Below are positions 1-64,000 of a stretch of DNA of 64,000 bases, piece after piece (position 1 is the first letter of the stretch; each line of letters begins with the position of its first letter). Source of the stretch: Deltaproteobacteria bacterium (GTDB taxonomy: Bacteria > Desulfobacterota > Binatia > UBA9968); assembly GCA_016874755.1 (NCBI GenBank), contig VGTH01000017.1:1-64000 (forward strand). Reading direction: 5' to 3'. Under the pieces are notes generated by a model. That model was not told the DNA's origin and did no database searches. It saw only the letters and a program-made list of their open reading frames with translations. Made by a program: the position numbers and the translations under genes.

Positions 1-473
1 CGATGAATCGCGCTTCAGTATCCTTCTCCAATTGGCTTATACGCAATGATATATTACTTTGATGCTCGGTGAGCGAGCTATATTTTTCGCGAAGCTCCGC
101 AACCAGGACATCGACTGCGGTCAACTGCGCCCCTAAAGTCTTCCGGCCGGCCTCGCTGCGCTGGCCAACATGGGCAACTGTCCGCTCAATGGATGCTTGC
201 TGAGCAGCAAGATATGCCTCTATCTCTGCCTGGCGTTGGGTCACATGAGCCAGTGCTTTCGCCTGCTGCTCCGCGAGGACGGTTTGTTCTAGGCGGCTCT
301 CGTGTGTAGTTGCTTCATCAACGATGAATCGCGCTTCAGTATCCTTCTCCAATTGGCTTATACGCAATGATATATTACTTTGATGCTCGGTGAGCGAGCT
401 ATATTTTTCGCGAAGCTCCGCAACCAGGACATCGACTGCGGTCAACTGTGCTTCTAAAGCCTTCCGGCCGGCC
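1..473. repeat. 321-bp-period direct repeat inside the coiled-coil coding region
   Basis: Bases 1-152 recur at 322-473 almost perfectly; only a few substitutions appear, near the right end of each copy. The 321-base offset equals 107 codons, so the duplication keeps frame in the minus-strand coding region. Copy 1 starts at the window edge, so more copies could lie outside. Confidence 0.9.
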
Positions 474-2023
474 ACCAAGCCTTGCGGCTGGTTCTCCAAG
501 TCAGGTAGCCTTCCGTGTAGGCTTTGTCTATGGAGCAGGCTGTCCACCGCCAAACGCGCGGCGTCCAGCGTCGGGGCTTCGAGCAAACTACCCTCGCCTA
601 TCATTCGCTTGCGGAGATCGACATCTCGAAAATCGACTGGCCCCAAGGCCATCGGTACGGCGAAAAACTTGGGATTGCAAGCCACCAGGTTGAAGCCTTG
701 ATAGTCTGTAGCAACGAGATACGGCTCTGAACTAGATTCTGGCGCGACGGCAGAAACATGCGCTGCCGAGCCGGCCAAACCCTCTTGGAGCTGGACGGGC
801 AGAGACGATTGCTTTTCGAAGACTAGAGTTTTTTTCCGAACTTCGTCGATGCTATCAGCAACAAAGAGAATGGGCGGCAACTCGCGCTCCCCTAAGCGTT
901 CAGAAAACAGTTCAAGGCGGCCGAGCTTCTTCGTGACTGCCAAAAACCGGTCGTCCGCCTTGACTAGATTGTAACAACCAAACTCCTCGATCAATTCGAT
1001 ATGCGGCACCGCAGTTTTCCGCTCGAACGCCAAAACCTTACTGCGAACCGCATCCAAGCTCTCTCCGATAAATATTATCGGGGCTAGATCCCGCTCACCA
1101 ACACATTCCACTAAGAGATTGATCGGCCCGAGTTGCTTGGCAGCGGCAAAGAAACGATCGTTAAGTTGAATAAGATTGAAACCATCCGTTGCTCCGACGA
1201 TCTGAGCCCGGGAGTTCTCCAGTTTGTCCGGCGAATCCACATGGCAAGGAATTTCAATGGGCCTTGAGTCAATCTCAACTCCAATCCATTGGGAACCTAA
1301 ACTCCGGATCGCCCACACCCCCTCCCAGCTCGACACCTCGCCAAACTCAACCGCGACGGCCTCCGTTACCCCGGGATGATAGTGCATCGCGCCCTTCGAC
1401 GATTCGACAAAGTCCTTGTTTAGATTGAGTGCCGCTAGGTGCTCTGCGGGGTCGACCTGCGTCTTTTTGAGCTCAAGATCATCTCCGCAAACGATTCCGC
1501 CGTCTCTCACTAACCGTTTTCCCTCCCTGATATCGGCTCGAACAGCTTCATACGCGTGCGACCCGTCGATATAAACGATGTCATAGCTCGAGCCCGGCAA
1601 AGCCGGTAGAATATCGCGCGCATCCCCCACGTGGTGATTCACCATGTGGGAAACGTTCGCCGCACGAATGTTATGAAGAAACAGGTTGAAGATCTTGCCG
1701 TCTCTGGCCGCCTGGTTCATCTTCCGATAGTGCGAGCCGGTCTCTATAGCTTCCTCGAAATACGGCTGCCATTTATCGACGCAGGTTACCGTCCCATCTC
1801 TCCCCAGCTTTTCCAAGGCCTTCGACCAGGTTATCGCCGAGGCACCTGCCCATGACCCAATCTCAAGAATTTTTATAGGCCCCATAGTTTTCAAGCGCGC
1901 TACCGTCCCCACGAGCGCTTCGAGATAGCCGTGCCGAACCGGAGGACTCTGCGTGGCGCGCAACACCGGACCAAAGTAGGGCTTTCCGGTTAGCAGCGCG
2001 TCAATCAGTTGATACTCTGACAT
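1..2023 (-). CDS. Class I methyltransferase fused to repeat modules and a coiled coil (partial, runs off left edge)
   Basis: The minus frame is open from an ATG at 2023 to the window edge, giving 674 residues with no stop. Residues 1-240 look like a class I SAM-dependent methyltransferase: glycine motif ILEIGSWAGAS at 52-62 and an acidic VYIDGSHAYEA strand at 150-160. Then come three diverged modules of 55-70 residues starting near 281, 350 and 443, each with a core like GFNLxxxxxRFFAVxxxLGP and followed in the first two by GERxLxPIxF. From about 500 the protein becomes a heptad-like coiled coil containing a 107-residue in-frame duplication (residues 518 and 625 start equivalent copies). It follows wzt on the same strand, so a role in O-antigen modification or chain-length control is inferred. 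I do not recognise the repeat module. No clear Shine-Dalgarno precedes the ATG. Confidence 0.8.
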   Translation of the reverse strand, partial: MSEYQLIDALLTGKPYFGPVLRATQSPPVRHGYLEALVGTVARLKTMGPIKILEIGSWAGASAITWSKALEKLGRDGTVTCVDKWQPYFEEAIETGSHYRKMNQAARDGKIFNLFLHNIRAANVSHMVNHHVGDARDILPALPGSSYDIVYIDGSHAYEAVRADIREGKRLVRDGGIVCGDDLELKKTQVDPAEHLAALNLNKDFVESSKGAMHYHPGVTEAVAVEFGEVSSWEGVWAIRSLGSQWIGVEIDSRPIEIPCHVDSPDKLENSRAQIVGATDGFNLIQLNDRFFAAAKQLGPINLLVECVGERDLAPIIFIGESLDAVRSKVLAFERKTAVPHIELIEEFGCYNLVKADDRFLAVTKKLGRLELFSERLGERELPPILFVADSIDEVRKKTLVFEKQSSLPVQLQEGLAGSAAHVSAVAPESSSEPYLVATDYQGFNLVACNPKFFAVPMALGPVDFRDVDLRKRMIGEGSLLEAPTLDAARLAVDSLLHRQSLHGRLPDLENQPQGLVAGRKALEAQLTAVDVLVAELREKYSSLTEHQSNISLRISQLEKDTEARFIVDEATTHESRLEQTVLAEQQAKALAHVTQRQAEIEAYLAAQQASIERTVAHVGQRSEAGRKTLGAQLTAVDVLVAELREKYSSLTEHQSNISLRISQLEKDTEARFI

Positions 2024-2081
2024 ATGTTCAGGCGAAAGAACTCGGACACTTGACAAAGAAAGCAACCATAAACCGCGCTCC

Positions 2082-3431
2082 CTATGTCAACACTTCAAAA
2101 TTTGGCGCAAGATCAAAAAGCCCATCAAAAGCTCTCTCGGTTTCCAGCAACACCACGCAATGGGCCACGGAACGCCGCACGTCCAGCACAGCGCCCCCTC
2201 TCGTTCCATCGACTTGAGCCACTCCAATGTCGAAAAAATAATCACTCGGATTGACACTCAGTGAAAACGAAAACTTGTAGACTTGCAACTGGCCCGCCGT
2301 TACCGACTGGAGTTTCTCCCCCATCTGATACGTATTGGTCCCGAATATCTCAACCCCTTCGAGAGTCTTAACCGCAAAACCCAACACGGGCGACCGAATG
2401 CTGCGATGAAATAGGACCTTAACGTAAAGATCAACTTTCGCGCGAAAACGAAGGATCGCGACATCTCGCTGCCCGTCAGACTCGATGACATAGTCAATAA
2501 TTTTCGCCTCACCGCTGCCAAAGCGCACCTCGTGCTTATTATAGCCTTGCCGCGTGTGACAAAGATCCTCCGGACTGGATGAGTCGAAAACATCTCCCAG
2601 CGTGGGAGCAACTTCCACGTTGCTCGGGATCGTCTCGGCCGATTGGGCATTGCGCAAAGCTCGCGATTTGGTCGAATCTTCAAACAGCAGATCATAGTAT
2701 CGATCGATAACATGTGCCGGTTCGCCGCTGGTAATCAGCTCTCCGCCGTCGAGCAGAATCGCTCTGCCGCAATAACTCGTTACGAGAGAGGAATTATGGG
2801 TAACGAAAATCACCGTTTTTGCTTCGGTCTGAAGATCTGAAAGTCGTTGAAAACACTTGTGTTGGAATTTGGCATCACCCACGGCCAGGGCCTCGTCAAT
2901 GATTATGACATCGGCACTGACGTGAACTGCGGCGGCGAAAGCCACGCGCAAAAACATACCGGATGAATAGGTTTTTATCGGCTGTTCAAAAAACTCTCCG
3001 ATATCCGCGAACTCAATGATCTCAGGCATTCGGTTCAGCATTTCATTATGCGATAGTCCCATGAGCGTACCGTTCAACAGCACGTTTTGTCGTCCCGTAA
3101 ACTCAGGGTTGAACCCGGCACCGAGCTCCAGAAGAGCGGAAACACGCCCATTCACCGTCACTGTGCCTGAAGTGGGCCGCAGTACGGAAGCCATGATCTG
3201 GAGCAGGGTCGATTTCCCGCATCCGTTACGTCCCAGGATCCCAAGCCCTTCGCCTTTTGCGATATCCAGACTAATGCCCTTCAGCGCCCAAAACTCTTTG
3301 TGGTAATTCTTGCGAAACGGATGAAGGGACTCCTTGAGACGCTCCGCTGGTGAGGCAAAAAGCCGGTATTTTTTTGTTACGTCTATGAGTGATACGGCGA
3401 TGTCCCGAGCCATATTCGCAGCATTCCTCAT
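2082..3431 (-). CDS. wzt: O-antigen ABC exporter ATP-binding protein with C-terminal carbohydrate-binding domain
   Basis: A 449-aa ATPase of the polysaccharide exporter (ABC-2) class. Walker A GRNGCGKST is at residues 67-75, the signature loop YSSGM near 155-159, Walker B DVIIIDE at 174-180, and the H-loop His in VTHN at 212. After the ATPase (about 250 residues) an extra C-terminal region of roughly 160 residues has the length and beta-rich look of the Wzt C-terminal domain, which in E. coli O8/O9a systems recognises the terminated glycan. This points to an O-antigen whose length is set by an end modification before export. The start codon overlaps the stop of the permease gene as ATGA (3428-3431), so translation is probably coupled. 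Confidence 0.93.
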   Translation of the reverse strand: MRNAANMARDIAVSLIDVTKKYRLFASPAERLKESLHPFRKNYHKEFWALKGISLDIAKGEGLGILGRNGCGKSTLLQIMASVLRPTSGTVTVNGRVSALLELGAGFNPEFTGRQNVLLNGTLMGLSHNEMLNRMPEIIEFADIGEFFEQPIKTYSSGMFLRVAFAAAVHVSADVIIIDEALAVGDAKFQHKCFQRLSDLQTEAKTVIFVTHNSSLVTSYCGRAILLDGGELITSGEPAHVIDRYYDLLFEDSTKSRALRNAQSAETIPSNVEVAPTLGDVFDSSSPEDLCHTRQGYNKHEVRFGSGEAKIIDYVIESDGQRDVAILRFRAKVDLYVKVLFHRSIRSPVLGFAVKTLEGVEIFGTNTYQMGEKLQSVTAGQLQVYKFSFSLSVNPSDYFFDIGVAQVDGTRGGAVLDVRRSVAHCVVLLETERAFDGLFDLAPNFEVLT

Positions 3432-4228
3432 AAAACATCGGCAAACTCGGCCTTGAGGCGCCTAAAGACGTAAACCCCCAGCAGCAAAAAGGACATGGCG
3501 ATCATCCAAAAACGCAACGCCGCACTCCAATCATTCCAGAAAGGCTCTCCGATGAGAAGCGAGTTGCGGTACCCCTGCACGATATAGTAAGCCGGGTTGT
3601 AATCGGTTATCCAGTTGTACCGGGTGGGAAGCATATCCTTCATCCAGATGATTGGGGTAATCCAAAACCACAGATTGAGAATCACCAAAAGCCCCTGGCT
3701 CAGATCACGATGAAACACCTGAATCGAACTTACCAGCCACGACAGACCAAGAACAAAAACCCCAAGGGCCACATAGTAGTATGGCAATTGCAATAGATAC
3801 AGGGTAGGTCGATGGCCATGGCTCCAAGTCACGATACAGAGGATAAGAAACAGCACAACGTGAGTGAATGTTTCGGAGAGCCAGTTGACAATCGGTAACA
3901 CTTCCGTGGGAAAAGTCGTCTTTTTCACGAGATGTGAGTTGCCCGTCACAGCTGATACACTTGCCAGTAGAGTGTTGTTGAACAGAAGCCACGGGATGAG
4001 ACCGCCAAGAAGGTAAAGAACAAACGGCATACCAGAAGGTCCGACCGCTTTGAAGCCGACGGAAAAGACAAACCAATAGATCAAGACTGTGACGATCGGA
4101 TGAAAAATCGCCCACAATGGCCCTCCGATGGTCCCAATATAACGGGCTTCCAGATCGCGTTTTGACATAGCCCAAATCATCTCGCGATGTTTGTAAAGCG
4201 TCCCTAAAAAATCGGCTAGACGAGACAC
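3428..4228 (-). CDS. wzm: O-antigen ABC exporter permease
   Basis: A 266-aa integral membrane protein of the ABC-2 / Wzm family with about six hydrophobic segments. The amphipathic N-terminus (KHREMIWAMSKRDLEARY) and the following GPLWAIFHPI stretch are typical of this family, in which the N-terminal interface helix precedes TM1. It would form the channel moving undecaprenyl-linked polysaccharide across the inner membrane with the downstream ATPase. It overlaps that gene by four bases. The upstream neighbour is a Nudix gene 65 bp away. Confidence 0.93.
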   Translation of the reverse strand: MSRLADFLGTLYKHREMIWAMSKRDLEARYIGTIGGPLWAIFHPIVTVLIYWFVFSVGFKAVGPSGMPFVLYLLGGLIPWLLFNNTLLASVSAVTGNSHLVKKTTFPTEVLPIVNWLSETFTHVVLFLILCIVTWSHGHRPTLYLLQLPYYYVALGVFVLGLSWLVSSIQVFHRDLSQGLLVILNLWFWITPIIWMKDMLPTRYNWITDYNPAYYIVQGYRNSLLIGEPFWNDWSAALRFWMIAMSFLLLGVYVFRRLKAEFADVL

Positions 4229-4293
4229 CCTTGAGACTCCCGCGCATCTACAATTCCCATTGATGTGTGCTTAAAGGCCTGTTTCGCGCAGGA

Positions 4294-4854
4294 TTAGCGC
4301 GTGCTGAATTTAAAGTAAGCAGTCACCGTACAAGGGTCCTCTATCTTTGAACGACTAATCATATTCTTGACTTCCTCGGCGTCAAAAACGCGAAATTCCA
4401 CGTGACCGGTTTCCGCCGGGAAGTACGGTCGAATCGACCGGCATCGCAAAGCTACATAGAGATGCACGCGCGCAGCCAATAAGCCGGCCTCCGGCGTCAC
4501 CAAGCCAAGCGATCTCAGTTGCTCACGATCGCAACTCAAGCCAGTCTCTTCCTCCAGTTCGCGCAAGGCCGAGCCACTTTGATCGTTTTCACCGACTTCG
4601 ATAAAGCCGCGCGGAATCTCCCAAGAATCGCTCTGAACCGCATGGCGGTAAACCCGCAGCAGGCCGATCTTGCCGTCAACAACCGGCAGCACCGCGACTC
4701 CGGTCACAAAATTCTCCGCCGCTACTTTGGGAGCGACGACAAGATAGTCGTTTACGGCAGCATGGCCGGGAGTCTGGACCGCGTCAAAATAAACGTGAAA
4801 TCGGCTGTTCTCGCACACCAGCCGCCGTTTGGTTCTCTCGCCATTGACCATCAC
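4294..4854 (-). CDS. Nudix hydrolase
   Basis: A 186-aa protein with the layout of ADP-ribose/NDP-sugar pyrophosphatases. The Nudix box is visible as GFIEVGE followed by RELEEETGL. There are eight residues between the first Glu and the REL core rather than the consensus seven, so the loop appears to carry one extra residue; the nucleotide reading confirms it. The family hydrolyses nucleoside diphosphates linked to another moiety using Mg2+ bound by the REXXEE glutamates. Its place between exporter and sugar genes suggests a nucleotide-sugar or NDP house-cleaning role, but the substrate cannot be read from sequence. Confidence 0.85.
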   Translation of the reverse strand: MMVNGERTKRRLVCENSRFHVYFDAVQTPGHAAVNDYLVVAPKVAAENFVTGVAVLPVVDGKIGLLRVYRHAVQSDSWEIPRGFIEVGENDQSGSALRELEEETGLSCDREQLRSLGLVTPEAGLLAARVHLYVALRCRSIRPYFPAETGHVEFRVFDAEEVKNMISRSKIEDPCTVTAYFKFSTR

Positions 4855-4870
4855 GGCTCTCGTTTTCCGT

Positions 4871-6400
4871 TCATACCAGCGCTGGCTCCGGTGCCGCCGC
4901 GAGGATTTTTCTTTCCAGTTTGTGCGCCGTCATTTCTCGGATATGGCGCAGCGTGGCGGCGCCGAACTTGGCACCGACCATCTGCAGATACTTGGGATTT
5001 TTGAAGTAGGCGTCAAACGCCTGATCGCGGAAGCGCAGCACCTCAGCGCCGGTAAGATACTTGGTCGGCAGCGGCAAGGTGTCGACGGCGTGCTGCGAGT
5101 AGCCGGACCATTGGTCTGGCAGCGGCCAGCCCTCTTTCGCAGCCGTTTGGTAGAGCTGCGAGCCGGGATAGGCCATGGCGGAATAAAAATTGGCGAACTC
5201 GCAATTAAGCTCAACCGCCATGTCGAGCGTCGCCTGCATGCTGTCATAATCGTCCTCAGGCAGGCCAAAAATATAATTGCCGATGACGTTGATGCCCGCG
5301 TTCCGGACCTTATCAATGGTATTAAAAATCAATTCCTGGCCAAACCCCTTATCGACGTCGTCGCGCACCCGCTCGCTGGCGGCCTCAATCCCGAAGGCAA
5401 GCCAGTTGACGCCGGCCCGCTTCAACTTATCGAGCATGCCGTCTTTGACGGTATCGACGCGAGCATAGGCCCAGATATTGAGATCCAAACCGCGCTCGAC
5501 GATCGCATCGCAGATGCCCAGCACATGGCGCGCGTTCAGGACAAACATTTCGTCGGCGATCTTGATGTTGCGCACGCCGTAGTCGCGCGCCAGTTTTTCA
5601 ATCTGCGCGACAATCGTTTGCGGCTTCCAGAAGCGGTAGCTATTGACGCTCTCATTCCAGCCCGCCTCTTTTTCACCGCTCTTAAACGGCGCTTGAATGC
5701 AGCAGAAGCTGCAGCGAAACGGACAGCCAAAGGTTGTGTAAAAAGAAGCGTAGGGCTGGCGTGGCACATCTCCGAAGCAGTGCCAGTTATGCGCCCGATA
5801 CTTTTTCATCGGCAGAAGATCCCAGGCCATCTCCGGCATCTCGCTGTCGGGGTCTTTGACCAGCGGCGCCGCACCGTTTTGCACGATGCGCCCCTCGGCG
5901 CGGTAACAAAGGCCGCGCACGCGCCCCAACTCGACGGGCGTGGCAGACAACGCTTGCAGCAGTTCCAGCAACGTATACGGACCTTCGCCGTTGCAGGTGA
6001 AGTCCGCGTCGGTCTCCTTGAGGGTTTGTTCCGGCAGCGCCGCCACATGGCCGCCGACTAGAATGACTTTCTGGTCGGGAGCGAGCTGTTTGATGGCGCT
6101 ACAGATCGCCGCCGAAGCCGTCATGTTCTGGGTCGACGCCGAGGGTTGGTGGCCGTAGACGATGATGGCGACCAGTCGCGGCGCCGCAGCGCTGACAGAC
6201 CGAGCGGTTTCTTCGTAGCTGAACTCTTCGGCTTCCGAGTCGAGGATATCCACGCCAAAGCCGCGCCGGCGAATGAACGTGGCCATCAAGCCGGCCCAGA
6301 CCGGCGACTCGACGGCCGCGAGATTGTCGCTCAACGACTGGTAGATTTGCTTGCGGCTGCCCGGGTGTATCAGCAAGAGATCTAGCTTTCGATGGGTCAT
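4871..6400 (-). CDS. B12-binding-domain radical SAM protein
   Basis: About 509 aa from the ATG at 6400 (MTHRKLDLLLIHPG); an in-frame GTG at 6421 is the other start. Residues 1-150 resemble a cobalamin-binding Rossmann fold (VGGHVAALPE near its end) but lack the classical DxHxxG motif. A radical SAM domain follows with the CxxxCxxC cluster motif in GCPFRCSFCC. Relatives include C-methyltransferases, cyclases and anaerobic oxidoreductases. It follows the ColD-like gene after a few bases in one run with the deoxysugar genes, so modification of a sugar carbon or of the lipid or glycan terminus is plausible. Methyl transfer to an unactivated carbon is one option, not proven here. Confidence 0.85.
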   Translation of the reverse strand: MTHRKLDLLLIHPGSRKQIYQSLSDNLAAVESPVWAGLMATFIRRRGFGVDILDSEAEEFSYEETARSVSAAAPRLVAIIVYGHQPSASTQNMTASAAICSAIKQLAPDQKVILVGGHVAALPEQTLKETDADFTCNGEGPYTLLELLQALSATPVELGRVRGLCYRAEGRIVQNGAAPLVKDPDSEMPEMAWDLLPMKKYRAHNWHCFGDVPRQPYASFYTTFGCPFRCSFCCIQAPFKSGEKEAGWNESVNSYRFWKPQTIVAQIEKLARDYGVRNIKIADEMFVLNARHVLGICDAIVERGLDLNIWAYARVDTVKDGMLDKLKRAGVNWLAFGIEAASERVRDDVDKGFGQELIFNTIDKVRNAGINVIGNYIFGLPEDDYDSMQATLDMAVELNCEFANFYSAMAYPGSQLYQTAAKEGWPLPDQWSGYSQHAVDTLPLPTKYLTGAEVLRFRDQAFDAYFKNPKYLQMVGAKFGAATLRHIREMTAHKLERKILAAAPEPALV

Positions 6401-6426
6401 AGGATTGGTCCGCTCACGCACCCGCT

Positions 6427-7629
6427 TTATAGCTCTCGGTCCTCCGGCACGGCGTTCAACAAACTCGTCAGCTTGAGAATTTTCTCCCGCTCGAGGGTCG
6501 GGTAGTTGCCGATATAGTAGCCATAGAAATGCACATGGTCGACTTTGGGATACTTCGAGTATTCCTGGTCGCCCAAGCGCTTTCGCAAATAGGGCTGGCG
6601 CAGCTGATTGCCGCCGCCGGAAGCGCCGCGGCGAAACTCAACACCGTGTTGGCGCAGCATCTTCTCGACGTTATCGCGGAACCGCGGATTGGCGCGGTTC
6701 AAAACCAATGTAAAAGCGTAGTTGCAGCTGCCCTCGGTGGCAAAATCCGTTTGGTACTTCTCGGGGTTGAGGGTTTCGAGAAACAAATTGAGATTGACCG
6801 TTCGCGCTTGGTTGTTTTCGTCGAGCCGCTTCAGCTGCGACCGGCCCAGCACCGCGTTGATCTCGGTGCTGCGCACGTTGTACGCCGGGAAGGCAAAAAT
6901 GAAATCGGGATTGAGATCGCCGTGCTGGCTCGCATAAGCCTGCTTGATTTCCGCCGACTCGGCTTCGCGCACCATGCCGTGCGAGCGCAGCATGCGCAGG
7001 ACCTGATAAAGGTCGCCATCGTTGGTCGAGATCACCCCGCCTTCGATGGTGCTCATGTGGTGCGCGTAGTAGAAAGAAAAATTCGCCATGAGCCCGAAGG
7101 TACCGAGCTTGCGGCCGTTGAACGTCGCACCGTGGGACTCGCACACGTCCTCGATCAAAGGGATTTTTCGCGCCGCCAATTCCCGCAAAAGTTTTTCGTC
7201 GAGGCCGTTGTAGCCAAGGATATGGGTCAAGAAAACCGCCCTCGTGCGCGGCGTGATTTTTTCCAACACCTGCGCCGTGTCCATGCCCAGGGAGCGCCGA
7301 TCGATATCGACAAATACCGGCTCCAGACCGCACTGCAACACCGAGGCGATATCCGACACCCAGGTGAGCGTCGGCACAATAACCTCGCCCGGCCCGGCGG
7401 TTTCGCGCAGCGCCGCCATGGTGAGAAGATTGGCCGACGAGCCCGAATTGACAAAAACGCTGTGCTTAACGCCAAGCCATTCGGACCACTCCTTCTCAAA
7501 CATTCTGACCTGGCTCGACTGCGTCAAAATTGGCGGCTCTTCCTGACGCATGAAATCGATCACCGCCTGGAAGTCCTCGGCGACGATGTTGTTCTGCATC
7601 AACGGCCAGTTGAGATTTTCAGCATTCAT
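6427..7629 (-). CDS. ColD/RfbH-like PLP-dependent sugar 3-dehydratase (DegT family)
   Basis: A 400-aa member of the DegT/DnrJ/EryC1/StrS fold. At the position where aminotransferases carry the PLP lysine (SFYPTKN pattern) this protein reads SFYYAHHMSTIEGG, placing His at the lysine site. That is the hallmark of ColD (GDP-4-keto-6-deoxymannose 3-dehydratase, colitose pathway) and RfbH/E1, which remove the C3 hydroxyl instead of aminating. No four-cysteine iron-sulfur pattern is seen and the length is near ColD, so a ColD-type enzyme using glutamate as amino donor is favoured over an RfbH type. The start ATG at 7629 lies 5 bp after the E1 beta stop. Substrate, GDP-hexose or GDP-heptose, is inferred from neighbours. 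Confidence 0.88.
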   Translation of the reverse strand: MNAENLNWPLMQNNIVAEDFQAVIDFMRQEEPPILTQSSQVRMFEKEWSEWLGVKHSVFVNSGSSANLLTMAALRETAGPGEVIVPTLTWVSDIASVLQCGLEPVFVDIDRRSLGMDTAQVLEKITPRTRAVFLTHILGYNGLDEKLLRELAARKIPLIEDVCESHGATFNGRKLGTFGLMANFSFYYAHHMSTIEGGVISTNDGDLYQVLRMLRSHGMVREAESAEIKQAYASQHGDLNPDFIFAFPAYNVRSTEINAVLGRSQLKRLDENNQARTVNLNLFLETLNPEKYQTDFATEGSCNYAFTLVLNRANPRFRDNVEKMLRQHGVEFRRGASGGGNQLRQPYLRKRLGDQEYSKYPKVDHVHFYGYYIGNYPTLEREKILKLTSLLNAVPEDREL

Positions 7630-7634
7630 ACAAA

Positions 7635-8687
7635 CTAGAACGGTCCCTTGAACTCGATTTCACGCAGATCGGCGCGCTCATCGGACAACCAATGATTCGC
7701 CTTGCCGGTCACGAGATCGCGCACCGCGGCGGCGATGGTCCGGCCGTTGGGATAGTAAGCATCTTCGAGCGTCGGCGCCGGCGGGCAGGTCACCGGCGCA
7801 AAACCCAGCCGTTTTACCCGCACCGCGCGCTCGTGCTGCACCTGCTCAATGACGGCAGACACAATTTCGGCGCCAGCGCCGCAGCTAGTCCAACCGTTGT
7901 CGACGACACACAAACGGCCGGTCTTACGCACCGAGTTGGCGATCGTATCGATATCGAGCGGTTGCAGCCAAATCGGATCGATCACCTCGGCGCTAATGCC
8001 CACTGCTTCGAGGTAATGGCGCGCGCGCAAACACTCCAGCTGCATGTAGGAAATCCCAACAAGAGTGACGTCCGAACCCGTCATCGCGATGCGCGCTTTC
8101 CCGGGTGCAACCGCATAAAGAGGTTCTGGCACTGGCCCTTTTTGAAAGTGCAAAATCCGGTGTTCGACGTAAATCACCGGGTCGTTGTCGCGGATGGCGT
8201 GAATCAAACAACCTTTGGCATCGTAGGGCGTGGTCGGCGCAACGACTTTCAGGCCCGGGATGTTCATAAAAAACGAATAGAGCCCCTGCGAATGTTGCGC
8301 TCCTTGCCCCCAACTCTTACCGATCATCGCGCGCACGACGATCGGCACCTGCACCTGGCCGCCGTACATGTAGCGGCTCTTCGCGGCGATGTTCACCAAC
8401 TGATTCATCGCCAGCATGAGAAAGTCCATGCGAATGTGGACGTGAATCGGCCGTAGGCCGCCGAACGCCAAGCCAATCGCCACGCCGGTCATCGCGTCTT
8501 CGGAAAGCGGCGTGCCGAAGACACGTTCGGCCCCATACTTCTCCAGCAGCCCGCGGGTGGTTCCCTGGATCGCTTTCGGATCGTCCACGTCCAAGCCAAA
8601 AATCAACACCGACGGATCGCGCGCCATCTCTTGATCCGTCCCTTCGCGCAGCGCCTCCACGTAAGAAAGTATGCGTTCTTGCGTCAC
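7635..8687 (-). CDS. TPP-dependent dehydrogenase E1 component, beta subunit-like (transketolase C-terminal half)
   Basis: A 350-aa beta subunit of the pyruvate / 2-oxo-acid dehydrogenase E1 type, with a transketolase pyrimidine-binding domain first (DVDDPKAIQGTTRGL, FGTPLSEDAMTGVAIGLA) and a transketolase C-terminal domain after residue 200. It begins with GTG directly after the TAG of the alpha gene, with no intervening base. No E2 or E3 gene is nearby; instead it sits between deoxysugar genes. Ordinary catabolic use is therefore less likely than transfer of a TPP-bound acyl group to a keto-sugar, the chemistry known from YerE for yersiniose A. That role is inference. Confidence 0.88.
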   Translation of the reverse strand: MTQERILSYVEALREGTDQEMARDPSVLIFGLDVDDPKAIQGTTRGLLEKYGAERVFGTPLSEDAMTGVAIGLAFGGLRPIHVHIRMDFLMLAMNQLVNIAAKSRYMYGGQVQVPIVVRAMIGKSWGQGAQHSQGLYSFFMNIPGLKVVAPTTPYDAKGCLIHAIRDNDPVIYVEHRILHFQKGPVPEPLYAVAPGKARIAMTGSDVTLVGISYMQLECLRARHYLEAVGISAEVIDPIWLQPLDIDTIANSVRKTGRLCVVDNGWTSCGAGAEIVSAVIEQVQHERAVRVKRLGFAPVTCPPAPTLEDAYYPNGRTIAAAVRDLVTGKANHWLSDERADLREIEFKGPF

Positions 8688-9632
8688 CTAGAGCTCCACT
8701 ACGTCGGTATACAGTTCCGTCACTTCGGGAAACGGGCTAGTTTCGGCGAACTCGAAAGCCTCTTCGATCTCGGCTTCGACTTCGGCCTCGATGCGCGCGC
8801 GCAACGCCTTGTCGACCCGCGCGGCCATCGTCTTCACCGGATCGCTGTCGAGCCACGGCTCCGCTTCGGCGCGCATGCGATAGCCCAACTGATAGTCTTC
8901 GCCGGGACCGACATGCTCTTTCCAGCGATAAGCGAAGCACTCGAAGAAAAACGGCCCGGGCTTGCCGGCGCGCAGCTGTGCCACCGCCTCGTGCACGCGT
9001 TCGTAAACACGCAGCGCATCGTTATTTTCAATGACCTCCGCCGGCATGCCGTAGGTACGCGCCTTCTCGGCGATATTGGCGAGCTTCTGGCGGCGCGACT
9101 GATGAGTGTGGATGGCGTAGAAGTTATTCTCGCAGATAAAAATAATCGGCACTCCCTTCAACGCCGCGAAGTTCATGCTTTCGTGAAACACGCCTTCATC
9201 GACGGCGCCGTCGCCGAAAAAGCTGGCAACCACTTGTTGGCTACCGCGCAGCTTGGCGGCATAGGCATAACCGACCGCGTTGGGAATGGTCGTGCCGACC
9301 ACCGCGGATGCACCCATGGCGCCGGCGCCGAGATCGATCAGATGCATCGAACCGCCTTTGCCTTTCGCACAACCGGTGGCCTTACCGTACAATTCGGCGA
9401 TCATCTTGCGCAGATCGCCGCCCTTGGCAAGGTAGAGCGCATGGCTGCGGTAGGTGCCGAAGGCGATGTCGTTGGGGCCGAGCGCTTCACACACACCGAC
9501 CGATGCGGCTTCCTGACCGATGGAAAGATGCACCGGGCTCTTAATCTTATCGGTTGGATAGGCCCGGGCCACTTCCTCCTCTACCCTGCGAATGCGGTAG
9601 AGAGACCTATAAAACCGCTCGTGCATCGCCAC
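8688..9632 (-). CDS. TPP-dependent dehydrogenase E1 component, alpha subunit-like
   Basis: A 314-aa alpha subunit. The TPP-binding motif begins GDGAVDEGVFHES and closes with ENN about 30 residues later. HLSIGQEAASVGVCEAL near residue 35 and GKGGSMHL near 92 match E1 alpha proteins. It pairs with the beta gene that abuts its stop. The 5' end overlaps the upstream epimerase by 26 bp; an internal ATG two codons later (MHERFYRS) is equally possible. The gene lies in the middle of a GDP-sugar operon without lipoyl-carrier or dihydrolipoyl dehydrogenase partners, which suggests use in building a branched sugar. Confidence 0.88.
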   Translation of the reverse strand: MAMHERFYRSLYRIRRVEEEVARAYPTDKIKSPVHLSIGQEAASVGVCEALGPNDIAFGTYRSHALYLAKGGDLRKMIAELYGKATGCAKGKGGSMHLIDLGAGAMGASAVVGTTIPNAVGYAYAAKLRGSQQVVASFFGDGAVDEGVFHESMNFAALKGVPIIFICENNFYAIHTHQSRRQKLANIAEKARTYGMPAEVIENNDALRVYERVHEAVAQLRAGKPGPFFFECFAYRWKEHVGPGEDYQLGYRMRAEAEPWLDSDPVKTMAARVDKALRARIEAEVEAEIEEAFEFAETSPFPEVTELYTDVVEL

Positions 9633-10569
9633 CTCCTGCTACACTCGCTAGCTGCTGCAGATACCATTGGTAGGTCGCGCGCAAACCTTCGCGCATCGTC
9701 GTCCGCGCTTGCCAACCGAGCTCTCGCAGCCGGTTAGAATCTAGCAACTTTGCCGGCATGCCGTCGGGCTTGCTGGTATCGAAAACCAATGTACCACGGT
9801 AGCCGACCACTTGGGCGATGGTTTCGGCCAGCTCGCGTATCGACCAATCCTGCCCAACACCGAGATTGATGATTTCGCCGCCGTCGAAGCGGTCCATCAA
9901 AAAAACACAAGCGTCCGCCAAATCGGCTGCATACATGAACTCTCGCCGCGGTGTGCCTGTGCCCCAAATGACGACCTCAGGAGCACCGAGTAGCCGAGCT
10001 TCGTGGAAACGCCGGATCAACGCGCCGACGACGTGGGAATCGGCCTCGCTAAAATCATCCCCGGGTCCATAAATGTTGGCTGGAATCGCGCTGATGAAGT
10101 TGAGCCGATACTGTTGCCGGTACGCTTGGCACAAACCGAGTCCGGCCAATTTCGCCGTCGCGTAAGCTTCATTGGTCGGCTCCAATTTACCGGTCATCAA
10201 AGCATCCACGCGCATCGGTTGCGGGCAAAGCTTCGGATAGGCGCAGGAGCTACCGAGATAGAGCAGCTTGTGGACACCGTGCAACCGCGCGCTTTCGATG
10301 ACGTGACACACCACCAACAAATTATCGAGCATCAACTCAGCCGGAAACTTCTGGTTGGCTGCAATGCCACCGGCCCTACCACCGATCAAGAAAACGTATT
10401 GCGGCCTGACTCGGGCAAAAAATTCGTCCACCCGGGCAGCGTCGGTCAAAGGCGGCAAGCCGCGCTCGTCGATGACACTCTTAAAGCCGGCGGCGGCAAG
10501 CTGCCGGCGGAGCGCATCGCCGACCAATCCGTGATGATCGGCGATCAAGATTTTGCCATGGGTTTCCAT
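9607..10569 (-). CDS. GDP-L-fucose synthase / ColC-like epimerase-reductase
   Basis: A 320-aa extended SDR matching the WcaG/Fcl family rather than generic epimerases. It has LYLGSSCAYPK (catalytic Ser and the Cys used in epimerisation), YATAK (Tyr and Lys), ANIYGPGDDF, and SHVVGALIRRF with the second epimerisation residue, His. Known members epimerise and reduce GDP-4-keto-6-deoxymannose to GDP-fucose; ColC, a relative, acts on the 3,6-dideoxy intermediate to give GDP-colitose. Having a ColD-like gene in the same run makes a ColC-like or heptose-version role attractive. No Gmd-type 4,6-dehydratase is in the window. Confidence 0.87.
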   Translation of the reverse strand: METHGKILIADHHGLVGDALRRQLAAAGFKSVIDERGLPPLTDAARVDEFFARVRPQYVFLIGGRAGGIAANQKFPAELMLDNLLVVCHVIESARLHGVHKLLYLGSSCAYPKLCPQPMRVDALMTGKLEPTNEAYATAKLAGLGLCQAYRQQYRLNFISAIPANIYGPGDDFSEADSHVVGALIRRFHEARLLGAPEVVIWGTGTPRREFMYAADLADACVFLMDRFDGGEIINLGVGQDWSIRELAETIAQVVGYRGTLVFDTSKPDGMPAKLLDSNRLRELGWQARTTMREGLRATYQWYLQQLASVAGGGDARAVL

Positions 10570-10587
10570 TGGGTCTGCGGCTTACCG

Positions 10588-11664
10588 CTAGCCTAACACG
10601 GGCTCAACGCATTCGTCGATTTCGCCGAGAAAATTATATTGCTGCGAAGCGCGCAATTTGTCTTCCACCGAATAATCCCGCTCAGGCTCGAAAAAAATAA
10701 TTTGGCTGCCGGAGAATTCGAAATGGAACGGCACGTGAATAAATTTTTTAAGCGCGTCACGGACACGACGCTGCGCGCTCGGCGGCACGTAAAGCAATAA
10801 GAATCCGCCGCCCCCGGCGCCCAACAGCTTGCCGCCCAGCGCGCCATGATTGAGGGCGTGAGAGTAGAGCTCATCGACATGGGAATTGGAGACCTTGGCA
10901 CTCAAATCGCGCTTGACCTGCCAGCCCTCGTGCAGCAGCTTGCCGAAGTCGTTGATGTTGTTTCCTTTGCTCAGGATGGCAATGCCCTCTTCGACCAAAT
11001 GCTTCATGATGCGCAACTGGCTCTTCTTCGCCTCGACGTCAGTCACGTAGGTCTCGGCGATATTCGACGCGGTGCGTTCGATGCCGGTGTAGAACAGCAT
11101 CAAATGATTGTTCAACTCGCGCATGCGCTCCGCCGACACCGTCACCGGGCGCACGGTGATCTCGCCATTTTGCGCGAAGCTCACGTGATTCAAACCGCCA
11201 TGCGCCGCCAGCACCTGGTCCTGCGAGCCCACGGTTTCCTTGATCTTGTCTTGCTCGATTTCTATCCCTTCGAGAGCCAGTTGATGCTTGCTCGGCATCT
11301 GGCCTTTGAGCGCGTAGAGCGCGTGCAGCAAGCCGACGGTAAATGACGAGCTCGATCCCATGCCGCTGCGCGCCGGCAAGTCGCCGTCATGATGAATCTC
11401 CAGACCGCGATCGATGCCGACGTGGCGCAGCACTTCGCGCACTGCCGGGTGCTCGATCTCATCGGCGGTCTGGCAACTTTCGATCTGCGAATAAACGATG
11501 CGAATGCGGTGTTTAAAAAACGGCGGCAGATACCGGCAGGTCAAGTAACAATACTTATCGATGCTGGCGCCCAGCACGGCGCCGCCGTGCTCGTGGTACC
11601 ACACCGGATAGTCGGTGCCACCGCCGAAAAACGAGATGCGAAAGGGTGTCCGGCTAATGATCAT
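10588..11664 (-). CDS. hddA: D-glycero-alpha-D-manno-heptose-7-phosphate kinase
   Basis: A 358-aa GHMP kinase. Motif 1 RTPFRISFFGGGTDYP opens the protein, the ATP loop is PARSGMGSSSSFTVGLL near residues 98-114, and motif 3 is GGKLLGAGGGGFLL near 275. This arrangement is typical of HddA, which phosphorylates D-glycero-alpha-D-manno-heptose 7-phosphate at C1. Overlap of 11 bp with gmhB upstream and the neighbouring hddC support the assignment: kinase, phosphatase and GDP-transferase form the known GDP-D-glycero-alpha-D-manno-heptose route. The isomerase GmhA is not in the window. Confidence 0.92.
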   Translation of the reverse strand: MIISRTPFRISFFGGGTDYPVWYHEHGGAVLGASIDKYCYLTCRYLPPFFKHRIRIVYSQIESCQTADEIEHPAVREVLRHVGIDRGLEIHHDGDLPARSGMGSSSSFTVGLLHALYALKGQMPSKHQLALEGIEIEQDKIKETVGSQDQVLAAHGGLNHVSFAQNGEITVRPVTVSAERMRELNNHLMLFYTGIERTASNIAETYVTDVEAKKSQLRIMKHLVEEGIAILSKGNNINDFGKLLHEGWQVKRDLSAKVSNSHVDELYSHALNHGALGGKLLGAGGGGFLLLYVPPSAQRRVRDALKKFIHVPFHFEFSGSQIIFFEPERDYSVEDKLRASQQYNFLGEIDECVEPVLG

Positions 11665-12226
11665 GGATCCGCTCTCCTCCTCCGCCCATCGATCTGCCGA
11701 CGATCGCCGCCGCCTCAGCTAAATCCTCTACCACGTGGTCAACGACAAGGCGGCTCTGCGCCGCCACTTCGGCGCCGTAGCCAGTGCGCACGAGAAACGT
11801 CTCGGCACCGACCCGGCGGCCCATCTCAACATCGCTGGCTTTGTCACCAATGACGATAGTCTGGGCCAAATCGAAACTCAATTCGCGCGCTGCCTGCTCG
11901 ATCATCCCGGTTTCGGGCTTGCGGCACAAGCAACGATCGTCCGGCACATGTGGACAAAAATAGATCGCGTCAATGGCGACCGCCTCTGCGTCGAGCATTT
12001 CCCGCAATCGTGCGTGAATCGCCGCCAAACGCGCCTCATCGAAATAGCCGCGCCCGACCGCCGATTGATTGGTCGCGATCACCAGTCCTAACCCGAGCGA
12101 TTGCAAATGACGCAACCCGCGGGCCGCTCCTGCAAGCAATTGCACCTGATCGGGAGCGGAAAGATAGTTTTTTTCCTCTATGATTGTTCCGTCGCGGTCG
12201 AGAACCACAAAGCGCCGTTTGCTCAT
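11654..12226 (-). CDS. gmhB: D-glycero-D-manno-heptose 1,7-bisphosphate 7-phosphatase
   Basis: A 190-aa HAD phosphatase. The nucleophile motif is LDRDGT (residues 8-13), followed by ATNQS and the GDKASDVEMGR acid motif. A zinc loop CPHVPDDRCLC (C-x-H-x5-C-x-C) is the structural signature of GmhB and HisB-N. It removes the 7-phosphate from heptose 1,7-bisphosphate. Its start overlaps the hddC stop as ATGA, and its 3' end overlaps hddA. Confidence 0.93.
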   Translation of the reverse strand: MSKRRFVVLDRDGTIIEEKNYLSAPDQVQLLAGAARGLRHLQSLGLGLVIATNQSAVGRGYFDEARLAAIHARLREMLDAEAVAIDAIYFCPHVPDDRCLCRKPETGMIEQAARELSFDLAQTIVIGDKASDVEMGRRVGAETFLVRTGYGAEVAAQSRLVVDHVVEDLAEAAAIVGRSMGGGGERIHDH

Positions 12227-12954
12227 GCATGGCTCTTTGCGGCAAAAAAGGCTTCCGCCAAAGCGAAATCTTCCGGCGTGCCGATGTCCAGAAATCGCCC
12301 CTGGGTAACAAACCCCATGAGCCCCTGCCCAACCAGTTTCGGGAAAAAATCATACTCCAAAGAAACCATTTTGTCCAGCGGGACCATCTCTAGCACGGCG
12401 CGGCGCAAAATATAGACGCCCGCGTTGATTGAGCCAGGCCCCATGTTCGCGCTTTTTTCGCAAAACTGCCGGACGCGCGTTTCAGCATCAATCAACACTG
12501 AACCGTAACGGCTCGCGTTGCCAACCTCGGTCAGCAACAGACTCGCCACCGGCTGACCCTCGCAGTACCAATGCCAATACGCCTGCAAGTCCGCGTCGCA
12601 ATAGGAATCGCCGTTGAGCGCAATGACCGGGTCCGACGTCAATAACGGCAGCGCAAAGCGCAAAGCCCCCGCGGTTCCCAAGGCCTGCGGTTCGCGCGCA
12701 TAAAACAGTTTGAGTCCCGCGTACTGTGCGCCGAAAGCCGCTTCGATTTGCTCGCCAAGATAACCCGTGCACAGCACCACCGAGCGGCAGCCCGCCGTAG
12801 AAAGTTGCTCCAGGAGATAGGCCAAAAACGGCTTGCCGTTGACCTGGGCCATCACCTTGGGCCGATCCGCCACCACCGAGCGCAAGCGCGTGCCCAAGCC
12901 GCCGGCGAGGATCGCCGCGGTTACTTGGGAAAGATCGGTTGCTGGCGCCATCAC
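12223..12954 (-). CDS. hddC: D-glycero-alpha-D-manno-heptose 1-phosphate guanylyltransferase
   Basis: A 243-aa nucleotidyltransferase with the sugar-phosphate NTP-transferase signature AAILAGGLGTRLRSV near residue 14 and the metal-binding ALNGDSYCD motif near 118. On its own it could use several sugar 1-phosphates; adjacency to gmhB and hddA makes GDP-heptose formation most likely. Start: ATG at 12954, with ATG also at the second codon. Upstream, 141 bp separate it from the epimerase gene and no further ORF is apparent. Confidence 0.9.
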   Translation of the reverse strand: MMAPATDLSQVTAAILAGGLGTRLRSVVADRPKVMAQVNGKPFLAYLLEQLSTAGCRSVVLCTGYLGEQIEAAFGAQYAGLKLFYAREPQALGTAGALRFALPLLTSDPVIALNGDSYCDADLQAYWHWYCEGQPVASLLLTEVGNASRYGSVLIDAETRVRQFCEKSANMGPGSINAGVYILRRAVLEMVPLDKMVSLEYDFFPKLVGQGLMGFVTQGRFLDIGTPEDFALAEAFFAAKSHA

Positions 12955-13095
12955 TGGGAAGCAGCTCCGCCGTCAAACCACACTGCGCAACGAGCAGCAG
13001 AAACTCAAGCCTTGAGGCCAAGAGAAAATAACGCGGGTGTGCGAGCGAGAAGTGAAATCACGGTTGGCATCGCTGGCGAATAGTCGGCAAAGTCT

Positions 13096-14034
13096 TCAGA
13101 TATTTTTAAACTCCGAGCGGCCCATCATGCGATAGCCCTTGAGCAACTCGACAATCCCTTGATCCAACGATCGTTTGGCTTCGAAACCGGCTTCGCGCAG
13201 CCGCTGGTTCGACACTATATAGTTGCGCTTGTCGGGGTCCGAGCCCACTTCGGAAAAATGAATATAGAAATTAGGCACATGCTTCTTGATGGTCAGCGCC
13301 AACTCCTCTTTGGAGAGATTGGCCGCGTCAAGACCGACGTTGTAGGGACGGCCCTCCATTTTTTTCGAGTTCTCGATGGCGTACGCGAAACAATCCGCTA
13401 CGTCGCGGATGTGGATGTAGTTCCGCTTGAAGTCCTTTTCAAAAATGACGATGTAGCCGTCGGTCACCGCCGTGTAAGTAAAATGGTTGACCAACAAATC
13501 GAGCCGCATGCGCGGCGACAAGCCGAATACGGTGGCCAATCTTAAAGTCACCGTGTTGGGACTCTCCAACAGTAGCTTTTCCGCATCGCTCTTGGTCCGA
13601 CCGTACAGCGAAATCGGCTCCAGCGGCGTGTCTTCCGTGCAATAAACATCGCCGGTTTGGGTGCCATAACCGCTGTTGGTGGTTGGGTAGACTACCAGCT
13701 GGCTCGGCGAGCGCAGCTTGTTGATCATGCGGACCGCATCTAAATTTACCGAGGTAGCAAGCAAGGGATCGCGGTCGCAAGCCGGGGCACCGACAATGGC
13801 CGCCAACGGAATAATCACATCGGCATTTTTCACCAAGCGTGAGATTAGCTTCTCATCGCGCACGTCGCCGTTGACAAAATCGAAATTGGGGTTGGCGCAA
13901 AAGTGAAATAGCCCATGCTGGCCGTATATCAAGTTGTCGAGCACGGTGACATCGTAAGGTCCGCTCAACAATCGCTCGGTCAGGATCGAACCGAGATAGC
14001 CGGCACCGCCGGTGATAAGCACGCGTAAGCTCAC
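13096..14034 (-). CDS. NAD(P)-dependent epimerase/dehydratase (extended SDR)
   Basis: A 312-aa extended short-chain dehydrogenase. The Rossmann loop is TGGAGYLGS at residues 8-16. The active-site triad is visible as TTNSGYG and YGRTK. It lacks the SELYG-like sequences of GDP-mannose 4,6-dehydratase, so I do not assign it as Gmd. Starting with GTG at 14034, it is the first recognisable gene of the polysaccharide run and likely modifies a nucleotide-linked sugar such as GDP-heptose. The exact reaction (epimerisation or dehydration) cannot be told. Confidence 0.87.
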   Translation of the reverse strand: MSLRVLITGGAGYLGSILTERLLSGPYDVTVLDNLIYGQHGLFHFCANPNFDFVNGDVRDEKLISRLVKNADVIIPLAAIVGAPACDRDPLLATSVNLDAVRMINKLRSPSQLVVYPTTNSGYGTQTGDVYCTEDTPLEPISLYGRTKSDAEKLLLESPNTVTLRLATVFGLSPRMRLDLLVNHFTYTAVTDGYIVIFEKDFKRNYIHIRDVADCFAYAIENSKKMEGRPYNVGLDAANLSKEELALTIKKHVPNFYIHFSEVGSDPDKRNYIVSNQRLREAGFEAKRSLDQGIVELLKGYRMMGRSEFKNI

Positions 14035-14145
14035 AAAAGTTCTTATTAGTTAAGAATTGGAATGTCAGGCTTTCAGACGAAATAGCTTTAGCACACGAGA
14101 GCTGGCGCGTAAAGCAAACTGGGCCAAAAATCTTTTGGGCCGCGC

Positions 14146-14268
14146 TGGCGTATGTACTACGTTCAACGCGGCACTGCGTTGATCATAATGCTCGGCGATG
14201 GCGACAGATCGACGCAGACTGCTGATAGCGCTAAAGCCGTGAAACTGCCAAAGACGATCAAGGAGTGA
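14146..14268 (+). pseudogene. Remnant of a RelE/HigB-like addiction-module toxin (C-terminal half)
   Basis: The plus frame reads 40 residues from WRMYYVQRGTALIIMLGDGD to KTIKE and a TGA at 14266-14268. The YRxYxVQRG...LLxGGDKxTQxxDI...A pattern is the C-terminal half of the short addiction-module killer proteins. The N-terminal half is missing or broken; stops lie upstream in the same frame. It directly precedes, and overlaps, the antidote remnant, the normal order for this family. Confidence 0.65.
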
Positions 14269-14564
14269 ATGATGCCAAAACATCGCGCGTTGCGGATGTA
14301 CCTGATTTGACTTCTCCGCACATCTCGACAGCCAACAGGCCATCGCTGAATACCTCACCGCGATTCTAGAGGAAAACGACCCTGCCGTGTTGGCCCCCGC
14401 TTTGGGTGACATTGCTCGCGCACGGAGCATGAGCGAGACAGCGAAAGCCTCTGTATCACTCGCGAGGCGATCTACAAGGCCTTGCGTCCAATGCACAACC
14501 GCGCTTCGATACCGTCAGCCGAGTTTGTGCAGCCCTGGGTGTGAAATTGATAATCCATGCCTAA
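14265..14564 (+). pseudogene. Remnant of a HigA-like addiction-module antidote, frameshifted
   Basis: Reading begins at GTG 14265 (overlapping the toxin stop), preceded by AAGGAG. Starting VNDAKTSRVADVPD, it changes frame near 14311, continues as FSAHLDSQQAIAEYLTAI and ALGDIARARSMSETAKA, shifts again near 14458 to REAIYKALRP, and once more near 14495 to FDTVSRVCAALGVKLI before TAA at 14562-14564. These pieces in order reproduce the family pattern of an N-terminal helix, a helix-turn-helix (ALGDIARARxM...REAxYKAL) and a C-terminal FxTVxxVxxALGxKL. At least three frameshifts make it non-functional as read. Confidence 0.7.
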
Positions 14565-15016
14565 CGCATTCAACAGAATCGTTTTACGAAACTGAAAATT
14601 GCCCATTTATAGCTTATTGCGATTTTGTAAAACCTAAAGGAGACGCGACCTTTTTCTTTCCCCAAACGTGGATCGATTAATGGACAAAAGGAATCCGATT
14701 TCGAGAAAAACAGATTGAGTTTGTCCCGCTGGTCAGCGTCCCGTTCTGACTCCCCAGACGGGATTGCCTGCACATAGCGTTGGTAAAGCAATAATCAACG
14801 CGACGAGAACAAAGCGGCTGCGTGGCAGCTTGGTCATAATAAGTCTTCTCCCAAACACTCGTATCGTGCAATTGAGATTTCCGCACGGATGGCGGGTACG
14901 GAGAGAGACTTAAATCAAACCCACCAGCGATGTCCAATAATGCGGTGATAGGCGCGAGCGTTGGCGAGGTATCAGAAATTCTGTGTGTGAGGCATATTTA
15001 GAAAGAAGGAGGAGAT
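14565..15016 (+). other. Non-coding stretch
   Basis: I see no convincing gene, repeat or RNA here; short frames on either strand lack family resemblance. The last bases hold the AAGGAGGAG ribosome-binding site of the 47-aa ORF. Confidence 0.5.
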
Positions 15017-15160
15017 ATGCCGAAAAAACGGAGGAAGGGAATCGAAGGACGGGTAACGATCAAGCCGGAGTTGGTGGGCGGGTACTCAAGGAATACCGAG
15101 GCCCACAAAAAATCTGTCAAGCGCCTGACGAGGATAGTAGGAGGGCGGAGTCTTCTTTAA
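15017..15160 (+). CDS. Small basic protein, 47 aa, unknown function
   Basis: ATG at 15017 follows a strong AAGGAGGAG Shine-Dalgarno at 15006-15014. The 47-residue product starts MPKKRRKGIEGRV and ends VGGRSLL with TAA at 15158. About a quarter of its residues are Lys or Arg, and there is no membrane segment or cysteine. Its stop overlaps, on the opposite strand, the stop of the SBBP-repeat gene. The ribosome site argues for real translation; basic charge might suggest nucleic-acid or ribosome contact, but I know no family. Confidence 0.5.
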   Translation: MPKKRRKGIEGRVTIKPELVGGYSRNTEAHKKSVKRLTRIVGGRSLL

Positions 15161-16338
15161 TTCAACGGCACGTCCTGCGGTGCGCCGCCGTGGCCGACGA
15201 CGGCGATGCTGCCATCGACGGATTGGACGATCGACCAGGCGCCGTTCAAGTAGACGGTGATGTCGACCCTGCCATCGCCGTCGAAGTCGGCCGGCACCGG
15301 CGTCCATGTCGGACCGCCGTGGCCGACTATTGTATTGCCGCCATCCGACGAGCGCTTGATCGAACATGTGCCGTTCAAGTACACCGCCACGTCGGCTTTG
15401 CCGTCACCGTCGTAGTCTGCCGGCACGGGAATATGTGTCGATCCGCCGAGCCCTTCGACGATGAGGCCATCAGCCATGCCCAAGATGGGCCACAGCCCAT
15501 CGCGGTAGATCCCCACGTCGCTCTTGCAGTCGCCGTCAAAGTCGACGGCCGCCCGGCAGTGGGCGAACTTGGCGACGAAAACATCGGCGGCGCCCGCCGA
15601 GGTCAGCGCGGTTTGATTCACCTCGCCTTGGCCGAAAATGACGTTGGCGCCGGCGAATTGACCGGTGGCATAGATGCCCGAGTTATTGACGGCGATGCCC
15701 AAGCCCTTGTCGGTGCCGGTGCCGCCGATCAATTTCACCCAGCGAAACAGCCCCCGCGCGTCAAACTTGGCGACAAAAATATCTTCGACGCCGTTAAAGC
15801 CCAGGCTGGTCTCGTTCAATTCGCCGGGGCCGAACGTTGTGCCCTGGCCAAATCCCGTTAGATACACATTGCCGGCGCCATCGACCGCGATTCCCTGGCC
15901 GGAATCGTTGCTGCCGCCGATCGCGCGCTTGGCCCACTGCAAGAAGCCGTTGGTGTCATACTTGGCGATGAAAACATCTTCGTTGAAATCGCCGGTAAGC
16001 GAGGTTTGATTGGGCTGGCCCTCGCCGAAGATCACCACGCCCAGAAAAACTCCGGTAACGTAGCTGCTACCGACGGCATCGACGGCAACAGCGAGACCGC
16101 GATCGTTGTTGAATTGCCCGGCACGCCGGGCCCACTGCAAGAGCCCGTTGGCATTGTACTTGGCGATAAAGAAATCGGTGCTGCCACCCAATGGGGCGCT
16201 GAGCTGGGTTTGATTCGCTTCACCGGCGCCGAAGGTGGCCGTCAAACTGAAATTGCCGGTCACGTAGCTATTGCCCGATGCGTCGATGGCGATACCAAAG
16301 CCGATATCGCTGCTGCCGCTGCTGATTTGTTTTGCCCA
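15157..16338 (-). pseudogene. SBBP-repeat / FG-GAP (VCBS) beta-propeller surface protein, 5'-truncated
   Basis: The frame ends at 15157 and is open back to about 16338. Four or five SBBP repeats of about 55 residues are visible, with cores like FIAKYNANGLLQWA, GIAVDGAGNVYLTG and FGxGExNxTxL. The last 125 residues are three FG-GAP-like calcium loops (DFDGDCKSDVGIYR, DYDGDGKADVAVY, DFDGDGRVDITVY). Such proteins are normally exported and several times longer, with a signal peptide. Here the coding stops mid-repeat (WAKQISSG) at 16336-16338, where the plus strand becomes an acyltransferase fragment. An internal ATG at 16263 could start a 368-aa product without a signal. Confidence 0.75.
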
Positions 16339-16862
16339 TCTTTGTCTTTTTCATCCTTGGCCATTTTGCGTTCTTGCTCTATGAGAAAATCAAAACCGCT
16401 CCCCATATCAACTTCGGCGAGCGATTTTTCGCCGCAGCTTGGGCAGTCATCATTGCGTTTTCTTTCTACAACGGCGGTTTCTTGCTTGGCTACGAGTATG
16501 ACGGCTGGGTCAATTGGTGCCTTTACCTGTTCACTACGTTGAGCATTCCCTATCTATTTCCCTTGACCCGCGATTCCAAATTCGACAACTTTCTCGGTGA
16601 GTTCTCCTATCCGGTCTATCTGATTCACCCGGTGATCATTCAATTCGAGTTTCAGCATGTCGCCGTGCCGGCCGCGCTGCACTACGTCAACATCATTATT
16701 GACGTTTTCCTTCTATCGTATCTGATGATTCGTTGGATCGACCGACCGATCAACAAGATTCGCGCCCGCATCAGCGGCGCGGCTTGGGCAGGATCGGGCC
16801 CTTTACCGGGAGCCTCGCCAAATCAGGAGTCCGTTTTTCCTGTAAAGCTTTCGCGCAATTGA
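16326..16862 (+). pseudogene. Acyltransferase 3 (OafA-like) C-terminal fragment
   Basis: About 175 residues with four or five membrane helices and the end pattern GEFSYPVYLIHPVIIQ, characteristic of the C-terminal part of membrane O-acyltransferase 3 proteins, which O-acetylate surface sugars. The family is normally 330-400 residues with the catalytic His/Arg region near the N-terminus, which is absent here. The frame is only open from 16326 (TGA at 16323) and begins with a weak TTG at 16332. It appears cut at the same point as the gene on the other strand. Confidence 0.75.
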
Positions 16863-16930
16863 GTGACAACAAGGACGGCATCTGTTACAAAAGGATGTGT
16901 CATGGAAGACCGTATAGCAGAACCACGCGC

Positions 16931-17827
16931 ATGCCAGCCGCCTTTACCATTATCATTCCCACGAAAAATCGCGCCGATTCGGTAGCTAAGCTGTTAGCAA
17001 GCATCGGCCGGCTCGAAGGCTTGGTGGCGGCGCTACGCCCGGAAATCATCGTCAGCGACAATGACTCGCACGACGAGACCGCACAGACACTGGAAACCAT
17101 CGCGAAATGCTTTCCGGTAGCGCTGCGCAGGATCAAGAGTCAAAACCCGGGGAAATCGGCGGCCATCAACGAAGCCCTGCGCATTGCCGAGGGCAAAACG
17201 TTAGCGTTCCTCGACGACGACGTGATCGTTGACACGCAGTGGTTAGTGGAGGTCGAGAAATTTTGTGCAACCGAAAAGCACAAAGCCGGTCAGGGACGCA
17301 TTCTCTTGCAGGCGCCGGAAGCCGACGATGAAAACCTACAAAAGCTGCTCCGGCGCTATCGCACGATTCCGTATGTAAACTTCAAACCCAGCACGGCGGA
17401 AGTCCATTCACTCAACGGCGCCAATTTCGTCATTGACCGCAAACTGCTGCAGAGTCTCGGCGGTTTTGATGAGCGGCTCGGTCCAGGAGCGTCGGGCACT
17501 TCAGAAGACGTGGAACTGGCGCAAAGAATCCACAAGGCGGGCTATCGGATCGGCTATATGCACGACGCCATCGTCCATCACAGCATCGATCGAACGCGTT
17601 TGACCGAGGAATATTTCAAGAAAGTTCATCGCCGCCAAGGTGCCAGCCGATCGCTGATAAAAGGGCGCGGCAGCGCTCATATCTGGTATGACCTGTGCCG
17701 CGCCTCGGCCGGTTACCTATTTCATAAGTCGTTTGGCGACGAACGAAAATCCTACCGCAACAAGGGCCGCGTCTATCACTACCTCGGCATGCTCGAGGCC
17801 AAACGCCGCCAAAAAGCCGGTCGTTAA
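16931..17827 (+). CDS. Family 2 glycosyltransferase
   Basis: A 298-aa GT-A enzyme from the ATG at 16931 (MPAAFTIIIPTKNRAD). The nucleotide-binding region is IIVSDNDSHDET, the metal site is FLDDD, and the acceptor/catalytic region is GTSEDVELAQRIHKAGY. The same frame stays open upstream but there overlaps the acyltransferase in another phase, so the later start is preferred. It likely adds a sugar to a surface glycan in the cytoplasm. It stands just past the lptD stop, in convergent orientation. Confidence 0.85.
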   Translation: MPAAFTIIIPTKNRADSVAKLLASIGRLEGLVAALRPEIIVSDNDSHDETAQTLETIAKCFPVALRRIKSQNPGKSAAINEALRIAEGKTLAFLDDDVIVDTQWLVEVEKFCATEKHKAGQGRILLQAPEADDENLQKLLRRYRTIPYVNFKPSTAEVHSLNGANFVIDRKLLQSLGGFDERLGPGASGTSEDVELAQRIHKAGYRIGYMHDAIVHHSIDRTRLTEEYFKKVHRRQGASRSLIKGRGSAHIWYDLCRASAGYLFHKSFGDERKSYRNKGRVYHYLGMLEAKRRQKAGR

Positions 17828-17837
17828 TCGCTGGCGT

Positions 17838-20186
17838 TTACTTGAGCGTGCTTTTCGACGCCCCTAGTCCGAGTAAGTTGAAATCGAACTTAAACGTCGT
17901 CTTCGACGGGTTGATGTTGTGGCGCAGACCGAGCGTCACCGACCAGCACTCACAGGTGGAGAGGACTTTCGACGCGGCGCTGAAACCGATGAAGCGGTTG
18001 TCACGCGCGTCGTAGGTGCTGCTAAAATAGACCAGCATGTTATCGAGCAGATGATAAAGCAGCGTCGAACTCAGGCTGCCGGCGATATTCTTGTTAAACG
18101 AGGCGCCCGGGCAGCGCGGGTCGACGGTGTGCCTCACGCAATCGGCGGGTCTATCGAGATCGACGTTGGCGTCCTCGACCAAGAAACCGTTGGGGCCGGC
18201 GCGTAGGAAAGAATAGGTCACGCTAAACATGTTGGGCCGATTAAAATCGAAATCTAGGCTGCGCTTGGGCAGTGGCCGCGGATCGACGAGCGAGAATGTC
18301 GTTCGCACGTTGGAGATATTCCACGACCCGGGGTCGATGCCGCCGAGTAAGGTCATGTTGACGAACGATGCCGGCGCGAACCGCAGGTCGATGCCCATGT
18401 CGGTCAAGCTATCGCCGCCGCGCCGCGCTCGGTCGATGTCGTAGCTGAGCGCAAGCTTCAGCGAAGCTAGCTCGCGCATATCGACGGTGCCAAAGGCGCT
18501 AAGATTTTCCGAATCTTCAGCAAAGGCCATCAACGGAGTGAAGGGTTTGCCCCAAAAACGGTTGGCCAGCGCAAACGTCAGCACATTGCGCCGGTTGACT
18601 CGGTCGACTGCATCCATGATCGGAATCCGGCTCTGATCGATGCTCGGGGCAAACAGGTAGCTCACTTCCGGTTCGATCACGTGGCGCACGCCTTTCACGC
18701 CAAGACCCGTCCAATCGAAGATCCGGCTCAGCGACGTCGCCACGTTGGCGCGCATCTCGACGGTCTCGCGGGAGACGTTGCGCGTCCCCGATTTCACCGG
18801 CGTATAGAGATGATAAAGGGTCTCGCGCGGCGCCACGCTGAGCGCGCCGAAAACATAGGAATTAAAGTTATAGGGTAAGGCCACCTCGGGGCGTATGTCG
18901 AGCCGCAGTGCGTCGCCTCCCCTGCGGCGCAGATAGTTCACCGTTTCGGTGCGCCAGCGAAACTCTAAAGGCAGGGTATCTAAAAACCGCCGCCCCCAAA
19001 AAGCCAGCTGCGGCGTGCGCTGCAACGTGACCGAGTCTTTCTGAATAAAGTCCTGATAGAACTTCAATTCACCCCGAAGGAAGGTGTCGCTCCATCCTCT
19101 AAAAACGCCCATGCGCGATTCACCGAAACGGCTGACGCGAATTTTTCCTTCCTGGAGGGCGGGCAAGTCGAAACGCTCCACTAGCTCGCGGGCGAAAAGG
19201 TCATCGCGGTAAGCGGCAAAATCGCTGTACGTGAGCCAATCGTAGGCCGTCATGTAACGGTGCGTGCCGATAATACTCCAGCGGTTCTTCGCGATGTCTT
19301 GATCGGCGATGGTGCGATTGACGACGTCGTCTCGCTCGTTCTTGCGCAAGTTCTCATTGAAGTAGGACGCGTTCAAGCGAAAATCGTTTTGATCGCGAAA
19401 GATCGTCCGAAACTCGCCCCATAGGCCGGCCCGGGCGCGGGACTCAACGCTGGCAGCGACCGTCATATCGGTGCTCTTGGAAATCGCCCAGAAAAACGGC
19501 TGCTGAAAGCGAAAACCCTCACGGGTGGAATGGCCAAAGTTGGGCGTGAGAAATCCGGTTTGCCTTTCGGTGCGCAGCGGAAAGAAAGCGTAGGGGAAGT
19601 ACATCACAGGCACGTCCATGATGTAGAAGTAACCGTTCTTAATCGTGCCGAGCCCCTCCAGCGTCAGGTCCATCTGGTCGGCGGAGAATTTCCACGACGG
19701 CCGGCTGCCCGGCTCGCACAGACAGGTTGTGAAAAAGCCATCATCGACGTGGTACGACTGGCCTTCGAGCTTCTGCAGCCGGCGCCCCATCATGCTGATG
19801 TGGCCTTCTTCAATGAACAGATCGCCGTTGTGAATCGAGCCGGTCTCGCGTCCCAAGTTGAAGTCAATGGCGTCGGCGGAGCGTATTTTCCACTCGGGAT
19901 CATCCAGTGAGACCTTGCCTTTGGCGCTGACGTCCTGGGTGGCGCGATTCACCTCCACTTCGTTGGCTTTTAGGGTTGTCTGATCGCGCTTGATCTCAAC
20001 GTTGCCGCTGGCCTCGATGCGGTTGGCGCCGTTGCCTGACGACAATTTATCGGCGGTGACGTCGATCTTCTCGGGACCGCTGGCAGCGGAACGGCGCTGG
20101 CTGAGCTGAGCTTCGGCGGCTGACAGCGGCAGGAGATGCCCCAACGTAAGCGCTAAGACCAGTCGATAGAGGAGCTTCAGTCTCAT
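17838..20186 (-). CDS. lptD: LPS-assembly protein LptD
   Basis: A 782-aa outer-membrane protein with a signal peptide (MRLKLLYRLVLALTLGHLL, then SAAEA). Residues about 40-150 form the OstA/LptA-like jelly roll (KIDVTADKLSSGNG, NVEIKRDQTTLKANEVEV); the rest is the 26-strand barrel domain, with MYFPYAFFPLRTERQTGFL at its start. It inserts LPS in the outer leaflet with LptE. CLC (in FTTCLCEPG) near residue 154 and CEC near 750 could supply the inter-domain disulfides seen in E. coli, where the positions differ. It starts 20 bp after the folC stop. Confidence 0.95.
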   Translation of the reverse strand: MRLKLLYRLVLALTLGHLLPLSAAEAQLSQRRSAASGPEKIDVTADKLSSGNGANRIEASGNVEIKRDQTTLKANEVEVNRATQDVSAKGKVSLDDPEWKIRSADAIDFNLGRETGSIHNGDLFIEEGHISMMGRRLQKLEGQSYHVDDGFFTTCLCEPGSRPSWKFSADQMDLTLEGLGTIKNGYFYIMDVPVMYFPYAFFPLRTERQTGFLTPNFGHSTREGFRFQQPFFWAISKSTDMTVAASVESRARAGLWGEFRTIFRDQNDFRLNASYFNENLRKNERDDVVNRTIADQDIAKNRWSIIGTHRYMTAYDWLTYSDFAAYRDDLFARELVERFDLPALQEGKIRVSRFGESRMGVFRGWSDTFLRGELKFYQDFIQKDSVTLQRTPQLAFWGRRFLDTLPLEFRWRTETVNYLRRRGGDALRLDIRPEVALPYNFNSYVFGALSVAPRETLYHLYTPVKSGTRNVSRETVEMRANVATSLSRIFDWTGLGVKGVRHVIEPEVSYLFAPSIDQSRIPIMDAVDRVNRRNVLTFALANRFWGKPFTPLMAFAEDSENLSAFGTVDMRELASLKLALSYDIDRARRGGDSLTDMGIDLRFAPASFVNMTLLGGIDPGSWNISNVRTTFSLVDPRPLPKRSLDFDFNRPNMFSVTYSFLRAGPNGFLVEDANVDLDRPADCVRHTVDPRCPGASFNKNIAGSLSSTLLYHLLDNMLVYFSSTYDARDNRFIGFSAASKVLSTCECWSVTLGLRHNINPSKTTFKFDFNLLGLGASKSTLK

Positions 20187-20206
20187 TGTTGGTGAATTGA
20201 ATCGAT

Positions 20207-21526
20207 CTATGCCGCGCCCGCGGACAGTTTAGCGGCAATCGCCTGAGCTGCAGGGCGGATCTCACCGAGGAGATAAAGCGAGCCGGCGATCATCACGATG
20301 TCGTCGGCGTGGGCGCTAGCGACCAGCGATTCCAAGGCGTCCTGTGAATTTTCGATGACCTGACAGGGTCGCTTGGCTTTGACGTAATCCGCCAAACTAG
20401 CTGGGTCGGCGCTGCGCTCCATGGCAACTCGAGTGAAAACAAACTCCTGCGCGTGCGGCACGAGGGTATCCAAAATCAACCGCCAATCCTTATCCTGCAT
20501 GGAGGCGAAAAGGAATTTTACCTTTCGCCCGCGACGAAAGCTTTCAAGCAGATCCGCCAGCGCCTTCGCCCCTTCGCCGTTGTGCGCGCCGTCGAGCACG
20601 ATGGTTGGTGCCTCGCAGAGCACCTCGAAGCGCCCGGGCCAACGCACGGTGCGCAGTCCCTCCCGAATCACCGCCTCGCTGACCGGCACAGACGGTCCAG
20701 CGATCTCCAACGCGCTCAGCGCCACCGCGGCATTGGCTTTTTGATGCCGCCCGCGTAGCGCTACCGATAGTTCGAAATATTCCTCTTTTATACCCTTATA
20801 ATCGAAGTGGTCATCTATACCCTTATAATCGAAGTGGTCATCGTTTTTCAAAGCAAAATTGTATTCTGAATTGAGAAAATAGCACGGCGCCCCTCGCTCA
20901 TTTGCAATCTTTTTAACGACTTGCACCGCCTCGGCAGGCAGGGCGCCACAGGTAACCGGGACCCCAGCCTTAATGATGCCGGCCTTTTCCCGAGCAATCG
21001 AAGCCAGGTCCGAGCCCAAATAAGCCTCGTGGTCTTTTGAGATAGTGGTGATCGCCGAAGCGATGGGCCGCACCAAGTTGGTGGCATCTAGCCGCCCGCC
21101 AAGGCCCACCTCGATGACACCAACATCGATCTGCTGCCGGGCAAAGTGAACGAACGCCATCACCGTGACAAATTCAAAATAGGTGAGCGGAATACGGGCG
21201 CCATCGATTCGATCGCGAATTTCAGCGGTGAGGCTGACCACCTCATCGGGGGTAATCTCTTTCTCGCCAATGCAAATCCGCTCGGTAAACGAAACCAGAT
21301 GCGGTGAGGTGTAAAGTGCCGTGCGATAGCCGGCCAGCGAAAGGATGCGATGCAAGATCGCCGACACCGAACCCTTGCCGTTGGTCCCAGCGATGTGGAA
21401 CGAAAGAAATTTTTTCTCTGGATGGTCGAACAGACCGAGCGCGCGCTCCATGCGATCGAGACGCAGATCGATCTCGCCGCCGCGCAGGCCGTAGAGCCAG
21501 TTGAGGATTTCCGAGTATTTGTCCAT
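20207..21526 (-). CDS. folC: Bifunctional dihydrofolate / folylpolyglutamate synthase
   Basis: A 439-aa Mur-ligase-family enzyme that adds glutamate to dihydropteroate and folates in the cytoplasm. The P-loop is GTNGKGSVSA near residue 48; DVGVIEVGLGGRLDATN and VLDGAHN follow in the expected order. Near residues 229-246 the protein holds a 9-residue direct duplication (DDHFDYKGI twice) encoded by a perfect 27-bp tandem repeat. Located between trpA and lptD, as in several deltaproteobacteria (there often with accD between trpA and folC, missing here). Confidence 0.95.
   Translation of the reverse strand: MDKYSEILNWLYGLRGGEIDLRLDRMERALGLFDHPEKKFLSFHIAGTNGKGSVSAILHRILSLAGYRTALYTSPHLVSFTERICIGEKEITPDEVVSLTAEIRDRIDGARIPLTYFEFVTVMAFVHFARQQIDVGVIEVGLGGRLDATNLVRPIASAITTISKDHEAYLGSDLASIAREKAGIIKAGVPVTCGALPAEAVQVVKKIANERGAPCYFLNSEYNFALKNDDHFDYKGIDDHFDYKGIKEEYFELSVALRGRHQKANAAVALSALEIAGPSVPVSEAVIREGLRTVRWPGRFEVLCEAPTIVLDGAHNGEGAKALADLLESFRRGRKVKFLFASMQDKDWRLILDTLVPHAQEFVFTRVAMERSADPASLADYVKAKRPCQVIENSQDALESLVASAHADDIVMIAGSLYLLGEIRPAAQAIAAKLSAGAA
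20789..20842. repeat. Perfect 27-bp tandem duplication in folC
   Basis: The 27-base unit tatacccttataatcgaagt... at 20789-20815 is repeated exactly at 20816-20842. It keeps frame and adds nine residues to FolC. Confidence 0.97.
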
Positions 21527-21624
21527 GGCAATCGCGGCGCGTTGCTCGTCACGGTGCCTGTGGCCGTTAAGGAACTACGCGCTCACGAGCAGCAAAACAT
21601 TAGTGACAAAGGACAAGCGCTAAG

Positions 21625-22443
21625 TCACGCAGCACGAACCCGCTTCGTCCGGCGCATCGCCCGCTTGAGCGAGGCGATAAATGCGCCCGCGCTTTTGGCC
21701 TTGGCATCGTATCCTTGCGCCGCTTCAATCTTAGCCACCAACGCGCTGCCGACCACCGCGGCATCGGCGAACTCGGCGATCGCCGCCGCCTGCTTGGGCG
21801 TCGAGATGCCAAAGCCCACGCCCACTGGCAATGAGACCGCCTTGCGCACTCGGGCGACGCGGCCACGCAGGTCGTCGTCGAGGGAGCGGCGCGCCCCGGT
21901 AACGCCGGTGACCGAAACATAGTAAACGAAACCACGGCCGCGCGGCGCCACCAGGTTGATTCTTGCGCCATCGCTGGTCGGCGCCAAAAGAAAGATCAAA
22001 TCGAGTGCGCAGTCGTCGGTCCAACGTTTGAGCTCGCCGCTTTCCTCCGGCGGCAGGTCGACGCAGAGCACGCCGTCGGCGCCGGCGGCGGCCGCTTCGC
22101 GGCAAAACTTCTCCAGGCCGTAGCGAAAAAACGGATTGAAATAGCCAAATAAAATCACCGGCACCTGCGAGGTTTTGCGAAACTCACGCAGCGTCGAAAA
22201 AATCTGCGGCAGCGCCAGACCATTCTTCAATGCCCGCTCCGACGAGCGCTGAATCGTCGGTCCATCGGCGGTCGGATCGGAAAACGGGATGCCCAGTTCG
22301 ATGCAATCGGCGCCGCCCGCTTCCAGCGCCCGCAAGATTTTCAAGGTCGTTGCAAGATTGGGATCGCCCGCCGTAATAAACGGAATCAGCGCCGCTTCAC
22401 CGCGCTTTCGAAGCTCTGCAAAAGTTTTTTCAATGCGACTCAT
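21625..22443 (-). CDS. trpA: Tryptophan synthase alpha chain
   Basis: A 272-aa TIM barrel cleaving indole-3-glycerol phosphate. The catalytic Glu and Asp lie in CIELGIPFSDPTADGP; YFNPFFRYG and GFGISTPKQA form the phosphate-binding loops. It follows trpB by 29 bp on the same strand. Channels indole to TrpB in the alpha2beta2 complex. Confidence 0.96.
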   Translation of the reverse strand: MSRIEKTFAELRKRGEAALIPFITAGDPNLATTLKILRALEAGGADCIELGIPFSDPTADGPTIQRSSERALKNGLALPQIFSTLREFRKTSQVPVILFGYFNPFFRYGLEKFCREAAAAGADGVLCVDLPPEESGELKRWTDDCALDLIFLLAPTSDGARINLVAPRGRGFVYYVSVTGVTGARRSLDDDLRGRVARVRKAVSLPVGVGFGISTPKQAAAIAEFADAAVVGSALVAKIEAAQGYDAKAKSAGAFIASLKRAMRRTKRVRAA

Positions 22444-22472
22444 AAAGTCATAGAAGCCCGTTCAACGTCGTC

Positions 22473-23693
22473 CTACAGTTTCACTCCCAGATAATCCCCC
22501 ACGGTCAACATATCTTTATCGCCGCGGCCTGAGAGATTGACGATGATGGTCTGCTGCTTGCGCATTTTCGGCGCGATGCGCATCACCGCGGCGATCGCAT
22601 GGGCGCTTTCCAGCGCCGGAATGATGCCTTCGGTCTGGGCGAGATATTGAATCGCCGCAATCGCCTCGTCGTCGGTGGCAGAGGCGAACTGCGCGCGGCC
22701 GCAGTCGCGCAAATAGCTCAGCTCCGGCCCGACGCCGGGATAATCGAGCCCCGCGGCCACGGAATGGGTTTCGCGAATTTGCCCCGCGCTATCTTGCAGG
22801 ACGTAGCTCTTGCTGCCGTGCAAAACGCCGACCGCGCCGCCCTGAATCGAGGCGGAATGCTTGCCGGTCTTGAGGCCGCGACCGCCCGCTTCGACGCCGA
22901 TCATTTTTACCTGGCGATCGCGCACGAAAGGAAAAAACAAACCCATGGAATTGCTGCCGCCACCGACGCAGGCAACCAGCAGATCCGGCAGCTTGCCCTC
23001 TTTTTTGAGTATCTGCCGGCGCGCCTCGCGGCCGATCACCGACTGAAAGTCGCGCACCATCATCGGATAAGGATGCGGCCCTGCGACCGAGCCAATGAGA
23101 TAATAAGTGTTGCGCACGAAGGTCACCCAATCGCGCAGCGCTTCGTTCATGGCGTCCTTGAGCGTCTGGCTGCCCGAGTCGACGACGCGGACTTTGGCGC
23201 CCAACAGTTTCATGCGAAAGACGTTGAGCGATTGACGGGCGACGTCCTCTTTGCCCATGAAGACTTCGCATTCGAGGCCAAAGCGCGCCGCGACGGTGGC
23301 TGTCGCCACACCGTGCTGGCCGGCGCCGGTCTCGGCAATGATGCGCTGTTTGCCCATGCGCCGGGCCAAAAGAATCTGGCCAATGGTGTTGTTGATCTTG
23401 TGCGCGCCGGTGTGGCAGAGGTCCTCGCGCTTCAGATAAATTTTCGCGCCGCCGAGTTTTTGCGTCATGCGTTCGGCGAAATAGAGCGGCGTGGCGCGCC
23501 CGGCGTATTCGTTCAAATAATAATTGAACTCTTCGTGAAACGCCCGGTCGCGCCGTACTTTCGCGTAGGCGCGCTCCAACTCGGTCAGCGCCGGCATCAA
23601 GGTTTCAGCGACGTAGCGGCCGCCGAAAATGCCAAAGTGACCGCGCCGGTCAGGCACCTTTGGCAGCAAGGATAAATTCTTTGAGCTTTTCAT
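22473..23693 (-). CDS. trpB: Tryptophan synthase beta chain
   Basis: About 406 aa from the ATG at 23693. PLP lysine lies in HTGAHKINN, the glutamate in [13 protein letters not shown], and the phosphate loop is GGGSNSMG. The frame is open a further 28 codons upstream, but that part ([12 protein letters not shown]...) is out-of-frame trpF sequence, so the start near MKSSKN is preferred. The gene overlaps the trpF end by 44 bp. Condenses indole with serine. Confidence 0.96.
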
Positions 23694-24276
23694 GATCTTT
23701 TTTACCTGGACTGCTTTCCACTCCGCTGCACACGTCGACGGCAAACGGCCGCACCTGGCGCACCGCTTCGACAACATTATCGACGTTCAGACCGCCCGAG
23801 AGTATCAGCTTGCCCGCATCTTGCCCATCGAGCCACTGCCAAGGAAACCCGGTTCCCGACCCACCGTACCCGGCCGACCAGGAATCGAGCAAGTAATAAT
23901 CGGCCGGAATCGCGGTTATGACGGACAACGACTCTCGGCTCTTCATGCGCACGGCCTTGATGACTTTGAGTTCCCAGCCACGACAGTATTCGGCCGTTTC
24001 CTCGCCGTGAAACTGCACGGCGCTGTACATCTGCCGGTCACCTAACGCGCCGCACTCCAAGGTTGCCGTAACTTTCTCGCGCTCCTCGTTGACGAATAGC
24101 GCGACATTGAAACAGTTACGCGGCAATTTTTCCAATATCGAGCGCGCCGCCTCAGGGCTGATGCAGCGCGGACTCGGCGGATAGAAGTTAAACCCCAGCA
24201 TATCGGCGCCGAACTCCAGCGCCTTTTCGGCATCGACGAGACTCGTGATACCGCAAACTTTGACTCTGACGTTCAT
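23650..24276 (-). CDS. trpF: Phosphoribosylanthranilate isomerase
   Basis: A 208-aa TIM barrel; VKVCGIT carries the catalytic Cys near residue 8, QFHG follows strand 4, and the phosphate site is LSGGL with DVCSGVE, which holds the second catalytic acid region. Overlaps trpB. Separated by 109 bp from trpC, the only sizeable gap in the run; that gap contains an A/T-rich repeat. Confidence 0.95.
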
Positions 24277-24299
24277 ACCAACTTGAAAGCAGCCCCGAC

Positions 24300-24335
24300 G
24301 AAATCTGGAATCTGAAATTTGAGATTTGAAATTCC
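24300..24335. repeat. A/T-rich short-period repeat between trpC and trpF
   Basis: The stretch consists of short variants of gaaatctgga / tgaaatttga in tandem and partial inversion. It interrupts the otherwise tight trp run. A similar low-complexity element with a different unit lies at the trmFO/ppx junction. Confidence 0.6.
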
Positions 24336-24385
24336 GAGCAATCGCAAGGACACACCTCGCTCGCCCCCCGCCGATGGTGGTATCT

Positions 24386-25165
24386 TCAACTGCGCAAGAG
24401 AGCGCTCAGCTTCTCCCCCGGCTGCGGCGCGCGCATCAACGATTCACCGATCAAAAAAACATGCACGCCCAATTTCTCGACGCGGCGAATCTGCTCTGGA
24501 TTATCGATGCCGCTCTCGCACACCGCCGGCACTCCGGCAGGCAGACGCGGCACCAAACGCTCGGTGGTGCCGATATCGACGTTGAACGTCTTCAGATCGC
24601 GATTGTTGATGCCGATCAGCTGCGCGCCCGCTGCGCGCGCCGCCTCGAGTTCATCTTCGTTATGCACTTCGACGAGCACGTCCAGTCCAAGCTCGTTGGC
24701 CTGAACGCGCAGCTCGCCCATTAAATGGCCGTCGAGCATCGCCGCGATCAGCAAGATCGCATCGGCGCCGAAGCTTTTCGCTTCGGTCAATTGATAGGGG
24801 TCGAGCATAAAATCTTTGCGCAAAAGCGGGACCGAGACCGCGTCATGAATCTGCTCCAAGTAGTCCAAGCTGCCTTGAAAAAACTTTTCTTCGGTCAACA
24901 CCGAAATCGCGCTGGCGCCGTGGCTCGCGTAGTCTTTGGCGATAGAGACCGGATCGAAATCTGCCCGAATCAACCCCTTCGACGGCGAGGCCCGTTTGAT
25001 TTCGGCAATGATCCGCCGCGTCGTTCCCGTCAGGCTGCGCGCGAAGCCCCGAGTCGGCGCGGCAAACAAGCGCCGCGCGCGCAGTTTCTCCAGCGGCATC
25101 TCACGCTTGCGCTGGGCCACCGAGGCGCGCACGTGCTCGGTGATGTTGGCGAGAAATTCTGCCAT
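24386..25165 (-). CDS. trpC: Indole-3-glycerol phosphate synthase
   Basis: A 259-aa TIM barrel. IAEIKRASPSKG holds a catalytic Lys, LLRKDFMLDPYQL the second, and LVEVHNEDELEAA, GINNRDLKTF and CESGI follow as usual. It lies 6 bp after the trpD stop. Converts CdRP to indole-3-glycerol phosphate. Confidence 0.96.
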   Translation of the reverse strand: MAEFLANITEHVRASVAQRKREMPLEKLRARRLFAAPTRGFARSLTGTTRRIIAEIKRASPSKGLIRADFDPVSIAKDYASHGASAISVLTEEKFFQGSLDYLEQIHDAVSVPLLRKDFMLDPYQLTEAKSFGADAILLIAAMLDGHLMGELRVQANELGLDVLVEVHNEDELEAARAAGAQLIGINNRDLKTFNVDIGTTERLVPRLPAGVPAVCESGIDNPEQIRRVEKLGVHVFLIGESLMRAPQPGEKLSALLRS

Positions 25166-25171
25166 GCCGGG

Positions 25172-26203
25172 TTAAGCTGCGTTGGTGAGCGCGACCAAGC
25201 GATCGAGCTTCTGGCGTGCTTTGCCGGAATCGATCGATTCGGCGGCCACGGCCATGCCGTCTTTGATGGTGGCGGCGCGGCCGGCGACGTAAAGCGCCGC
25301 GCCGCTGTTCAGCAAGATCACATCGCGCGTCGGCCCTTTGACGCCGTCCAGCACGCTCAGCACGATGCCGGCGCTTTGTTGGGCGCTGCCGCCATTGAGA
25401 TCGCTCAACGGGCAGCGTTTGAGGCCAAATTCCTCCGGCTCGATGGTGTACTCTTTGACGGCGCCGTCGCGCAACTCGGCAACCTTGGTCGGTCCACAGA
25501 GAGAAATCTCATCCAAGCCTTCCATACCGTGCACCGCCATGGCGCGCGCGCTGCCAAGATTTTTCAGCACGTGGGCGACCAGGGCGACCAGCTCACCGCT
25601 GTAGAGTCCCAACAATTGATGGGTCGCCGTCGCCGGATTGGTCAACGGTCCCAAAAGGTTGAACACAGTGCGAATGCCGATATCGCGGCGCGGCTGCACG
25701 GCGTATTTCATCGCCTCGTGGAGCAGCGGCGCAAACAAAAAGCCAATGCCGATTTCGGCAATGCATTGCTCGACGCGCTCGCGCGGCGCGTCGACTTTGA
25801 CGCCCAATGCGCCCAAAACATCGGCGCTGCCCGATTGGCTCGACACCGAACGATTGCCATGCTTGGCGACGTCGACGCCGGCGCCGGCGACGACGAAAGC
25901 GGCAGTGGTGGAAATATTAAACGTGCCCTTCTGATCGCCGCCCGTGCCGCAGGTATCGAGCACGGTTTTGCCGCCGACCTTGACCCGATGCGCTTTGGCG
26001 CGCATCACTTTGGCGGCGCCGGTAATCTCATCGACGGTTTCGCCCTTCATTCGCAAGGCGGTGAGAAACGACGCCACCTGCAACGGCGTTGCCTCGCCGG
26101 TCATGATCTGGTTCATGACATCGGTGGTTTCGGCCTCGGAAAGGTTGCGCCGATTGACCAGGTTTTCGATCGCTTCACGGATGTTCATAGCGGGGTGACC
26201 CAA
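25172..26203 (-). CDS. trpD: Anthranilate phosphoribosyltransferase
   Basis: 343 aa; an internal ATG at 26188 (MNIREAIENLVN) fits the family start better. The PRPP site is CGTGGDQKGTFNIST, followed by KHGNRSVSSQSGSADVL. It is the first gene of the local trp run; trpE and trpG are not in the window, so the anthranilate step is encoded elsewhere. Confidence 0.95.
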   Translation of the reverse strand: MGHPAMNIREAIENLVNRRNLSEAETTDVMNQIMTGEATPLQVASFLTALRMKGETVDEITGAAKVMRAKAHRVKVGGKTVLDTCGTGGDQKGTFNISTTAAFVVAGAGVDVAKHGNRSVSSQSGSADVLGALGVKVDAPRERVEQCIAEIGIGFLFAPLLHEAMKYAVQPRRDIGIRTVFNLLGPLTNPATATHQLLGLYSGELVALVAHVLKNLGSARAMAVHGMEGLDEISLCGPTKVAELRDGAVKEYTIEPEEFGLKRCPLSDLNGGSAQQSAGIVLSVLDGVKGPTRDVILLNSGAALYVAGRAATIKDGMAVAAESIDSGKARQKLDRLVALTNAA

Positions 26204-26272
26204 GTTCCAAGCTCAAACGCCGGATCGGTCGTTGCAAGTTGTTGCAAGTGGAACTCTTAACTCTGCACGGGT

Positions 26273-26992
26273 TCATTTTGCCGTCGCGAAAGCTTCGGCG
26301 AAGTTCTCCTTGGTCTTTAGGCTTTCGCGCATTTTTTCCGCCTCTTCTTTGGAGCCGTATTTACCGACATTCACGCGGTACCAAAGCTTGCCCTTGTAGC
26401 GCACTTCGGTGAAGTAGGCGTTGTAGCCCTTATTCTTGAGCCGATCAACTACTTGCTTGGCCGACAGTTCGTCGGGATAGGCGTTGACTTGCACGCGCCA
26501 GCTCTTGCCGGCGTCCTTGCCTTCATTCTCCTCCGCCTTTGGCGAGTCGACGGGTGGCGTCTTCTCAATGGCTTTCTCTGCAGCTTTGGCGGCCAGCGTT
26601 TCTTTGGCCGGCGCCTTCTTTTCTTTGGTTTCCGCCTTTGCCGCAGCCTTGGGCTCCTTTGTCTCTTTGACCTCTTTGGTTTCTTTGGTCTCCTTGGCCT
26701 TGGCTTCGATGAGCGGCTGGGCTGCGGCGGTCTTGGTGTCACTTTCGTAGACGGTCTCTTCCTTCGGCGCGGCGACCGCTGGGGCGGCCGGAGCTGGCGC
26801 CGACGGTTTCACGGGTAGCTTGATCAGCGGTTCCTCGACCCGCAACATTTTGCGCGCTTCGATGCTCTTACCGACATACATGCCGAGAAAAAAGATCGCC
26901 GCCGAAGCCAGAGTGAAAGCACCACCCAGCAAGATCATCTGACTGCGACTGTAGTAAAACCGCTTGTCGCGTTCTTTGCGATTCTCTGCCAT
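26273..26992 (-). CDS. SPOR-domain inner-membrane protein
   Basis: A 239-aa bitopic protein: cytoplasmic basic N-terminus, one TM (MILLGGAFTLASAAIFFLGM, about residues 19-38), a long Lys/Glu/Ala/Pro linker with KETKE repeats (about 70-160), and a C-terminal SPOR domain (WRVQVNAYPDELSAKQVVDR). SPOR domains bind denuded septal peptidoglycan, so a division or envelope role is likely. The Lys codons are AAG-rich. Confidence 0.9.
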   Translation of the reverse strand: MAENRKERDKRFYYSRSQMILLGGAFTLASAAIFFLGMYVGKSIEARKMLRVEEPLIKLPVKPSAPAPAAPAVAAPKEETVYESDTKTAAAQPLIEAKAKETKETKEVKETKEPKAAAKAETKEKKAPAKETLAAKAAEKAIEKTPPVDSPKAEENEGKDAGKSWRVQVNAYPDELSAKQVVDRLKNKGYNAYFTEVRYKGKLWYRVNVGKYGSKEEAEKMRESLKTKENFAEAFATAK

Positions 26993-27288
26993 AGGCTTGT
27001 CCCTCTCCGCGTCTCGCTAACGTCAGCGCAGCGCCGACAGCGGCCCCGCCGCTGCCAAGCAATGGACCCTTCGGCGCCGCTGCCACGACTGCACCGGGAA
27101 TCTCGTCCGTGAGTGATTTTCGATGATTAGCAAGTAGCGCAGCATTCGCTCACAAGGCTGGGCAGCGCGAAACTAACCCGCTTCACCCGTGAGAAACGTC
27201 AGCAAATACTGAAATTAATGAGAATTTTATAAAGGCTTCCGGGCCTCAAATCAACCGGCGCAGCAGCTAGTGGGATCGCAACAGCGCT
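26993..27288. other. Intergenic region upstream of the SPOR gene
   Basis: About 300 bp without a supportable gene. The part at 27200-27240 is A/T-rich and could carry the minus-strand promoter of the SPOR gene, but no clear -35/-10 pair can be fixed. Confidence 0.4.
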
Positions 27289-27768
27289 TCATTTGCGCGC
27301 CATTTGCTCAAAGCGATCTTCGAGCTCGCCCAACGACGCCGCCAAAGCGTTGCCGGAATGTTCCACTGTCGTGCGCAGGTCGCGTTCGAGCCGGTCCATG
27401 CGCGCCGTCAGCTCAACTGTGGTGGCGTCATTTTTATCATGCAGCTTGCCCAGCTCCGCTTCTAGGAAAGTACGCAGCTGGCTAAACCGCGAGGCTTCGG
27501 CTTGGTCGGCCAGTTCGCGCTGCGCCTGCAACTGGCGCGCGTGACGGCGCCCTTCGAACATGACCGAAGATTGCAGATAGACGATGTAGATCAGAAACAG
27601 CAGCGTCAGTGCCGCGAACATGCCGAGCAAGATCAGACCGAGCGGTGCTTCAACGGCCGCAAACCCCAGCGACAGCGGCGTCGGCTGCATCACCGCGCTC
27701 CAATTGAGCGCGGCAAAGCCGGCCAGCAAAGCCAATAGCAAAACAATCAGCAACGTCCGCAGATACAT
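27289..27768 (-). CDS. LapA-domain (DUF1049-like) membrane protein
   Basis: 159 aa with two hydrophobic segments (residues 5-22 and 43-66) and NWSAVMQPTPLSL between them, the usual pattern of the LapA/YciS family, followed by a predicted coiled coil from residue 75 on. Family members act in LPS-assembly protein quality control at the inner membrane in E. coli; here only fold-level similarity is claimed. Confidence 0.75.
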   Translation of the reverse strand: MYLRTLLIVLLLALLAGFAALNWSAVMQPTPLSLGFAAVEAPLGLILLGMFAALTLLFLIYIVYLQSSVMFEGRRHARQLQAQRELADQAEASRFSQLRTFLEAELGKLHDKNDATTVELTARMDRLERDLRTTVEHSGNALAASLGELEDRFEQMARK

Positions 27769-27836
27769 GGTAGTCGGGTCGGTTCACAATCCGCGACTGA
27801 ACGCTTCCCGCCTCGCTCCAAGCGCGGTTAGGGGAC

Positions 27837-28721
27837 TCAGACGCCGCGCTTCTGCCCGGTTATGATGTCGTAGACGTTGCAAGCGATGCCGGTCGCTTCG
27901 TAGCCATCGGTGCCGGTCGCCTGGGCGATCGAAAACATTTGATAGGCCAGCGCGACAAACGGCATCGGCACTTCCATTTCGCGCGCCATGTCGAGGCCAA
28001 AGCCGACGTCCTTGGGCATCCACGACTTGCGCGGTTTGAACTTGCGGCTGGCAACTATTTCCATGATCCGGTCAATCGCCACAGAGTCCTGCTGGGAATT
28101 TTTCAAGATAGTGCGAAACGTCTCCTCGGTGAGCCCGCCCTTTTTCAGCCAGGAGCAGATCTCCGCCAGGCTCAAGTGCTGCACCGCTGCGAACATCGCC
28201 ATGGCATTCTTCACCAACTTGGCGTTGCCGAGCTCGCCAACATGTAGGATTTTATTGCCCATGGCTTTAAACACGGGTTGCTGCTCATCGAACACCGACT
28301 TCGGTCCCGACAGCCAGAGTGACAAGGTGCCCGCCGCCGCCGCCTCTTCGACACCGCCGGCGGAACCATCGACCACGGTCCAACCTTTTTTGCTCAGCTC
28401 ACCGCTAACGCCGACGATGGTTTTCTTGTCGATGCTGCTGAAATCGATCCAGGTTTTGGCGCCGCTCGCCGCTTCGTGCAAGCCGCCCTTGCCCAAACCG
28501 ACGGCGCGCACCGCTTCATTGTAGGGCAGCATCGACAGCACCAACTCGCAGGACTCGGCCACCGCCTTGGGCGAATCTTTGAACTGCGCCCCTTGCCCTT
28601 CCAGCCCTTTGGCCTGCTCGCGGCGCAAATCGTTTACGACCAGACTGAAGCCCGCCTTGATCAAATTCGCCGCCATGCCGCTGCCCATGCCGCCCGTGCC
28701 GATAAATCCGAGTGTCTTCAT
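27837..28721 (-). CDS. NAD(P)-dependent 3-hydroxyisobutyrate-dehydrogenase-family oxidoreductase
   Basis: 294 aa from the ATG at 28721, which has an AAAGGAGG site 5 bases upstream; a longer frame to 28778 is not needed. GFIGTGGMGSGMAANL binds the dinucleotide, DGSAGGVEEAAAAGTLSLW is the substrate loop, and the catalytic Lys lies in GNAKLVKNAM. Members oxidise beta-hydroxyacids such as 3-hydroxyisobutyrate, tartronate semialdehyde or 6-phosphogluconate; the substrate is open. A cupin gene lies just upstream. Confidence 0.9.
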   Translation of the reverse strand: MKTLGFIGTGGMGSGMAANLIKAGFSLVVNDLRREQAKGLEGQGAQFKDSPKAVAESCELVLSMLPYNEAVRAVGLGKGGLHEAASGAKTWIDFSSIDKKTIVGVSGELSKKGWTVVDGSAGGVEEAAAAGTLSLWLSGPKSVFDEQQPVFKAMGNKILHVGELGNAKLVKNAMAMFAAVQHLSLAEICSWLKKGGLTEETFRTILKNSQQDSVAIDRIMEIVASRKFKPRKSWMPKDVGFGLDMAREMEVPMPFVALAYQMFSIAQATGTDGYEATGIACNVYDIITGQKRGV

Positions 28722-28747
28722 GCTGCCTCCTTTAGGAAATTGCAGAG

Positions 28748-29128
28748 TCAATCCACCAATCGCACGCCGTTCGGCCACACGACCAAGACAACCGTATCGC
28801 CGATCGCACGCGGCGTATGCACCGATTTGGGATCTAGAAATACCAAATCGCCGCTTTCGAAAGTGCCGGTTTCATCGGCGATTTTTCCTTTGAGCACGAG
28901 GTAAAACTCGCCGCCAAGATGCTCGTGCTTCAGAAAAGCTTCCGGCGACGCATCGGCGCGCACGCGATAGAGCACCATCTCACGGCTTCGCGAGCGCACC
29001 AGCCGCGCCATCGACAAGCCATTGCCGAAGTCGCGCCACTGCAGGTTGTCCAAAGCTGCCTCGTTGAGCTCAAGACGCAAGATGTCATTGAGCGAGCGAC
29101 GCAGTGCTGTTGTCGATGGCCCGTCCAC
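28748..29128 (-). CDS. Small cupin protein
   Basis: 126 aa, one cupin barrel. Metal ligands appear in KHEHLGGEFYLVLKG (HxH and Glu) and in SVHTPRA (His). The layout resembles ChrR-like or anti-sigma-factor cupins and small dioxygenases. Encoded 26 bp upstream of the dehydrogenase and on the same strand, so probably co-transcribed. The reaction is unknown. Confidence 0.8.
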   Translation of the reverse strand: MDGPSTTALRRSLNDILRLELNEAALDNLQWRDFGNGLSMARLVRSRSREMVLYRVRADASPEAFLKHEHLGGEFYLVLKGKIADETGTFESGDLVFLDPKSVHTPRAIGDTVVLVVWPNGVRLVD

Positions 29129-29221
29129 GGGGCCTAGATATCACGAGCGTGGGACGAACTAAAGTATGTTATCAGTCGAAGGGTTCCGAAGCATTTTTTT
29201 CAGCAGCTCTCTATGCATCAG

Positions 29222-29470
29222 TCATTTAGCCGCGTTGACTCTTCTGAAAAAGCCGGATTTTTCCAACGCCTCGACAAACGAATTATCGTAGAAATCCTTC
29301 GGCAGCGCTTTCACCGCCTGGGGGTATTCCCTGTCGTCAAGGTAATTCAACCAATTGGTCAACTGTTCAGGGCGTAGCGCCAACTCGGCCACCCATTAAG
29401 GAGCGTAGAAGTTATAGGTATCGTCGATGATTTTTGAGTCTTCCGTCTGGGTAACCCAAGTCGGCGCGCA
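29222..29470 (-). pseudogene. C-terminal remnant of an NMT1/SsuA-type ABC substrate-binding protein
   Basis: The minus strand reads WVTQTEDSKIIDDTYNFYAP, a TAA at 29396-29398, then in the same frame WVAELALRPEQLTNWLNYLD up to FVEALEKSGFFRRVNAAK and TGA. The end pattern (DF.DxxFVxxLEKSGFF) matches the last 80 residues of NMT1-type binding proteins common in this genome. The in-frame stop and the missing N-terminal 230 residues make it a remnant. It fills the gap between the cupin and the UbiD gene. Confidence 0.65.
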
Positions 29471-29584
29471 GCGGTTAAATTCTCCGCGCGCCTCCACATT
29501 TCGGTTTTCGCCCGCTAACGCGCCACGGGTCGCTTGTAACGGCAACAGCACGGATTTATAAATCAGCCTGCGAAAGGACCGATC

Positions 29585-31003
29585 ATGAGCTACAAAGACG
29601 TCCGCGGGTGGATCGAAAAAGTACAGGCGATGGGCGAGTTGCAAGTCGTCGAAGGCGCCGACTGGAATCTCGAGATTGGCACACTCTGCGTGCTCGCTTC
29701 CAAGCACAAAGAGAACAGCCCGGCGCTCCTGTTCGACAAGATCAAGGACTACCCTGCGGGCTATCGCATTCTCGTCGGCTTTTTCGAAAGCTTGAAGCGT
29801 TCCGCGCTGACGCTGAATTTACCCGGGGATATCACCCGCGAGCGATTCATTCGCGCCTGCCGCGATCGGCTCGCCAAACAGCCGGCGATTCCGCCCGTGA
29901 CCGTGAAATCAGGACCGATATTGGAGAATATCTTCACCGGCGATGACATCGATTTATTCAAGTTTCCCGTGCCCTTTTGGCACGAGCAGGACGGCGGGCG
30001 TTACCTCGGCACCGGCCATGCAGTGATCACCCGAGACCCAGACGATGGCTGGGTCAACGTCGGCTGCTATCGCGTCATGGTGCACGATAGAAACTCGATG
30101 GGCATGAATATCTCCCCCGGCAAACATGGCCGCATGCATCGGCAGAAGTACTTCGACCGCGGCCAACCCTGTCCCGTGGTCATCTGCTTTGGTATCGATC
30201 CGCTCCTGCACATGATCGCGACGCGGCCGGAGCCCTACGGCAAGTGCGAATACGACGCCGTCGGCGGCATCAAGGGCGAGCCGATGGAAGTGATTAACGG
30301 TGAATACACCGGCTTGCCGATTCCCGCCTACGCGGAAATTGCCATCGAGGGTGAGTTTCTGCCGGACCAAGGTAAAGAAGAAGGGCCTTTCAGTGAGTGG
30401 ACAGGCTACTACGCCAGCGGCGAAAAGCTCGAGCCGCTCATCAAAGCGCACCGGCTCTACCACCGCAACGACCCGATCATCACGGCGTCGCCTGAGTATC
30501 GCCCGACCGCGCGCGCCGAGCATTGCTACGAATTACTCCGCGCCGCCTATATTCATGACCAAGTCGAAAAAGCCGGCGTGCCGGATATCAAAGCGGTGGC
30601 AAGTTACTTTCGCCGTTTCATGACCGTGCTGGCGATCCGCCAGCGCTACCCCGGCCACGCGCGCCAAGCCGGGCTGGTCGCGAGCCAATGTCAAGGCGCC
30701 GCTTACCTCGGCCGCTACGTCGTCGTAGTCGACGACGATATCGACGCCTACGACATTAACGATGTCCTCTGGGCCATGTGCAGCCGCGCCGACCCAGTGG
30801 ACGCCGCGGAAATTCTCCGCCGCTGCTGGAGCGGCCCCCTCGATCCGATCATTCCGCGCGAGCGCAAGGGCTTCAGCTCGCGCATGATCATCGACGCCTG
30901 CCGGCCCTTTGAGTGGCGCGATAAGTTCCCGCCCGCGGCCTACATTACTCCCGAGCGCCAGCAAGCGGTGCTGCAGAAATGGCAGAAACAACTGTTTAGC
31001 TAG
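29585..31003 (+). CDS. UbiD-family (prenylated-FMN) decarboxylase
   Basis: 472 aa, full length for the family, starting 5 bases after AAAGGA. Recognisable blocks are HAVITRDPDDGWVNVGCYR, INGEYTGLPIPAYAEIAIEG and KEEGPFSEWTGYY, the last carrying the conserved acid near the prFMN site. UbiD enzymes reversibly decarboxylate aromatic or alpha,beta-unsaturated acids. No UbiX (flavin prenyltransferase) is in the window. The surrounding orphan binding proteins suggest catabolic use rather than ubiquinone synthesis, but the substrate is unknown. Confidence 0.92.
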   Translation: MSYKDVRGWIEKVQAMGELQVVEGADWNLEIGTLCVLASKHKENSPALLFDKIKDYPAGYRILVGFFESLKRSALTLNLPGDITRERFIRACRDRLAKQPAIPPVTVKSGPILENIFTGDDIDLFKFPVPFWHEQDGGRYLGTGHAVITRDPDDGWVNVGCYRVMVHDRNSMGMNISPGKHGRMHRQKYFDRGQPCPVVICFGIDPLLHMIATRPEPYGKCEYDAVGGIKGEPMEVINGEYTGLPIPAYAEIAIEGEFLPDQGKEEGPFSEWTGYYASGEKLEPLIKAHRLYHRNDPIITASPEYRPTARAEHCYELLRAAYIHDQVEKAGVPDIKAVASYFRRFMTVLAIRQRYPGHARQAGLVASQCQGAAYLGRYVVVVDDDIDAYDINDVLWAMCSRADPVDAAEILRRCWSGPLDPIIPRERKGFSSRMIIDACRPFEWRDKFPPAAYITPERQQAVLQKWQKQLFS

Positions 31004-31056
31004 CTTCTCAACCTTTCTCCCAAGGCGAGCGTCTAAAGGAAAGGAAGGATGCGATC

Positions 31057-31524
31057 ATGAAAACAAACCGAACTTGGCTTTTAACGCCGTTGTTGACCCT
31101 CGCCTTGTACGGATTGGCGGTTTCGGCGGAATCGGCGGCCACCAAGACCGCACCGGCTCCATCCTCCGAGACCAAAGAGGCGCCCCGAAAAACCAAAAAA
31201 CCGACGGCGCTGAGATTTCGCGGTCAGATCACTGCCCTCGACGCTAAGACCGGGACACTATCCGTCAAGAGCGATGTCAGCGAAAAGAATTTTTCAACCC
31301 AAGATTCGGCCAAAGAATCGATCGCCAGGATGACCGTCGGCGACCGCGTGAAGGTCACCTACACCGACAAAGAAGGCAAGCTTTTCGCCAGCTCGGTGCG
31401 CCGGCTAAAAGTGAAAAACGCCAATACTACCACCAAGAATAACCAGACCGAGACCAAATCCGATAAAGAAGCCACCGCGCCAAGCAAAACTCCGACAAAG
31501 GACACCAAGGCAGCCGCCAAGTAG
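31057..31524 (+). CDS. Secreted small protein with OB/DUF5666-like core
   Basis: 155 aa with a signal peptide (MKTNRTWLLTPLLTLALYGL, cleavage after about residue 28). Residues 47-110 (RFRGQITALDAKTGTLSVK ... VGDRVKVTYTD) resemble small periplasmic beta-barrel domains. Lys/Thr-rich low-complexity arms flank this core on both sides. AAGGAAGG lies upstream of the ATG. Function unknown. Confidence 0.75.
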   Translation: MKTNRTWLLTPLLTLALYGLAVSAESAATKTAPAPSSETKEAPRKTKKPTALRFRGQITALDAKTGTLSVKSDVSEKNFSTQDSAKESIARMTVGDRVKVTYTDKEGKLFASSVRRLKVKNANTTTKNNQTETKSDKEATAPSKTPTKDTKAAAK

Positions 31525-31578
31525 CTGGCGGTCGCTCGCAGTCAGCGGCGGCTCGCCATTCACTTCGTTTTTTGGGCC

Positions 31579-31615
31579 AAAAAAAAAGAAGGCCCGGATC
31601 TTTCGACCCGGGCCT
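31579..31615 (-). terminator. Rho-independent terminator
   Basis: Arms AGGCCCGG (31590-31597) and CCGGGCCT (31608-31615) form a hairpin; read on the minus strand it is followed by a run of T (31579-31587 is A on the plus strand). It terminates the PEP-CTERM gene at 31686. Confidence 0.85.
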
Positions 31616-31685
31616 GCCAGCCTTCCGAGGGTGTCGGACCCTGTTGCAAGTGTGAAGGCTGACGCGTTACCGGTTTAGCGGCGTG

Positions 31686-32492
31686 TTAATTTGCCGCCTC
31701 CGGAAGCTGTTGAATTTTCTTTGCACGATTGGCGTAGGCACGCAGTCCGATCAGACCCAAGCCTATCAGAATCATCGCGCTCGGCTCTGGCGTCTGCGGC
31801 GGATTACGGGTCGGACCGATGTCCGCGGTCAGGTTGCGAATCTTAAAGTATTCGTCAGCATCGCTGTTGCTATGGTCGGCGCCAATGATTAGGTACTGAC
31901 CGCTGTAATCGCACGTGTTGATGGACGCAGTTCGATTCGCTTCAGAACCGGAGTTTCCCGACGTGCACTGCGCGAAGCCGTTGGTTGCCAGATTGGCATA
32001 CGAGAGACCGGTGAAGTCGGCGAAGGACTTCCCGTTACCGCCGATCCAAACGTCAATGTCCGTGTCGCCGTTGAAGCACAAAAAGAGAAAACAATTGTAG
32101 GGAATCGAATCGAGGAACGCGCTGACCGGAATGAAGTTGGTGCCGGAGAACTGAAAAACAATGAGATCGTCCTTGCCGCTATTGTCAACCGCATGCTGCG
32201 GCGCGGAGAGATTTTCTACGCCCAAACCCGCGCCCGAAAATAGACCGAGATGGCCGGCCTGAAAGAGCCCGGTGCCATTGTTGTTAGCAGTTTGAAAAGC
32301 TCGCACCGTGACCGTTTCGCCTCCTGCCGTGAAAGTTCTCTCAGTGCTGTTGCCAGAACAAGTCGTCGCTGCGACGGTACATCTGAAATCCCACGTGATC
32401 GCCTCCGTATCCGTCGGTGCCGTTATCGCCATAGTCGTTGCAAAGGCGGCCGCCCACATTGTCAATCTGCCGAGTCTCCTCAGGTTAAACAT
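31686..32492 (-). CDS. PEP-CTERM sorting-domain exoprotein
   Basis: 268 aa from the ATG at 32492, preceded by TTTAGGAGGAG. A signal peptide (MFNLRRLGRLTMWAAAFATT) leads a beta-rich body with several cysteines, ending in TPEPSAMILIGLGLIGLRAY then a basic NRAKK stretch. PEP-CTERM proteins are cleaved and anchored by exosortase in exopolysaccharide-making Gram-negatives. No exosortase is in the window. Confidence 0.88.
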   Translation of the reverse strand: MFNLRRLGRLTMWAAAFATTMAITAPTDTEAITWDFRCTVAATTCSGNSTERTFTAGGETVTVRAFQTANNNGTGLFQAGHLGLFSGAGLGVENLSAPQHAVDNSGKDDLIVFQFSGTNFIPVSAFLDSIPYNCFLFLCFNGDTDIDVWIGGNGKSFADFTGLSYANLATNGFAQCTSGNSGSEANRTASINTCDYSGQYLIIGADHSNSDADEYFKIRNLTADIGPTRNPPQTPEPSAMILIGLGLIGLRAYANRAKKIQQLPEAAN

Positions 32493-32996
32493 TTGCCTTT
32501 TTCTCCTCCTAAATTTTTTCTCTCGGTGTGTGCCGCGCGATGTGAATCGACACATTGAGCAACGGCCATGCCAGCGCCAGCGCGACGCGGCATCCGCTCA
32601 CCGAGCGGGAGAAAATATCCAATGGGCGTCAGGAGATACCGCAGGTACCCAGCTAACTTGGTGCTGTCACCTTGCGAATCGGCAACATCGATGAAGTTGC
32701 GGAGATAGCGCCCGAAGATCTCGATAGCTCGCTGTCAAGTCGGTATCTACTCAAGTGGTTGTCAGCCGGCGATCGATCGAACGACTTAGCAAAAACGGAG
32801 TTCCCCGTCTATCGAAGGAAGTCTTTGGGAATAACTACTGCTAGGCAGAAATGAACCTAAGGAAGATTCTCGTCGCTGTACTGCGCCAAGTTGCATGAGT
32901 GACCCTCCGGGATGTTGTGTTTTCATAATCGGGCATTTCACGGTTGAAGTCCAGAAGTTGCGACAAAAATGCATTAACTTTTTACAGCGAGCAGGT
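32493..32996. other. Intergenic region
   Basis: About 500 bp with no supportable gene or recognised riboswitch; holds the ribosome site and probably the promoter of the PEP-CTERM gene at its left end. Confidence 0.4.
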
Positions 32997-33665
32997 TTAG
33001 GCGTACCCGCGGTAGATGCCATCGAACTTGGCGATCTTAAAACGCACCATATGCGCCGCCGCCCCGCGCACCAATTGCTTCTGATGCTCGGTGTTGGCGT
33101 GCTTGGCGATGACGTCACTGGCCATTTGGGTATGTTCCTGATCGGCGACGGCGTGCACGGTGAAAAATTGAATCTGCTTATCGGTCAAGCCGTAGTGCTT
33201 GCGCAGCGCGTCGATATGCTCCTCGGAGTAGCGGCACACCATGGTCTCGTTGACCAAGGCCGAGGCGCGGTTCTCGGAAGCCGAGCCCAGCAACATGCCA
33301 TGAATCGTTTTGCTGGTATGCGCCAGACACTCGAAGATCGGCGTCGCCTTGTCGAAATCGGCTTCTTCGAGGCCGATGGCAAGGCCGAATTTCTTGGCTA
33401 AATCCGGGTGGTACTGCTCTTCGTTCAGTTGATAAAGAAAATATTTAAACAGATCGGGATCGTGACCGTTCTTGACCATGCACAGGGCAAACCCTTTGAG
33501 CAGCGCGTGGTTGTGCAAGTAATGTTGCAACGACCAGCCTTGCAGGACTTTGAGCGACAGCTTGCCCGCCCGCAGCTGGGTGAAATAGGGCAGCTCCATC
33601 AATTTGTCGACGCCCGGTTGTATAATCTCTTTGATCACGGAATCAACGAATGCCTGTGTCGCCAC
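32997..33665 (-). CDS. Heme-oxygenase-fold (PqqC/TenA/CADD-like) protein
   Basis: 222 aa, all-helical, with metal-ligand candidates in QHYLHNHALLKGF, NEEQYHPDLA and ADQEHTQMA. This spacing of His and Glu fits the iron-containing redox enzymes of the PqqC/TenA/CADD superfamily, some of which are di-iron oxygenases (CADD makes p-aminobenzoate in Chlamydia). It lies 17 bp after the stop of a substrate-binding protein gene and is probably co-transcribed with it. Not enough is visible to choose a reaction. Confidence 0.8.
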   Translation of the reverse strand: MATQAFVDSVIKEIIQPGVDKLMELPYFTQLRAGKLSLKVLQGWSLQHYLHNHALLKGFALCMVKNGHDPDLFKYFLYQLNEEQYHPDLAKKFGLAIGLEEADFDKATPIFECLAHTSKTIHGMLLGSASENRASALVNETMVCRYSEEHIDALRKHYGLTDKQIQFFTVHAVADQEHTQMASDVIAKHANTEHQKQLVRGAAAHMVRFKIAKFDGIYRGYA

Positions 33666-33682
33666 AACCGGTTCCCTTCCCT

Positions 33683-34636
33683 CTATTTTCTTTCTCTCAG
33701 CACTTCATCGATGAGTGCATAGTCCATCACCTTGGCCGCCGGCACCTGCGTCGGGATCAGCTGCGCCGCAAAGGCTTGGTCGTAAATGTCTTGCAATTCT
33801 TTGATCGGAATTTTGCCATCCGCAGTCAGCCCGTTTTGCCATAGCCGATAGGAGTCCTCGGCGACCTTCGCGGTAATTTTCCATTTGTTCTGAATGTAGT
33901 TGACCATCCAATTTTTTTCGCGGCGGTTGAACTCCATCGCTTCCAGCGTCGCGCGCAGCACGGCTTTGACCCCGGCCGGATCCTTTTTCAACTTGGTTTC
34001 ATGGGCGGCAATACCACCGGAGGCCGAGCGCAGATTAAACTCGGGCGCGCTGGCGACCTCGCGATAACCTTTTTGCACCATCACGACATTGTGCGGCAAG
34101 GACAACACCGCGGCGGCCACGTTGCCGCCCGCGAGGGCTTGCACGTTGTTCGACACCGAGCCGGTTTGAATATAGGTGACTTGATCCGGGTTGACGCCTT
34201 TGCGTTTGATCAGATCGCGAGCGACGATGTCTTGCAACGTTGCCAAGCGGTCGACCGCGACGGTCTTGCCGACAAGATCTTCGACGCGGCGAATGTCAGG
34301 GTTGCCGATAATCCAGAACAAAGTCCGATCATGGGTGACGAAGATGCCTTTGAAAGGCAGACCGCGCGCAGCCGCCACCAAGGGCCCGGTGATGCCGGTG
34401 AGAAAATCAATCTCGCCCGCAATGAGCGCGGAAGTCTGCACCGCGCCGGAGAGCTGAACCATTTCGACGTCGAGCCCATGCTTCTTATAAATGCCAGCGT
34501 CCTTAGCAACGAAGAACGTCAAAAAGGTCAGGCTGAAAGCCGGGTAGCCCATGCGCACTTTTTTTAGCTCTTGGGCGTGGCTGACAGAGAGCGATAGCAC
34601 CAGGCTGATGACTACTAGCACTAAGCGACGCGGCAC
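33683..34636 (-). CDS. NMT1/THI5-type ABC transporter substrate-binding protein
   Basis: 317 aa with a signal peptide (MPRRLVLVVISLVLSLSVSHA). KVRMGYPAFSLTFLTFFVAKDAGIY opens the first lobe, followed by GEIDFLTGITGPLVAA and LVGKTVAVDR, as in periplasmic proteins for thiamine precursors, sulfonates, nitrate or aromatic acids. No permease or ATPase is adjacent, so it is an orphan. Downstream is the PqqC/CADD-like gene. Confidence 0.9.
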   Translation of the reverse strand: MPRRLVLVVISLVLSLSVSHAQELKKVRMGYPAFSLTFLTFFVAKDAGIYKKHGLDVEMVQLSGAVQTSALIAGEIDFLTGITGPLVAAARGLPFKGIFVTHDRTLFWIIGNPDIRRVEDLVGKTVAVDRLATLQDIVARDLIKRKGVNPDQVTYIQTGSVSNNVQALAGGNVAAAVLSLPHNVVMVQKGYREVASAPEFNLRSASGGIAAHETKLKKDPAGVKAVLRATLEAMEFNRREKNWMVNYIQNKWKITAKVAEDSYRLWQNGLTADGKIPIKELQDIYDQAFAAQLIPTQVPAAKVMDYALIDEVLRERK

Positions 34637-34789
34637 GTTGACTCCTTGCCAGAAAAAGGCCGGAAGCCACTCACCAAGAAACCCAGGAAGTTCGAAGGTT
34701 ATCGTTACTCGATCCGCTTAACTTCGTGAATCTTCGTGAATCACTTCGAGGTGAGTGACTTTTCTGCGGGACCTGTTGGTATTTATTGT

Positions 34790-35813
34790 TCACTGAAAAA
34801 TTTTTCGAAACTCTTTACGCTTCTCCGCCATCTGATTGGCGTCGGGCTCGTCCATCTCGACGAAATTGATTTTGTCGGCATCGGCTAGCGGCGGAAAAAT
34901 ACCCTTGCGTGTGACGAATTCACCGAACTTGGCCATCACCTTCAAACTTTCGTCGCTGTAAAAATAATCGAGAAACGCCTTGGCCGCATTGGGCCGGGCG
35001 GCGCGGCTGCTCATGGTGATCGCATGGCCATGGCTCAACATCTTATCTTGGCGCACGTAGTCGAGCGGCGCGCCTTTTTGGCCGAAGCTGATAACATATT
35101 TCAAATAGGTGATTGCGATCGGCGTTTCGCCGCTGGTCACCCGTTCCGCCGCCGGCAATACACCTTCGACGATCACCGGCTTGGTCGCGCCAAGATCACG
35201 CAAGAACTTCTCGGCCCGATCCTTGCCCATCAGTTTGTACAAACTCATCGGCCACATCACCGCCACCGCGCCGCGCGACGGATCGGGAAAGGCGACCTTG
35301 CCGCGATACTCTGGCTTTAGTAGGTCCTCCAGCGTTCTCGGCGCTCTATCGGGAGTGACAATGCTCTTGTTGTAGACGATGCCAACCACCGACGTGCGGT
35401 AGCTCGGCCCTAGTAGCGGATGCTGCTGATCGGCGGGAAAGTTTTTCGCCATCGGCGAATCATATTTCGCCAGCGCTCCTTCGGCGAGCAAGATCTCCAT
35501 CGGCCCGGCATTGTTCAACACCAGATCGTAGTTGACCTTGTTGGCCTTCTTTTCGCTCGAGGCCCGTTCGAGCACCGTGGCGCCCGCCGCGCGCCAATAG
35601 TCGACTTTGATGCCGGTTTTCTTCTCGAAGCCTTGCTGGATGCCTTCGAATATATCGGTCTCCATGGAACCGTAGACGACGACTTTGCCTTCTTTCTTTC
35701 CCTCGGCGACAAGCCTGGCGTCCTGGCCGAAAGCCGTTGTCACGAAAACTAACAGAAGAACTGGCATCGACGTGCGCATCAAGCGCGCCCCATTTCCGCT
35801 TTCCGCTTTCATA
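34790..35813 (-). CDS. Fe-type (family 1) ABC extracellular substrate-binding protein
   Basis: About 341 aa from the ATG at 35813; the frame extends to 35962 but that part overlaps the upstream gene. A signal peptide (MRTSMPVLLLVFVTTAFGQ within the N-terminus) leads KEGKVVVYGSMETD, NAGPMEILLAEGAL and RTSVVGIVYNK, typical of binding proteins annotated for iron(III), thiamine or putrescine. It starts 17 bp after the beta-propeller gene. No transporter partners nearby. Confidence 0.88.
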
Positions 35814-35829
35814 ATTCCGCGTTTGTTTC

Positions 35830-36798
35830 CTACGCTCCTAGCTCGACCGAGGTCACAAACGGCAGGCCGCTTGCCACCGTGCGCGCGCCGCCGTCGTCGA
35901 CGTAGAGCAATGTTCCATCCGAGGTGCCGGCGATCATACCCTTGCCGTCGGGAGATTCGCACAGATGCATGACCCCGCCATTTAAATTATCGACCACCGT
36001 GTCCCAGGTTCTTCCCTTGTCGCTGCTGCGCAGGATCGCCGACATGGCGCCTTCTTCGCGAATCCAGAGATTTGGCCTCCCGCGTGCCGCGCCGACGTAG
36101 ACCGTGCCGTCTTTATCTTCCGCCACCGAAATACCGTAGTCGTGCTGCTTGGGCGAGATATTTTCCCAATGGCCGGCGCGATCCGGACTGTGAAAACAGG
36201 CCTCGCCGCAGGCGAGAAACACATTGCCGCTATGCTGCCTCGAAGCGAGGATCTCGTGGATGTCCATGTCGGTGAGTCCTTCGTTGCACGGCTCCCAACC
36301 ACGGCCGCCGTCGTCGCTTAGCACCATGCCGCCGACTTCAATGCCGGCGTAGAGGCGATTCTTGTTGCCGGGCTCGTAGGCGAGATAGCGCGTGCGCGAT
36401 TGCAATTCTGGACTGGGCGGAAAGTTCGCGCCGGCGCTGTGCAAGCGCACGCCTTCGAGCTCTTCCCAGCCGCCGTTTTTGCTGCGCCACACCGCCGACG
36501 GAATCGTACCGACCATCACTCCGCCATTTAACGCCAACGCAGAGTAAAGAAACATCTTGGGAACTTGCGGATCGGCGCGCAGCCAATGGGCGCCAGCATC
36601 CTTGGTGTAGAACAGCCCCGAGTGCTCGGTGCCGGCGTAAATCGTTTTTGGATCCGCTTCATCCACCGACATACAGGTAAGCGTCCAGTAAGACAGGTCG
36701 CGCTTGGTCTGGGTGAACTCTTTGCCTTTTTGCTCGAAGCGATACCAGCCGGAAAATGTCGCGACATGGAGTGCTTTCTTGCCGTTTGTTTCGCTCAT
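35830..36798 (-). CDS. BNR/Asp-box beta-propeller protein
   Basis: 322 aa from the ATG at 36798, which has AAAGGAG 7 bases upstream. Several Asp-box turns are visible (YTKDAGAHW, LSDDGGRGWEP, RSSDKGRTWD), the sialidase/Vps10-like propeller. No signal peptide, and no sialidase catalytic residues can be pointed to. Such cytosolic propellers act as binding platforms or rarely hydrolases. It forms a run with the Fe-type binding protein. Confidence 0.82.
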   Translation of the reverse strand: MSETNGKKALHVATFSGWYRFEQKGKEFTQTKRDLSYWTLTCMSVDEADPKTIYAGTEHSGLFYTKDAGAHWLRADPQVPKMFLYSALALNGGVMVGTIPSAVWRSKNGGWEELEGVRLHSAGANFPPSPELQSRTRYLAYEPGNKNRLYAGIEVGGMVLSDDGGRGWEPCNEGLTDMDIHEILASRQHSGNVFLACGEACFHSPDRAGHWENISPKQHDYGISVAEDKDGTVYVGAARGRPNLWIREEGAMSAILRSSDKGRTWDTVVDNLNGGVMHLCESPDGKGMIAGTSDGTLLYVDDGGARTVASGLPFVTSVELGA

Positions 36799-36980
36799 GG
36801 GAATCTCCTTTGGCAATGCGCCGAGAGAAATTTGACACAGTTCTAACGCGACTGGGGTAGGGTTGGCAAATGCAAGCTAGACATGGGGCAACAGGCACGA
36901 GGCAACAGTTCGAAACAAAAACGGATCCGGTACAACGCTCAGAGGTAGACGAACTACTGCCGAAACGCCCGCGGGCAAAA

Positions 36981-37394
36981 TCAGCGCGGCCGTTGGCCGC
37001 CTTGGAGCAGGCCATCAACGTAGAGAATCGCTTCATCGATGCAGAGTTGAAAGCGGCGCGTGCTCGACGGATCGGCCCGTACGCTGCCGCGCGCCGCTCT
37101 CAATAGATCGAGGATCTCTTCCGACGCCAGCGCCACGCTGCCGTCGAGCGCGGATTGCCAGACTTCCTCCACCGGATCGTTTAGGGCTTCGGCAATAAAG
37201 CCCAGCGTTTCGGGCTCGCGCCTCTCCCAAGCGATGCGCACGAGAAACGCGCGGCACTCGGCGTCGTCTTCGCGGCGATAAACACCGATCAAAGCCGGCA
37301 ACAGCTCGTCAGCGAATTCCAACAAAGCACCGAGCGCCGCGTCGTCATCGCCAGCGCGAAATAGGTCCAAGGCGCTGAGAATGCGTTCTTCCAT
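36981..37394 (-). CDS. Small HEAT-repeat-like protein
   Basis: About 137 aa from the ATG at 37394; the frame can extend six codons to overlap the upstream stop. It is helical throughout, with repeats of the type LLPALIGVYRREDDAECRAF and IAEALNDPVEEVWQSAL. Probably co-transcribed with the isochorismatase gene upstream (5 bp gap). Function unknown; immunity-like or scaffold proteins share this look. Confidence 0.65.
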   Translation of the reverse strand: MEERILSALDLFRAGDDDAALGALLEFADELLPALIGVYRREDDAECRAFLVRIAWERREPETLGFIAEALNDPVEEVWQSALDGSVALASEEILDLLRAARGSVRADPSSTRRFQLCIDEAILYVDGLLQGGQRPR

Positions 37395-37399
37395 GGTAA

Positions 37400-38044
37400 T
37401 TAACGTTGCCAAATACTGATCAACTCTTGCGAGTCGACAACATCCGCGAATTTCTCGATCCGTTTCAACGCCGCATTGTGCCCCTCTTCAGTGTAAGTGC
37501 CCACGCAGTCGCGCACAACCACCATCAGGTGGCCGCGATTGTGGCCGTCGCGCACGGTCATCTCGACACCGCCGTCGGTGGTGCAGCCGATCATCACGAC
37601 CGTAGTCGCAACTACATTGTGCATAATGGTTTCAAACTCGTTGCCGACGAACATGCTCGGCCGGCGTTTGTCGATGACAATATCATCCGGCGCCGGCTTG
37701 AACGGCTCCATGATTTCCCAGTTTTTGCTGCCTCTCAGTCTGCGCGGCTTCAACTTACTCGGGTGATCGACTTTTTCATTGATCATCGCTCGGCGAATCC
37801 ACGTCACCGCTTCTTCTTTCCAAAGAAACGGCGTCTGGCGCGTGTAGACGGTTTTGATGCCGGCGTTGGCAGCGGCCGCAATCAAGGGCGGCGCGTTGCG
37901 GATCAGCGCATCTTTGTTGAAAGAGCCGCCGGCTTGGTCGTTCTGCATGTCCCAGACCAGCAAAACCGTGCGGCGGGGATCAGCGATCTCTCTTAACTCC
38001 GTGGGGATTTGGCGGCCTTCAAATTCCAGCATAGGTTTGCTCAC
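37400..38044 (-). CDS. Isochorismatase-family cysteine hydrolase
   Basis: 214 aa. The catalytic triad is visible: Asp in LLVWDMQND, Lys in VIDKRRPSMF, and Cys in IGCTTDGGVEMTVRD. A cis-peptide-like stretch precedes the Cys. Relatives hydrolyse amides such as nicotinamide, N-carbamoyl compounds, biuret or ureidoacrylate. The position near orphan binding proteins suggests turnover of an imported amide; the substrate is unknown. Confidence 0.92.
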   Translation of the reverse strand: MSKPMLEFEGRQIPTELREIADPRRTVLLVWDMQNDQAGGSFNKDALIRNAPPLIAAAANAGIKTVYTRQTPFLWKEEAVTWIRRAMINEKVDHPSKLKPRRLRGSKNWEIMEPFKPAPDDIVIDKRRPSMFVGNEFETIMHNVVATTVVMIGCTTDGGVEMTVRDGHNRGHLMVVVRDCVGTYTEEGHNAALKRIEKFADVVDSQELISIWQR

Positions 38045-38242
38045 TTTTCCTAACTGTCGCAGTTCTACAGGTGACCGGCGAACTTTTGCAAGCGCGGCTC
38101 ATCCGGCAATCGTGCCTGAATCTTAATGCGGCTCAGCGTGCTGTGGCAATCCGCACCGGCGTGCTGACGCCGAGAAATGCCTGATAGTTGATCGTTACGG
38201 GCGCAATGTCCGGCAACCATCTTGCGATGGCAGACAAGCTCG

Positions 38243-38986
38243 ATGAGGCTGCCCAGAGTCCTAAGAATCATGAGCGCGTTTGCTGCGCTTCTTTTTAGTC
38301 CCATCGTCGCAGGCGCCACCCAACTCACCTTCGAGCAGATTCGCTCGGGCGGCGTGGTTTATTCGGCGTTTAACGACGGCGTGGTGCCGCAGGACTACGG
38401 CGACCGCGTCACTGGGCTGACCCAGAATGTTCCAGGCGGCGTTTTCACCTACGGCAACTTGGGCGAGGGCTTTACCCCCAACATAGAAATAAGTTATGGG
38501 CCCTACCCGGAATCGGCCAGCGTGTGGTGGGACACCTTCGGCGATTTGAGCCATGTTCTGTGGAACAACGTCAGAGCCTCGTTTCAGATCACGCTGGTTG
38601 CCGATCCAGGTTATCTTGCACAACTACACGGTTTCGATCTTGCGGGATGGCCCAACTCTGATTACAGCATTGGCGGAATTGAGATCCTCGACGGCAACGG
38701 GAGTCTACTCTTCTCACAGGCCAACGTTCACGTCGAAGGCGACCTCAACGGGCCGCGCCACAGCCATTTTGAATTTGCCGAGCTACGCGCCGAGACGTTG
38801 CTTATTCACATCGACGCGACCAACTTGTACTCTTATTACTTAAACATTGGCTTCGACAACCTCCGCTTCAGTCAGCTTCGCGCCGGACCTAACCCCGCAC
38901 CGGAGCGCACGCCTGAGCCCAACGCAGCAATACTCTTCTCCGTGGCTTTGCTTGTCGCGAAATTCGGCCGGCGGCGAAGAAGCTAA
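38243..38986 (+). CDS. PEP-CTERM-like exported protein
   Basis: About 247 aa from the ATG at 38243; a TTG-started extension reaches 38222. A signal peptide (MRLPRVLRIMSAFAALLFSP) is followed by a beta-sandwich-like body and the end TPEPNAAILFSVALLVAKF with RRRRS, a PEP motif, TM and basic tail. It is weaker than the copy at 31686 (the helix is short) but the order is right. Confidence 0.78.
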   Translation: MRLPRVLRIMSAFAALLFSPIVAGATQLTFEQIRSGGVVYSAFNDGVVPQDYGDRVTGLTQNVPGGVFTYGNLGEGFTPNIEISYGPYPESASVWWDTFGDLSHVLWNNVRASFQITLVADPGYLAQLHGFDLAGWPNSDYSIGGIEILDGNGSLLFSQANVHVEGDLNGPRHSHFEFAELRAETLLIHIDATNLYSYYLNIGFDNLRFSQLRAGPNPAPERTPEPNAAILFSVALLVAKFGRRRRS

Positions 38987-39082
38987 TTCGTCTCTTTTCG
39001 AAATCCCACACCCCATTTCCGTTCTTGCAGTGGTGCGTTGTCTGTGCGATAGGAAACCCATCCTAAAATCGCGAGGCAACTC

Positions 39083-41140
39083 ATGGCATTCACGGCAAAA
39101 CCGGTGGAAAATCTTTTGCGCGCCAAATCGGTCGCAATTATCGGCGCATCGCAGCGCGGCGCCTGGCCGCTGGGCATTTATCGCAATCTCAAAGGCGCGC
39201 AATATCCCGGCGGGGTTTATCTCATCAACCCCAATTATCAAGAACTCTACGGTGACAAATGTTATCCGAATCTTGCCGCCTGCCCTGAAGTTCCCGATGA
39301 ATTGTTGATCCTGATTCCCACCCGCGCCGTGCAAGGCGTGCTCGAAGAAGCCGCCAAGTTAGGCACGCGCTCGGCGACGATCTACACCGCCGGCTTCGGT
39401 GAAGGCGACGATGCCAAAGGCAGAGAGCGAGCGCAGCAGATGCGCGAGCTGTGCGACAAAACCGGCATGGTGATCTGCGGCCCCAACTGCATGGGTTCCT
39501 ACTCTGTCGGCGAAGGACTCTGGACTTTTCCTACGGTCACACCATTGCTCAAGAAAGGCCCCGTCGGCTTGATCTTTCAGAGCGGCGGCTCGCTGGGCAA
39601 CTGGATCAAAGGCGCCACCGAGCGTGGCATCGGTTTTACCTACGCGATCTCCAGCGGCAACGAAGTCAGCTTGGACCTCGTCGACTATCTCTCGTTCCTC
39701 GTCGATGATCCCGACACCAAAATGATCACGCTGATGATCGAAGGCATACGCCGCCCGGCTGAATTCATGGAAGTTGCCGAGCGAGCATTGCAAAAAGGCA
39801 AACCGATTCTCGCCGTCAAGCTCGGCCGCTCGGAGATGGGCAAGCGTCAGGCAATCTCGCACACCGGCTCGCTCGCCGGCGCCAACGAAGTGTTCGACGC
39901 CATGAGCAAACGCTACGGCATTGTCGTCTGCCCAACGCTGGAAGACATGACCGAGATCACGCTGGCGTTCATGCTCGGACGTTTCCCCAAAGGCAGCCGC
40001 GCCGCCATTGTCGTCAACTCCGGCGGCATGAAAGGTTTGATCTGCGACCACTGCGACGAGCTGAATACCAACTTGGCGCAATTGAGCGACGCCACCAAAG
40101 AAGCGGTGCGGCCGTTGATTCCGCCGGAGTTGGCAGTGGAGAATCCGTTGGAATGCGGTGTCGCCGGCTTCGGCGATGAAGCGGGCTTCATCAACATCGT
40201 AAAGTTGCACGCAGCGGACAACGGCGTTGATCTGATGGCGATCCACGGCGAGCTGCCGCGCGGCCAGACGCGCAGCGCCGATCTTTTCAAAAGCGTTCTC
40301 GAAGCGACCGACAAACCGGTGCTCGCCTTCGGCCGCTCGACCTACAGCTGCACCGACGAAAGCCGAGCGTTTCAAGAAGATGCCAAGATGCCCTTCCTCC
40401 AAGCGATCAAGCCAACGCTGCGCGCGTTAGCAGGCTTAGGCTTGTACGGCGAGCGCAAGCTCGCCGGCGTGCCAAAGCTCCCCGCAGCGAACGGCAACGT
40501 CGCCGATCTGGCCGGGGAGGGCATCAACAAGCTGCTGCAAAGCAAAGCCATTGGTCTGCCCAAACAGAAAGTGGTCAATGCTCCGGGTGACGCGGCGGCA
40601 ATGGCGAAAGAAATCGGCTTTCCAGTGGCGCTAAAACTAATCGCTGCCGAGCTCGTGCACAAGACCGAAGCCGGCGGCGTAGTCTTGGGCCTCAAGAGCG
40701 AAGCGGACGTCCGCGCCGAAGGCGAAGAGCTCTTGGCGAAAGTTCCCAACGACAGAGGACAACTTCTAGTTCAGGAAATGGTCCAAGGCCCCGAAGTGCT
40801 GATCGGCGCCCGCACCGACCCACAATACGGACCATTCTTGATGGTCGGCCTGGGCGGCATCTTCGTCGAAGTCCTAAAAGATGTATCGATTCGCTTGCTC
40901 CCCGTCGACGAGAAAGAAGCGCGCGCCATGCTCAAAGAACTGCGCGGCTACAAAGTCCTCGAAGGCGTGCGCGGCCAAGCGCCGCGCGATGTCGACGCGT
41001 TGGTTAAAGCGATGGTCGGCCTGTCGCAAATCTTCGCCGCCCATCGCAACACGCTTTCAGACATCGAGATCAACCCGATCATGGTGCGCGAGCAGGGCAA
41101 AGGTGTGGCGGCGGTGGATGTGCGCTTGGTGCGAATGTAG
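39083..41140 (+). CDS. NDP-forming acyl-CoA synthetase (fused alpha-beta)
   Basis: 685 aa. An N-terminal CoA-binding Rossmann domain (SVAIIGASQRGAWPLGIYRN) is followed by two succinyl-CoA-ligase-like domains with the phospho-His in ISHTGSLAG (near residue 261) and a C-terminal ATP-grasp domain (FPVALKLIAAELVHKTEAGG; LIGARTDPQYGP). Enzymes of this layout make acetate or other acids plus ATP from the acyl-CoA, or the reverse. GAGGCA precedes the ATG. No partner genes are adjacent. Confidence 0.92.
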   Translation: MAFTAKPVENLLRAKSVAIIGASQRGAWPLGIYRNLKGAQYPGGVYLINPNYQELYGDKCYPNLAACPEVPDELLILIPTRAVQGVLEEAAKLGTRSATIYTAGFGEGDDAKGRERAQQMRELCDKTGMVICGPNCMGSYSVGEGLWTFPTVTPLLKKGPVGLIFQSGGSLGNWIKGATERGIGFTYAISSGNEVSLDLVDYLSFLVDDPDTKMITLMIEGIRRPAEFMEVAERALQKGKPILAVKLGRSEMGKRQAISHTGSLAGANEVFDAMSKRYGIVVCPTLEDMTEITLAFMLGRFPKGSRAAIVVNSGGMKGLICDHCDELNTNLAQLSDATKEAVRPLIPPELAVENPLECGVAGFGDEAGFINIVKLHAADNGVDLMAIHGELPRGQTRSADLFKSVLEATDKPVLAFGRSTYSCTDESRAFQEDAKMPFLQAIKPTLRALAGLGLYGERKLAGVPKLPAANGNVADLAGEGINKLLQSKAIGLPKQKVVNAPGDAAAMAKEIGFPVALKLIAAELVHKTEAGGVVLGLKSEADVRAEGEELLAKVPNDRGQLLVQEMVQGPEVLIGARTDPQYGPFLMVGLGGIFVEVLKDVSIRLLPVDEKEARAMLKELRGYKVLEGVRGQAPRDVDALVKAMVGLSQIFAAHRNTLSDIEINPIMVREQGKGVAAVDVRLVRM

Positions 41141-41185
41141 CGATTGGCATAGCCGCAAAAAACTCAAAAAAGCAACTCGGAGTAG

Positions 41186-41205
41186 GGGCGCGATTTATCG
41201 CGCCC
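41186..41205. repeat. Hairpin element left of the DUF1028 gene
   Basis: GGGCGCGAT and ATCGCGCCC are perfect 9-bp arms around a 2-base centre, preceded by GTAG. It faces a related inverted element at 42290-42312 on the other side of the gene. Confidence 0.75.
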
Positions 41206-41232
41206 GCCGAAAATATGGCCAGGGGGCAATCG

Positions 41233-42219
41233 ATGCGAAGAGCAGCGATGGCAGCAATTGCGGCATCTGGATTGGCGCTGACGGCCGCTACTGCCGAAGA
41301 GACGCCTACCCGGCAGTACGCGCCCGCGGACAGCACATTCTCAATCATCGCCGTGGAGAAGGACACGGGCCTGCTCGGCCTCGGCGTGCAGTCCAAGGCG
41401 CTGTCGATCGGCAACCGGGTGGTCACCGGCAAAGGCGGCGTTGCGATTGTCGCGCATCAGTCGTCCTCCAACCCGATGTACGGCAAGCTCGTCATCGACG
41501 GCATCGAGCGCGGCATGACGCCGCAGCAGGCGCTCGAGTTCGCGCTGCGCGCCGACAAGGAGCCCGACCGCCGCCAGGTCGCCGTCATCGACATCCAGGG
41601 CCGCAGCGCCGCGTGGTCGAGCAAGACGATCCCCGACTGGACCGGCCACAAGTGCACGCCGACCTACTGCGTGCAGGGCAACACGCTGGCCAATGGCAAC
41701 GTGATCGAGGAGATGGGCAAGGCTTTCGAGGCCGCCAAGGGTCCCTTGGCAGAGCGCCTTTTGGCTGCCCTTGATGCCGGCCAGGTTGCAGGCGGCGACC
41801 GCCGTGGCATGCAGGGCGCGATGCTCAAGATCGTCAAGCCACTGGTGCGCGCCGACTACGACGACACGCTGCTCGACATCCGCGTCGACGACCACAAGCA
41901 GCCGCTGGTCGAGCTGCGTCGCATCCTGGGTGTCACGCGTGGCTTCGAAATGATTGGCCGGATCGGCCCGCTGATCGAGAAGAACGATCTCACCGGCGCC
42001 ATGGCGCTCGCCGAGAGCGCACTCAAGGCCTCGCCCGAGGACGATTTGGCGCTGGTGGCCATGGCCGACATCAGCCTGCGCCAGGGCAACAAGGCGGCGG
42101 CATTGAAAGCGCTCGAGCGCGCCATCGCCTCCAACCCCGCGCAGAAGGGCCAGTTAAAGCGCAACAAATCCTTTGCCGCGCTCTATGACGACGCCGAGTT
42201 CCAGCGCCGCACCAAGTGA
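41233..42219 (+). CDS. DUF1028 (Ntn-hydrolase-like) exported protein with C-terminal TPR
   Basis: 328 aa from the ATG at 41233, 8 bases after AGGGGG; an ATG at 41215 is also in frame. A signal peptide (MRRAAMAAIAASGLALTA) is followed by STFSIIAVEKDTGLLGLGV, the N-terminal strand pair of DUF1028 proteins, then GRVVTGKGG-like and RSAAWSS blocks, and tetratricopeptide-like helices at the end (ALVAMADISLRQGNKAAAL). Codon third positions are almost all G or C (AAG, GAG, CTG, CGC), clearly richer than the neighbours, so recent transfer from a high-G+C source is likely. The reaction is unknown. Confidence 0.85.
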   Translation: MRRAAMAAIAASGLALTAATAEETPTRQYAPADSTFSIIAVEKDTGLLGLGVQSKALSIGNRVVTGKGGVAIVAHQSSSNPMYGKLVIDGIERGMTPQQALEFALRADKEPDRRQVAVIDIQGRSAAWSSKTIPDWTGHKCTPTYCVQGNTLANGNVIEEMGKAFEAAKGPLAERLLAALDAGQVAGGDRRGMQGAMLKIVKPLVRADYDDTLLDIRVDDHKQPLVELRRILGVTRGFEMIGRIGPLIEKNDLTGAMALAESALKASPEDDLALVAMADISLRQGNKAAALKALERAIASNPAQKGQLKRNKSFAALYDDAEFQRRTK

Positions 42220-42289
42220 CTTGAATCCACGACTCTCCACTCACCAGGATCCAAATCCCCTCGACGGCATCGCTGGCCCTTCCTAAAAC

Positions 42290-42312
42290 GGGCGACCACA
42301 GAGGGGTCGCCC
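42290..42312. repeat. Hairpin element right of the DUF1028 gene
   Basis: GGGCGACC (42290-42297) and GGTCGCCC (42305-42312) are perfect 8-bp arms; the right arm is followed by CTAC. The reverse complement therefore starts GTAGGGGCG like the element at 41183, giving two inverted copies of the outer sequence. Confidence 0.75.
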
Positions 42313-42331
42313 CTACATCACTTGAATGACG

Positions 42332-42967
42332 CTAGCGAGTCACGAGCCGATTCGGCAACTCATCTTTATCATCGGCTTGACGCGGGAAGTGCGCCGAGAG
42401 AATCTCGCCGCAGCGCTCGATCGCCTTGCAGAAAGCATCGCAGGCCTGGCCGCTCTTGATGCCCGCGGTAAGGATGTGGACGATTTCATCCCAAGTGCCG
42501 GCGGCGACTTTTTGGTTGATGCCGCGGTCGGCGAGGATTTCGACACGGTGTTCAAGCAGGGAGACGAGAATTAAGATACCGGTGTGCTCGCGGGTGAAGT
42601 GCAGCCCCTGTTCAGTAAACGCGGCGAGCGAGAGCATGTGCACGGCTTCGCTCGATCGCACCCGCGAGATGACCATGCGCTTGACCCAGCCGGTGCGGCC
42701 GATGAGAAAGCCTAACAACGCACCCAACACCGGCCACAACTGGAAGTAGTGCGATTCCCAAGGGTCGCCCCAGAACCATTCGATGACCATGCCGAGGAAA
42801 AGCCCGCAGACAAGGCCCAGCAGCTCGACCTCGGTGTAGCGCGCCGAGGCGGTCGTGATCATCGGCACAATTTCCCCGGCAGTCTTCCCTTCCGCGGCGA
42901 CGACCGCTTGGCGAATGCGCTCTTTCTCTGGTTCGGTGAAGAACGTTTCTGCTTTCATGATCATCAC
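42332..42967 (-). CDS. TPM-domain membrane protein
   Basis: About 208-211 aa depending on start (GTG 42967, ATG 42964 or ATG 42958). The N-terminal motif FTEPEKERIRQAVVAAEGKT and the HTGILILVSLLEHRVEILADRG block are TPM-domain features, split by two hydrophobic stretches (about residues 49-95). It overlaps the next gene upstream, a second TPM protein. Family members have been linked to photosystem repair and metal-dependent phosphatase activity elsewhere; here the role is open. Confidence 0.82.
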   Translation of the reverse strand: MMIMKAETFFTEPEKERIRQAVVAAEGKTAGEIVPMITTASARYTEVELLGLVCGLFLGMVIEWFWGDPWESHYFQLWPVLGALLGFLIGRTGWVKRMVISRVRSSEAVHMLSLAAFTEQGLHFTREHTGILILVSLLEHRVEILADRGINQKVAAGTWDEIVHILTAGIKSGQACDAFCKAIERCGEILSAHFPRQADDKDELPNRLVTR

Positions 42968-43749
42968 CAGCTGTCAGAGGAGCCACCGCCACCAAAGCTA
43001 CCGCCACCGCCGCTAAAGCTATCGCCGCCACCGCCACCGCCAAAACCACCTCCGCCGCCCCAACCCGACGGACCGCCAAAGATGATCGGCCCACCGCCGT
43101 AGCGCCGGCCGCGTGTCGACCAGACATTGCTCCGTTGGCGATTGCGTGCCGCGGCCACTGCGAAAATGGCAAAGACCGCAAAACAGATCGCCAGCATCAC
43201 CAAGAAATTGATATCCGAACTCTGCTTTGCCGGTTGCCGTCGCGCCCCTTCTGGCAGTGGTTCTTTGCGCAGGACCTTCTGCACCGCGTCGATGCCAGCG
43301 ACGATGCCGCCACCGTAATCGCCGCCACGGAAGCGCGGCACGATAAAGCTACTGGTGATCCGTTTGGCGATGGCATCGGGCAGCACGCCTTCGAGGCCGT
43401 AGCCCACTTCCAAACGCAAGCGGCGATCTTTGACGGCGACGACCAGAATGGCGCCGTTGTCGAAACCCTTTCTGCCGATCTTCCAATTTTCCGCGACGCG
43501 AATGCTGAAGCCTTCGATATCTTCGCCATCGAGCGTCGGCACTGTCAGCACGGCCACTTGATGGCCAGTGTCGCGCTCCAGTTGCGCAAGTTGAGATTCC
43601 AACGATTGCACTTGGCCCGCGCTCATGACGCCGGCGTAATCGTTGACCCTTCCGCGCAGCGCCGGCACGTCGAGCGCGTGCGCCCATGCCGCCGCCAAAA
43701 CGAGAAAAAGGAAGGCCAGCGAAACGAATCGATGCTGGTTCAGCATCAT
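42964..43749 (-). CDS. YgcG-like TPM-domain protein with glycine-rich tail
   Basis: 261 aa: signal peptide (FVSLAFLFLVLAAAWAHA), TPM domain (RVNDYAGVMSAGQVQSLE; GFDNGAILVVAVKDRRLRLE; VGYGLEGVLPDA), a TM helix at about residues 184-202, and a C-terminal Gly/Ser tail with GGGGFGGGGGG. Found with LemA in many bacteria. It lies 66 bp after lemA and overlaps the short TPM gene. Confidence 0.88.
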   Translation of the reverse strand: MMLNQHRFVSLAFLFLVLAAAWAHALDVPALRGRVNDYAGVMSAGQVQSLESQLAQLERDTGHQVAVLTVPTLDGEDIEGFSIRVAENWKIGRKGFDNGAILVVAVKDRRLRLEVGYGLEGVLPDAIAKRITSSFIVPRFRGGDYGGGIVAGIDAVQKVLRKEPLPEGARRQPAKQSSDINFLVMLAICFAVFAIFAVAAARNRQRSNVWSTRGRRYGGGPIIFGGPSGWGGGGGFGGGGGGDSFSGGGGSFGGGGSSDSW

Positions 43750-43814
43750 ACCGCCCGGCCTTCCCGTTTCTCGAAAACTATGAGTGCCAGTTGCGAGCGT
43801 AAACTAACCGTGCC

Positions 43815-44402
43815 TTAGAACTTCACCGGTGGCGGCTTCTGTGCTCCTTCGTCGGCACTGAAGTTTTCGCGCACCTTCATGCCGAGCAGGTATTGGGCGG
43901 TGAGGTTGGTTGGGAAAAAGCGCACCTTCTTATTGAATTCCGCAACGGTCTTTGTATAGCGGCCGCGCGCCACCGCAATGCGGTTTTCCGTGCCTTCGAG
44001 CTGCACCTGAAGATCGCGAAAGGCTTGCGTCGCTTTCAAATCGGGATACTGCTCGGCGACTACCAGCAGCCGCGACAGCGCGCCGGAGAGGTTGCGCTGC
44101 GCATCTTCGAACTTCTTGAACATTCCCGGGTCGCTCAACGCCTGGGCGTCGAGCTTCACTGAGGTTGCCTGGCTGCGCGCTTCGATCACCTTTTGCAATG
44201 TGTCCTGCTCGAACTTGCCGGCGCCTTTGACCGTTTCAACCAAGTTGGGAATCAAATCGGCACGACGTTGGTATTGATTCTGGACTTCCGACCACGCGCC
44301 CTTCACTTCCTCGTCGAGGCCCTGCAGTTCGTTGTAACCGCAGCCCGAAATCAGAAACAAACCCAGCACCACAGCCAAAGTCGACAATGAAATAATTCTC
44401 AT
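43815..44402 (-). CDS. LemA-family lipoprotein
   Basis: 195 aa. The signal ends in the lipobox LISGC (Cys near residue 21), and the body is helical with the LemA pattern WSEVQNQYQRRADLIPNLVET and FNKKVRFFPTNLTAQYLLGM. LemA proteins sit at the membrane with a coiled-coil body; their function is not established. First of a three-gene run with two TPM genes. Confidence 0.92.
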   Translation of the reverse strand: MRIISLSTLAVVLGLFLISGCGYNELQGLDEEVKGAWSEVQNQYQRRADLIPNLVETVKGAGKFEQDTLQKVIEARSQATSVKLDAQALSDPGMFKKFEDAQRNLSGALSRLLVVAEQYPDLKATQAFRDLQVQLEGTENRIAVARGRYTKTVAEFNKKVRFFPTNLTAQYLLGMKVRENFSADEGAQKPPPVKF

Positions 44403-44529
44403 GGAACCTCCCCCCCGCTTGTAAGCTTTCCCCTTCTATCCCACTCACTCTTGGCATGTAAAGCAAGCATTGGGAATAATTTGGCAAGAGAACCCGCGTA
44501 GAAAGGCGCAACCCCGGCGCTATCAAGGG

Positions 44530-45486
44530 TCATTGATTGCCGGTCAACCAGTTTGTGTTGCCGAACAGCATTGCCAGCCGCTCGCGCACCGCGATTGGCA
44601 GCGCCGGCCGACACAGCGACTCGACATTGGCTTTGAGATGCGCTGGATTGCCGGTGCCAGTCAAGACCACATCGACACCCGGCTCATGCCGGCAGAAACG
44701 ATAGGCCGCGTCCTGGACCGAAACCGCACCGCCCTCTTGGATGACAAAGTCGAGCGGATCGTCGGGATTGATCGCATCCTTGGCGAGCGCGCCTTTCTCG
44801 ATCAGTTCACCACAAAGTTTTTTCAGCCGCTCCGGCTGGCTCAGCGCGCGGCGCAAAGCATAGCTGATCAACGTGCCTACGCCGTTTGTCTTCGTCAGCG
44901 GGAAAACATTGTCGCGCGCGCAGGGATTCAAAAGATTGAACCCCACCATGACTACGTCCCATACCCCGTCGCGCACAGCGCGCTCGGCCATGGCGTGCGT
45001 CGAATCTTGGACAAACCGCTCGGTGATGCCGACAAAGCGAATTTTTCCCTCGTCGCGCAGCTTGAGCATGGTCGGTAGATGGCGGTTTAGCGCGTTCTCA
45101 TAATCCTTCGGCTCGGCGCCATGCACGTGATAGACGTCGACATAGTCCGTGCCGAGGGTTTTCAAGCTCTGCTCGACGGCGCGGCGAATTTCCCCCGCGG
45201 GATCGGGGTGATCTTCGGTCCCAAGATTTTTCTTGGTGGGAATAACCACACCATCGCGGCGCACACCGGCGATTGCCTTGCCGACCACACCTTCGGTGCC
45301 GTACCACTCGGCGGTGTCGAAAAAATTGATGCCGAGATCGAGCGCGCCGCGCACATGGGCAATCACATAGCTTTCCGGATTGCTCTGATCCTTCAGCCCG
45401 GCCAAGCCCAACCGGCTCGGGCCGCCGCAGCCGAGCCCTGCGACGCTGACTTTAAGGCCGGTGCGGCCAAGGGTGGTGTATTGCAT
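44530..45486 (-). CDS. Aldo/keto reductase
   Basis: About 318 aa from the ATG at 45486 (MQYTTLGRTGLKV); the frame extends 12 codons upstream. Catalytic Asp and Tyr are in FFDTAEWYG, Lys in IPTKKNLG, and His in VYHVHG. NADPH-dependent reduction of a carbonyl is expected. No operon partner. Confidence 0.9.
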   Translation of the reverse strand: MQYTTLGRTGLKVSVAGLGCGGPSRLGLAGLKDQSNPESYVIAHVRGALDLGINFFDTAEWYGTEGVVGKAIAGVRRDGVVIPTKKNLGTEDHPDPAGEIRRAVEQSLKTLGTDYVDVYHVHGAEPKDYENALNRHLPTMLKLRDEGKIRFVGITERFVQDSTHAMAERAVRDGVWDVVMVGFNLLNPCARDNVFPLTKTNGVGTLISYALRRALSQPERLKKLCGELIEKGALAKDAINPDDPLDFVIQEGGAVSVQDAAYRFCRHEPGVDVVLTGTGNPAHLKANVESLCRPALPIAVRERLAMLFGNTNWLTGNQ

Positions 45487-45536
45487 AGGTTCTTTTGCGC
45501 TTTTTGCGTCTTTTGCGGCCAACTCTCCTGCTTCAA

Positions 45537-45992
45537 TTACTTCAGCCCTTCCCCCACCTTCCGTGCAAAGCTGAAATCGAAGATCCGCTCAGGCGCAACC
45601 TGCGGTGGCGGCTTAGCCCGCTGGGCGGCGGTGTTGATCATTTCGCGTTGCAGCTTCTCGTCGACGGTGCCGGATGCAAGGTAACCTTGCGTCGCCGCAT
45701 CGAGGGCACGCTCGGCGAAGCGCTCGCGTTCCTTACCGAGCTCGACGCAATTGCGCTTGGTCAAAACTTCGACGCCGTATTTCCTGTCGCTCTTGAGCAA
45801 GCGGACCGCCCGCAGTGTGGCGCGAACGACTTTGGTCACGACTTCCGGTTTTTCGTTCAAGACGGTTTTGCTCGTAACCAGCCCACCCTGAACGGCGCGA
45901 TAATAGTCTCCACCTGCGGCGATTTTTCTGAACCCCTCGTCTAGGGCGAGAAACGTGTTGGGAATTTGCAGCATCACCGATCCACGGGCACC
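45537..45992 (-). pseudogene. C-terminal half of an NMT1-type substrate-binding protein
   Basis: The minus frame carries about 150 residues of second-lobe sequence: LLQIPNTFLALDEGF-like, GGDYYRAVQGGLVTSK, KPEVVTKVVRATLRAVRLLK and FDFSFARKVGEGLK at the end. The first lobe and signal peptide are absent; upstream sequence belongs to a lipoprotein-like ORF in another frame. An ATG at 45974 sits directly on that ORF's stop (TGATG), so the fragment might still be translated. Confidence 0.7.
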
Positions 45993-46228
45993 GAGCCGCA
46001 CTGCTCCACGCGAGACCCGCTCGGCGCGATATAGGCCATGCAAGCGGAGCGCCGTTCAAAGCTCCCGTCGCCGAAGAACAGCGAGTTCATCGCACAACCC
46101 CAATTGCCGAACCAGGAACATTCTTTTAAGTGCTCGGCATCCTGCGGAATCGCCGCGGTGTCGCGCGGATGGCCGGTCGGTCCGAAGGAACAGCCGGCGG
46201 TCAACGCGCAAAACATGAGAGCCGCCAT
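45974..46228 (-). CDS. Small cysteine-rich putative lipoprotein
   Basis: 84 aa from the ATG at 46228; the frame reaches 46315. The lipobox LTAGC closes a short hydrophobic signal. The mature part has four more cysteines (ECSWFGNWGCAMNS, RSACMAYI, EQCGSV), suggesting disulfides. I do not recognise the family and no strong ribosome site precedes it. Confidence 0.5.
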   Translation of the reverse strand: MAALMFCALTAGCSFGPTGHPRDTAAIPQDAEHLKECSWFGNWGCAMNSLFFGDGSFERRSACMAYIAPSGSRVEQCGSVPVDR

Positions 46229-46399
46229 CTGCGCGCAGCTGCACCACTGCCAAAACCCGTTGAAACAACGCGACGCCACAGAGGGTTTTATAGAACCTTC
46301 ATCACGGAGCGTCAAATTACGACGGCAACACTGCCATTGACGCTGGCGCGAATGATTTGCTAGAGGTCATACAGTTTCGACGACAAAGGAGGATTGGCC

Positions 46400-46900
46400 A
46401 TGAGTTTCACGTTGGAATCGTTTTCCGCGGAATGTCATCGCATTCTCGAACAAGATGGCGGGCGCACCGGCAGAGAGAAAGTGCGCGACTTGGTGCGGCA
46501 AGCACTCAAAGACGAGCAGTTCATCAAAACCTATATCAACGACAACACGCCCGACCGCAACGTCATCTACGAAGATGCCGAGCTCGGCTTCTGCGTCTGC
46601 GCCCATGTCAATCGCGAAGCTAAAGAAGCCAACCCGCACGACCACGGCCCATCATGGGCGATTTACGGTCAGGCGTTCGGCGAAACTGTGATGAGCGACT
46701 GGGAAGTTTTGGAACAGGCCGCCGAAGGCAAGCCTGGCAGAGTAAAGCGCGGCAACGTTTACACGCTCAAGCCCGGCATGGCGCATATCTATCACGAAGG
46801 CGACGTGCACTCATCCAGACGGGATCAGCCGACGGGCCTGCTGCGCATCGAAGGCAAGAATACCGCCAAGCTCAAACGCTATCCGTACAAGGCGATCTAA
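46400..46900 (+). CDS. Cysteine-dioxygenase-like cupin protein
   Basis: 166 aa from the ATG at 46400, 7 bases after AAAGGAGG. Metal ligands appear in NPHDHGPSWAIYGQAFG (HxH) and MAHIYHEGDVHSS (His). The helical N-terminus followed by a single double-stranded beta helix resembles predicted metal enzymes of the cysteine dioxygenase / 3-mercaptopropionate dioxygenase type. The substrate is not known. Confidence 0.8.
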   Translation: MSFTLESFSAECHRILEQDGGRTGREKVRDLVRQALKDEQFIKTYINDNTPDRNVIYEDAELGFCVCAHVNREAKEANPHDHGPSWAIYGQAFGETVMSDWEVLEQAAEGKPGRVKRGNVYTLKPGMAHIYHEGDVHSSRRDQPTGLLRIEGKNTAKLKRYPYKAI

Positions 46901-46979
46901 GAATTCGCTCACCTCAGAATGCTTCGACGGACTCGGCATGAACGCTTGTTTCCCGAATTTAACTCCGATTCCGTTCGTC

Positions 46980-47019
46980 CCTTCGGCGAGCTCAGGGCAG
47001 GCTCTGAGTTCGTCGAAGG
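46980..47019. repeat. REP-like imperfect palindrome
   Basis: CCTTCGGCGAGCTCAG (46980-46995) and CTGAGTTCGTCGAAGG (47004-47019) pair over 16 bases with two G-T type differences and an 8-base loop. A partial copy (cttcgacggactcgg) lies at about 46924. Typical of dispersed REP sequences. Confidence 0.75.
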
Positions 47020-47086
47020 ACTCCGAATAGTTTTTCCAGCAGACTTATGAAAGGCCGACGCGCTGCGGTTCTGACGCAGCCCTCTC

Positions 47087-47461
47087 CTATTCTTTACTAA
47101 ACTTTTTCGTATTGATCACCGCGCGCCAGTGCGTGCCGTGGCCGATCTGCGTGCCGCTGTCGTTCTTCGCTGTGACCGCGTAACGAATCTTGTTGCCCTT
47201 TACCTCTAGAAGCTCCGCCGTAATCGTCACGCTCTGGCCGATCTTAGTCGCAGCGGTGTGATAAACGTCGACGTGGATGCCGACGGTTTGCTCGTTCTCA
47301 TCGAGAAACGGTTCGGTCAAACGCACGCACGTGCCTTCCATCAAGCCGATCATCGCCGGCGTCGAAAAAACGTCCGACTGCAGCTGGGTCGCGCGCATGC
47401 GCTCGCCGGTTTCGTAGGTTTGCGTCCGGGTGAGTCCCGGCATTAGCGATTCGGTTTTCAT
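47087..47461 (-). CDS. FlK-like hot-dog thioesterase
   Basis: 124 aa from the ATG at 47461 (MKTESLMPGLTRTQ); the longer frame to 47707 overlaps the divergent hydrolase and is unlikely. STPAMIGLMEGTC and GIHVDVYHTA give Thr, Glu 8 residues later and His 26 residues after that, the spacing I recall for the Thr42-Glu50-His76 triad of fluoroacetyl-CoA thioesterase FlK. The fold and triad suggest hydrolysis of a small acyl-CoA; fluoroacetyl-CoA specificity cannot be inferred. Confidence 0.85.
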   Translation of the reverse strand: MKTESLMPGLTRTQTYETGERMRATQLQSDVFSTPAMIGLMEGTCVRLTEPFLDENEQTVGIHVDVYHTAATKIGQSVTITAELLEVKGNKIRYAVTAKNDSGTQIGHGTHWRAVINTKKFSKE

Positions 47462-47603
47462 GAGTTTGTCCGTCCAACCATGCGGGCTCGTGTCCCATTT
47501 GATACTGAAACCCCGTGCCGCGTGCAAACGGTTGATTTCGGCTTTTCCGATGTTAGCCTGAACGGGTCGGCATGAAGGGCAACATAAAAACCGCATTAGC
47601 CGC

Positions 47604-48446
47604 ATGCTCAGATGCTGCTTTGCCATTGCGCTGTGCGCCGCGATGGGCTGCGCCGGCGTGCAGACGATAGCGCAGGAGCAGCTTCCTGCGCTTGAAGCCA
47701 AGACCATTGCGCGATTCTTTTTTCCCAGCGCCGGCGGCGTGGCAGAAGGGTATCTGGCGCGACCGCCCGGCCAGGGGCCGTTTCCGTTAATCCTCTTCCT
47801 ACACGGTCATAGTTGGGTCGGACGGGGCGCAGAGCAGCTGCTGAACGCGGCGCGAACAATTGCCGCCGAGCAGTGTTTTGCCAGCCTGGCGATCTCGCTC
47901 CCCGGCTACGGCGCCACCAAGGCCAACGGCGGTCCGTTAGACCAACAGACCCGCCAGGTCGTGCTGGACGCCATCGCCGCGGCAAAACGCTTGGACTGGA
48001 TTGACGCTTCGCGCCTGTATTTCTACGGTCACTCGCGGGGCGCCGTGGTTGCCGCCGCCATGGTCAACGCAGTGCCGGGCGTCGAAGGTGCCATACTCCG
48101 CTCCGGCGCCTACGATCTACCCTACCTGTATCAGGAAACCACCAGCTGGTGGTTGAAAAAGCTGTTGAATCCCAAAGGCGAAGCTAATCCAAAATTATAT
48201 AATCTGCTCGACGACGTTCCAGCCTGGAAAACCTCGACGTTGATTCTGCACGGCGAACAGGACTCGATCATCCCGCCCACTCAGGCGTTGCGATTGCGCG
48301 ATCGGCTGCAAGCCACCGGCAAAAGCCATCGCCTGGTGCTCTACCCCGAGCGCGGCCACTGGCTTCGGCTAAATGAAACCAAAGAGCCGACCCTGGCGTT
48401 CCTACGCGAACGCTCGGGCTGGTCCTGCGCCACTAGCGATCGCTAA
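47604..48446 (+). CDS. Exported alpha/beta hydrolase
   Basis: 280 aa with an N-terminal signal (FAIALCAAMGCAG, possibly a lipoprotein). ILFLHGHSWVGRGAE gives the oxyanion region, YGHSRGAVVAA the Ser nucleophile, LHGEQDSIIP the Asp, and ERGHWLRL the His. Dienelactone-hydrolase or acyl-peptide-hydrolase-like; substrate unknown. The 3' end overlaps the convergent TPR gene by 14 bp. Confidence 0.88.
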   Translation: MLRCCFAIALCAAMGCAGVQTIAQEQLPALEAKTIARFFFPSAGGVAEGYLARPPGQGPFPLILFLHGHSWVGRGAEQLLNAARTIAAEQCFASLAISLPGYGATKANGGPLDQQTRQVVLDAIAAAKRLDWIDASRLYFYGHSRGAVVAAAMVNAVPGVEGAILRSGAYDLPYLYQETTSWWLKKLLNPKGEANPKLYNLLDDVPAWKTSTLILHGEQDSIIPPTQALRLRDRLQATGKSHRLVLYPERGHWLRLNETKEPTLAFLRERSGWSCATSDR

Positions 48447-49272
48447 GCTCCGCTAGCATCTGCTCGGCTTTTTGTTTGTGTTTGGAATCGTCGGAGAACC
48501 GCACCGGCCGCTCACGAATCGACGCCAGCAGCGTGCGCGCCTGCGGCAAGTCATCCACCGCGGCGTAGCTGCGCGCCAGCTCAAGACGGCTGGCAATGAC
48601 GTTGGGATTGAAGTGCAACGCCTGCTTTAGATACTCGATCGACTTCTCCATGCTCCCCTGCGGCAGTGAGCGGCCGTAGAGCACCGATGCAAACATCCGG
48701 CCCATCTTGCCAATCTCAGCCATCTTTCTGTGCCACACGCCGTAAGCATGGTAGGCAAAGCCGTTTTGCGGATCGAGGGAAATCGCTTTTTCGATAAAGT
48801 TTTTGATTTCGCCGGCCAGCTCGACCTGTTTCGCCACCGACGACTGTACGGCGATATTGCCCACCGAGACCGCCGTCCAGAAGTGTCCCCAGGTCGAGCT
48901 CGGATTGAGTTTGGTCGCTTTGCGAGCAAACCCTTCGGCAAGCCGATAGGCGCCGATGCGTTTTTGCTGCCAATCGGTCCCCGACTCCTGCACCATGTCG
49001 CCGATATCGATGTAGGCCCGCGCGAGCTTGACGTGGGCTTCGAAGTTGTTGGCATCGAACTGGAGAATCTTTTCCAGTTCGAGCGCCGCCTCTTTGGCTT
49101 TAAATTGGCTGTAGAGCCGATCCACCGTTTGGTGTAGGCGTTGAATTTCGGCTGCGTCACCACGGCAGCATCCGGGCTTCGCTTCTTCGCCACCGCCCTT
49201 TTCCGCGCTGTGCGCCCACGGCACCATGCCCGGCAAACTACTAACGAGTAGAAAGAAAAAGACCGGCCTCAT
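48433..49272 (-). CDS. Exported TPR protein
   Basis: 279 aa with a signal peptide (MRPVFFFLLVSSLPGMVPWA), a CC pair near residue 36, and tetratricopeptide repeats, including AALELEKILQFDANNFEAHV, FIEKAISLDPQNGFAYHAYG and YLKQALHFNPNVIASRLELA. The arrangement resembles RMDN-like (FAM82) TPR proteins. Likely a periplasmic scaffold. Confidence 0.82.
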   Translation of the reverse strand: MRPVFFFLLVSSLPGMVPWAHSAEKGGGEEAKPGCCRGDAAEIQRLHQTVDRLYSQFKAKEAALELEKILQFDANNFEAHVKLARAYIDIGDMVQESGTDWQQKRIGAYRLAEGFARKATKLNPSSTWGHFWTAVSVGNIAVQSSVAKQVELAGEIKNFIEKAISLDPQNGFAYHAYGVWHRKMAEIGKMGRMFASVLYGRSLPQGSMEKSIEYLKQALHFNPNVIASRLELARSYAAVDDLPQARTLLASIRERPVRFSDDSKHKQKAEQMLAELSDR

Positions 49273-49348
49273 AGCCTCACCTTAGCGCAATCGGCTTGCC
49301 TGCTTCATCGACCGCCACGTATACAACCAAAAACCCTAAGCGGACAGT

Positions 49349-50266
49349 CTACACGAGCGCCAGCCACTGGGTGTATTTCTCGTTTTTACCCTTGATGATG
49401 TCGAAAAACGCCGTCTGAATCTCAGCGGTGATCGGACCGCGGCTGCCGCTGCCGATCGTGCGATCGTCGACTTCTCGCACCGGCGTCAGCTCCGCAGCGG
49501 TGCCCGTGAAGAACGCCTCGTCCGCGATATAAAGCTCATCGCGGGTAAAGCGCTCTTCGACCACCTCGTAGCCGCGCTCCCGGGCAATCGTCATGATCGA
49601 GTCGCGCGTGATGCCGGGCAAGATCGACGTAAGCGGCGTGGTCTTGATCTTGCCGCCGCGCACGATAAAAATATTCTCGCCGCTGGCTTCCGACACGTAG
49701 CCTTCGGCATCGAGCATGATCGCTTCGTCGTAGCCGACTTTTTTCACTTCGGCTTTCGCCAATACCGAATTGATATAGTTGCCGGTGGTTTTGCTTTTGG
49801 TCATCATCACGTTCACGTGGTGGCGGGTGTAGGAAGATACTTTGGCGCGGATACCGTTTTTCAACCCCTCGTCGCCCAAGTAGGCACCCCAGGACCACAC
49901 GGCGATGCATACATTCACCGGATTGTTAGGCGCATAGACGCCCAAGTCGCCAAGACCCAGATAGGCGATCGGCCGAATGTAGCACTCTTTGAGCTGGTTG
50001 GCGCGTATGACCTCCAGGGTCGCCTTTTTCAACTCATCCACCGAATAGGGCAGCGGAAAACCAAGGATTTTTCCGGAATCGGCCAATCGATGCATATGTT
50101 CTTGCAGGCGAAACACCGCCGAGCGGCCGTTCGCCAGTTGATAACAGCGAATCCCTTCGAAATAGCCGGTGCCATAGTGCAAACCATGCGACAGCACATG
50201 GACTTTGGCGTCTTCCCAAGGAATCAATTTTCCGTCGAGCCAGATCTTTTCAGTTTTTAGCGACAT
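49349..50266 (-). CDS. ilvE: Branched-chain amino acid aminotransferase
   Basis: About 305 aa from the ATG at 50266 (MSLKTEKIWLDGKLIP). Fold-type IV PLP enzyme: HGLHYGTGYFEGIRCY near the start, PLP Lys in NSVLAKAEVKK, then YVSEASGENIFIV and LPGITRDSI. It transaminates Leu, Ile and Val. After its TAG, the same frame continues TVRLGFLVVYVAVDEAGKP to a TGA, a possible leftover of another gene. Confidence 0.95.
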   Translation of the reverse strand: MSLKTEKIWLDGKLIPWEDAKVHVLSHGLHYGTGYFEGIRCYQLANGRSAVFRLQEHMHRLADSGKILGFPLPYSVDELKKATLEVIRANQLKECYIRPIAYLGLGDLGVYAPNNPVNVCIAVWSWGAYLGDEGLKNGIRAKVSSYTRHHVNVMMTKSKTTGNYINSVLAKAEVKKVGYDEAIMLDAEGYVSEASGENIFIVRGGKIKTTPLTSILPGITRDSIMTIARERGYEVVEERFTRDELYIADEAFFTGTAAELTPVREVDDRTIGSGSRGPITAEIQTAFFDIIKGKNEKYTQWLALV

Positions 50267-50342
50267 ACGGTTTACTCTCAAAAAATTTGTTCGCGTTCAC
50301 CGGGCATCTTACGCGGCCCGTTCTAGCTCGGCAAGAGCTCAC

Positions 50343-50375
50343 AAAAAAGGCCATCACGGGTTGGGTGATGGCCTT
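50343..50375 (-). terminator. Rho-independent terminator of the HU gene
   Basis: AAGGCCATCAC (50347-50357) and GTGATGGCCTT (50365-50375) are perfect 11-bp arms; on the minus strand the stem ends in a T run (A run at 50343-50348). It lies 26 bp past the HU stop. Confidence 0.92.
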
Positions 50376-50400
50376 CATGACTTTGTCTTTAGAGATCGAG

Positions 50401-50670
50401 TTAGAGACTCTTTTTCAAATCCGGCGCCGGCTTGAAGCCCACCGTTCGACTTGCCTTAATAGTCATCACCGCTCCCGTTTGTGGGTTTTTACCCTTGCGC
50501 GCTTTGCGCGAGCGGACTGTAAAAGTTCCGAACCCGGGCACTTGGAATCGCTTGTTTTTGCGGATCGCTCTGCAGATGTTTTCGAAGGTTGCGTCGACCG
50601 CTTCGTTGGCGACTCGTTTGTTGAGTTGGGTTGCTTTCGCCACCGCTTCAACGAGTTCAGCCTTCGTCAT
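50401..50670 (-). CDS. HU-family DNA-binding protein
   Basis: 89 aa, normal HU/IHF length. MTKAELVEAVAKATQ, the GFGTFTVRSRKARKGKNPQT arm, and the closing FKPAPDLKKSL match HU. It bends and compacts DNA as a dimer. A strong AGGGAGGAGGTG site precedes the ATG. It has its own promoter and terminator. Confidence 0.96.
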   Translation of the reverse strand: MTKAELVEAVAKATQLNKRVANEAVDATFENICRAIRKNKRFQVPGFGTFTVRSRKARKGKNPQTGAVMTIKASRTVGFKPAPDLKKSL

Positions 50671-50739
50671 TCACTCTCACCTCCTCCCTCGGACAAACTC
50701 TAGCAGCACGAAACCACAAGACGCTGCAAACGAGCGCGA

Positions 50740-50768
50740 ATAATTCCCGTTTCGTGACAAAATGTCAA
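50740..50768 (-). promoter_or_regulatory. Sigma-70-type promoter of the HU gene
   Basis: On the minus strand TTGACA (50763-50768), a 17-base spacer and AATTAT (50740-50745) are visible about 70 bp before the start codon. The -35 box reaches into the end of ppx. Confidence 0.7.
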
Positions 50769-51709
50769 CAGTTTTTGATTTGCCAGAGGCGCTCGTGAAG
50801 TAGGCCGTAGCGCACACCTTGATCGCTGACGATCGCTCGAGTATTCGCCAGCACCACCATGATTCGTTCGATCAAACAGGCGCCGGCGTAAATGACGTCG
50901 GCACGCTTCGGGTCAAGACCTACTATTTGTTGCCGCTCGGCGATCGTTTTCACTTCAAACATTTTTCTTTGGCGGCGCACTTCTTCAAGCGTCAACTGGC
51001 TGCCGTGCACTTCGTTGTGGGCGTAACGGGCAAGTTTTTTTTCGATCGCCACCAGGGTCGTGAACGTCGCGGCGATGCCGACCAGAGTCAGCAGCTTGAC
51101 CCTGCCCTGCCAGCGCGCCTGCAGCGGCGCCAATTGTGCGTCAATAGTTTCGAACAGCGCCGCCGTGTCTTCGCCGCGCACGGGATCGCTGGGCAGAAAC
51201 CGCTCGGTCAAACGCACCGAGCCGACGTCGATGCTCAACGCCTCGGCGACGCCGTTATCGTCGCCACGGATAAACTCGGTGCTGCCGCCGCCGATGTCGA
51301 TCACCAAAAGCTCTTGGCCGAGCAAAGAAAGACTTCTCTGCACCGCCAAGAACGAATAGCCCGCCTCTTGCTCACCAGAGATTACTTGCACATCGAGCCC
51401 AAGCTGATCGCGCCAGCGCTGCCGCACCTCGGCGCTGTTGGCGGCATCGCGCATGGCACTGGTACCCACCGCATGAAACTCTGCGACGCCGAGATTCTTG
51501 CATTGGTCGAGATAGCGCGCCAAAACCGCGCCGGCGCGCGCTTCGCCTTCGGCGCTGATCACGCCGGTGCGGTCGACACCCTGACCCAGGCGCGCGATCT
51601 CATGCAAATCGTCGATGATGCGAAAGCGGCCGGTGTCGCGCATCTCGGCGATCAGGCAAAGGATGGTGTTGGTGCCGACGTCGAAGAAGGCGGCGCGCTG
51701 CGGGCTCAT
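50765..51709 (-). CDS. Ppx/GppA phosphatase
   Basis: 314 aa from the ATG at 51709, whose TGA/ATG overlaps the trmFO stop. FFDVGTNTILCLIAE is the ASKHA phosphate-1 loop and VIDIGGGSTEFI the phosphate-2 loop. Short for Ppx (no C-terminal HD domain), so it resembles GppA-like short exopolyphosphatases acting on polyphosphate or pppGpp. Confidence 0.93.
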   Translation of the reverse strand: MSPQRAAFFDVGTNTILCLIAEMRDTGRFRIIDDLHEIARLGQGVDRTGVISAEGEARAGAVLARYLDQCKNLGVAEFHAVGTSAMRDAANSAEVRQRWRDQLGLDVQVISGEQEAGYSFLAVQRSLSLLGQELLVIDIGGGSTEFIRGDDNGVAEALSIDVGSVRLTERFLPSDPVRGEDTAALFETIDAQLAPLQARWQGRVKLLTLVGIAATFTTLVAIEKKLARYAHNEVHGSQLTLEEVRRQRKMFEVKTIAERQQIVGLDPKRADVIYAGACLIERIMVVLANTRAIVSDQGVRYGLLHERLWQIKNC

Positions 51710-53109
51710 TGGGTAGTTTCGAGTTTCGGGTTTCGGGTTTCGAGTTGTGCCCCCAAAATTACTGGAATTTTTGTCGCTGCAGCTCGGTTGCGATTGGGAC
51801 CTTCGCCGGCTTCCGCCAGCCATTTTCCCATGTCGGCGAGGGCGCGGCGCGACAGCGCCTCTTTTTTCTCCTTACCGCGTAGCCGCTCACCCAGCGACGG
51901 CAGCAAACCGAAGTTTACATTCATCGGTTGAAAGCGCTTGCGCTCGGCATCGCTGATGTAGCGCAAGAGCGCGCCCATCGCCGTGGTTTGCGGCGGCAAG
52001 AGCGGTGCTTGGTCCGCCAGCAAACGCGCGGCGTTAATGCCCGCGAGCAGACCCGAGGCGGCGGACTCGATATAACCTTCGACACCGGTCATCTGGCCGG
52101 CGAAAAACAGTGTCTCGCGTTGACGCCATTGCAAAGTCGCACGCAGGTGCTGCGGCGCGTTGATAAACGTGTTGCGGTGCAGGCTGCCCAAGCGGACGAA
52201 CTCGGCATGTTCCAATCCTGGAATCAGCGCAAGCACCCGACGCTGTTCGGGATAGGTCATTTTAGTTTGGCAGCCGACCAGATTATAAAGTGTGCGCTCG
52301 CGATTTTCCTGGCGCAGCTGAACGACGGCGAAGGGCCGCCGTCCGGTGCGCGGATCGCTCAGGCCGACGGCACGCATGGGACCGAAGGCCAGCGTGTCCT
52401 TGCCGCGGTCCGCCATCTCTTCGATGGGCATGCAACCTTCGAACGGCACGAAGCGCTCGAAGCTGTGTGTCGGCACGCGCTGCGCGGCCAGCAACGCTTC
52501 GATAAATTGATAGTACCGCTCGCGCGTCAGCGGCAAATTTAGATAATCATCGCCGCCCTTGTCGTAGCGCGCCGCCCGGAAGGCGATGTTCATATCGATC
52601 GATTCTGCCGTCACAATCGGCGAGATGGCATCGTAAAAATAAAGATGCGCTTCGCCGAGCATTGCCGTTAGCTGGCTCGCCAACGCCGGCGATGTGAGCG
52701 GTCCAGTGGCGAGGATCGTGACGCCTTCCGCGGGGATTTCAGAAATTTCTTTTCGCACGATGCGGACGTTCCGTAAGGCTGCGACCGCATCGGTTAAGGC
52801 AGCGGCAAACCTGTCGCGATCGACGGCCAACGCAGAGCCCGCCGGCACCTGCACCGCCTCAGCCGTGCGGATCACCAGCGAATCCATCAACCGCATCTCC
52901 GCTTTGAGCAAACCGGCAGGCGCCGAAAGCAAGTTGGATCTCAAAGAGTTGCTGCAGACCAACTCACCCAAGTTGCTTGTCGCGTGCGCTTCCGTGCCGC
53001 GCTCGGGGCGCATCTCGAATAATTCAACGGCAACACCCCGGCGCGCGAGCTGATAGGCCGCCTCGCAGCCCGCTAGTCCGCCGCCAATGATGCGAACAAA
53101 TTTTTCCAT
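51706..53109 (-). CDS. trmFO: Methylenetetrahydrofolate-tRNA-(uracil-5-)-methyltransferase TrmFO
   Basis: 467 aa. GGGLAGCEAAYQLARRG binds FAD; HATSNLGELVCSNSLRSN and GCMPIEEMADRGKDTL are TrmFO blocks. It methylates U54 of tRNA using methylene-THF and FADH2, the folate-dependent alternative to TrmA. The last 15 residues are repeat-encoded and not conserved-looking. Confidence 0.95.
   Translation of the reverse strand: MEKFVRIIGGGLAGCEAAYQLARRGVAVELFEMRPERGTEAHATSNLGELVCSNSLRSNLLSAPAGLLKAEMRLMDSLVIRTAEAVQVPAGSALAVDRDRFAAALTDAVAALRNVRIVRKEISEIPAEGVTILATGPLTSPALASQLTAMLGEAHLYFYDAISPIVTAESIDMNIAFRAARYDKGGDDYLNLPLTRERYYQFIEALLAAQRVPTHSFERFVPFEGCMPIEEMADRGKDTLAFGPMRAVGLSDPRTGRRPFAVVQLRQENRERTLYNLVGCQTKMTYPEQRRVLALIPGLEHAEFVRLGSLHRNTFINAPQHLRATLQWRQRETLFFAGQMTGVEGYIESAASGLLAGINAARLLADQAPLLPPQTTAMGALLRYISDAERKRFQPMNVNFGLLPSLGERLRGKEKKEALSRRALADMGKWLAEAGEGPNRNRAAATKIPVILGAQLETRNPKLETTQ
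51714..51745. repeat. TTTCGGG/TTTCGAG heptamer repeat at the trmFO/ppx junction
   Basis: Four tandem units of TTTCGGG or TTTCGAG encode the odd trmFO tail (ETRNPKLETTQ). It extends the TrmFO C-terminus beyond the expected domain and probably arrived as an intergenic repeat. Confidence 0.75.
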
Positions 53110-53331
53110 AACTCTAATGAATGGAAGACAACGCGAGACTTGAGTCTATCGTGAGGCGAGCACCAGGTTCAAGCCGGCGAGCAGGCGCAAAACGTGCAAA
53201 CCCGTTCAATCGCTAGCGCTCCGTTCGAGCCGTGCCGGACTTAGCACGTGATAACGGTTGCGACTTCAGAGATGGTTTGAACGGCTTGAACAGAGCGAAG
53301 CGGAAAAACGGTTGGAACCTAAGCCGTCGAA
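53110..53331. other. Intergenic region between topA and trmFO
   Basis: Contains short GTTCAA/GTTCGA-rich words in both orientations (cgttcaatcg, gttcgagccg, gtttgaacggcttgaac), like dispersed intergenic repeats. No gene seen. Confidence 0.5.
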
Positions 53332-55668
<2,337 letters not shown>

Positions 55669-55713
55669 AACTAAATTCTCGTTCTTTAGAGGGACAAAAG
55701 GGATAAAAACCGG

Positions 55714-56811
55714 CTAATTTTCCACGGCATACCTTTTCCCCGGCAATTGACGGAGAAAACCGTGCAATTCTAGTTCCAACAGAATTTGCGAGACCTTTGA
55801 GGAACTTAGGCCGGTGCTTTCTATGACCTCATCGATGTGCAGTGCCTTATCCTTTAATAATGTAAATATTTGACGCTCTTCAAGAGCCGCATCCTCCGGC
55901 AGACTGCGCTGGCTCGGCGCCGGGGCGCCGCGGGTCACCAACTGTGGCGCAATCTCTTCGACAATATCGTTGACGTTCTCGACCAATTTCGCGCCTTGCC
56001 GTATCAATTTGTGCGAACCCCGGCTGCGGCTCGATCCTACTTCACCGGGCACGGCGAACACTTCACGCCCCTGTTCTAGCGCCAGCGACGCCGTGATCAA
56101 CGAACCACTCTTCTCCGTCGCTTCAACGATCACAACTCCGAGCGACATGCCGCTGATCAAGCGGTTGCGCGCCGGAAAATTAAACGCTGCCGGCCGTGCT
56201 CCCATCGGCAGCTCGGACACCACCGCGCCGTTTTCACAAATGCGCCGATAGAGGTCGACATGTTCCGCCGGGTAGACACGATCCACGCCGCAGCCCAACA
56301 CCGCTACCGTAACACTGCCTGTGTTCAATGCCGTCTCGTGCGCGATACCGTCAATGCCGCGCGCCATGCCGCTGACCACCGTGAAACCGAGCCCTGCCAA
56401 GCCGCGCGCCAAATCCCGCGCCACACGCCGACCGTAGTCGCTGGCGCTGCGCGTACCGACGATCGCCATGGCTTGGTCGAGGCAGCCCAGCTTTCCCCTG
56501 ACGTAGAGCACCGGCGGCGGATCGGCGATCGTCCGCAACCGCGCCGGATAGCGCGGGTCGGCAAATGTTATCAAGTTCACACCGCCGCCGTGCGCCCGGC
56601 GCAACTCCTCCTCCACATCTCGCCACGCTGGAAACCGCAGCAATCCATCGATCGCCTCTTTGCCCAACCCGTCGATGCCGCTCAGTTCCGCCGCCGAAGC
56701 GGCGAACGCTTTTGTCGGATCGCCATAATGCTGAGCAAGTTTTTTAAAACTTACGCAGCCCAAACCTTTTACGCGTGTCAGCGCTATCCAAGTTGTCAGT
56801 TGCGATTGCAT
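55714..56811 (-). CDS. dprA: DNA-processing protein DprA
   Basis: 365 aa with an N-terminal HhH/SAM-like region, a Rossmann fold (VGTRSASDYGRRVARDL, VVSGMARGIDGIAHE, AVLGCGVDRVYPAEH) and a C-terminal winged helix (LHIDEVIESTGLSSSKV). It loads RecA on incoming single-stranded DNA in transformation. Its stop is 45 bp before the topA start. Confidence 0.95.
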   Translation of the reverse strand: MQSQLTTWIALTRVKGLGCVSFKKLAQHYGDPTKAFAASAAELSGIDGLGKEAIDGLLRFPAWRDVEEELRRAHGGGVNLITFADPRYPARLRTIADPPPVLYVRGKLGCLDQAMAIVGTRSASDYGRRVARDLARGLAGLGFTVVSGMARGIDGIAHETALNTGSVTVAVLGCGVDRVYPAEHVDLYRRICENGAVVSELPMGARPAAFNFPARNRLISGMSLGVVIVEATEKSGSLITASLALEQGREVFAVPGEVGSSRSRGSHKLIRQGAKLVENVNDIVEEIAPQLVTRGAPAPSQRSLPEDAALEERQIFTLLKDKALHIDEVIESTGLSSSKVSQILLELELHGFLRQLPGKRYAVEN

Positions 56812-57087
56812 GCGCCGCGAACAAACGTTCCTTCTCGAACAAAGCTAAGCAAGCGTCAATCATATTCACTAAGCGTTTGTCAAACGCGGACCGACGCCTT
56901 CGAGACTAATGACCGCTTCGCCACAAAGAACAAATGATAGGACAGCAAAACCGCGAAGGCTAGACAGAGGCCGCAAAGAGCCCTGGGCACAAGCGGGCTT
57001 TCGTCAGAAAGTTTCTGTTTTTACGAAACTTTTTGGACGAAAAAAAAATTTGCAAGAGGCTCGCGATGGGGCCGGAGAGAAGGACCG

Positions 57088-58485
57088 TCAGGCTCTTTTG
57101 ACCTTGCTATCTTCGCGGCGCGGACGCAGATGAATGCGCACCGGCGCATTCGCCAAACCCAACTGCTCGCGCAGCTGCGCGATGAGATAGCGCTGATAAC
57201 TCTCCGGCACGGCGGCGGGCAAGTTAACAAAAAAGGTAAAAGTCGGCGGGCAAATACCGGTTTGCGTGCCGTAGTAGAATTTTACGCTCTTGCCACCGCT
57301 TGCCAGCGGCACCGTATGGGCGCGCACAATTCTCTGCAGCGCCTGATTGACCTGCGACGTCGAAACTTTTTGGCGATAGGCGCGCACCACCCGCGCCGCG
57401 GTTTCCTGCAACCGGCGCACACCGAAACCGGTGGCTGCGGAAATAAATGAGATTGGCGCGAATTCCAAAAACGACAGCCGATAGCGCACTTCATCGCGAT
57501 ACTCATCGACGTCACCGCCGGTCTGCGACACCGCATCCCATTTGTTGACCGCGAGCACGAGCGCCTTGCCGCGCTGCGCTGCGTAGCTCAAGATCTGCGC
57601 GTCCTGATCGGTGACGCCTTCGATGCCATCAATCACATGAATCACCAGATCTCCGCGGTCCACCGAACGAAGCGAGCGCGCGACGCTGAAGCGCTCAATG
57701 CGGTCGTCGATGCGTGCCTTGCGACGAATGCCCGCCGTATCGATAAGAATGCACGGCTCGCCCTGCAGAGAAAACGGCGTGTCGAGGGCATCGCGCGTGG
57801 TTCCCGGCGTCGCATCGACCACCGAGCGGTCGAAACCCAGCAAGCGATTGACCAGCGTCGATTTGCCGACGTTGGGCCGGCCGACGATGGCAACCCGCAG
57901 CGGCTCCGGCGTCTTTTCTTCCTCCGCAGCTTCGTCAGCTTCGTCGTCACGAGCGTCGGGGAAATGCTGCACCAGGTCGGTCATCAAATCAGGAATGCCG
58001 AGACCATGTTCCGCCGAAATGGAATACAACGGCTCCAGGCCCAACGCATAAAACTCGTAGAGATTTTCTTCACGCCGTTGCGAGTCAAGCTTGTTGACAG
58101 CGTAAAACACCGGCTTCTCGGTCTTACGCAGCAAGTCTACCGCTTCGCGATCCAACGGACTCAGGCCCATTTTACCATCGAACAAGAAGAGCACGACGTC
58201 GGCTTCAGTGACGGCGAGACGGCTTTGTTCCTGAACTTTTTCTTCGAGGCTACCGTCCGTCGAGGACTCAAAACCGCCGGTGTCGACCAGGAGAAACTTC
58301 TGCTTGCCCCACTCCGCATTGCCATAGTTACGGTCGCGCGTGACCCCGGGCATATCGTCGACGATCGCCTTGCGCTCGCCAAGCAAGCGGTTAAACAGCG
58401 TCGATTTGCCGACGTTGGGCCGGCCGACAATCGCCAGCACCGGCAAGCCGCGCGGGCGCGGGAATTGTTTCGGCGTGGCATTCAT
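57088..58485 (-). CDS. der: Ribosome biogenesis GTPase Der
   Basis: 465 aa with two GTPase domains, each with GRPNVGKST (residues 22-30 and about 207-215), DTGGF and DTAGI switch motifs, NKLD and NKWD, and a KH-like C-terminal domain (KFYYGTQTG). Acts in 50S maturation. Its ATG overlaps the era stop by 4 bp (ATGA). Confidence 0.96.
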   Translation of the reverse strand: MNATPKQFPRPRGLPVLAIVGRPNVGKSTLFNRLLGERKAIVDDMPGVTRDRNYGNAEWGKQKFLLVDTGGFESSTDGSLEEKVQEQSRLAVTEADVVLFLFDGKMGLSPLDREAVDLLRKTEKPVFYAVNKLDSQRREENLYEFYALGLEPLYSISAEHGLGIPDLMTDLVQHFPDARDDEADEAAEEEKTPEPLRVAIVGRPNVGKSTLVNRLLGFDRSVVDATPGTTRDALDTPFSLQGEPCILIDTAGIRRKARIDDRIERFSVARSLRSVDRGDLVIHVIDGIEGVTDQDAQILSYAAQRGKALVLAVNKWDAVSQTGGDVDEYRDEVRYRLSFLEFAPISFISAATGFGVRRLQETAARVVRAYRQKVSTSQVNQALQRIVRAHTVPLASGGKSVKFYYGTQTGICPPTFTFFVNLPAAVPESYQRYLIAQLREQLGLANAPVRIHLRPRREDSKVKRA

Positions 58486-59414
58486 TTTACGGCCAAGCCC
58501 ATTTCGCTAAGCGCGTTGGGGTCCTGTGTCCAACCCTCGTCGACGCGGACGAACAGCTCCAAGAATATCTTGCAGCCCAAAATCTTTTCCAACTCTTGCC
58601 GCGCTTGCTGGCCGATTTCTTTGAGCATCGAGCCGCGCTTGCCGATCAAGATGCCCTTGTGCGTGCTGCGCTCGGTGTGAATCGTCGCGCTAATCACGAT
58701 CAGATTTTTTTCTTCTTTGTCGGCGAACTCGTCGATGGTCACGGCAACGCCGTAGGGGATCTCTTCACGGGTTAAGTTAAAAATCTTCTCGCGGATGATT
58801 TCCGCAGCGAGCATGCGCTCGGTTTGATCGGTATATTCGTCGCCAGGAAAGAGTCGTTCACCGATGGGCAAGTTTTTTTCGATCAGATCGAGCACCAAAG
58901 GCACCCCTTCGCCTTTAAGCGCGCTCACCGGCACGATTTCTTTGTCCGGCAAAAGCTCCGAGCAGCGTTGAATCGACGGCAAGAGCTTGCCCTTGGAGAC
59001 GAGATCGATCTTGTTCAACAAAACCAGCACAAAACATTTCACCGCGCGCAGCGTTTCGGCAATGCGCTCGTCCTCCGGCCCGATGCGGGTATGGCAATCG
59101 AGCAGCCATAGCACGCCGTCCACTTCATGCAGCGTGTCGAGGGCGATATCGACCATGCGCTTGTTCATCAGCGAGCGCGCCTGATGAATGCCCGGCGTGT
59201 CGAGAAAGACCATCTGCGCAGTCTCGGTCGTGCGAATGCCGGTGATGCGATTGCGCGTGGTCTGCGGCCGTGGCGACACGATCGCCACTTTCTCGCCGAG
59301 AATCTGATTCAACAGCGTCGACTTGCCAACGTTGGGCCGCCCGACGATGGCGATGTAGCCGGAGCGAAACGAAGTGGAATCCATTCCCTCGTTGTTGGGA
59401 TTTGTCTTAGTCAT
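58482..59414 (-). CDS. era: GTPase Era
   Basis: 310 aa; the start could also be the later ATG at MDSTSFRSGY. GRPNVGKST, DTPGI and NKID make the GTPase; a KH domain follows (ILIGKRGSMLKEIGQQA). Binds 16S rRNA 3' end in 30S assembly. First of the era-der pair. Confidence 0.96.
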   Translation of the reverse strand: MTKTNPNNEGMDSTSFRSGYIAIVGRPNVGKSTLLNQILGEKVAIVSPRPQTTRNRITGIRTTETAQMVFLDTPGIHQARSLMNKRMVDIALDTLHEVDGVLWLLDCHTRIGPEDERIAETLRAVKCFVLVLLNKIDLVSKGKLLPSIQRCSELLPDKEIVPVSALKGEGVPLVLDLIEKNLPIGERLFPGDEYTDQTERMLAAEIIREKIFNLTREEIPYGVAVTIDEFADKEEKNLIVISATIHTERSTHKGILIGKRGSMLKEIGQQARQELEKILGCKIFLELFVRVDEGWTQDPNALSEMGLAVK

Positions 59415-59472
59415 GAAATTTGCCAGCGAATCTGCATTATGACATTCTCGAACCGCGGTTCAAGGTGACATT

Positions 59473-60057
59473 GTGCCGGCCCACATTCGACTCACACCGC
59501 CAATGAAGCAACGCTTGACGCGCCGCACCCTCAACATGGTGCAGCGCGCGCTCGTCTGTTTTCCCGAACTGGAAAACACCGCGATCACCATCGGCTACAC
59601 CCGCAAGCATCTCGGCAGCGCGACGGTCATCTACCGCAAAGGCCAACTGCACAAGCTGATCATCAGATTGCGAGTCCGCAAGGTGACCTACCACACCATC
59701 GGCCATGAGCTGACGCATCTCGTGCAAGGCCTAGCCTACGGCCAACGCGACGCCCGCAAGACCGACCCAGCACACATTCCAGTGGGCGAAACCCAATGCG
59801 ATATCTGGGCCTTGGCGCGCGACCCGCTGTTTTTAGACGACCCGCCGACCTACATCAAAATGCCGCGCGCGATGCGCGAACACTGGTCCGACTACGCCGA
59901 AGCCGTGCGCGAAATGTGCATCGCCGCCATCGCAAGGCGCCCGACGCAAAGGCAATACATTCAATGGTTGGAAAAAGAGATCGCGCAGCTCGCCAAGAAG
60001 CCGCGCGTGGAAAAACCCAGCGGTCCGGCGCAGCTATTCCTGCCGTTTGTCGTATAA
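59473..60057 (+). CDS. SprT-like zinc metallopeptidase
   Basis: 194 aa, GTG start 6 bases after AAGGTG. The metal site is TIGHELTHLVQGL (HExxH), with a possible third ligand in VGETQCDIWALAR. It is divergent from era with a 58-bp shared upstream region. SprT-domain proteins range from DNA-protein crosslink proteases to uncharacterised; the function is open. Confidence 0.8.
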   Translation: MPAHIRLTPPMKQRLTRRTLNMVQRALVCFPELENTAITIGYTRKHLGSATVIYRKGQLHKLIIRLRVRKVTYHTIGHELTHLVQGLAYGQRDARKTDPAHIPVGETQCDIWALARDPLFLDDPPTYIKMPRAMREHWSDYAEAVREMCIAAIARRPTQRQYIQWLEKEIAQLAKKPRVEKPSGPAQLFLPFVV

Positions 60058-60272
60058 CGGCAGGCTCACCGAACGCGACCAACGCCTTCCTTGCCGACCC
60101 AGCAAATTCATTAGAAGGAGAAGCAGTTCCATAAACCAATTATCAAAGCCTGCTATTTATTGACACTCTATTTTTTGCGTGAATGAATCCGGTGAATTTC
60201 GACCAACGTGACTAGCAACTTCGTTCTGGCATAACTCGCTTCATCGCGACTACGCGGGCTCAGCGCCGTCCA

Positions 60273-61211
60273 TCACCCCTTCAGAATCCCGTCGAGCTCT
60301 TTCAACTGCGGCGCCGTAAGCTGCCAATCCGCCGCTTTGGCATTGCTCGCCAGCTGCTCGACGCGCTTGGCGCCGGTGATCACCGAGCACACCTTTGGCT
60401 GCGCCAAGAGCCAAGCTTGCGCCAGTTCGTTCAAACCGCGGCCGTGGTCTTTTACCCAGGCGGAGAGCTTGGTCACAAGCTGATAGTTCTTCTCGACCAT
60501 CAGCTCCTGCACCGTGCGGGTGTTTTCGCCGCGCGAGCCCGCCGGCGCGGGTTTGCCGAACTCGTATTTGCCGGTGAGAAAGCCGCCGGCCAGCGGATAG
60601 TACGGCACGAAACCGACGTTGTGGGCGCGGCAATAGGGCAAGACTTCACGTTCGACGCCGCGTTTGATCATGTTGTACTCCGACTGCAGGACGACGAACT
60701 TGCTCCAGCCTTTCACTTCGGCGAGCAAGTTGGCGTGCGCCAACTGCCACGACGCGTAAACCGATGCGCCGATGTAGCAGACTTTGCCCATGCGAATCAG
60801 ATCGTCCAAGCCGCGCAGGGTTTCCTCGATCGGTGTCGTGTCGTCCCAGCGATGGCAATAGTAAAGATCGATGTGATCGCTTTGCAGCCGGCGCAAGCTC
60901 GTTTCGACGGCCTGCATCATTTGATAGCGCGACGCACCCCAGCTGTTGGCGCTGTCTTTTTTTGGAAAGGAAAACTTGGTCGCCAGCACAACCTTGTTCA
61001 TGCGGCCCTGCAGCGCGTTGCCGAGGGTTTCTTCCGAGCGGCCGTCGTTATAGACGTTGGCGCTATCGATAAAGTTAACCCCGGCATCCAACGCCGCGTC
61101 GATAATCTTCGTGACCTCGCCCTGCGGCACCTCTTTCGAGCCGAAACGATTGGTGCCTAATCCGATGACCGAAACGCGCGCACCGGCACTGCCGAGTTGG
61201 CGATATTCCAT
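60273..61211 (-). CDS. Aldo/keto reductase
   Basis: 312 aa. NFIDSANVYNDGRSE supplies Asp and Tyr, VLATKFSF Lys, and LYYCHRWDDTTP His. SVITGAKRVEQLASNAKA is the coenzyme-binding end. Not closely similar to the reductase at 44530. Substrate unknown. Confidence 0.9.
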   Translation of the reverse strand: MEYRQLGSAGARVSVIGLGTNRFGSKEVPQGEVTKIIDAALDAGVNFIDSANVYNDGRSEETLGNALQGRMNKVVLATKFSFPKKDSANSWGASRYQMMQAVETSLRRLQSDHIDLYYCHRWDDTTPIEETLRGLDDLIRMGKVCYIGASVYASWQLAHANLLAEVKGWSKFVVLQSEYNMIKRGVEREVLPYCRAHNVGFVPYYPLAGGFLTGKYEFGKPAPAGSRGENTRTVQELMVEKNYQLVTKLSAWVKDHGRGLNELAQAWLLAQPKVCSVITGAKRVEQLASNAKAADWQLTAPQLKELDGILKG

Positions 61212-61447
61212 GAGCAGACTCCTCGCACTTTTCGCTGATTAATCTTGCGACTCTTAGCACCGGCGCTGGCAATCGGCAAATCATCCTGAAACCTCCACGT
61301 CCGGCTGGATTCTCTGTGCCTCTACACCTCACCGAGCTTCGATCTTGAACTCACCTTGGGCACGGGATATTGCATCCTATGCGCCGCACAAAACTCTTGC
61401 CGCTTCGTGCTTTCCACTTGCTACTTTGCCCTTAGCTATTTCGTCTG

Positions 61448-62320
61448 ATGGAATTCTCCCCTCAGCTAGTGGCTCTTGCCTCGACCGCCGTCTACGCCGC
61501 CGGCAACCTCTACGCCCGCGTTGGGCTGGTGCACTCGACGCCGCTGGTGGTCACACTGATTTCTTTGATCGTACAGACCCTCATCGTATGGACGATTCTG
61601 CTGTTCCGGGGCGGCATTCCCAGCGCCGATCCCCGCGCGTTGACGGTCTTCGTCGCGGTCGGCGTCGCGCTGCCTTTCGTGCGCTGGCTCAGTTACACGG
61701 GCCTCGCCCGCATCGGCTCGGCGCGCTCTTCGTCGCTGCGCTCGACACATCCATTTTTTAGTGCCGCCCTGGCGATCGCTTTCTTGGGCGAACCGGCGCG
61801 CCACAACGTCATGGTCGGCACCGTGCTGATTGTCGCCGGAATTTTTATTACCTGCTGGGAATCGCGAGAGTACCGCGCGGATAGTAAACCGACTGACGTG
61901 CTATTTCCTTTGTCGGCGGCGTTTTTCTCCGGCATCATCCATCCGATCACCCGCTACGCGTTGACCGTTACCAACGAACCGCTGCTTTACTCAGCCGTGG
62001 TCGGCCTGTCAGCTCTCCTCGCGTTGTCCGGCTATCTGCTGATCACGGGCGGCATAGCAGATATTGTCTGGCCCAACCGCCGTGCATTGCGCTCATTTGT
62101 CACCGCGAGTCTTTTCGAAACCGGCGGTTTTCTCCTCTTCAGCGCTGCCGTTAGTCTCGGCCCGGTGGTGCTAATCGCGCCGATCATGGCAACCACACCC
62201 ATGTGGGTGCTGCTCGGCTCGATCCTGCTCCTGCGCGACCTCGAAAAAGTCACGCTGCGCACGGTCATCGGCAGCTGCGCCGTGGTCGGCGGCACGATCC
62301 TGCTGGCGTTGAACAAGTAG
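61448..62320 (+). CDS. EamA-family (DMT) transporter
   Basis: 290 aa with ten predicted membrane helices in two EamA halves; the second half ends LLRDLEKVTLRTVIGSCAVV, typical. Members export or import amino acids, nucleotides or drugs. No partner gene gives a hint. The ATG at 61448 has no strong ribosome site. Confidence 0.85.
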   Translation: MEFSPQLVALASTAVYAAGNLYARVGLVHSTPLVVTLISLIVQTLIVWTILLFRGGIPSADPRALTVFVAVGVALPFVRWLSYTGLARIGSARSSSLRSTHPFFSAALAIAFLGEPARHNVMVGTVLIVAGIFITCWESREYRADSKPTDVLFPLSAAFFSGIIHPITRYALTVTNEPLLYSAVVGLSALLALSGYLLITGGIADIVWPNRRALRSFVTASLFETGGFLLFSAAVSLGPVVLIAPIMATTPMWVLLGSILLLRDLEKVTLRTVIGSCAVVGGTILLALNK

Positions 62321-62338
62321 TGACAATCTAAAAATGGA

Positions 62339-62707
62339 CTAAGGCTTGCGCTGCGCGCGGGAAATGGGCACGACTTTGGCCGATGGTCTCTTTTTGGCCT
62401 CGCGGCTGCGGCCGCACTTCCAACATTCCAAAAACTGGCCTTCGATCACTTCATTGCAAGCAACGCAGTGCCAAGGTTTCTTTACCGAAGCGATGGGCGC
62501 CAGCGTTTTCTTCAAGATCGCCTTCGCTTTAAGCGCCTTGTTATCATCGATCACCCACAACTCGGGCCAACATTCAGTGGGCGGAATTTCGCCCGCGGCG
62601 CTGATCAAGTCGGTCTTCCTGGTAATGCACCGAATGCCGTAGCTCGCCAGCACGTTCTTCAGATGGGCGATCATCAAGAGATCCTTGGTGCTGTAAACTT
62701 TGGTCAT
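62339..62707 (-). CDS. DUF2007-like protein with zinc ribbon
   Basis: 122 aa: an N-terminal DUF2007-like ferredoxin fold (MTKVYSTKDLLMIAHLKNVL, SYGIRCITRK) and a C-terminal ribbon HCVACNEVIEGQFLECWKCG (CxxC-x11-CxxC). Ends with a basic tail. Lies 6 bp after the DOPA-dioxygenase-like gene. Function unknown; family named signal transducing. Confidence 0.75.
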   Translation of the reverse strand: MTKVYSTKDLLMIAHLKNVLASYGIRCITRKTDLISAAGEIPPTECWPELWVIDDNKALKAKAILKKTLAPIASVKKPWHCVACNEVIEGQFLECWKCGRSREAKKRPSAKVVPISRAQRKP

Positions 62708-62713
62708 CGCGCT

Positions 62714-63061
62714 TTACTGGGCGTGGCGGCGCAACACCGCTTCGTTCAACTTCAGTCGATCGCCGAGCCAAAGCGAGCGCACCATGTGGTCGCCATAGCC
62801 GTCGCCGGTGGAGGGATGAACCAGCACCGACAACCCCTCCCGGTTGAGCATCAGCCATGGGACAACTTTGCCGAACTCGTCGGGTGAAAAAACTGCCTGG
62901 TACATGGCATCCAGGTGCGGCCCCACCGGCTCGTCATGCCAGCTGCCCAATTGGACGTTAAACTGTGCCAGCCCCGCTCGCACCCGGGTGGCGGCGTCGC
63001 GCGTCGTTTTCGGATCGTAATAGATGTGCGCGTGATAGCCTTTTATGACTCGGTCGCCCAT
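62714..63061 (-). CDS. DOPA 4,5-dioxygenase-family protein
   Basis: 115 aa. GYHAHIYYD, LGSWHDEPVGPHLDAMY and LSVLVHPSTGDG carry the His residues shared with fungal/bacterial DOPA-dioxygenase-like proteins, which cleave catechols. Small size fits. No substrate evidence in context. Confidence 0.82.
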   Translation of the reverse strand: MGDRVIKGYHAHIYYDPKTTRDAATRVRAGLAQFNVQLGSWHDEPVGPHLDAMYQAVFSPDEFGKVVPWLMLNREGLSVLVHPSTGDGYGDHMVRSLWLGDRLKLNEAVLRRHAQ

Positions 63062-63203
63062 GACACCCTCCTGACGCGCTGTGATTTATTGCTTATCAAA
63101 GATCGCCGGTCGATGCCAAAGCAGGGGTGTTTTTGAGAAAAGTCAGTCTGTAGCCGCTGCCGGCGTTGCCGCAGGGCTCGGGAGAAGGGGGTGCGGTGGT
63201 AAC

Positions 63204-63398
63204 TTAAGCTTTTTTCAGCTCGGGAACGATTTCATCGGGGAACAAATATTCTTCGCCGGCATTGCCGAAGTTGACCAGGATTAGCTGACGACCGAGGTTC
63301 TCGACCGTGCGCACGAATGTCCCCTCGCGCGGCAGCATAACGCCGGTTTTCTGCGACCGGATGGGTTTGATGGTTTTAAGCGGATCACCAGCCTTCAT
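63204..63398 (-). CDS. Small conserved-looking protein, 64 aa
   Basis: From the ATG at 63398, with GGAGG about 7 bases upstream. Begins MKAGDPLKTIKPIRSQKTG and ends LFPDEIVPELKKA. A compact beta-rich (KOW-like) look, no signal peptide or cysteines. The longer frame back to 63662 lacks a ribosome site. Unknown function. Confidence 0.65.
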   Translation of the reverse strand: MKAGDPLKTIKPIRSQKTGVMLPREGTFVRTVENLGRQLILVNFGNAGEEYLFPDEIVPELKKA

Positions 63399-63742
63399 TC
63401 GTCTTACCTCCGTTGACGGAACTTTGACTAAATGGCCGTTGTCACCTTTTTGTCTGCGCCTATTTTTGACTATCGGCACTTGGATTTTCTCTCCTGGACC
63501 GGACCCTTTCGATCTATTAGACGTTGAAAATCGACAATTCTGATGAACCCACAGATTGCTTTGCATGCCCTGTGCCAATAACGACGCGGACAAAGGCTGT
63601 TGTAGACTCGGGAGGCACGGGCAACGTTGCAGCATCCAGGTTGAAAAATGGGGTTGCGCCAAAGCGAAGTGGCAAGCTGGGCGAACGCTGGAGCCAGAAC
63701 ACTGGCGACGAAAGCGGGTCTGGAGAGGGCTAACCTCCTTTT
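63399..63742. other. Intergenic region
   Basis: About 340 bp without a supportable gene; a short plus frame from 63648 runs into the binding-protein gene antisense and is judged spurious. No RNA motif recognised. Confidence 0.4.
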
Positions 63743-64000
63743 CTACTTGGTACCATACACCTTATCGAAGTATTTTTCATCATCGAGCTTCTTGAGCCAA
63801 CTGTTGTCGACGATCTCTTCGGCCTTGACCGCAGCCGCTTTGGGGTTTTGCTCGGCAACGTATTTAATAACGATCTTGAACCCTTCTAGCGACGGGTAGG
63901 GCTTGCGGTCGAGCTCGTCTTGGGCCTCTAGATAAAAGTCCTCAGCCGCCTCGACGTTGGGCAGTCTCAGGCTTTTGGCAATCACTTCTTTGACAGCCTG
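63743..64000 (-). CDS. NMT1-type ABC substrate-binding protein, C-terminal part (partial at right edge)
   Basis: The frame is open to the window end; 85 residues are visible from QAVKEVIAKSLRLPNV to YFDKVYGTK. NVEAAEDFYLEAQDE, YPSLEGFKIVIKYVAE and VDNSWLKKLDDE are second-lobe endings of NMT1/SsuA-type proteins. The N-terminus lies outside the window, so completeness cannot be judged. Confidence 0.75.
   Translation of the reverse strand, partial: QAVKEVIAKSLRLPNVEAAEDFYLEAQDELDRKPYPSLEGFKIVIKYVAEQNPKAAAVKAEEIVDNSWLKKLDDEKYFDKVYGTK

Follow-up and report, generated by a model that had tools for sequence, protein, structure and literature searches.

A small and seemingly undescribed accessory domain on the polymer-acting enzymes of polysaccharide clusters

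Analysis of the window, a stretch of 64,000 nucleotides from a Deltaproteobacteria bacterium (contig VGTH01000017.1), revealed a module of ~60 residues that is present in three copies in the protein encoded at its left edge. The module is a genuine and seemingly undescribed accessory domain, carried by polymer-acting enzymes of polysaccharide clusters; its family is associated with polysaccharide assembly and, at several loci, also with export by ABC transporters. It may represent a small glycan-binding domain, similar to a carbohydrate-binding module (CBM), that tethers these enzymes to the cluster's own polysaccharide, a function which we infer and for which the case appears evenly balanced.

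The left-edge protein and its surroundings

The leftmost gene of the window lies on the minus strand in an open reading frame (2..2065) that remains open to the contig start, with the ATG of the sequence MSEYQ at position 2023. Base 1 of the window is also base 1 of its contig (C17 of the window genome, G000), and the C-terminus of the protein is cut at this point. The translation of 688 residues contains a Methyltransf_24 domain (residues 67-196; 1478..1867, minus strand; Pfam E 1.4e-22) with the SAM motif LEIGSWAG, followed by the three module copies at 1007..1201, 803..997, and 512..724 (all minus strand). The module cores, GFNLIQLNDRFFA, CYNLVKADDRFLA, and GFNLVACNPKFFA, begin at residues 295, 364, and 457 of this translation, which correspond to residues 281, 350, and 443 when counted from the MSEYQ methionine. 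The preliminary description had placed three diverged copies at the latter positions, and both the positions and the relationship are confirmed. Indeed, the pairwise scores among the copies (157, 71, and 43) exceed the shuffled maxima of 38-40, and a profile made from other genomes only, to which the window contributed nothing, detects each of them, with scores of 25.5, 30.0, and 33.0 bits, while the best of 1000 shuffles reaches 3.5 bits. Hence, the resemblance is not due to chance. Copies 1 and 2 form the closest pair, while copy 3 contains a small insertion.

The modules had also been described as lying between a methyltransferase and a coiled coil. The first part of this claim stands on the N-terminal side; the stretch on the C-terminal side is long, helical-looking, and nearly devoid of proline and glycine, but its heptad signal is weak, so that a coiled coil is no more than likely. 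This helical, probably coiled-coil tail is built from units of 107 residues, the first of which (149..469, minus strand) begins to repeat at residue 640 with a spacing of 321 bases; the second (2..148, minus strand) is truncated by the contig start. At a shift of 321, 151 of 160 bases are identical, the first 127 of them exactly, and the repeat is plain on direct comparison, though Tandem Repeats Finder reported no array at the left edge. The 321-base repeat (window 1-469) coincides with the contig start; it probably broke the assembly, and the number of tail units may vary between strains.

A possible continuation of the gene was found in a genome of the window's class that belongs to another family (G433). 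The last 123 bases of its contig C298 (L072 4202-4324) share 98.4% identity with window positions 191-313 within the tail unit; read in the direction of the gene, these bases come first. No other copy of this end was found in G000. If the gene has two units, C298 resumes ~8 bases past the point where the window contig stops. The first 4.2 kb of the window (-31.9) and C298 (-28.8) have similar tetranucleotide scores. Stretches sampled from G000 scored between 26 and 122, a range that includes neither value, and those sampled from G433 between -91 and -33, a range at whose edge both values lie. It is fairly probable that C298 is a misbinned continuation of the window gene, and possible that its end represents a transferred homologue. 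The reading frame on C298 terminates in a basic amphipathic helix (muH 0.60), and the contig also encodes a GT1-type protein with one module.

Beside the methyltransferase gene, the window encodes a Wzt and Wzm pair (2082-4228), as is the case for terminators of the WbdD type. Wzt (2082..3431, minus strand) consists of an ABC ATPase and the glycan-reading Wzt_C domain, and Wzm (3428..4228, minus strand) is an ABC2_membrane permease, all recognised by Pfam; the glycan-reading domain that had been ascribed to Wzt is thus borne out. The module profile finds no copy in this Wzt. The methyltransferase-Wzt-Wzm stretch (window 1-4200) has a G+C content of 0.50-0.54, lower than that of the sampled rest of the genome, and a differing tetranucleotide make-up, as if it had been acquired. 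It is followed by a sugar-precursor set (4294-14034) that comprises an HddA-like kinase, a GmhB-like phosphatase, an HddC-like nucleotidyltransferase, a split pyruvate-dehydrogenase-E1-like TPP pair, an RfbH-like aminotransferase, a GDP-fucose-synthase-like epimerase, and a B12-radical-SAM enzyme. Much of this set recurs on Azospirillum plasmids. Since all matches fall below equivalog cut-offs, the sugar that it produces is not named here.

Distribution and predicted fold of the module

The window's own module region retrieved no relative when used as a query in the family search, and profiles were needed. The first relatives were three Azospirillum plasmid proteins, and profile searches then added further genomes. 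The module does occur in other polysaccharide loci: an iterated profile over the fetched loci and the window identified 55 copies in 30 ORFs, with one to four copies per protein. Within a single phylum, from which all whole-genome counts derive, carriers were found in 5 of 395 genomes of a phylum-wide sample, in 6 of 148 of the window's class, and in 6 of 63 of the class of G243. A scan of genome contigs with module alignment A6 yielded the G243 genome and, beyond it, a single false positive, the sugar ABC substrate-binding protein of L023, which was rejected as its hairpin merely resembles the core by chance. No module was found in viral contigs or in the phage collection, and on plasmids it was found in Azospirillum only (weak matches in Rhizobium, at E 9, were disregarded).

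The carriers are diverse. Methyltransf_24 enzymes contain three or four copies in L061-L064, one copy together with TPRs in L068, and one in Azospirillum argentinense; these relatives stop soon after the last copy or run into TPRs, and possess no coiled coil. A Methyltransf_11 enzyme, B12-radical-SAM and SPASM-radical-SAM enzymes, and GT2 and GT1 glycosyltransferases also carry the module, among them a fusion of a GT2 enzyme with an HD domain and two modules (L064 1783-3960). Sulfotransferases represent a further group; in one type, found in Azospirillum (L004 8418-11012; L005 8427-11045), two modules connect the enzyme to an APS kinase, and the sulfotransferase-like N-terminal part was recognised by eye. 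In the Wzt proteins of L061 and L062, the module lies between the ATPase and the glycan-binding domain (ABC_tran-module-Wzt_C); the Wzt carrier gene of L063 is cut by a contig edge and was recognised by its similarity to the window Wzt. Finally, two polytopic membrane proteins, which by our own reading look like GT-C-type glycosyltransferases, have the module after their last membrane span.

In six loci (the window, L061, L062, L063, L066, and L071), the Wzt gene adjoins a carrier or is one itself. Among the neighbours in several carrier loci is the set of genes seen in the window as well, comprising GHMP kinase, nucleotidyltransferase, DegT aminotransferase, TPP-enzyme pair, epimerases, and B12-radical-SAM enzyme; none of the 20 recognised sugar-precursor or NUDIX genes of the carrier loci contains the module. 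Up to three or four different proteins per cluster carry it in L061-L064. The sulfotransferase carrier of L073 is flanked by genes for a prepilin peptidase and a tRNA synthetase, and therefore not every carrier sits in a glycan cluster. The modules are so short that the branch supports of their tree serve as a rough guide only; in this tree, the methyltransferase copies of L061-L063 group by position, first with first, second with second, and third with third, so that these duplications are older than the split of the genomes concerned. Copies 1 and 2 of the window and the last three copies of L064, in turn, look like later duplications.

The preliminary description knew no name for the module, and our searches agree, as its sequence matches neither a curated family nor a solved structure. 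Comparison of the window protein with Pfam, NCBIfam, PHROGs, and PDB sequences returned no significant match on the module (PHROGs was scanned with this protein only), nor did 46 copies scanned singly against Pfam and NCBIfam or a 46-row profile compared with PDB sequences. The PDB profile matches to KimA, AF_2094, and a sugar-binding protein, at E 0.16 or worse, look like chance hairpins and were rejected. A literature search, by motif letters or by gene context, found no description of such a module. In approximate form, its consensus reads P-x-L-[VI]-E-x-Y-x-G-[YF]-N-[IL]-[VI]-x-Y-x-x-[KR]-[FY]-Y-A-[IV]-P-Q-x-x-G-x-x-D-L, after which come a stretch that varies and a final helix. Conservation falls mostly on hydrophobic or aromatic residues and on Asn, Gly, and Asp, with the Asn and the Gly being the most conserved.

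AlphaFold confidently predicts an autonomously folding domain: for copy 3, modelled with 11 further copies as input, taken from the window and from loci L021/L022, the pLDDT is 92.4 and the order of elements is beta-beta-beta, helix, beta, helix. With this model, Foldseek found no match in the PDB at E 0.001, and the best match by VIA-align, the MMO inhibitory subunit (Z 4.3 over 51 residues at 2.5 Å), is not convincing. Fold matches to MutL, the flavivirus E protein, and a propeller were weak and were set aside, and the viral fold search likewise produced weak matches only, none of them convincing. A model of the three copies together is of low confidence (mean 57), and it repeats the same element order three times without a readable inter-module arrangement.

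What the module may recognise

If the module binds the polysaccharide of its cluster, it would hold polymer-acting enzymes on the chain, in the manner of a small CBM. The three copies of the window protein would then keep the nascent chain beside the methyltransferase, which probably caps or decorates it before export by Wzt/Wzm, and the helical repeats might act as a spacer or ruler. Glycan binding fits better than catalysis, since polymer-acting enzymes and exporters carry the module, precursor enzymes do not, and the copies are arranged in tandem. CBMs often occur in several copies per protein, and the module, as is characteristic of CBMs, is an accessory domain on carbohydrate-active enzymes. 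Its placement in Wzt, between the ATPase and the glycan-reading Wzt_C, also argues for glycan reading, and its presence in one protein only in several genomes suits a non-protein ligand. The confidently predicted autonomous fold and the six loci in which Wzt adjoins or is a carrier agree with this reading; the L073 carrier, with its unrelated neighbours, does not speak for it. PDB sequence and fold searches gave no sequence match and no convincing fold match to known CBMs. For the two membrane carriers, a crude hydropathy scan did not settle the membrane side of the modules; if the module end is extracytoplasmic, this would favour a ligand that occurs on both sides of the membrane, for example the glycan. 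More tentatively, the module may serve as a glycan-recognition address label in ABC-transporter clusters, where elongating, methylating, sulfating, and radical-SAM enzymes and the export ATPase would all read the same chain, thereby coordinating assembly with export.

The occurrence of the module in up to three or four proteins of one cluster (L061-L064), exporter ATPase included, and in a sulfotransferase fused to an APS kinase, would also agree with a protein-protein docking domain that gathers cluster enzymes and the exporter ATPase into a membrane-associated assembly line. We regard this as less likely, as six genomes (G000, G021, G022, G024, G222, and G433) hold the module in a single protein, where docking would need a module-free partner; for the same reason, module-module contacts between proteins cannot be a general rule. 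Less likely still is that the module has no specific ligand and lends spacing or stability to large multi-domain enzymes, among which recombination would have spread it. The varying copy number and neighbours of the module agree with such a role, and its conserved hydrophobic or aromatic positions, Asn, Gly, and Asp could be explained by structure alone; however, the restriction to polymer-acting enzymes and exporters, together with near-invariant polar positions, demands more than a spacer. Should the module indeed read the chain, it would physically connect polymerisation with decoration and export, a connection that is otherwise inferred case by case, and would offer a sequence handle to find polymer-acting enzymes in unannotated clusters. 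Furthermore, it represents a second accessory domain, besides Wzt_C, on some Wzt proteins, which is relevant to the way in which ABC exporters select finished chains.

Chain terminators and other known systems

The preliminary description had likened the window protein to WbdD-like chain terminators that set O-antigen length. This likeness holds for the architecture, namely a methyltransferase, an extra domain, and a helical stretch encoded beside Wzt/Wzm, but it leaves the module unexplained, because the module is also found in Wzt, glycosyltransferases, sulfotransferases, and radical-SAM enzymes. That the window protein is such a terminator, with the module as part of the terminator apparatus, falls somewhat short of an even prospect, and it would be compatible with glycan binding by the module. 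The combination of a methyltransferase and a long helical tail, encoded beside wzt/wzm and a Wzt_C domain, is consistent with it, as is the helix at the end of the probable continuation contig C298, since terminators have a C-terminal amphipathic helix (PMC11231755). On the other hand, the module also occurs outside terminators, among the related methyltransferases with modules those of L061-L063 have no helical tail and that of L068 has TPRs, and a PDB sequence search with the window protein returned no WbdD entry. By analogy with WbdD (PMC3482155) and ORF6 of the K. pneumoniae O7 locus (PMC11231755), the window methyltransferase, given its position beside Wzt/Wzm, is plausibly a chain-capping or decorating enzyme whose product is read by Wzt. 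A terminator role is plausible but unproven, and it is not what defines the module.

Like WbdD of E. coli O9a and O8, the window protein combines a methyltransferase, a further region, and a helical tail, and is encoded beside a Wzt/Wzm pair in which Wzt_C reads the finished chain. WbdD of the O8 type is a methyltransferase without a kinase, while the O9a type has a kinase domain (PMC3482155). In contrast to WbdD, the window methyltransferase matches Methyltransf_24/O-methyltransferases and, with no WbdD hit, belongs to a different family by sequence, no kinase family was found in it by Pfam or NCBIfam scans, and three unnamed modules are present instead. ORF6 of K. pneumoniae O7, in the order methyltransferase, kinase, CBM-like domain, and coiled coil (PMC11231755), shares with the window protein an N-terminal methyltransferase followed by unannotated domain(s), one of them CBM-like in ORF6, and then a coiled coil, a probable one in the window protein. 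It is set apart, by its description, by a ~223-residue kinase, an immunoglobulin-like CBM, and C-terminal GT2 modules, where the window protein has three ~60-residue beta3-alpha-beta-alpha modules. Wzt_C (PF14524) is a glycan-reading accessory domain of the same clusters and, in L061 and L062, resides on the same polypeptide as the module, which is inserted before it; however, it is a family of about 140 residues whose sequence is unrelated to the module. With CBMs, finally, the module shares the character of a small, roving, often tandem accessory domain on polysaccharide-acting enzymes.
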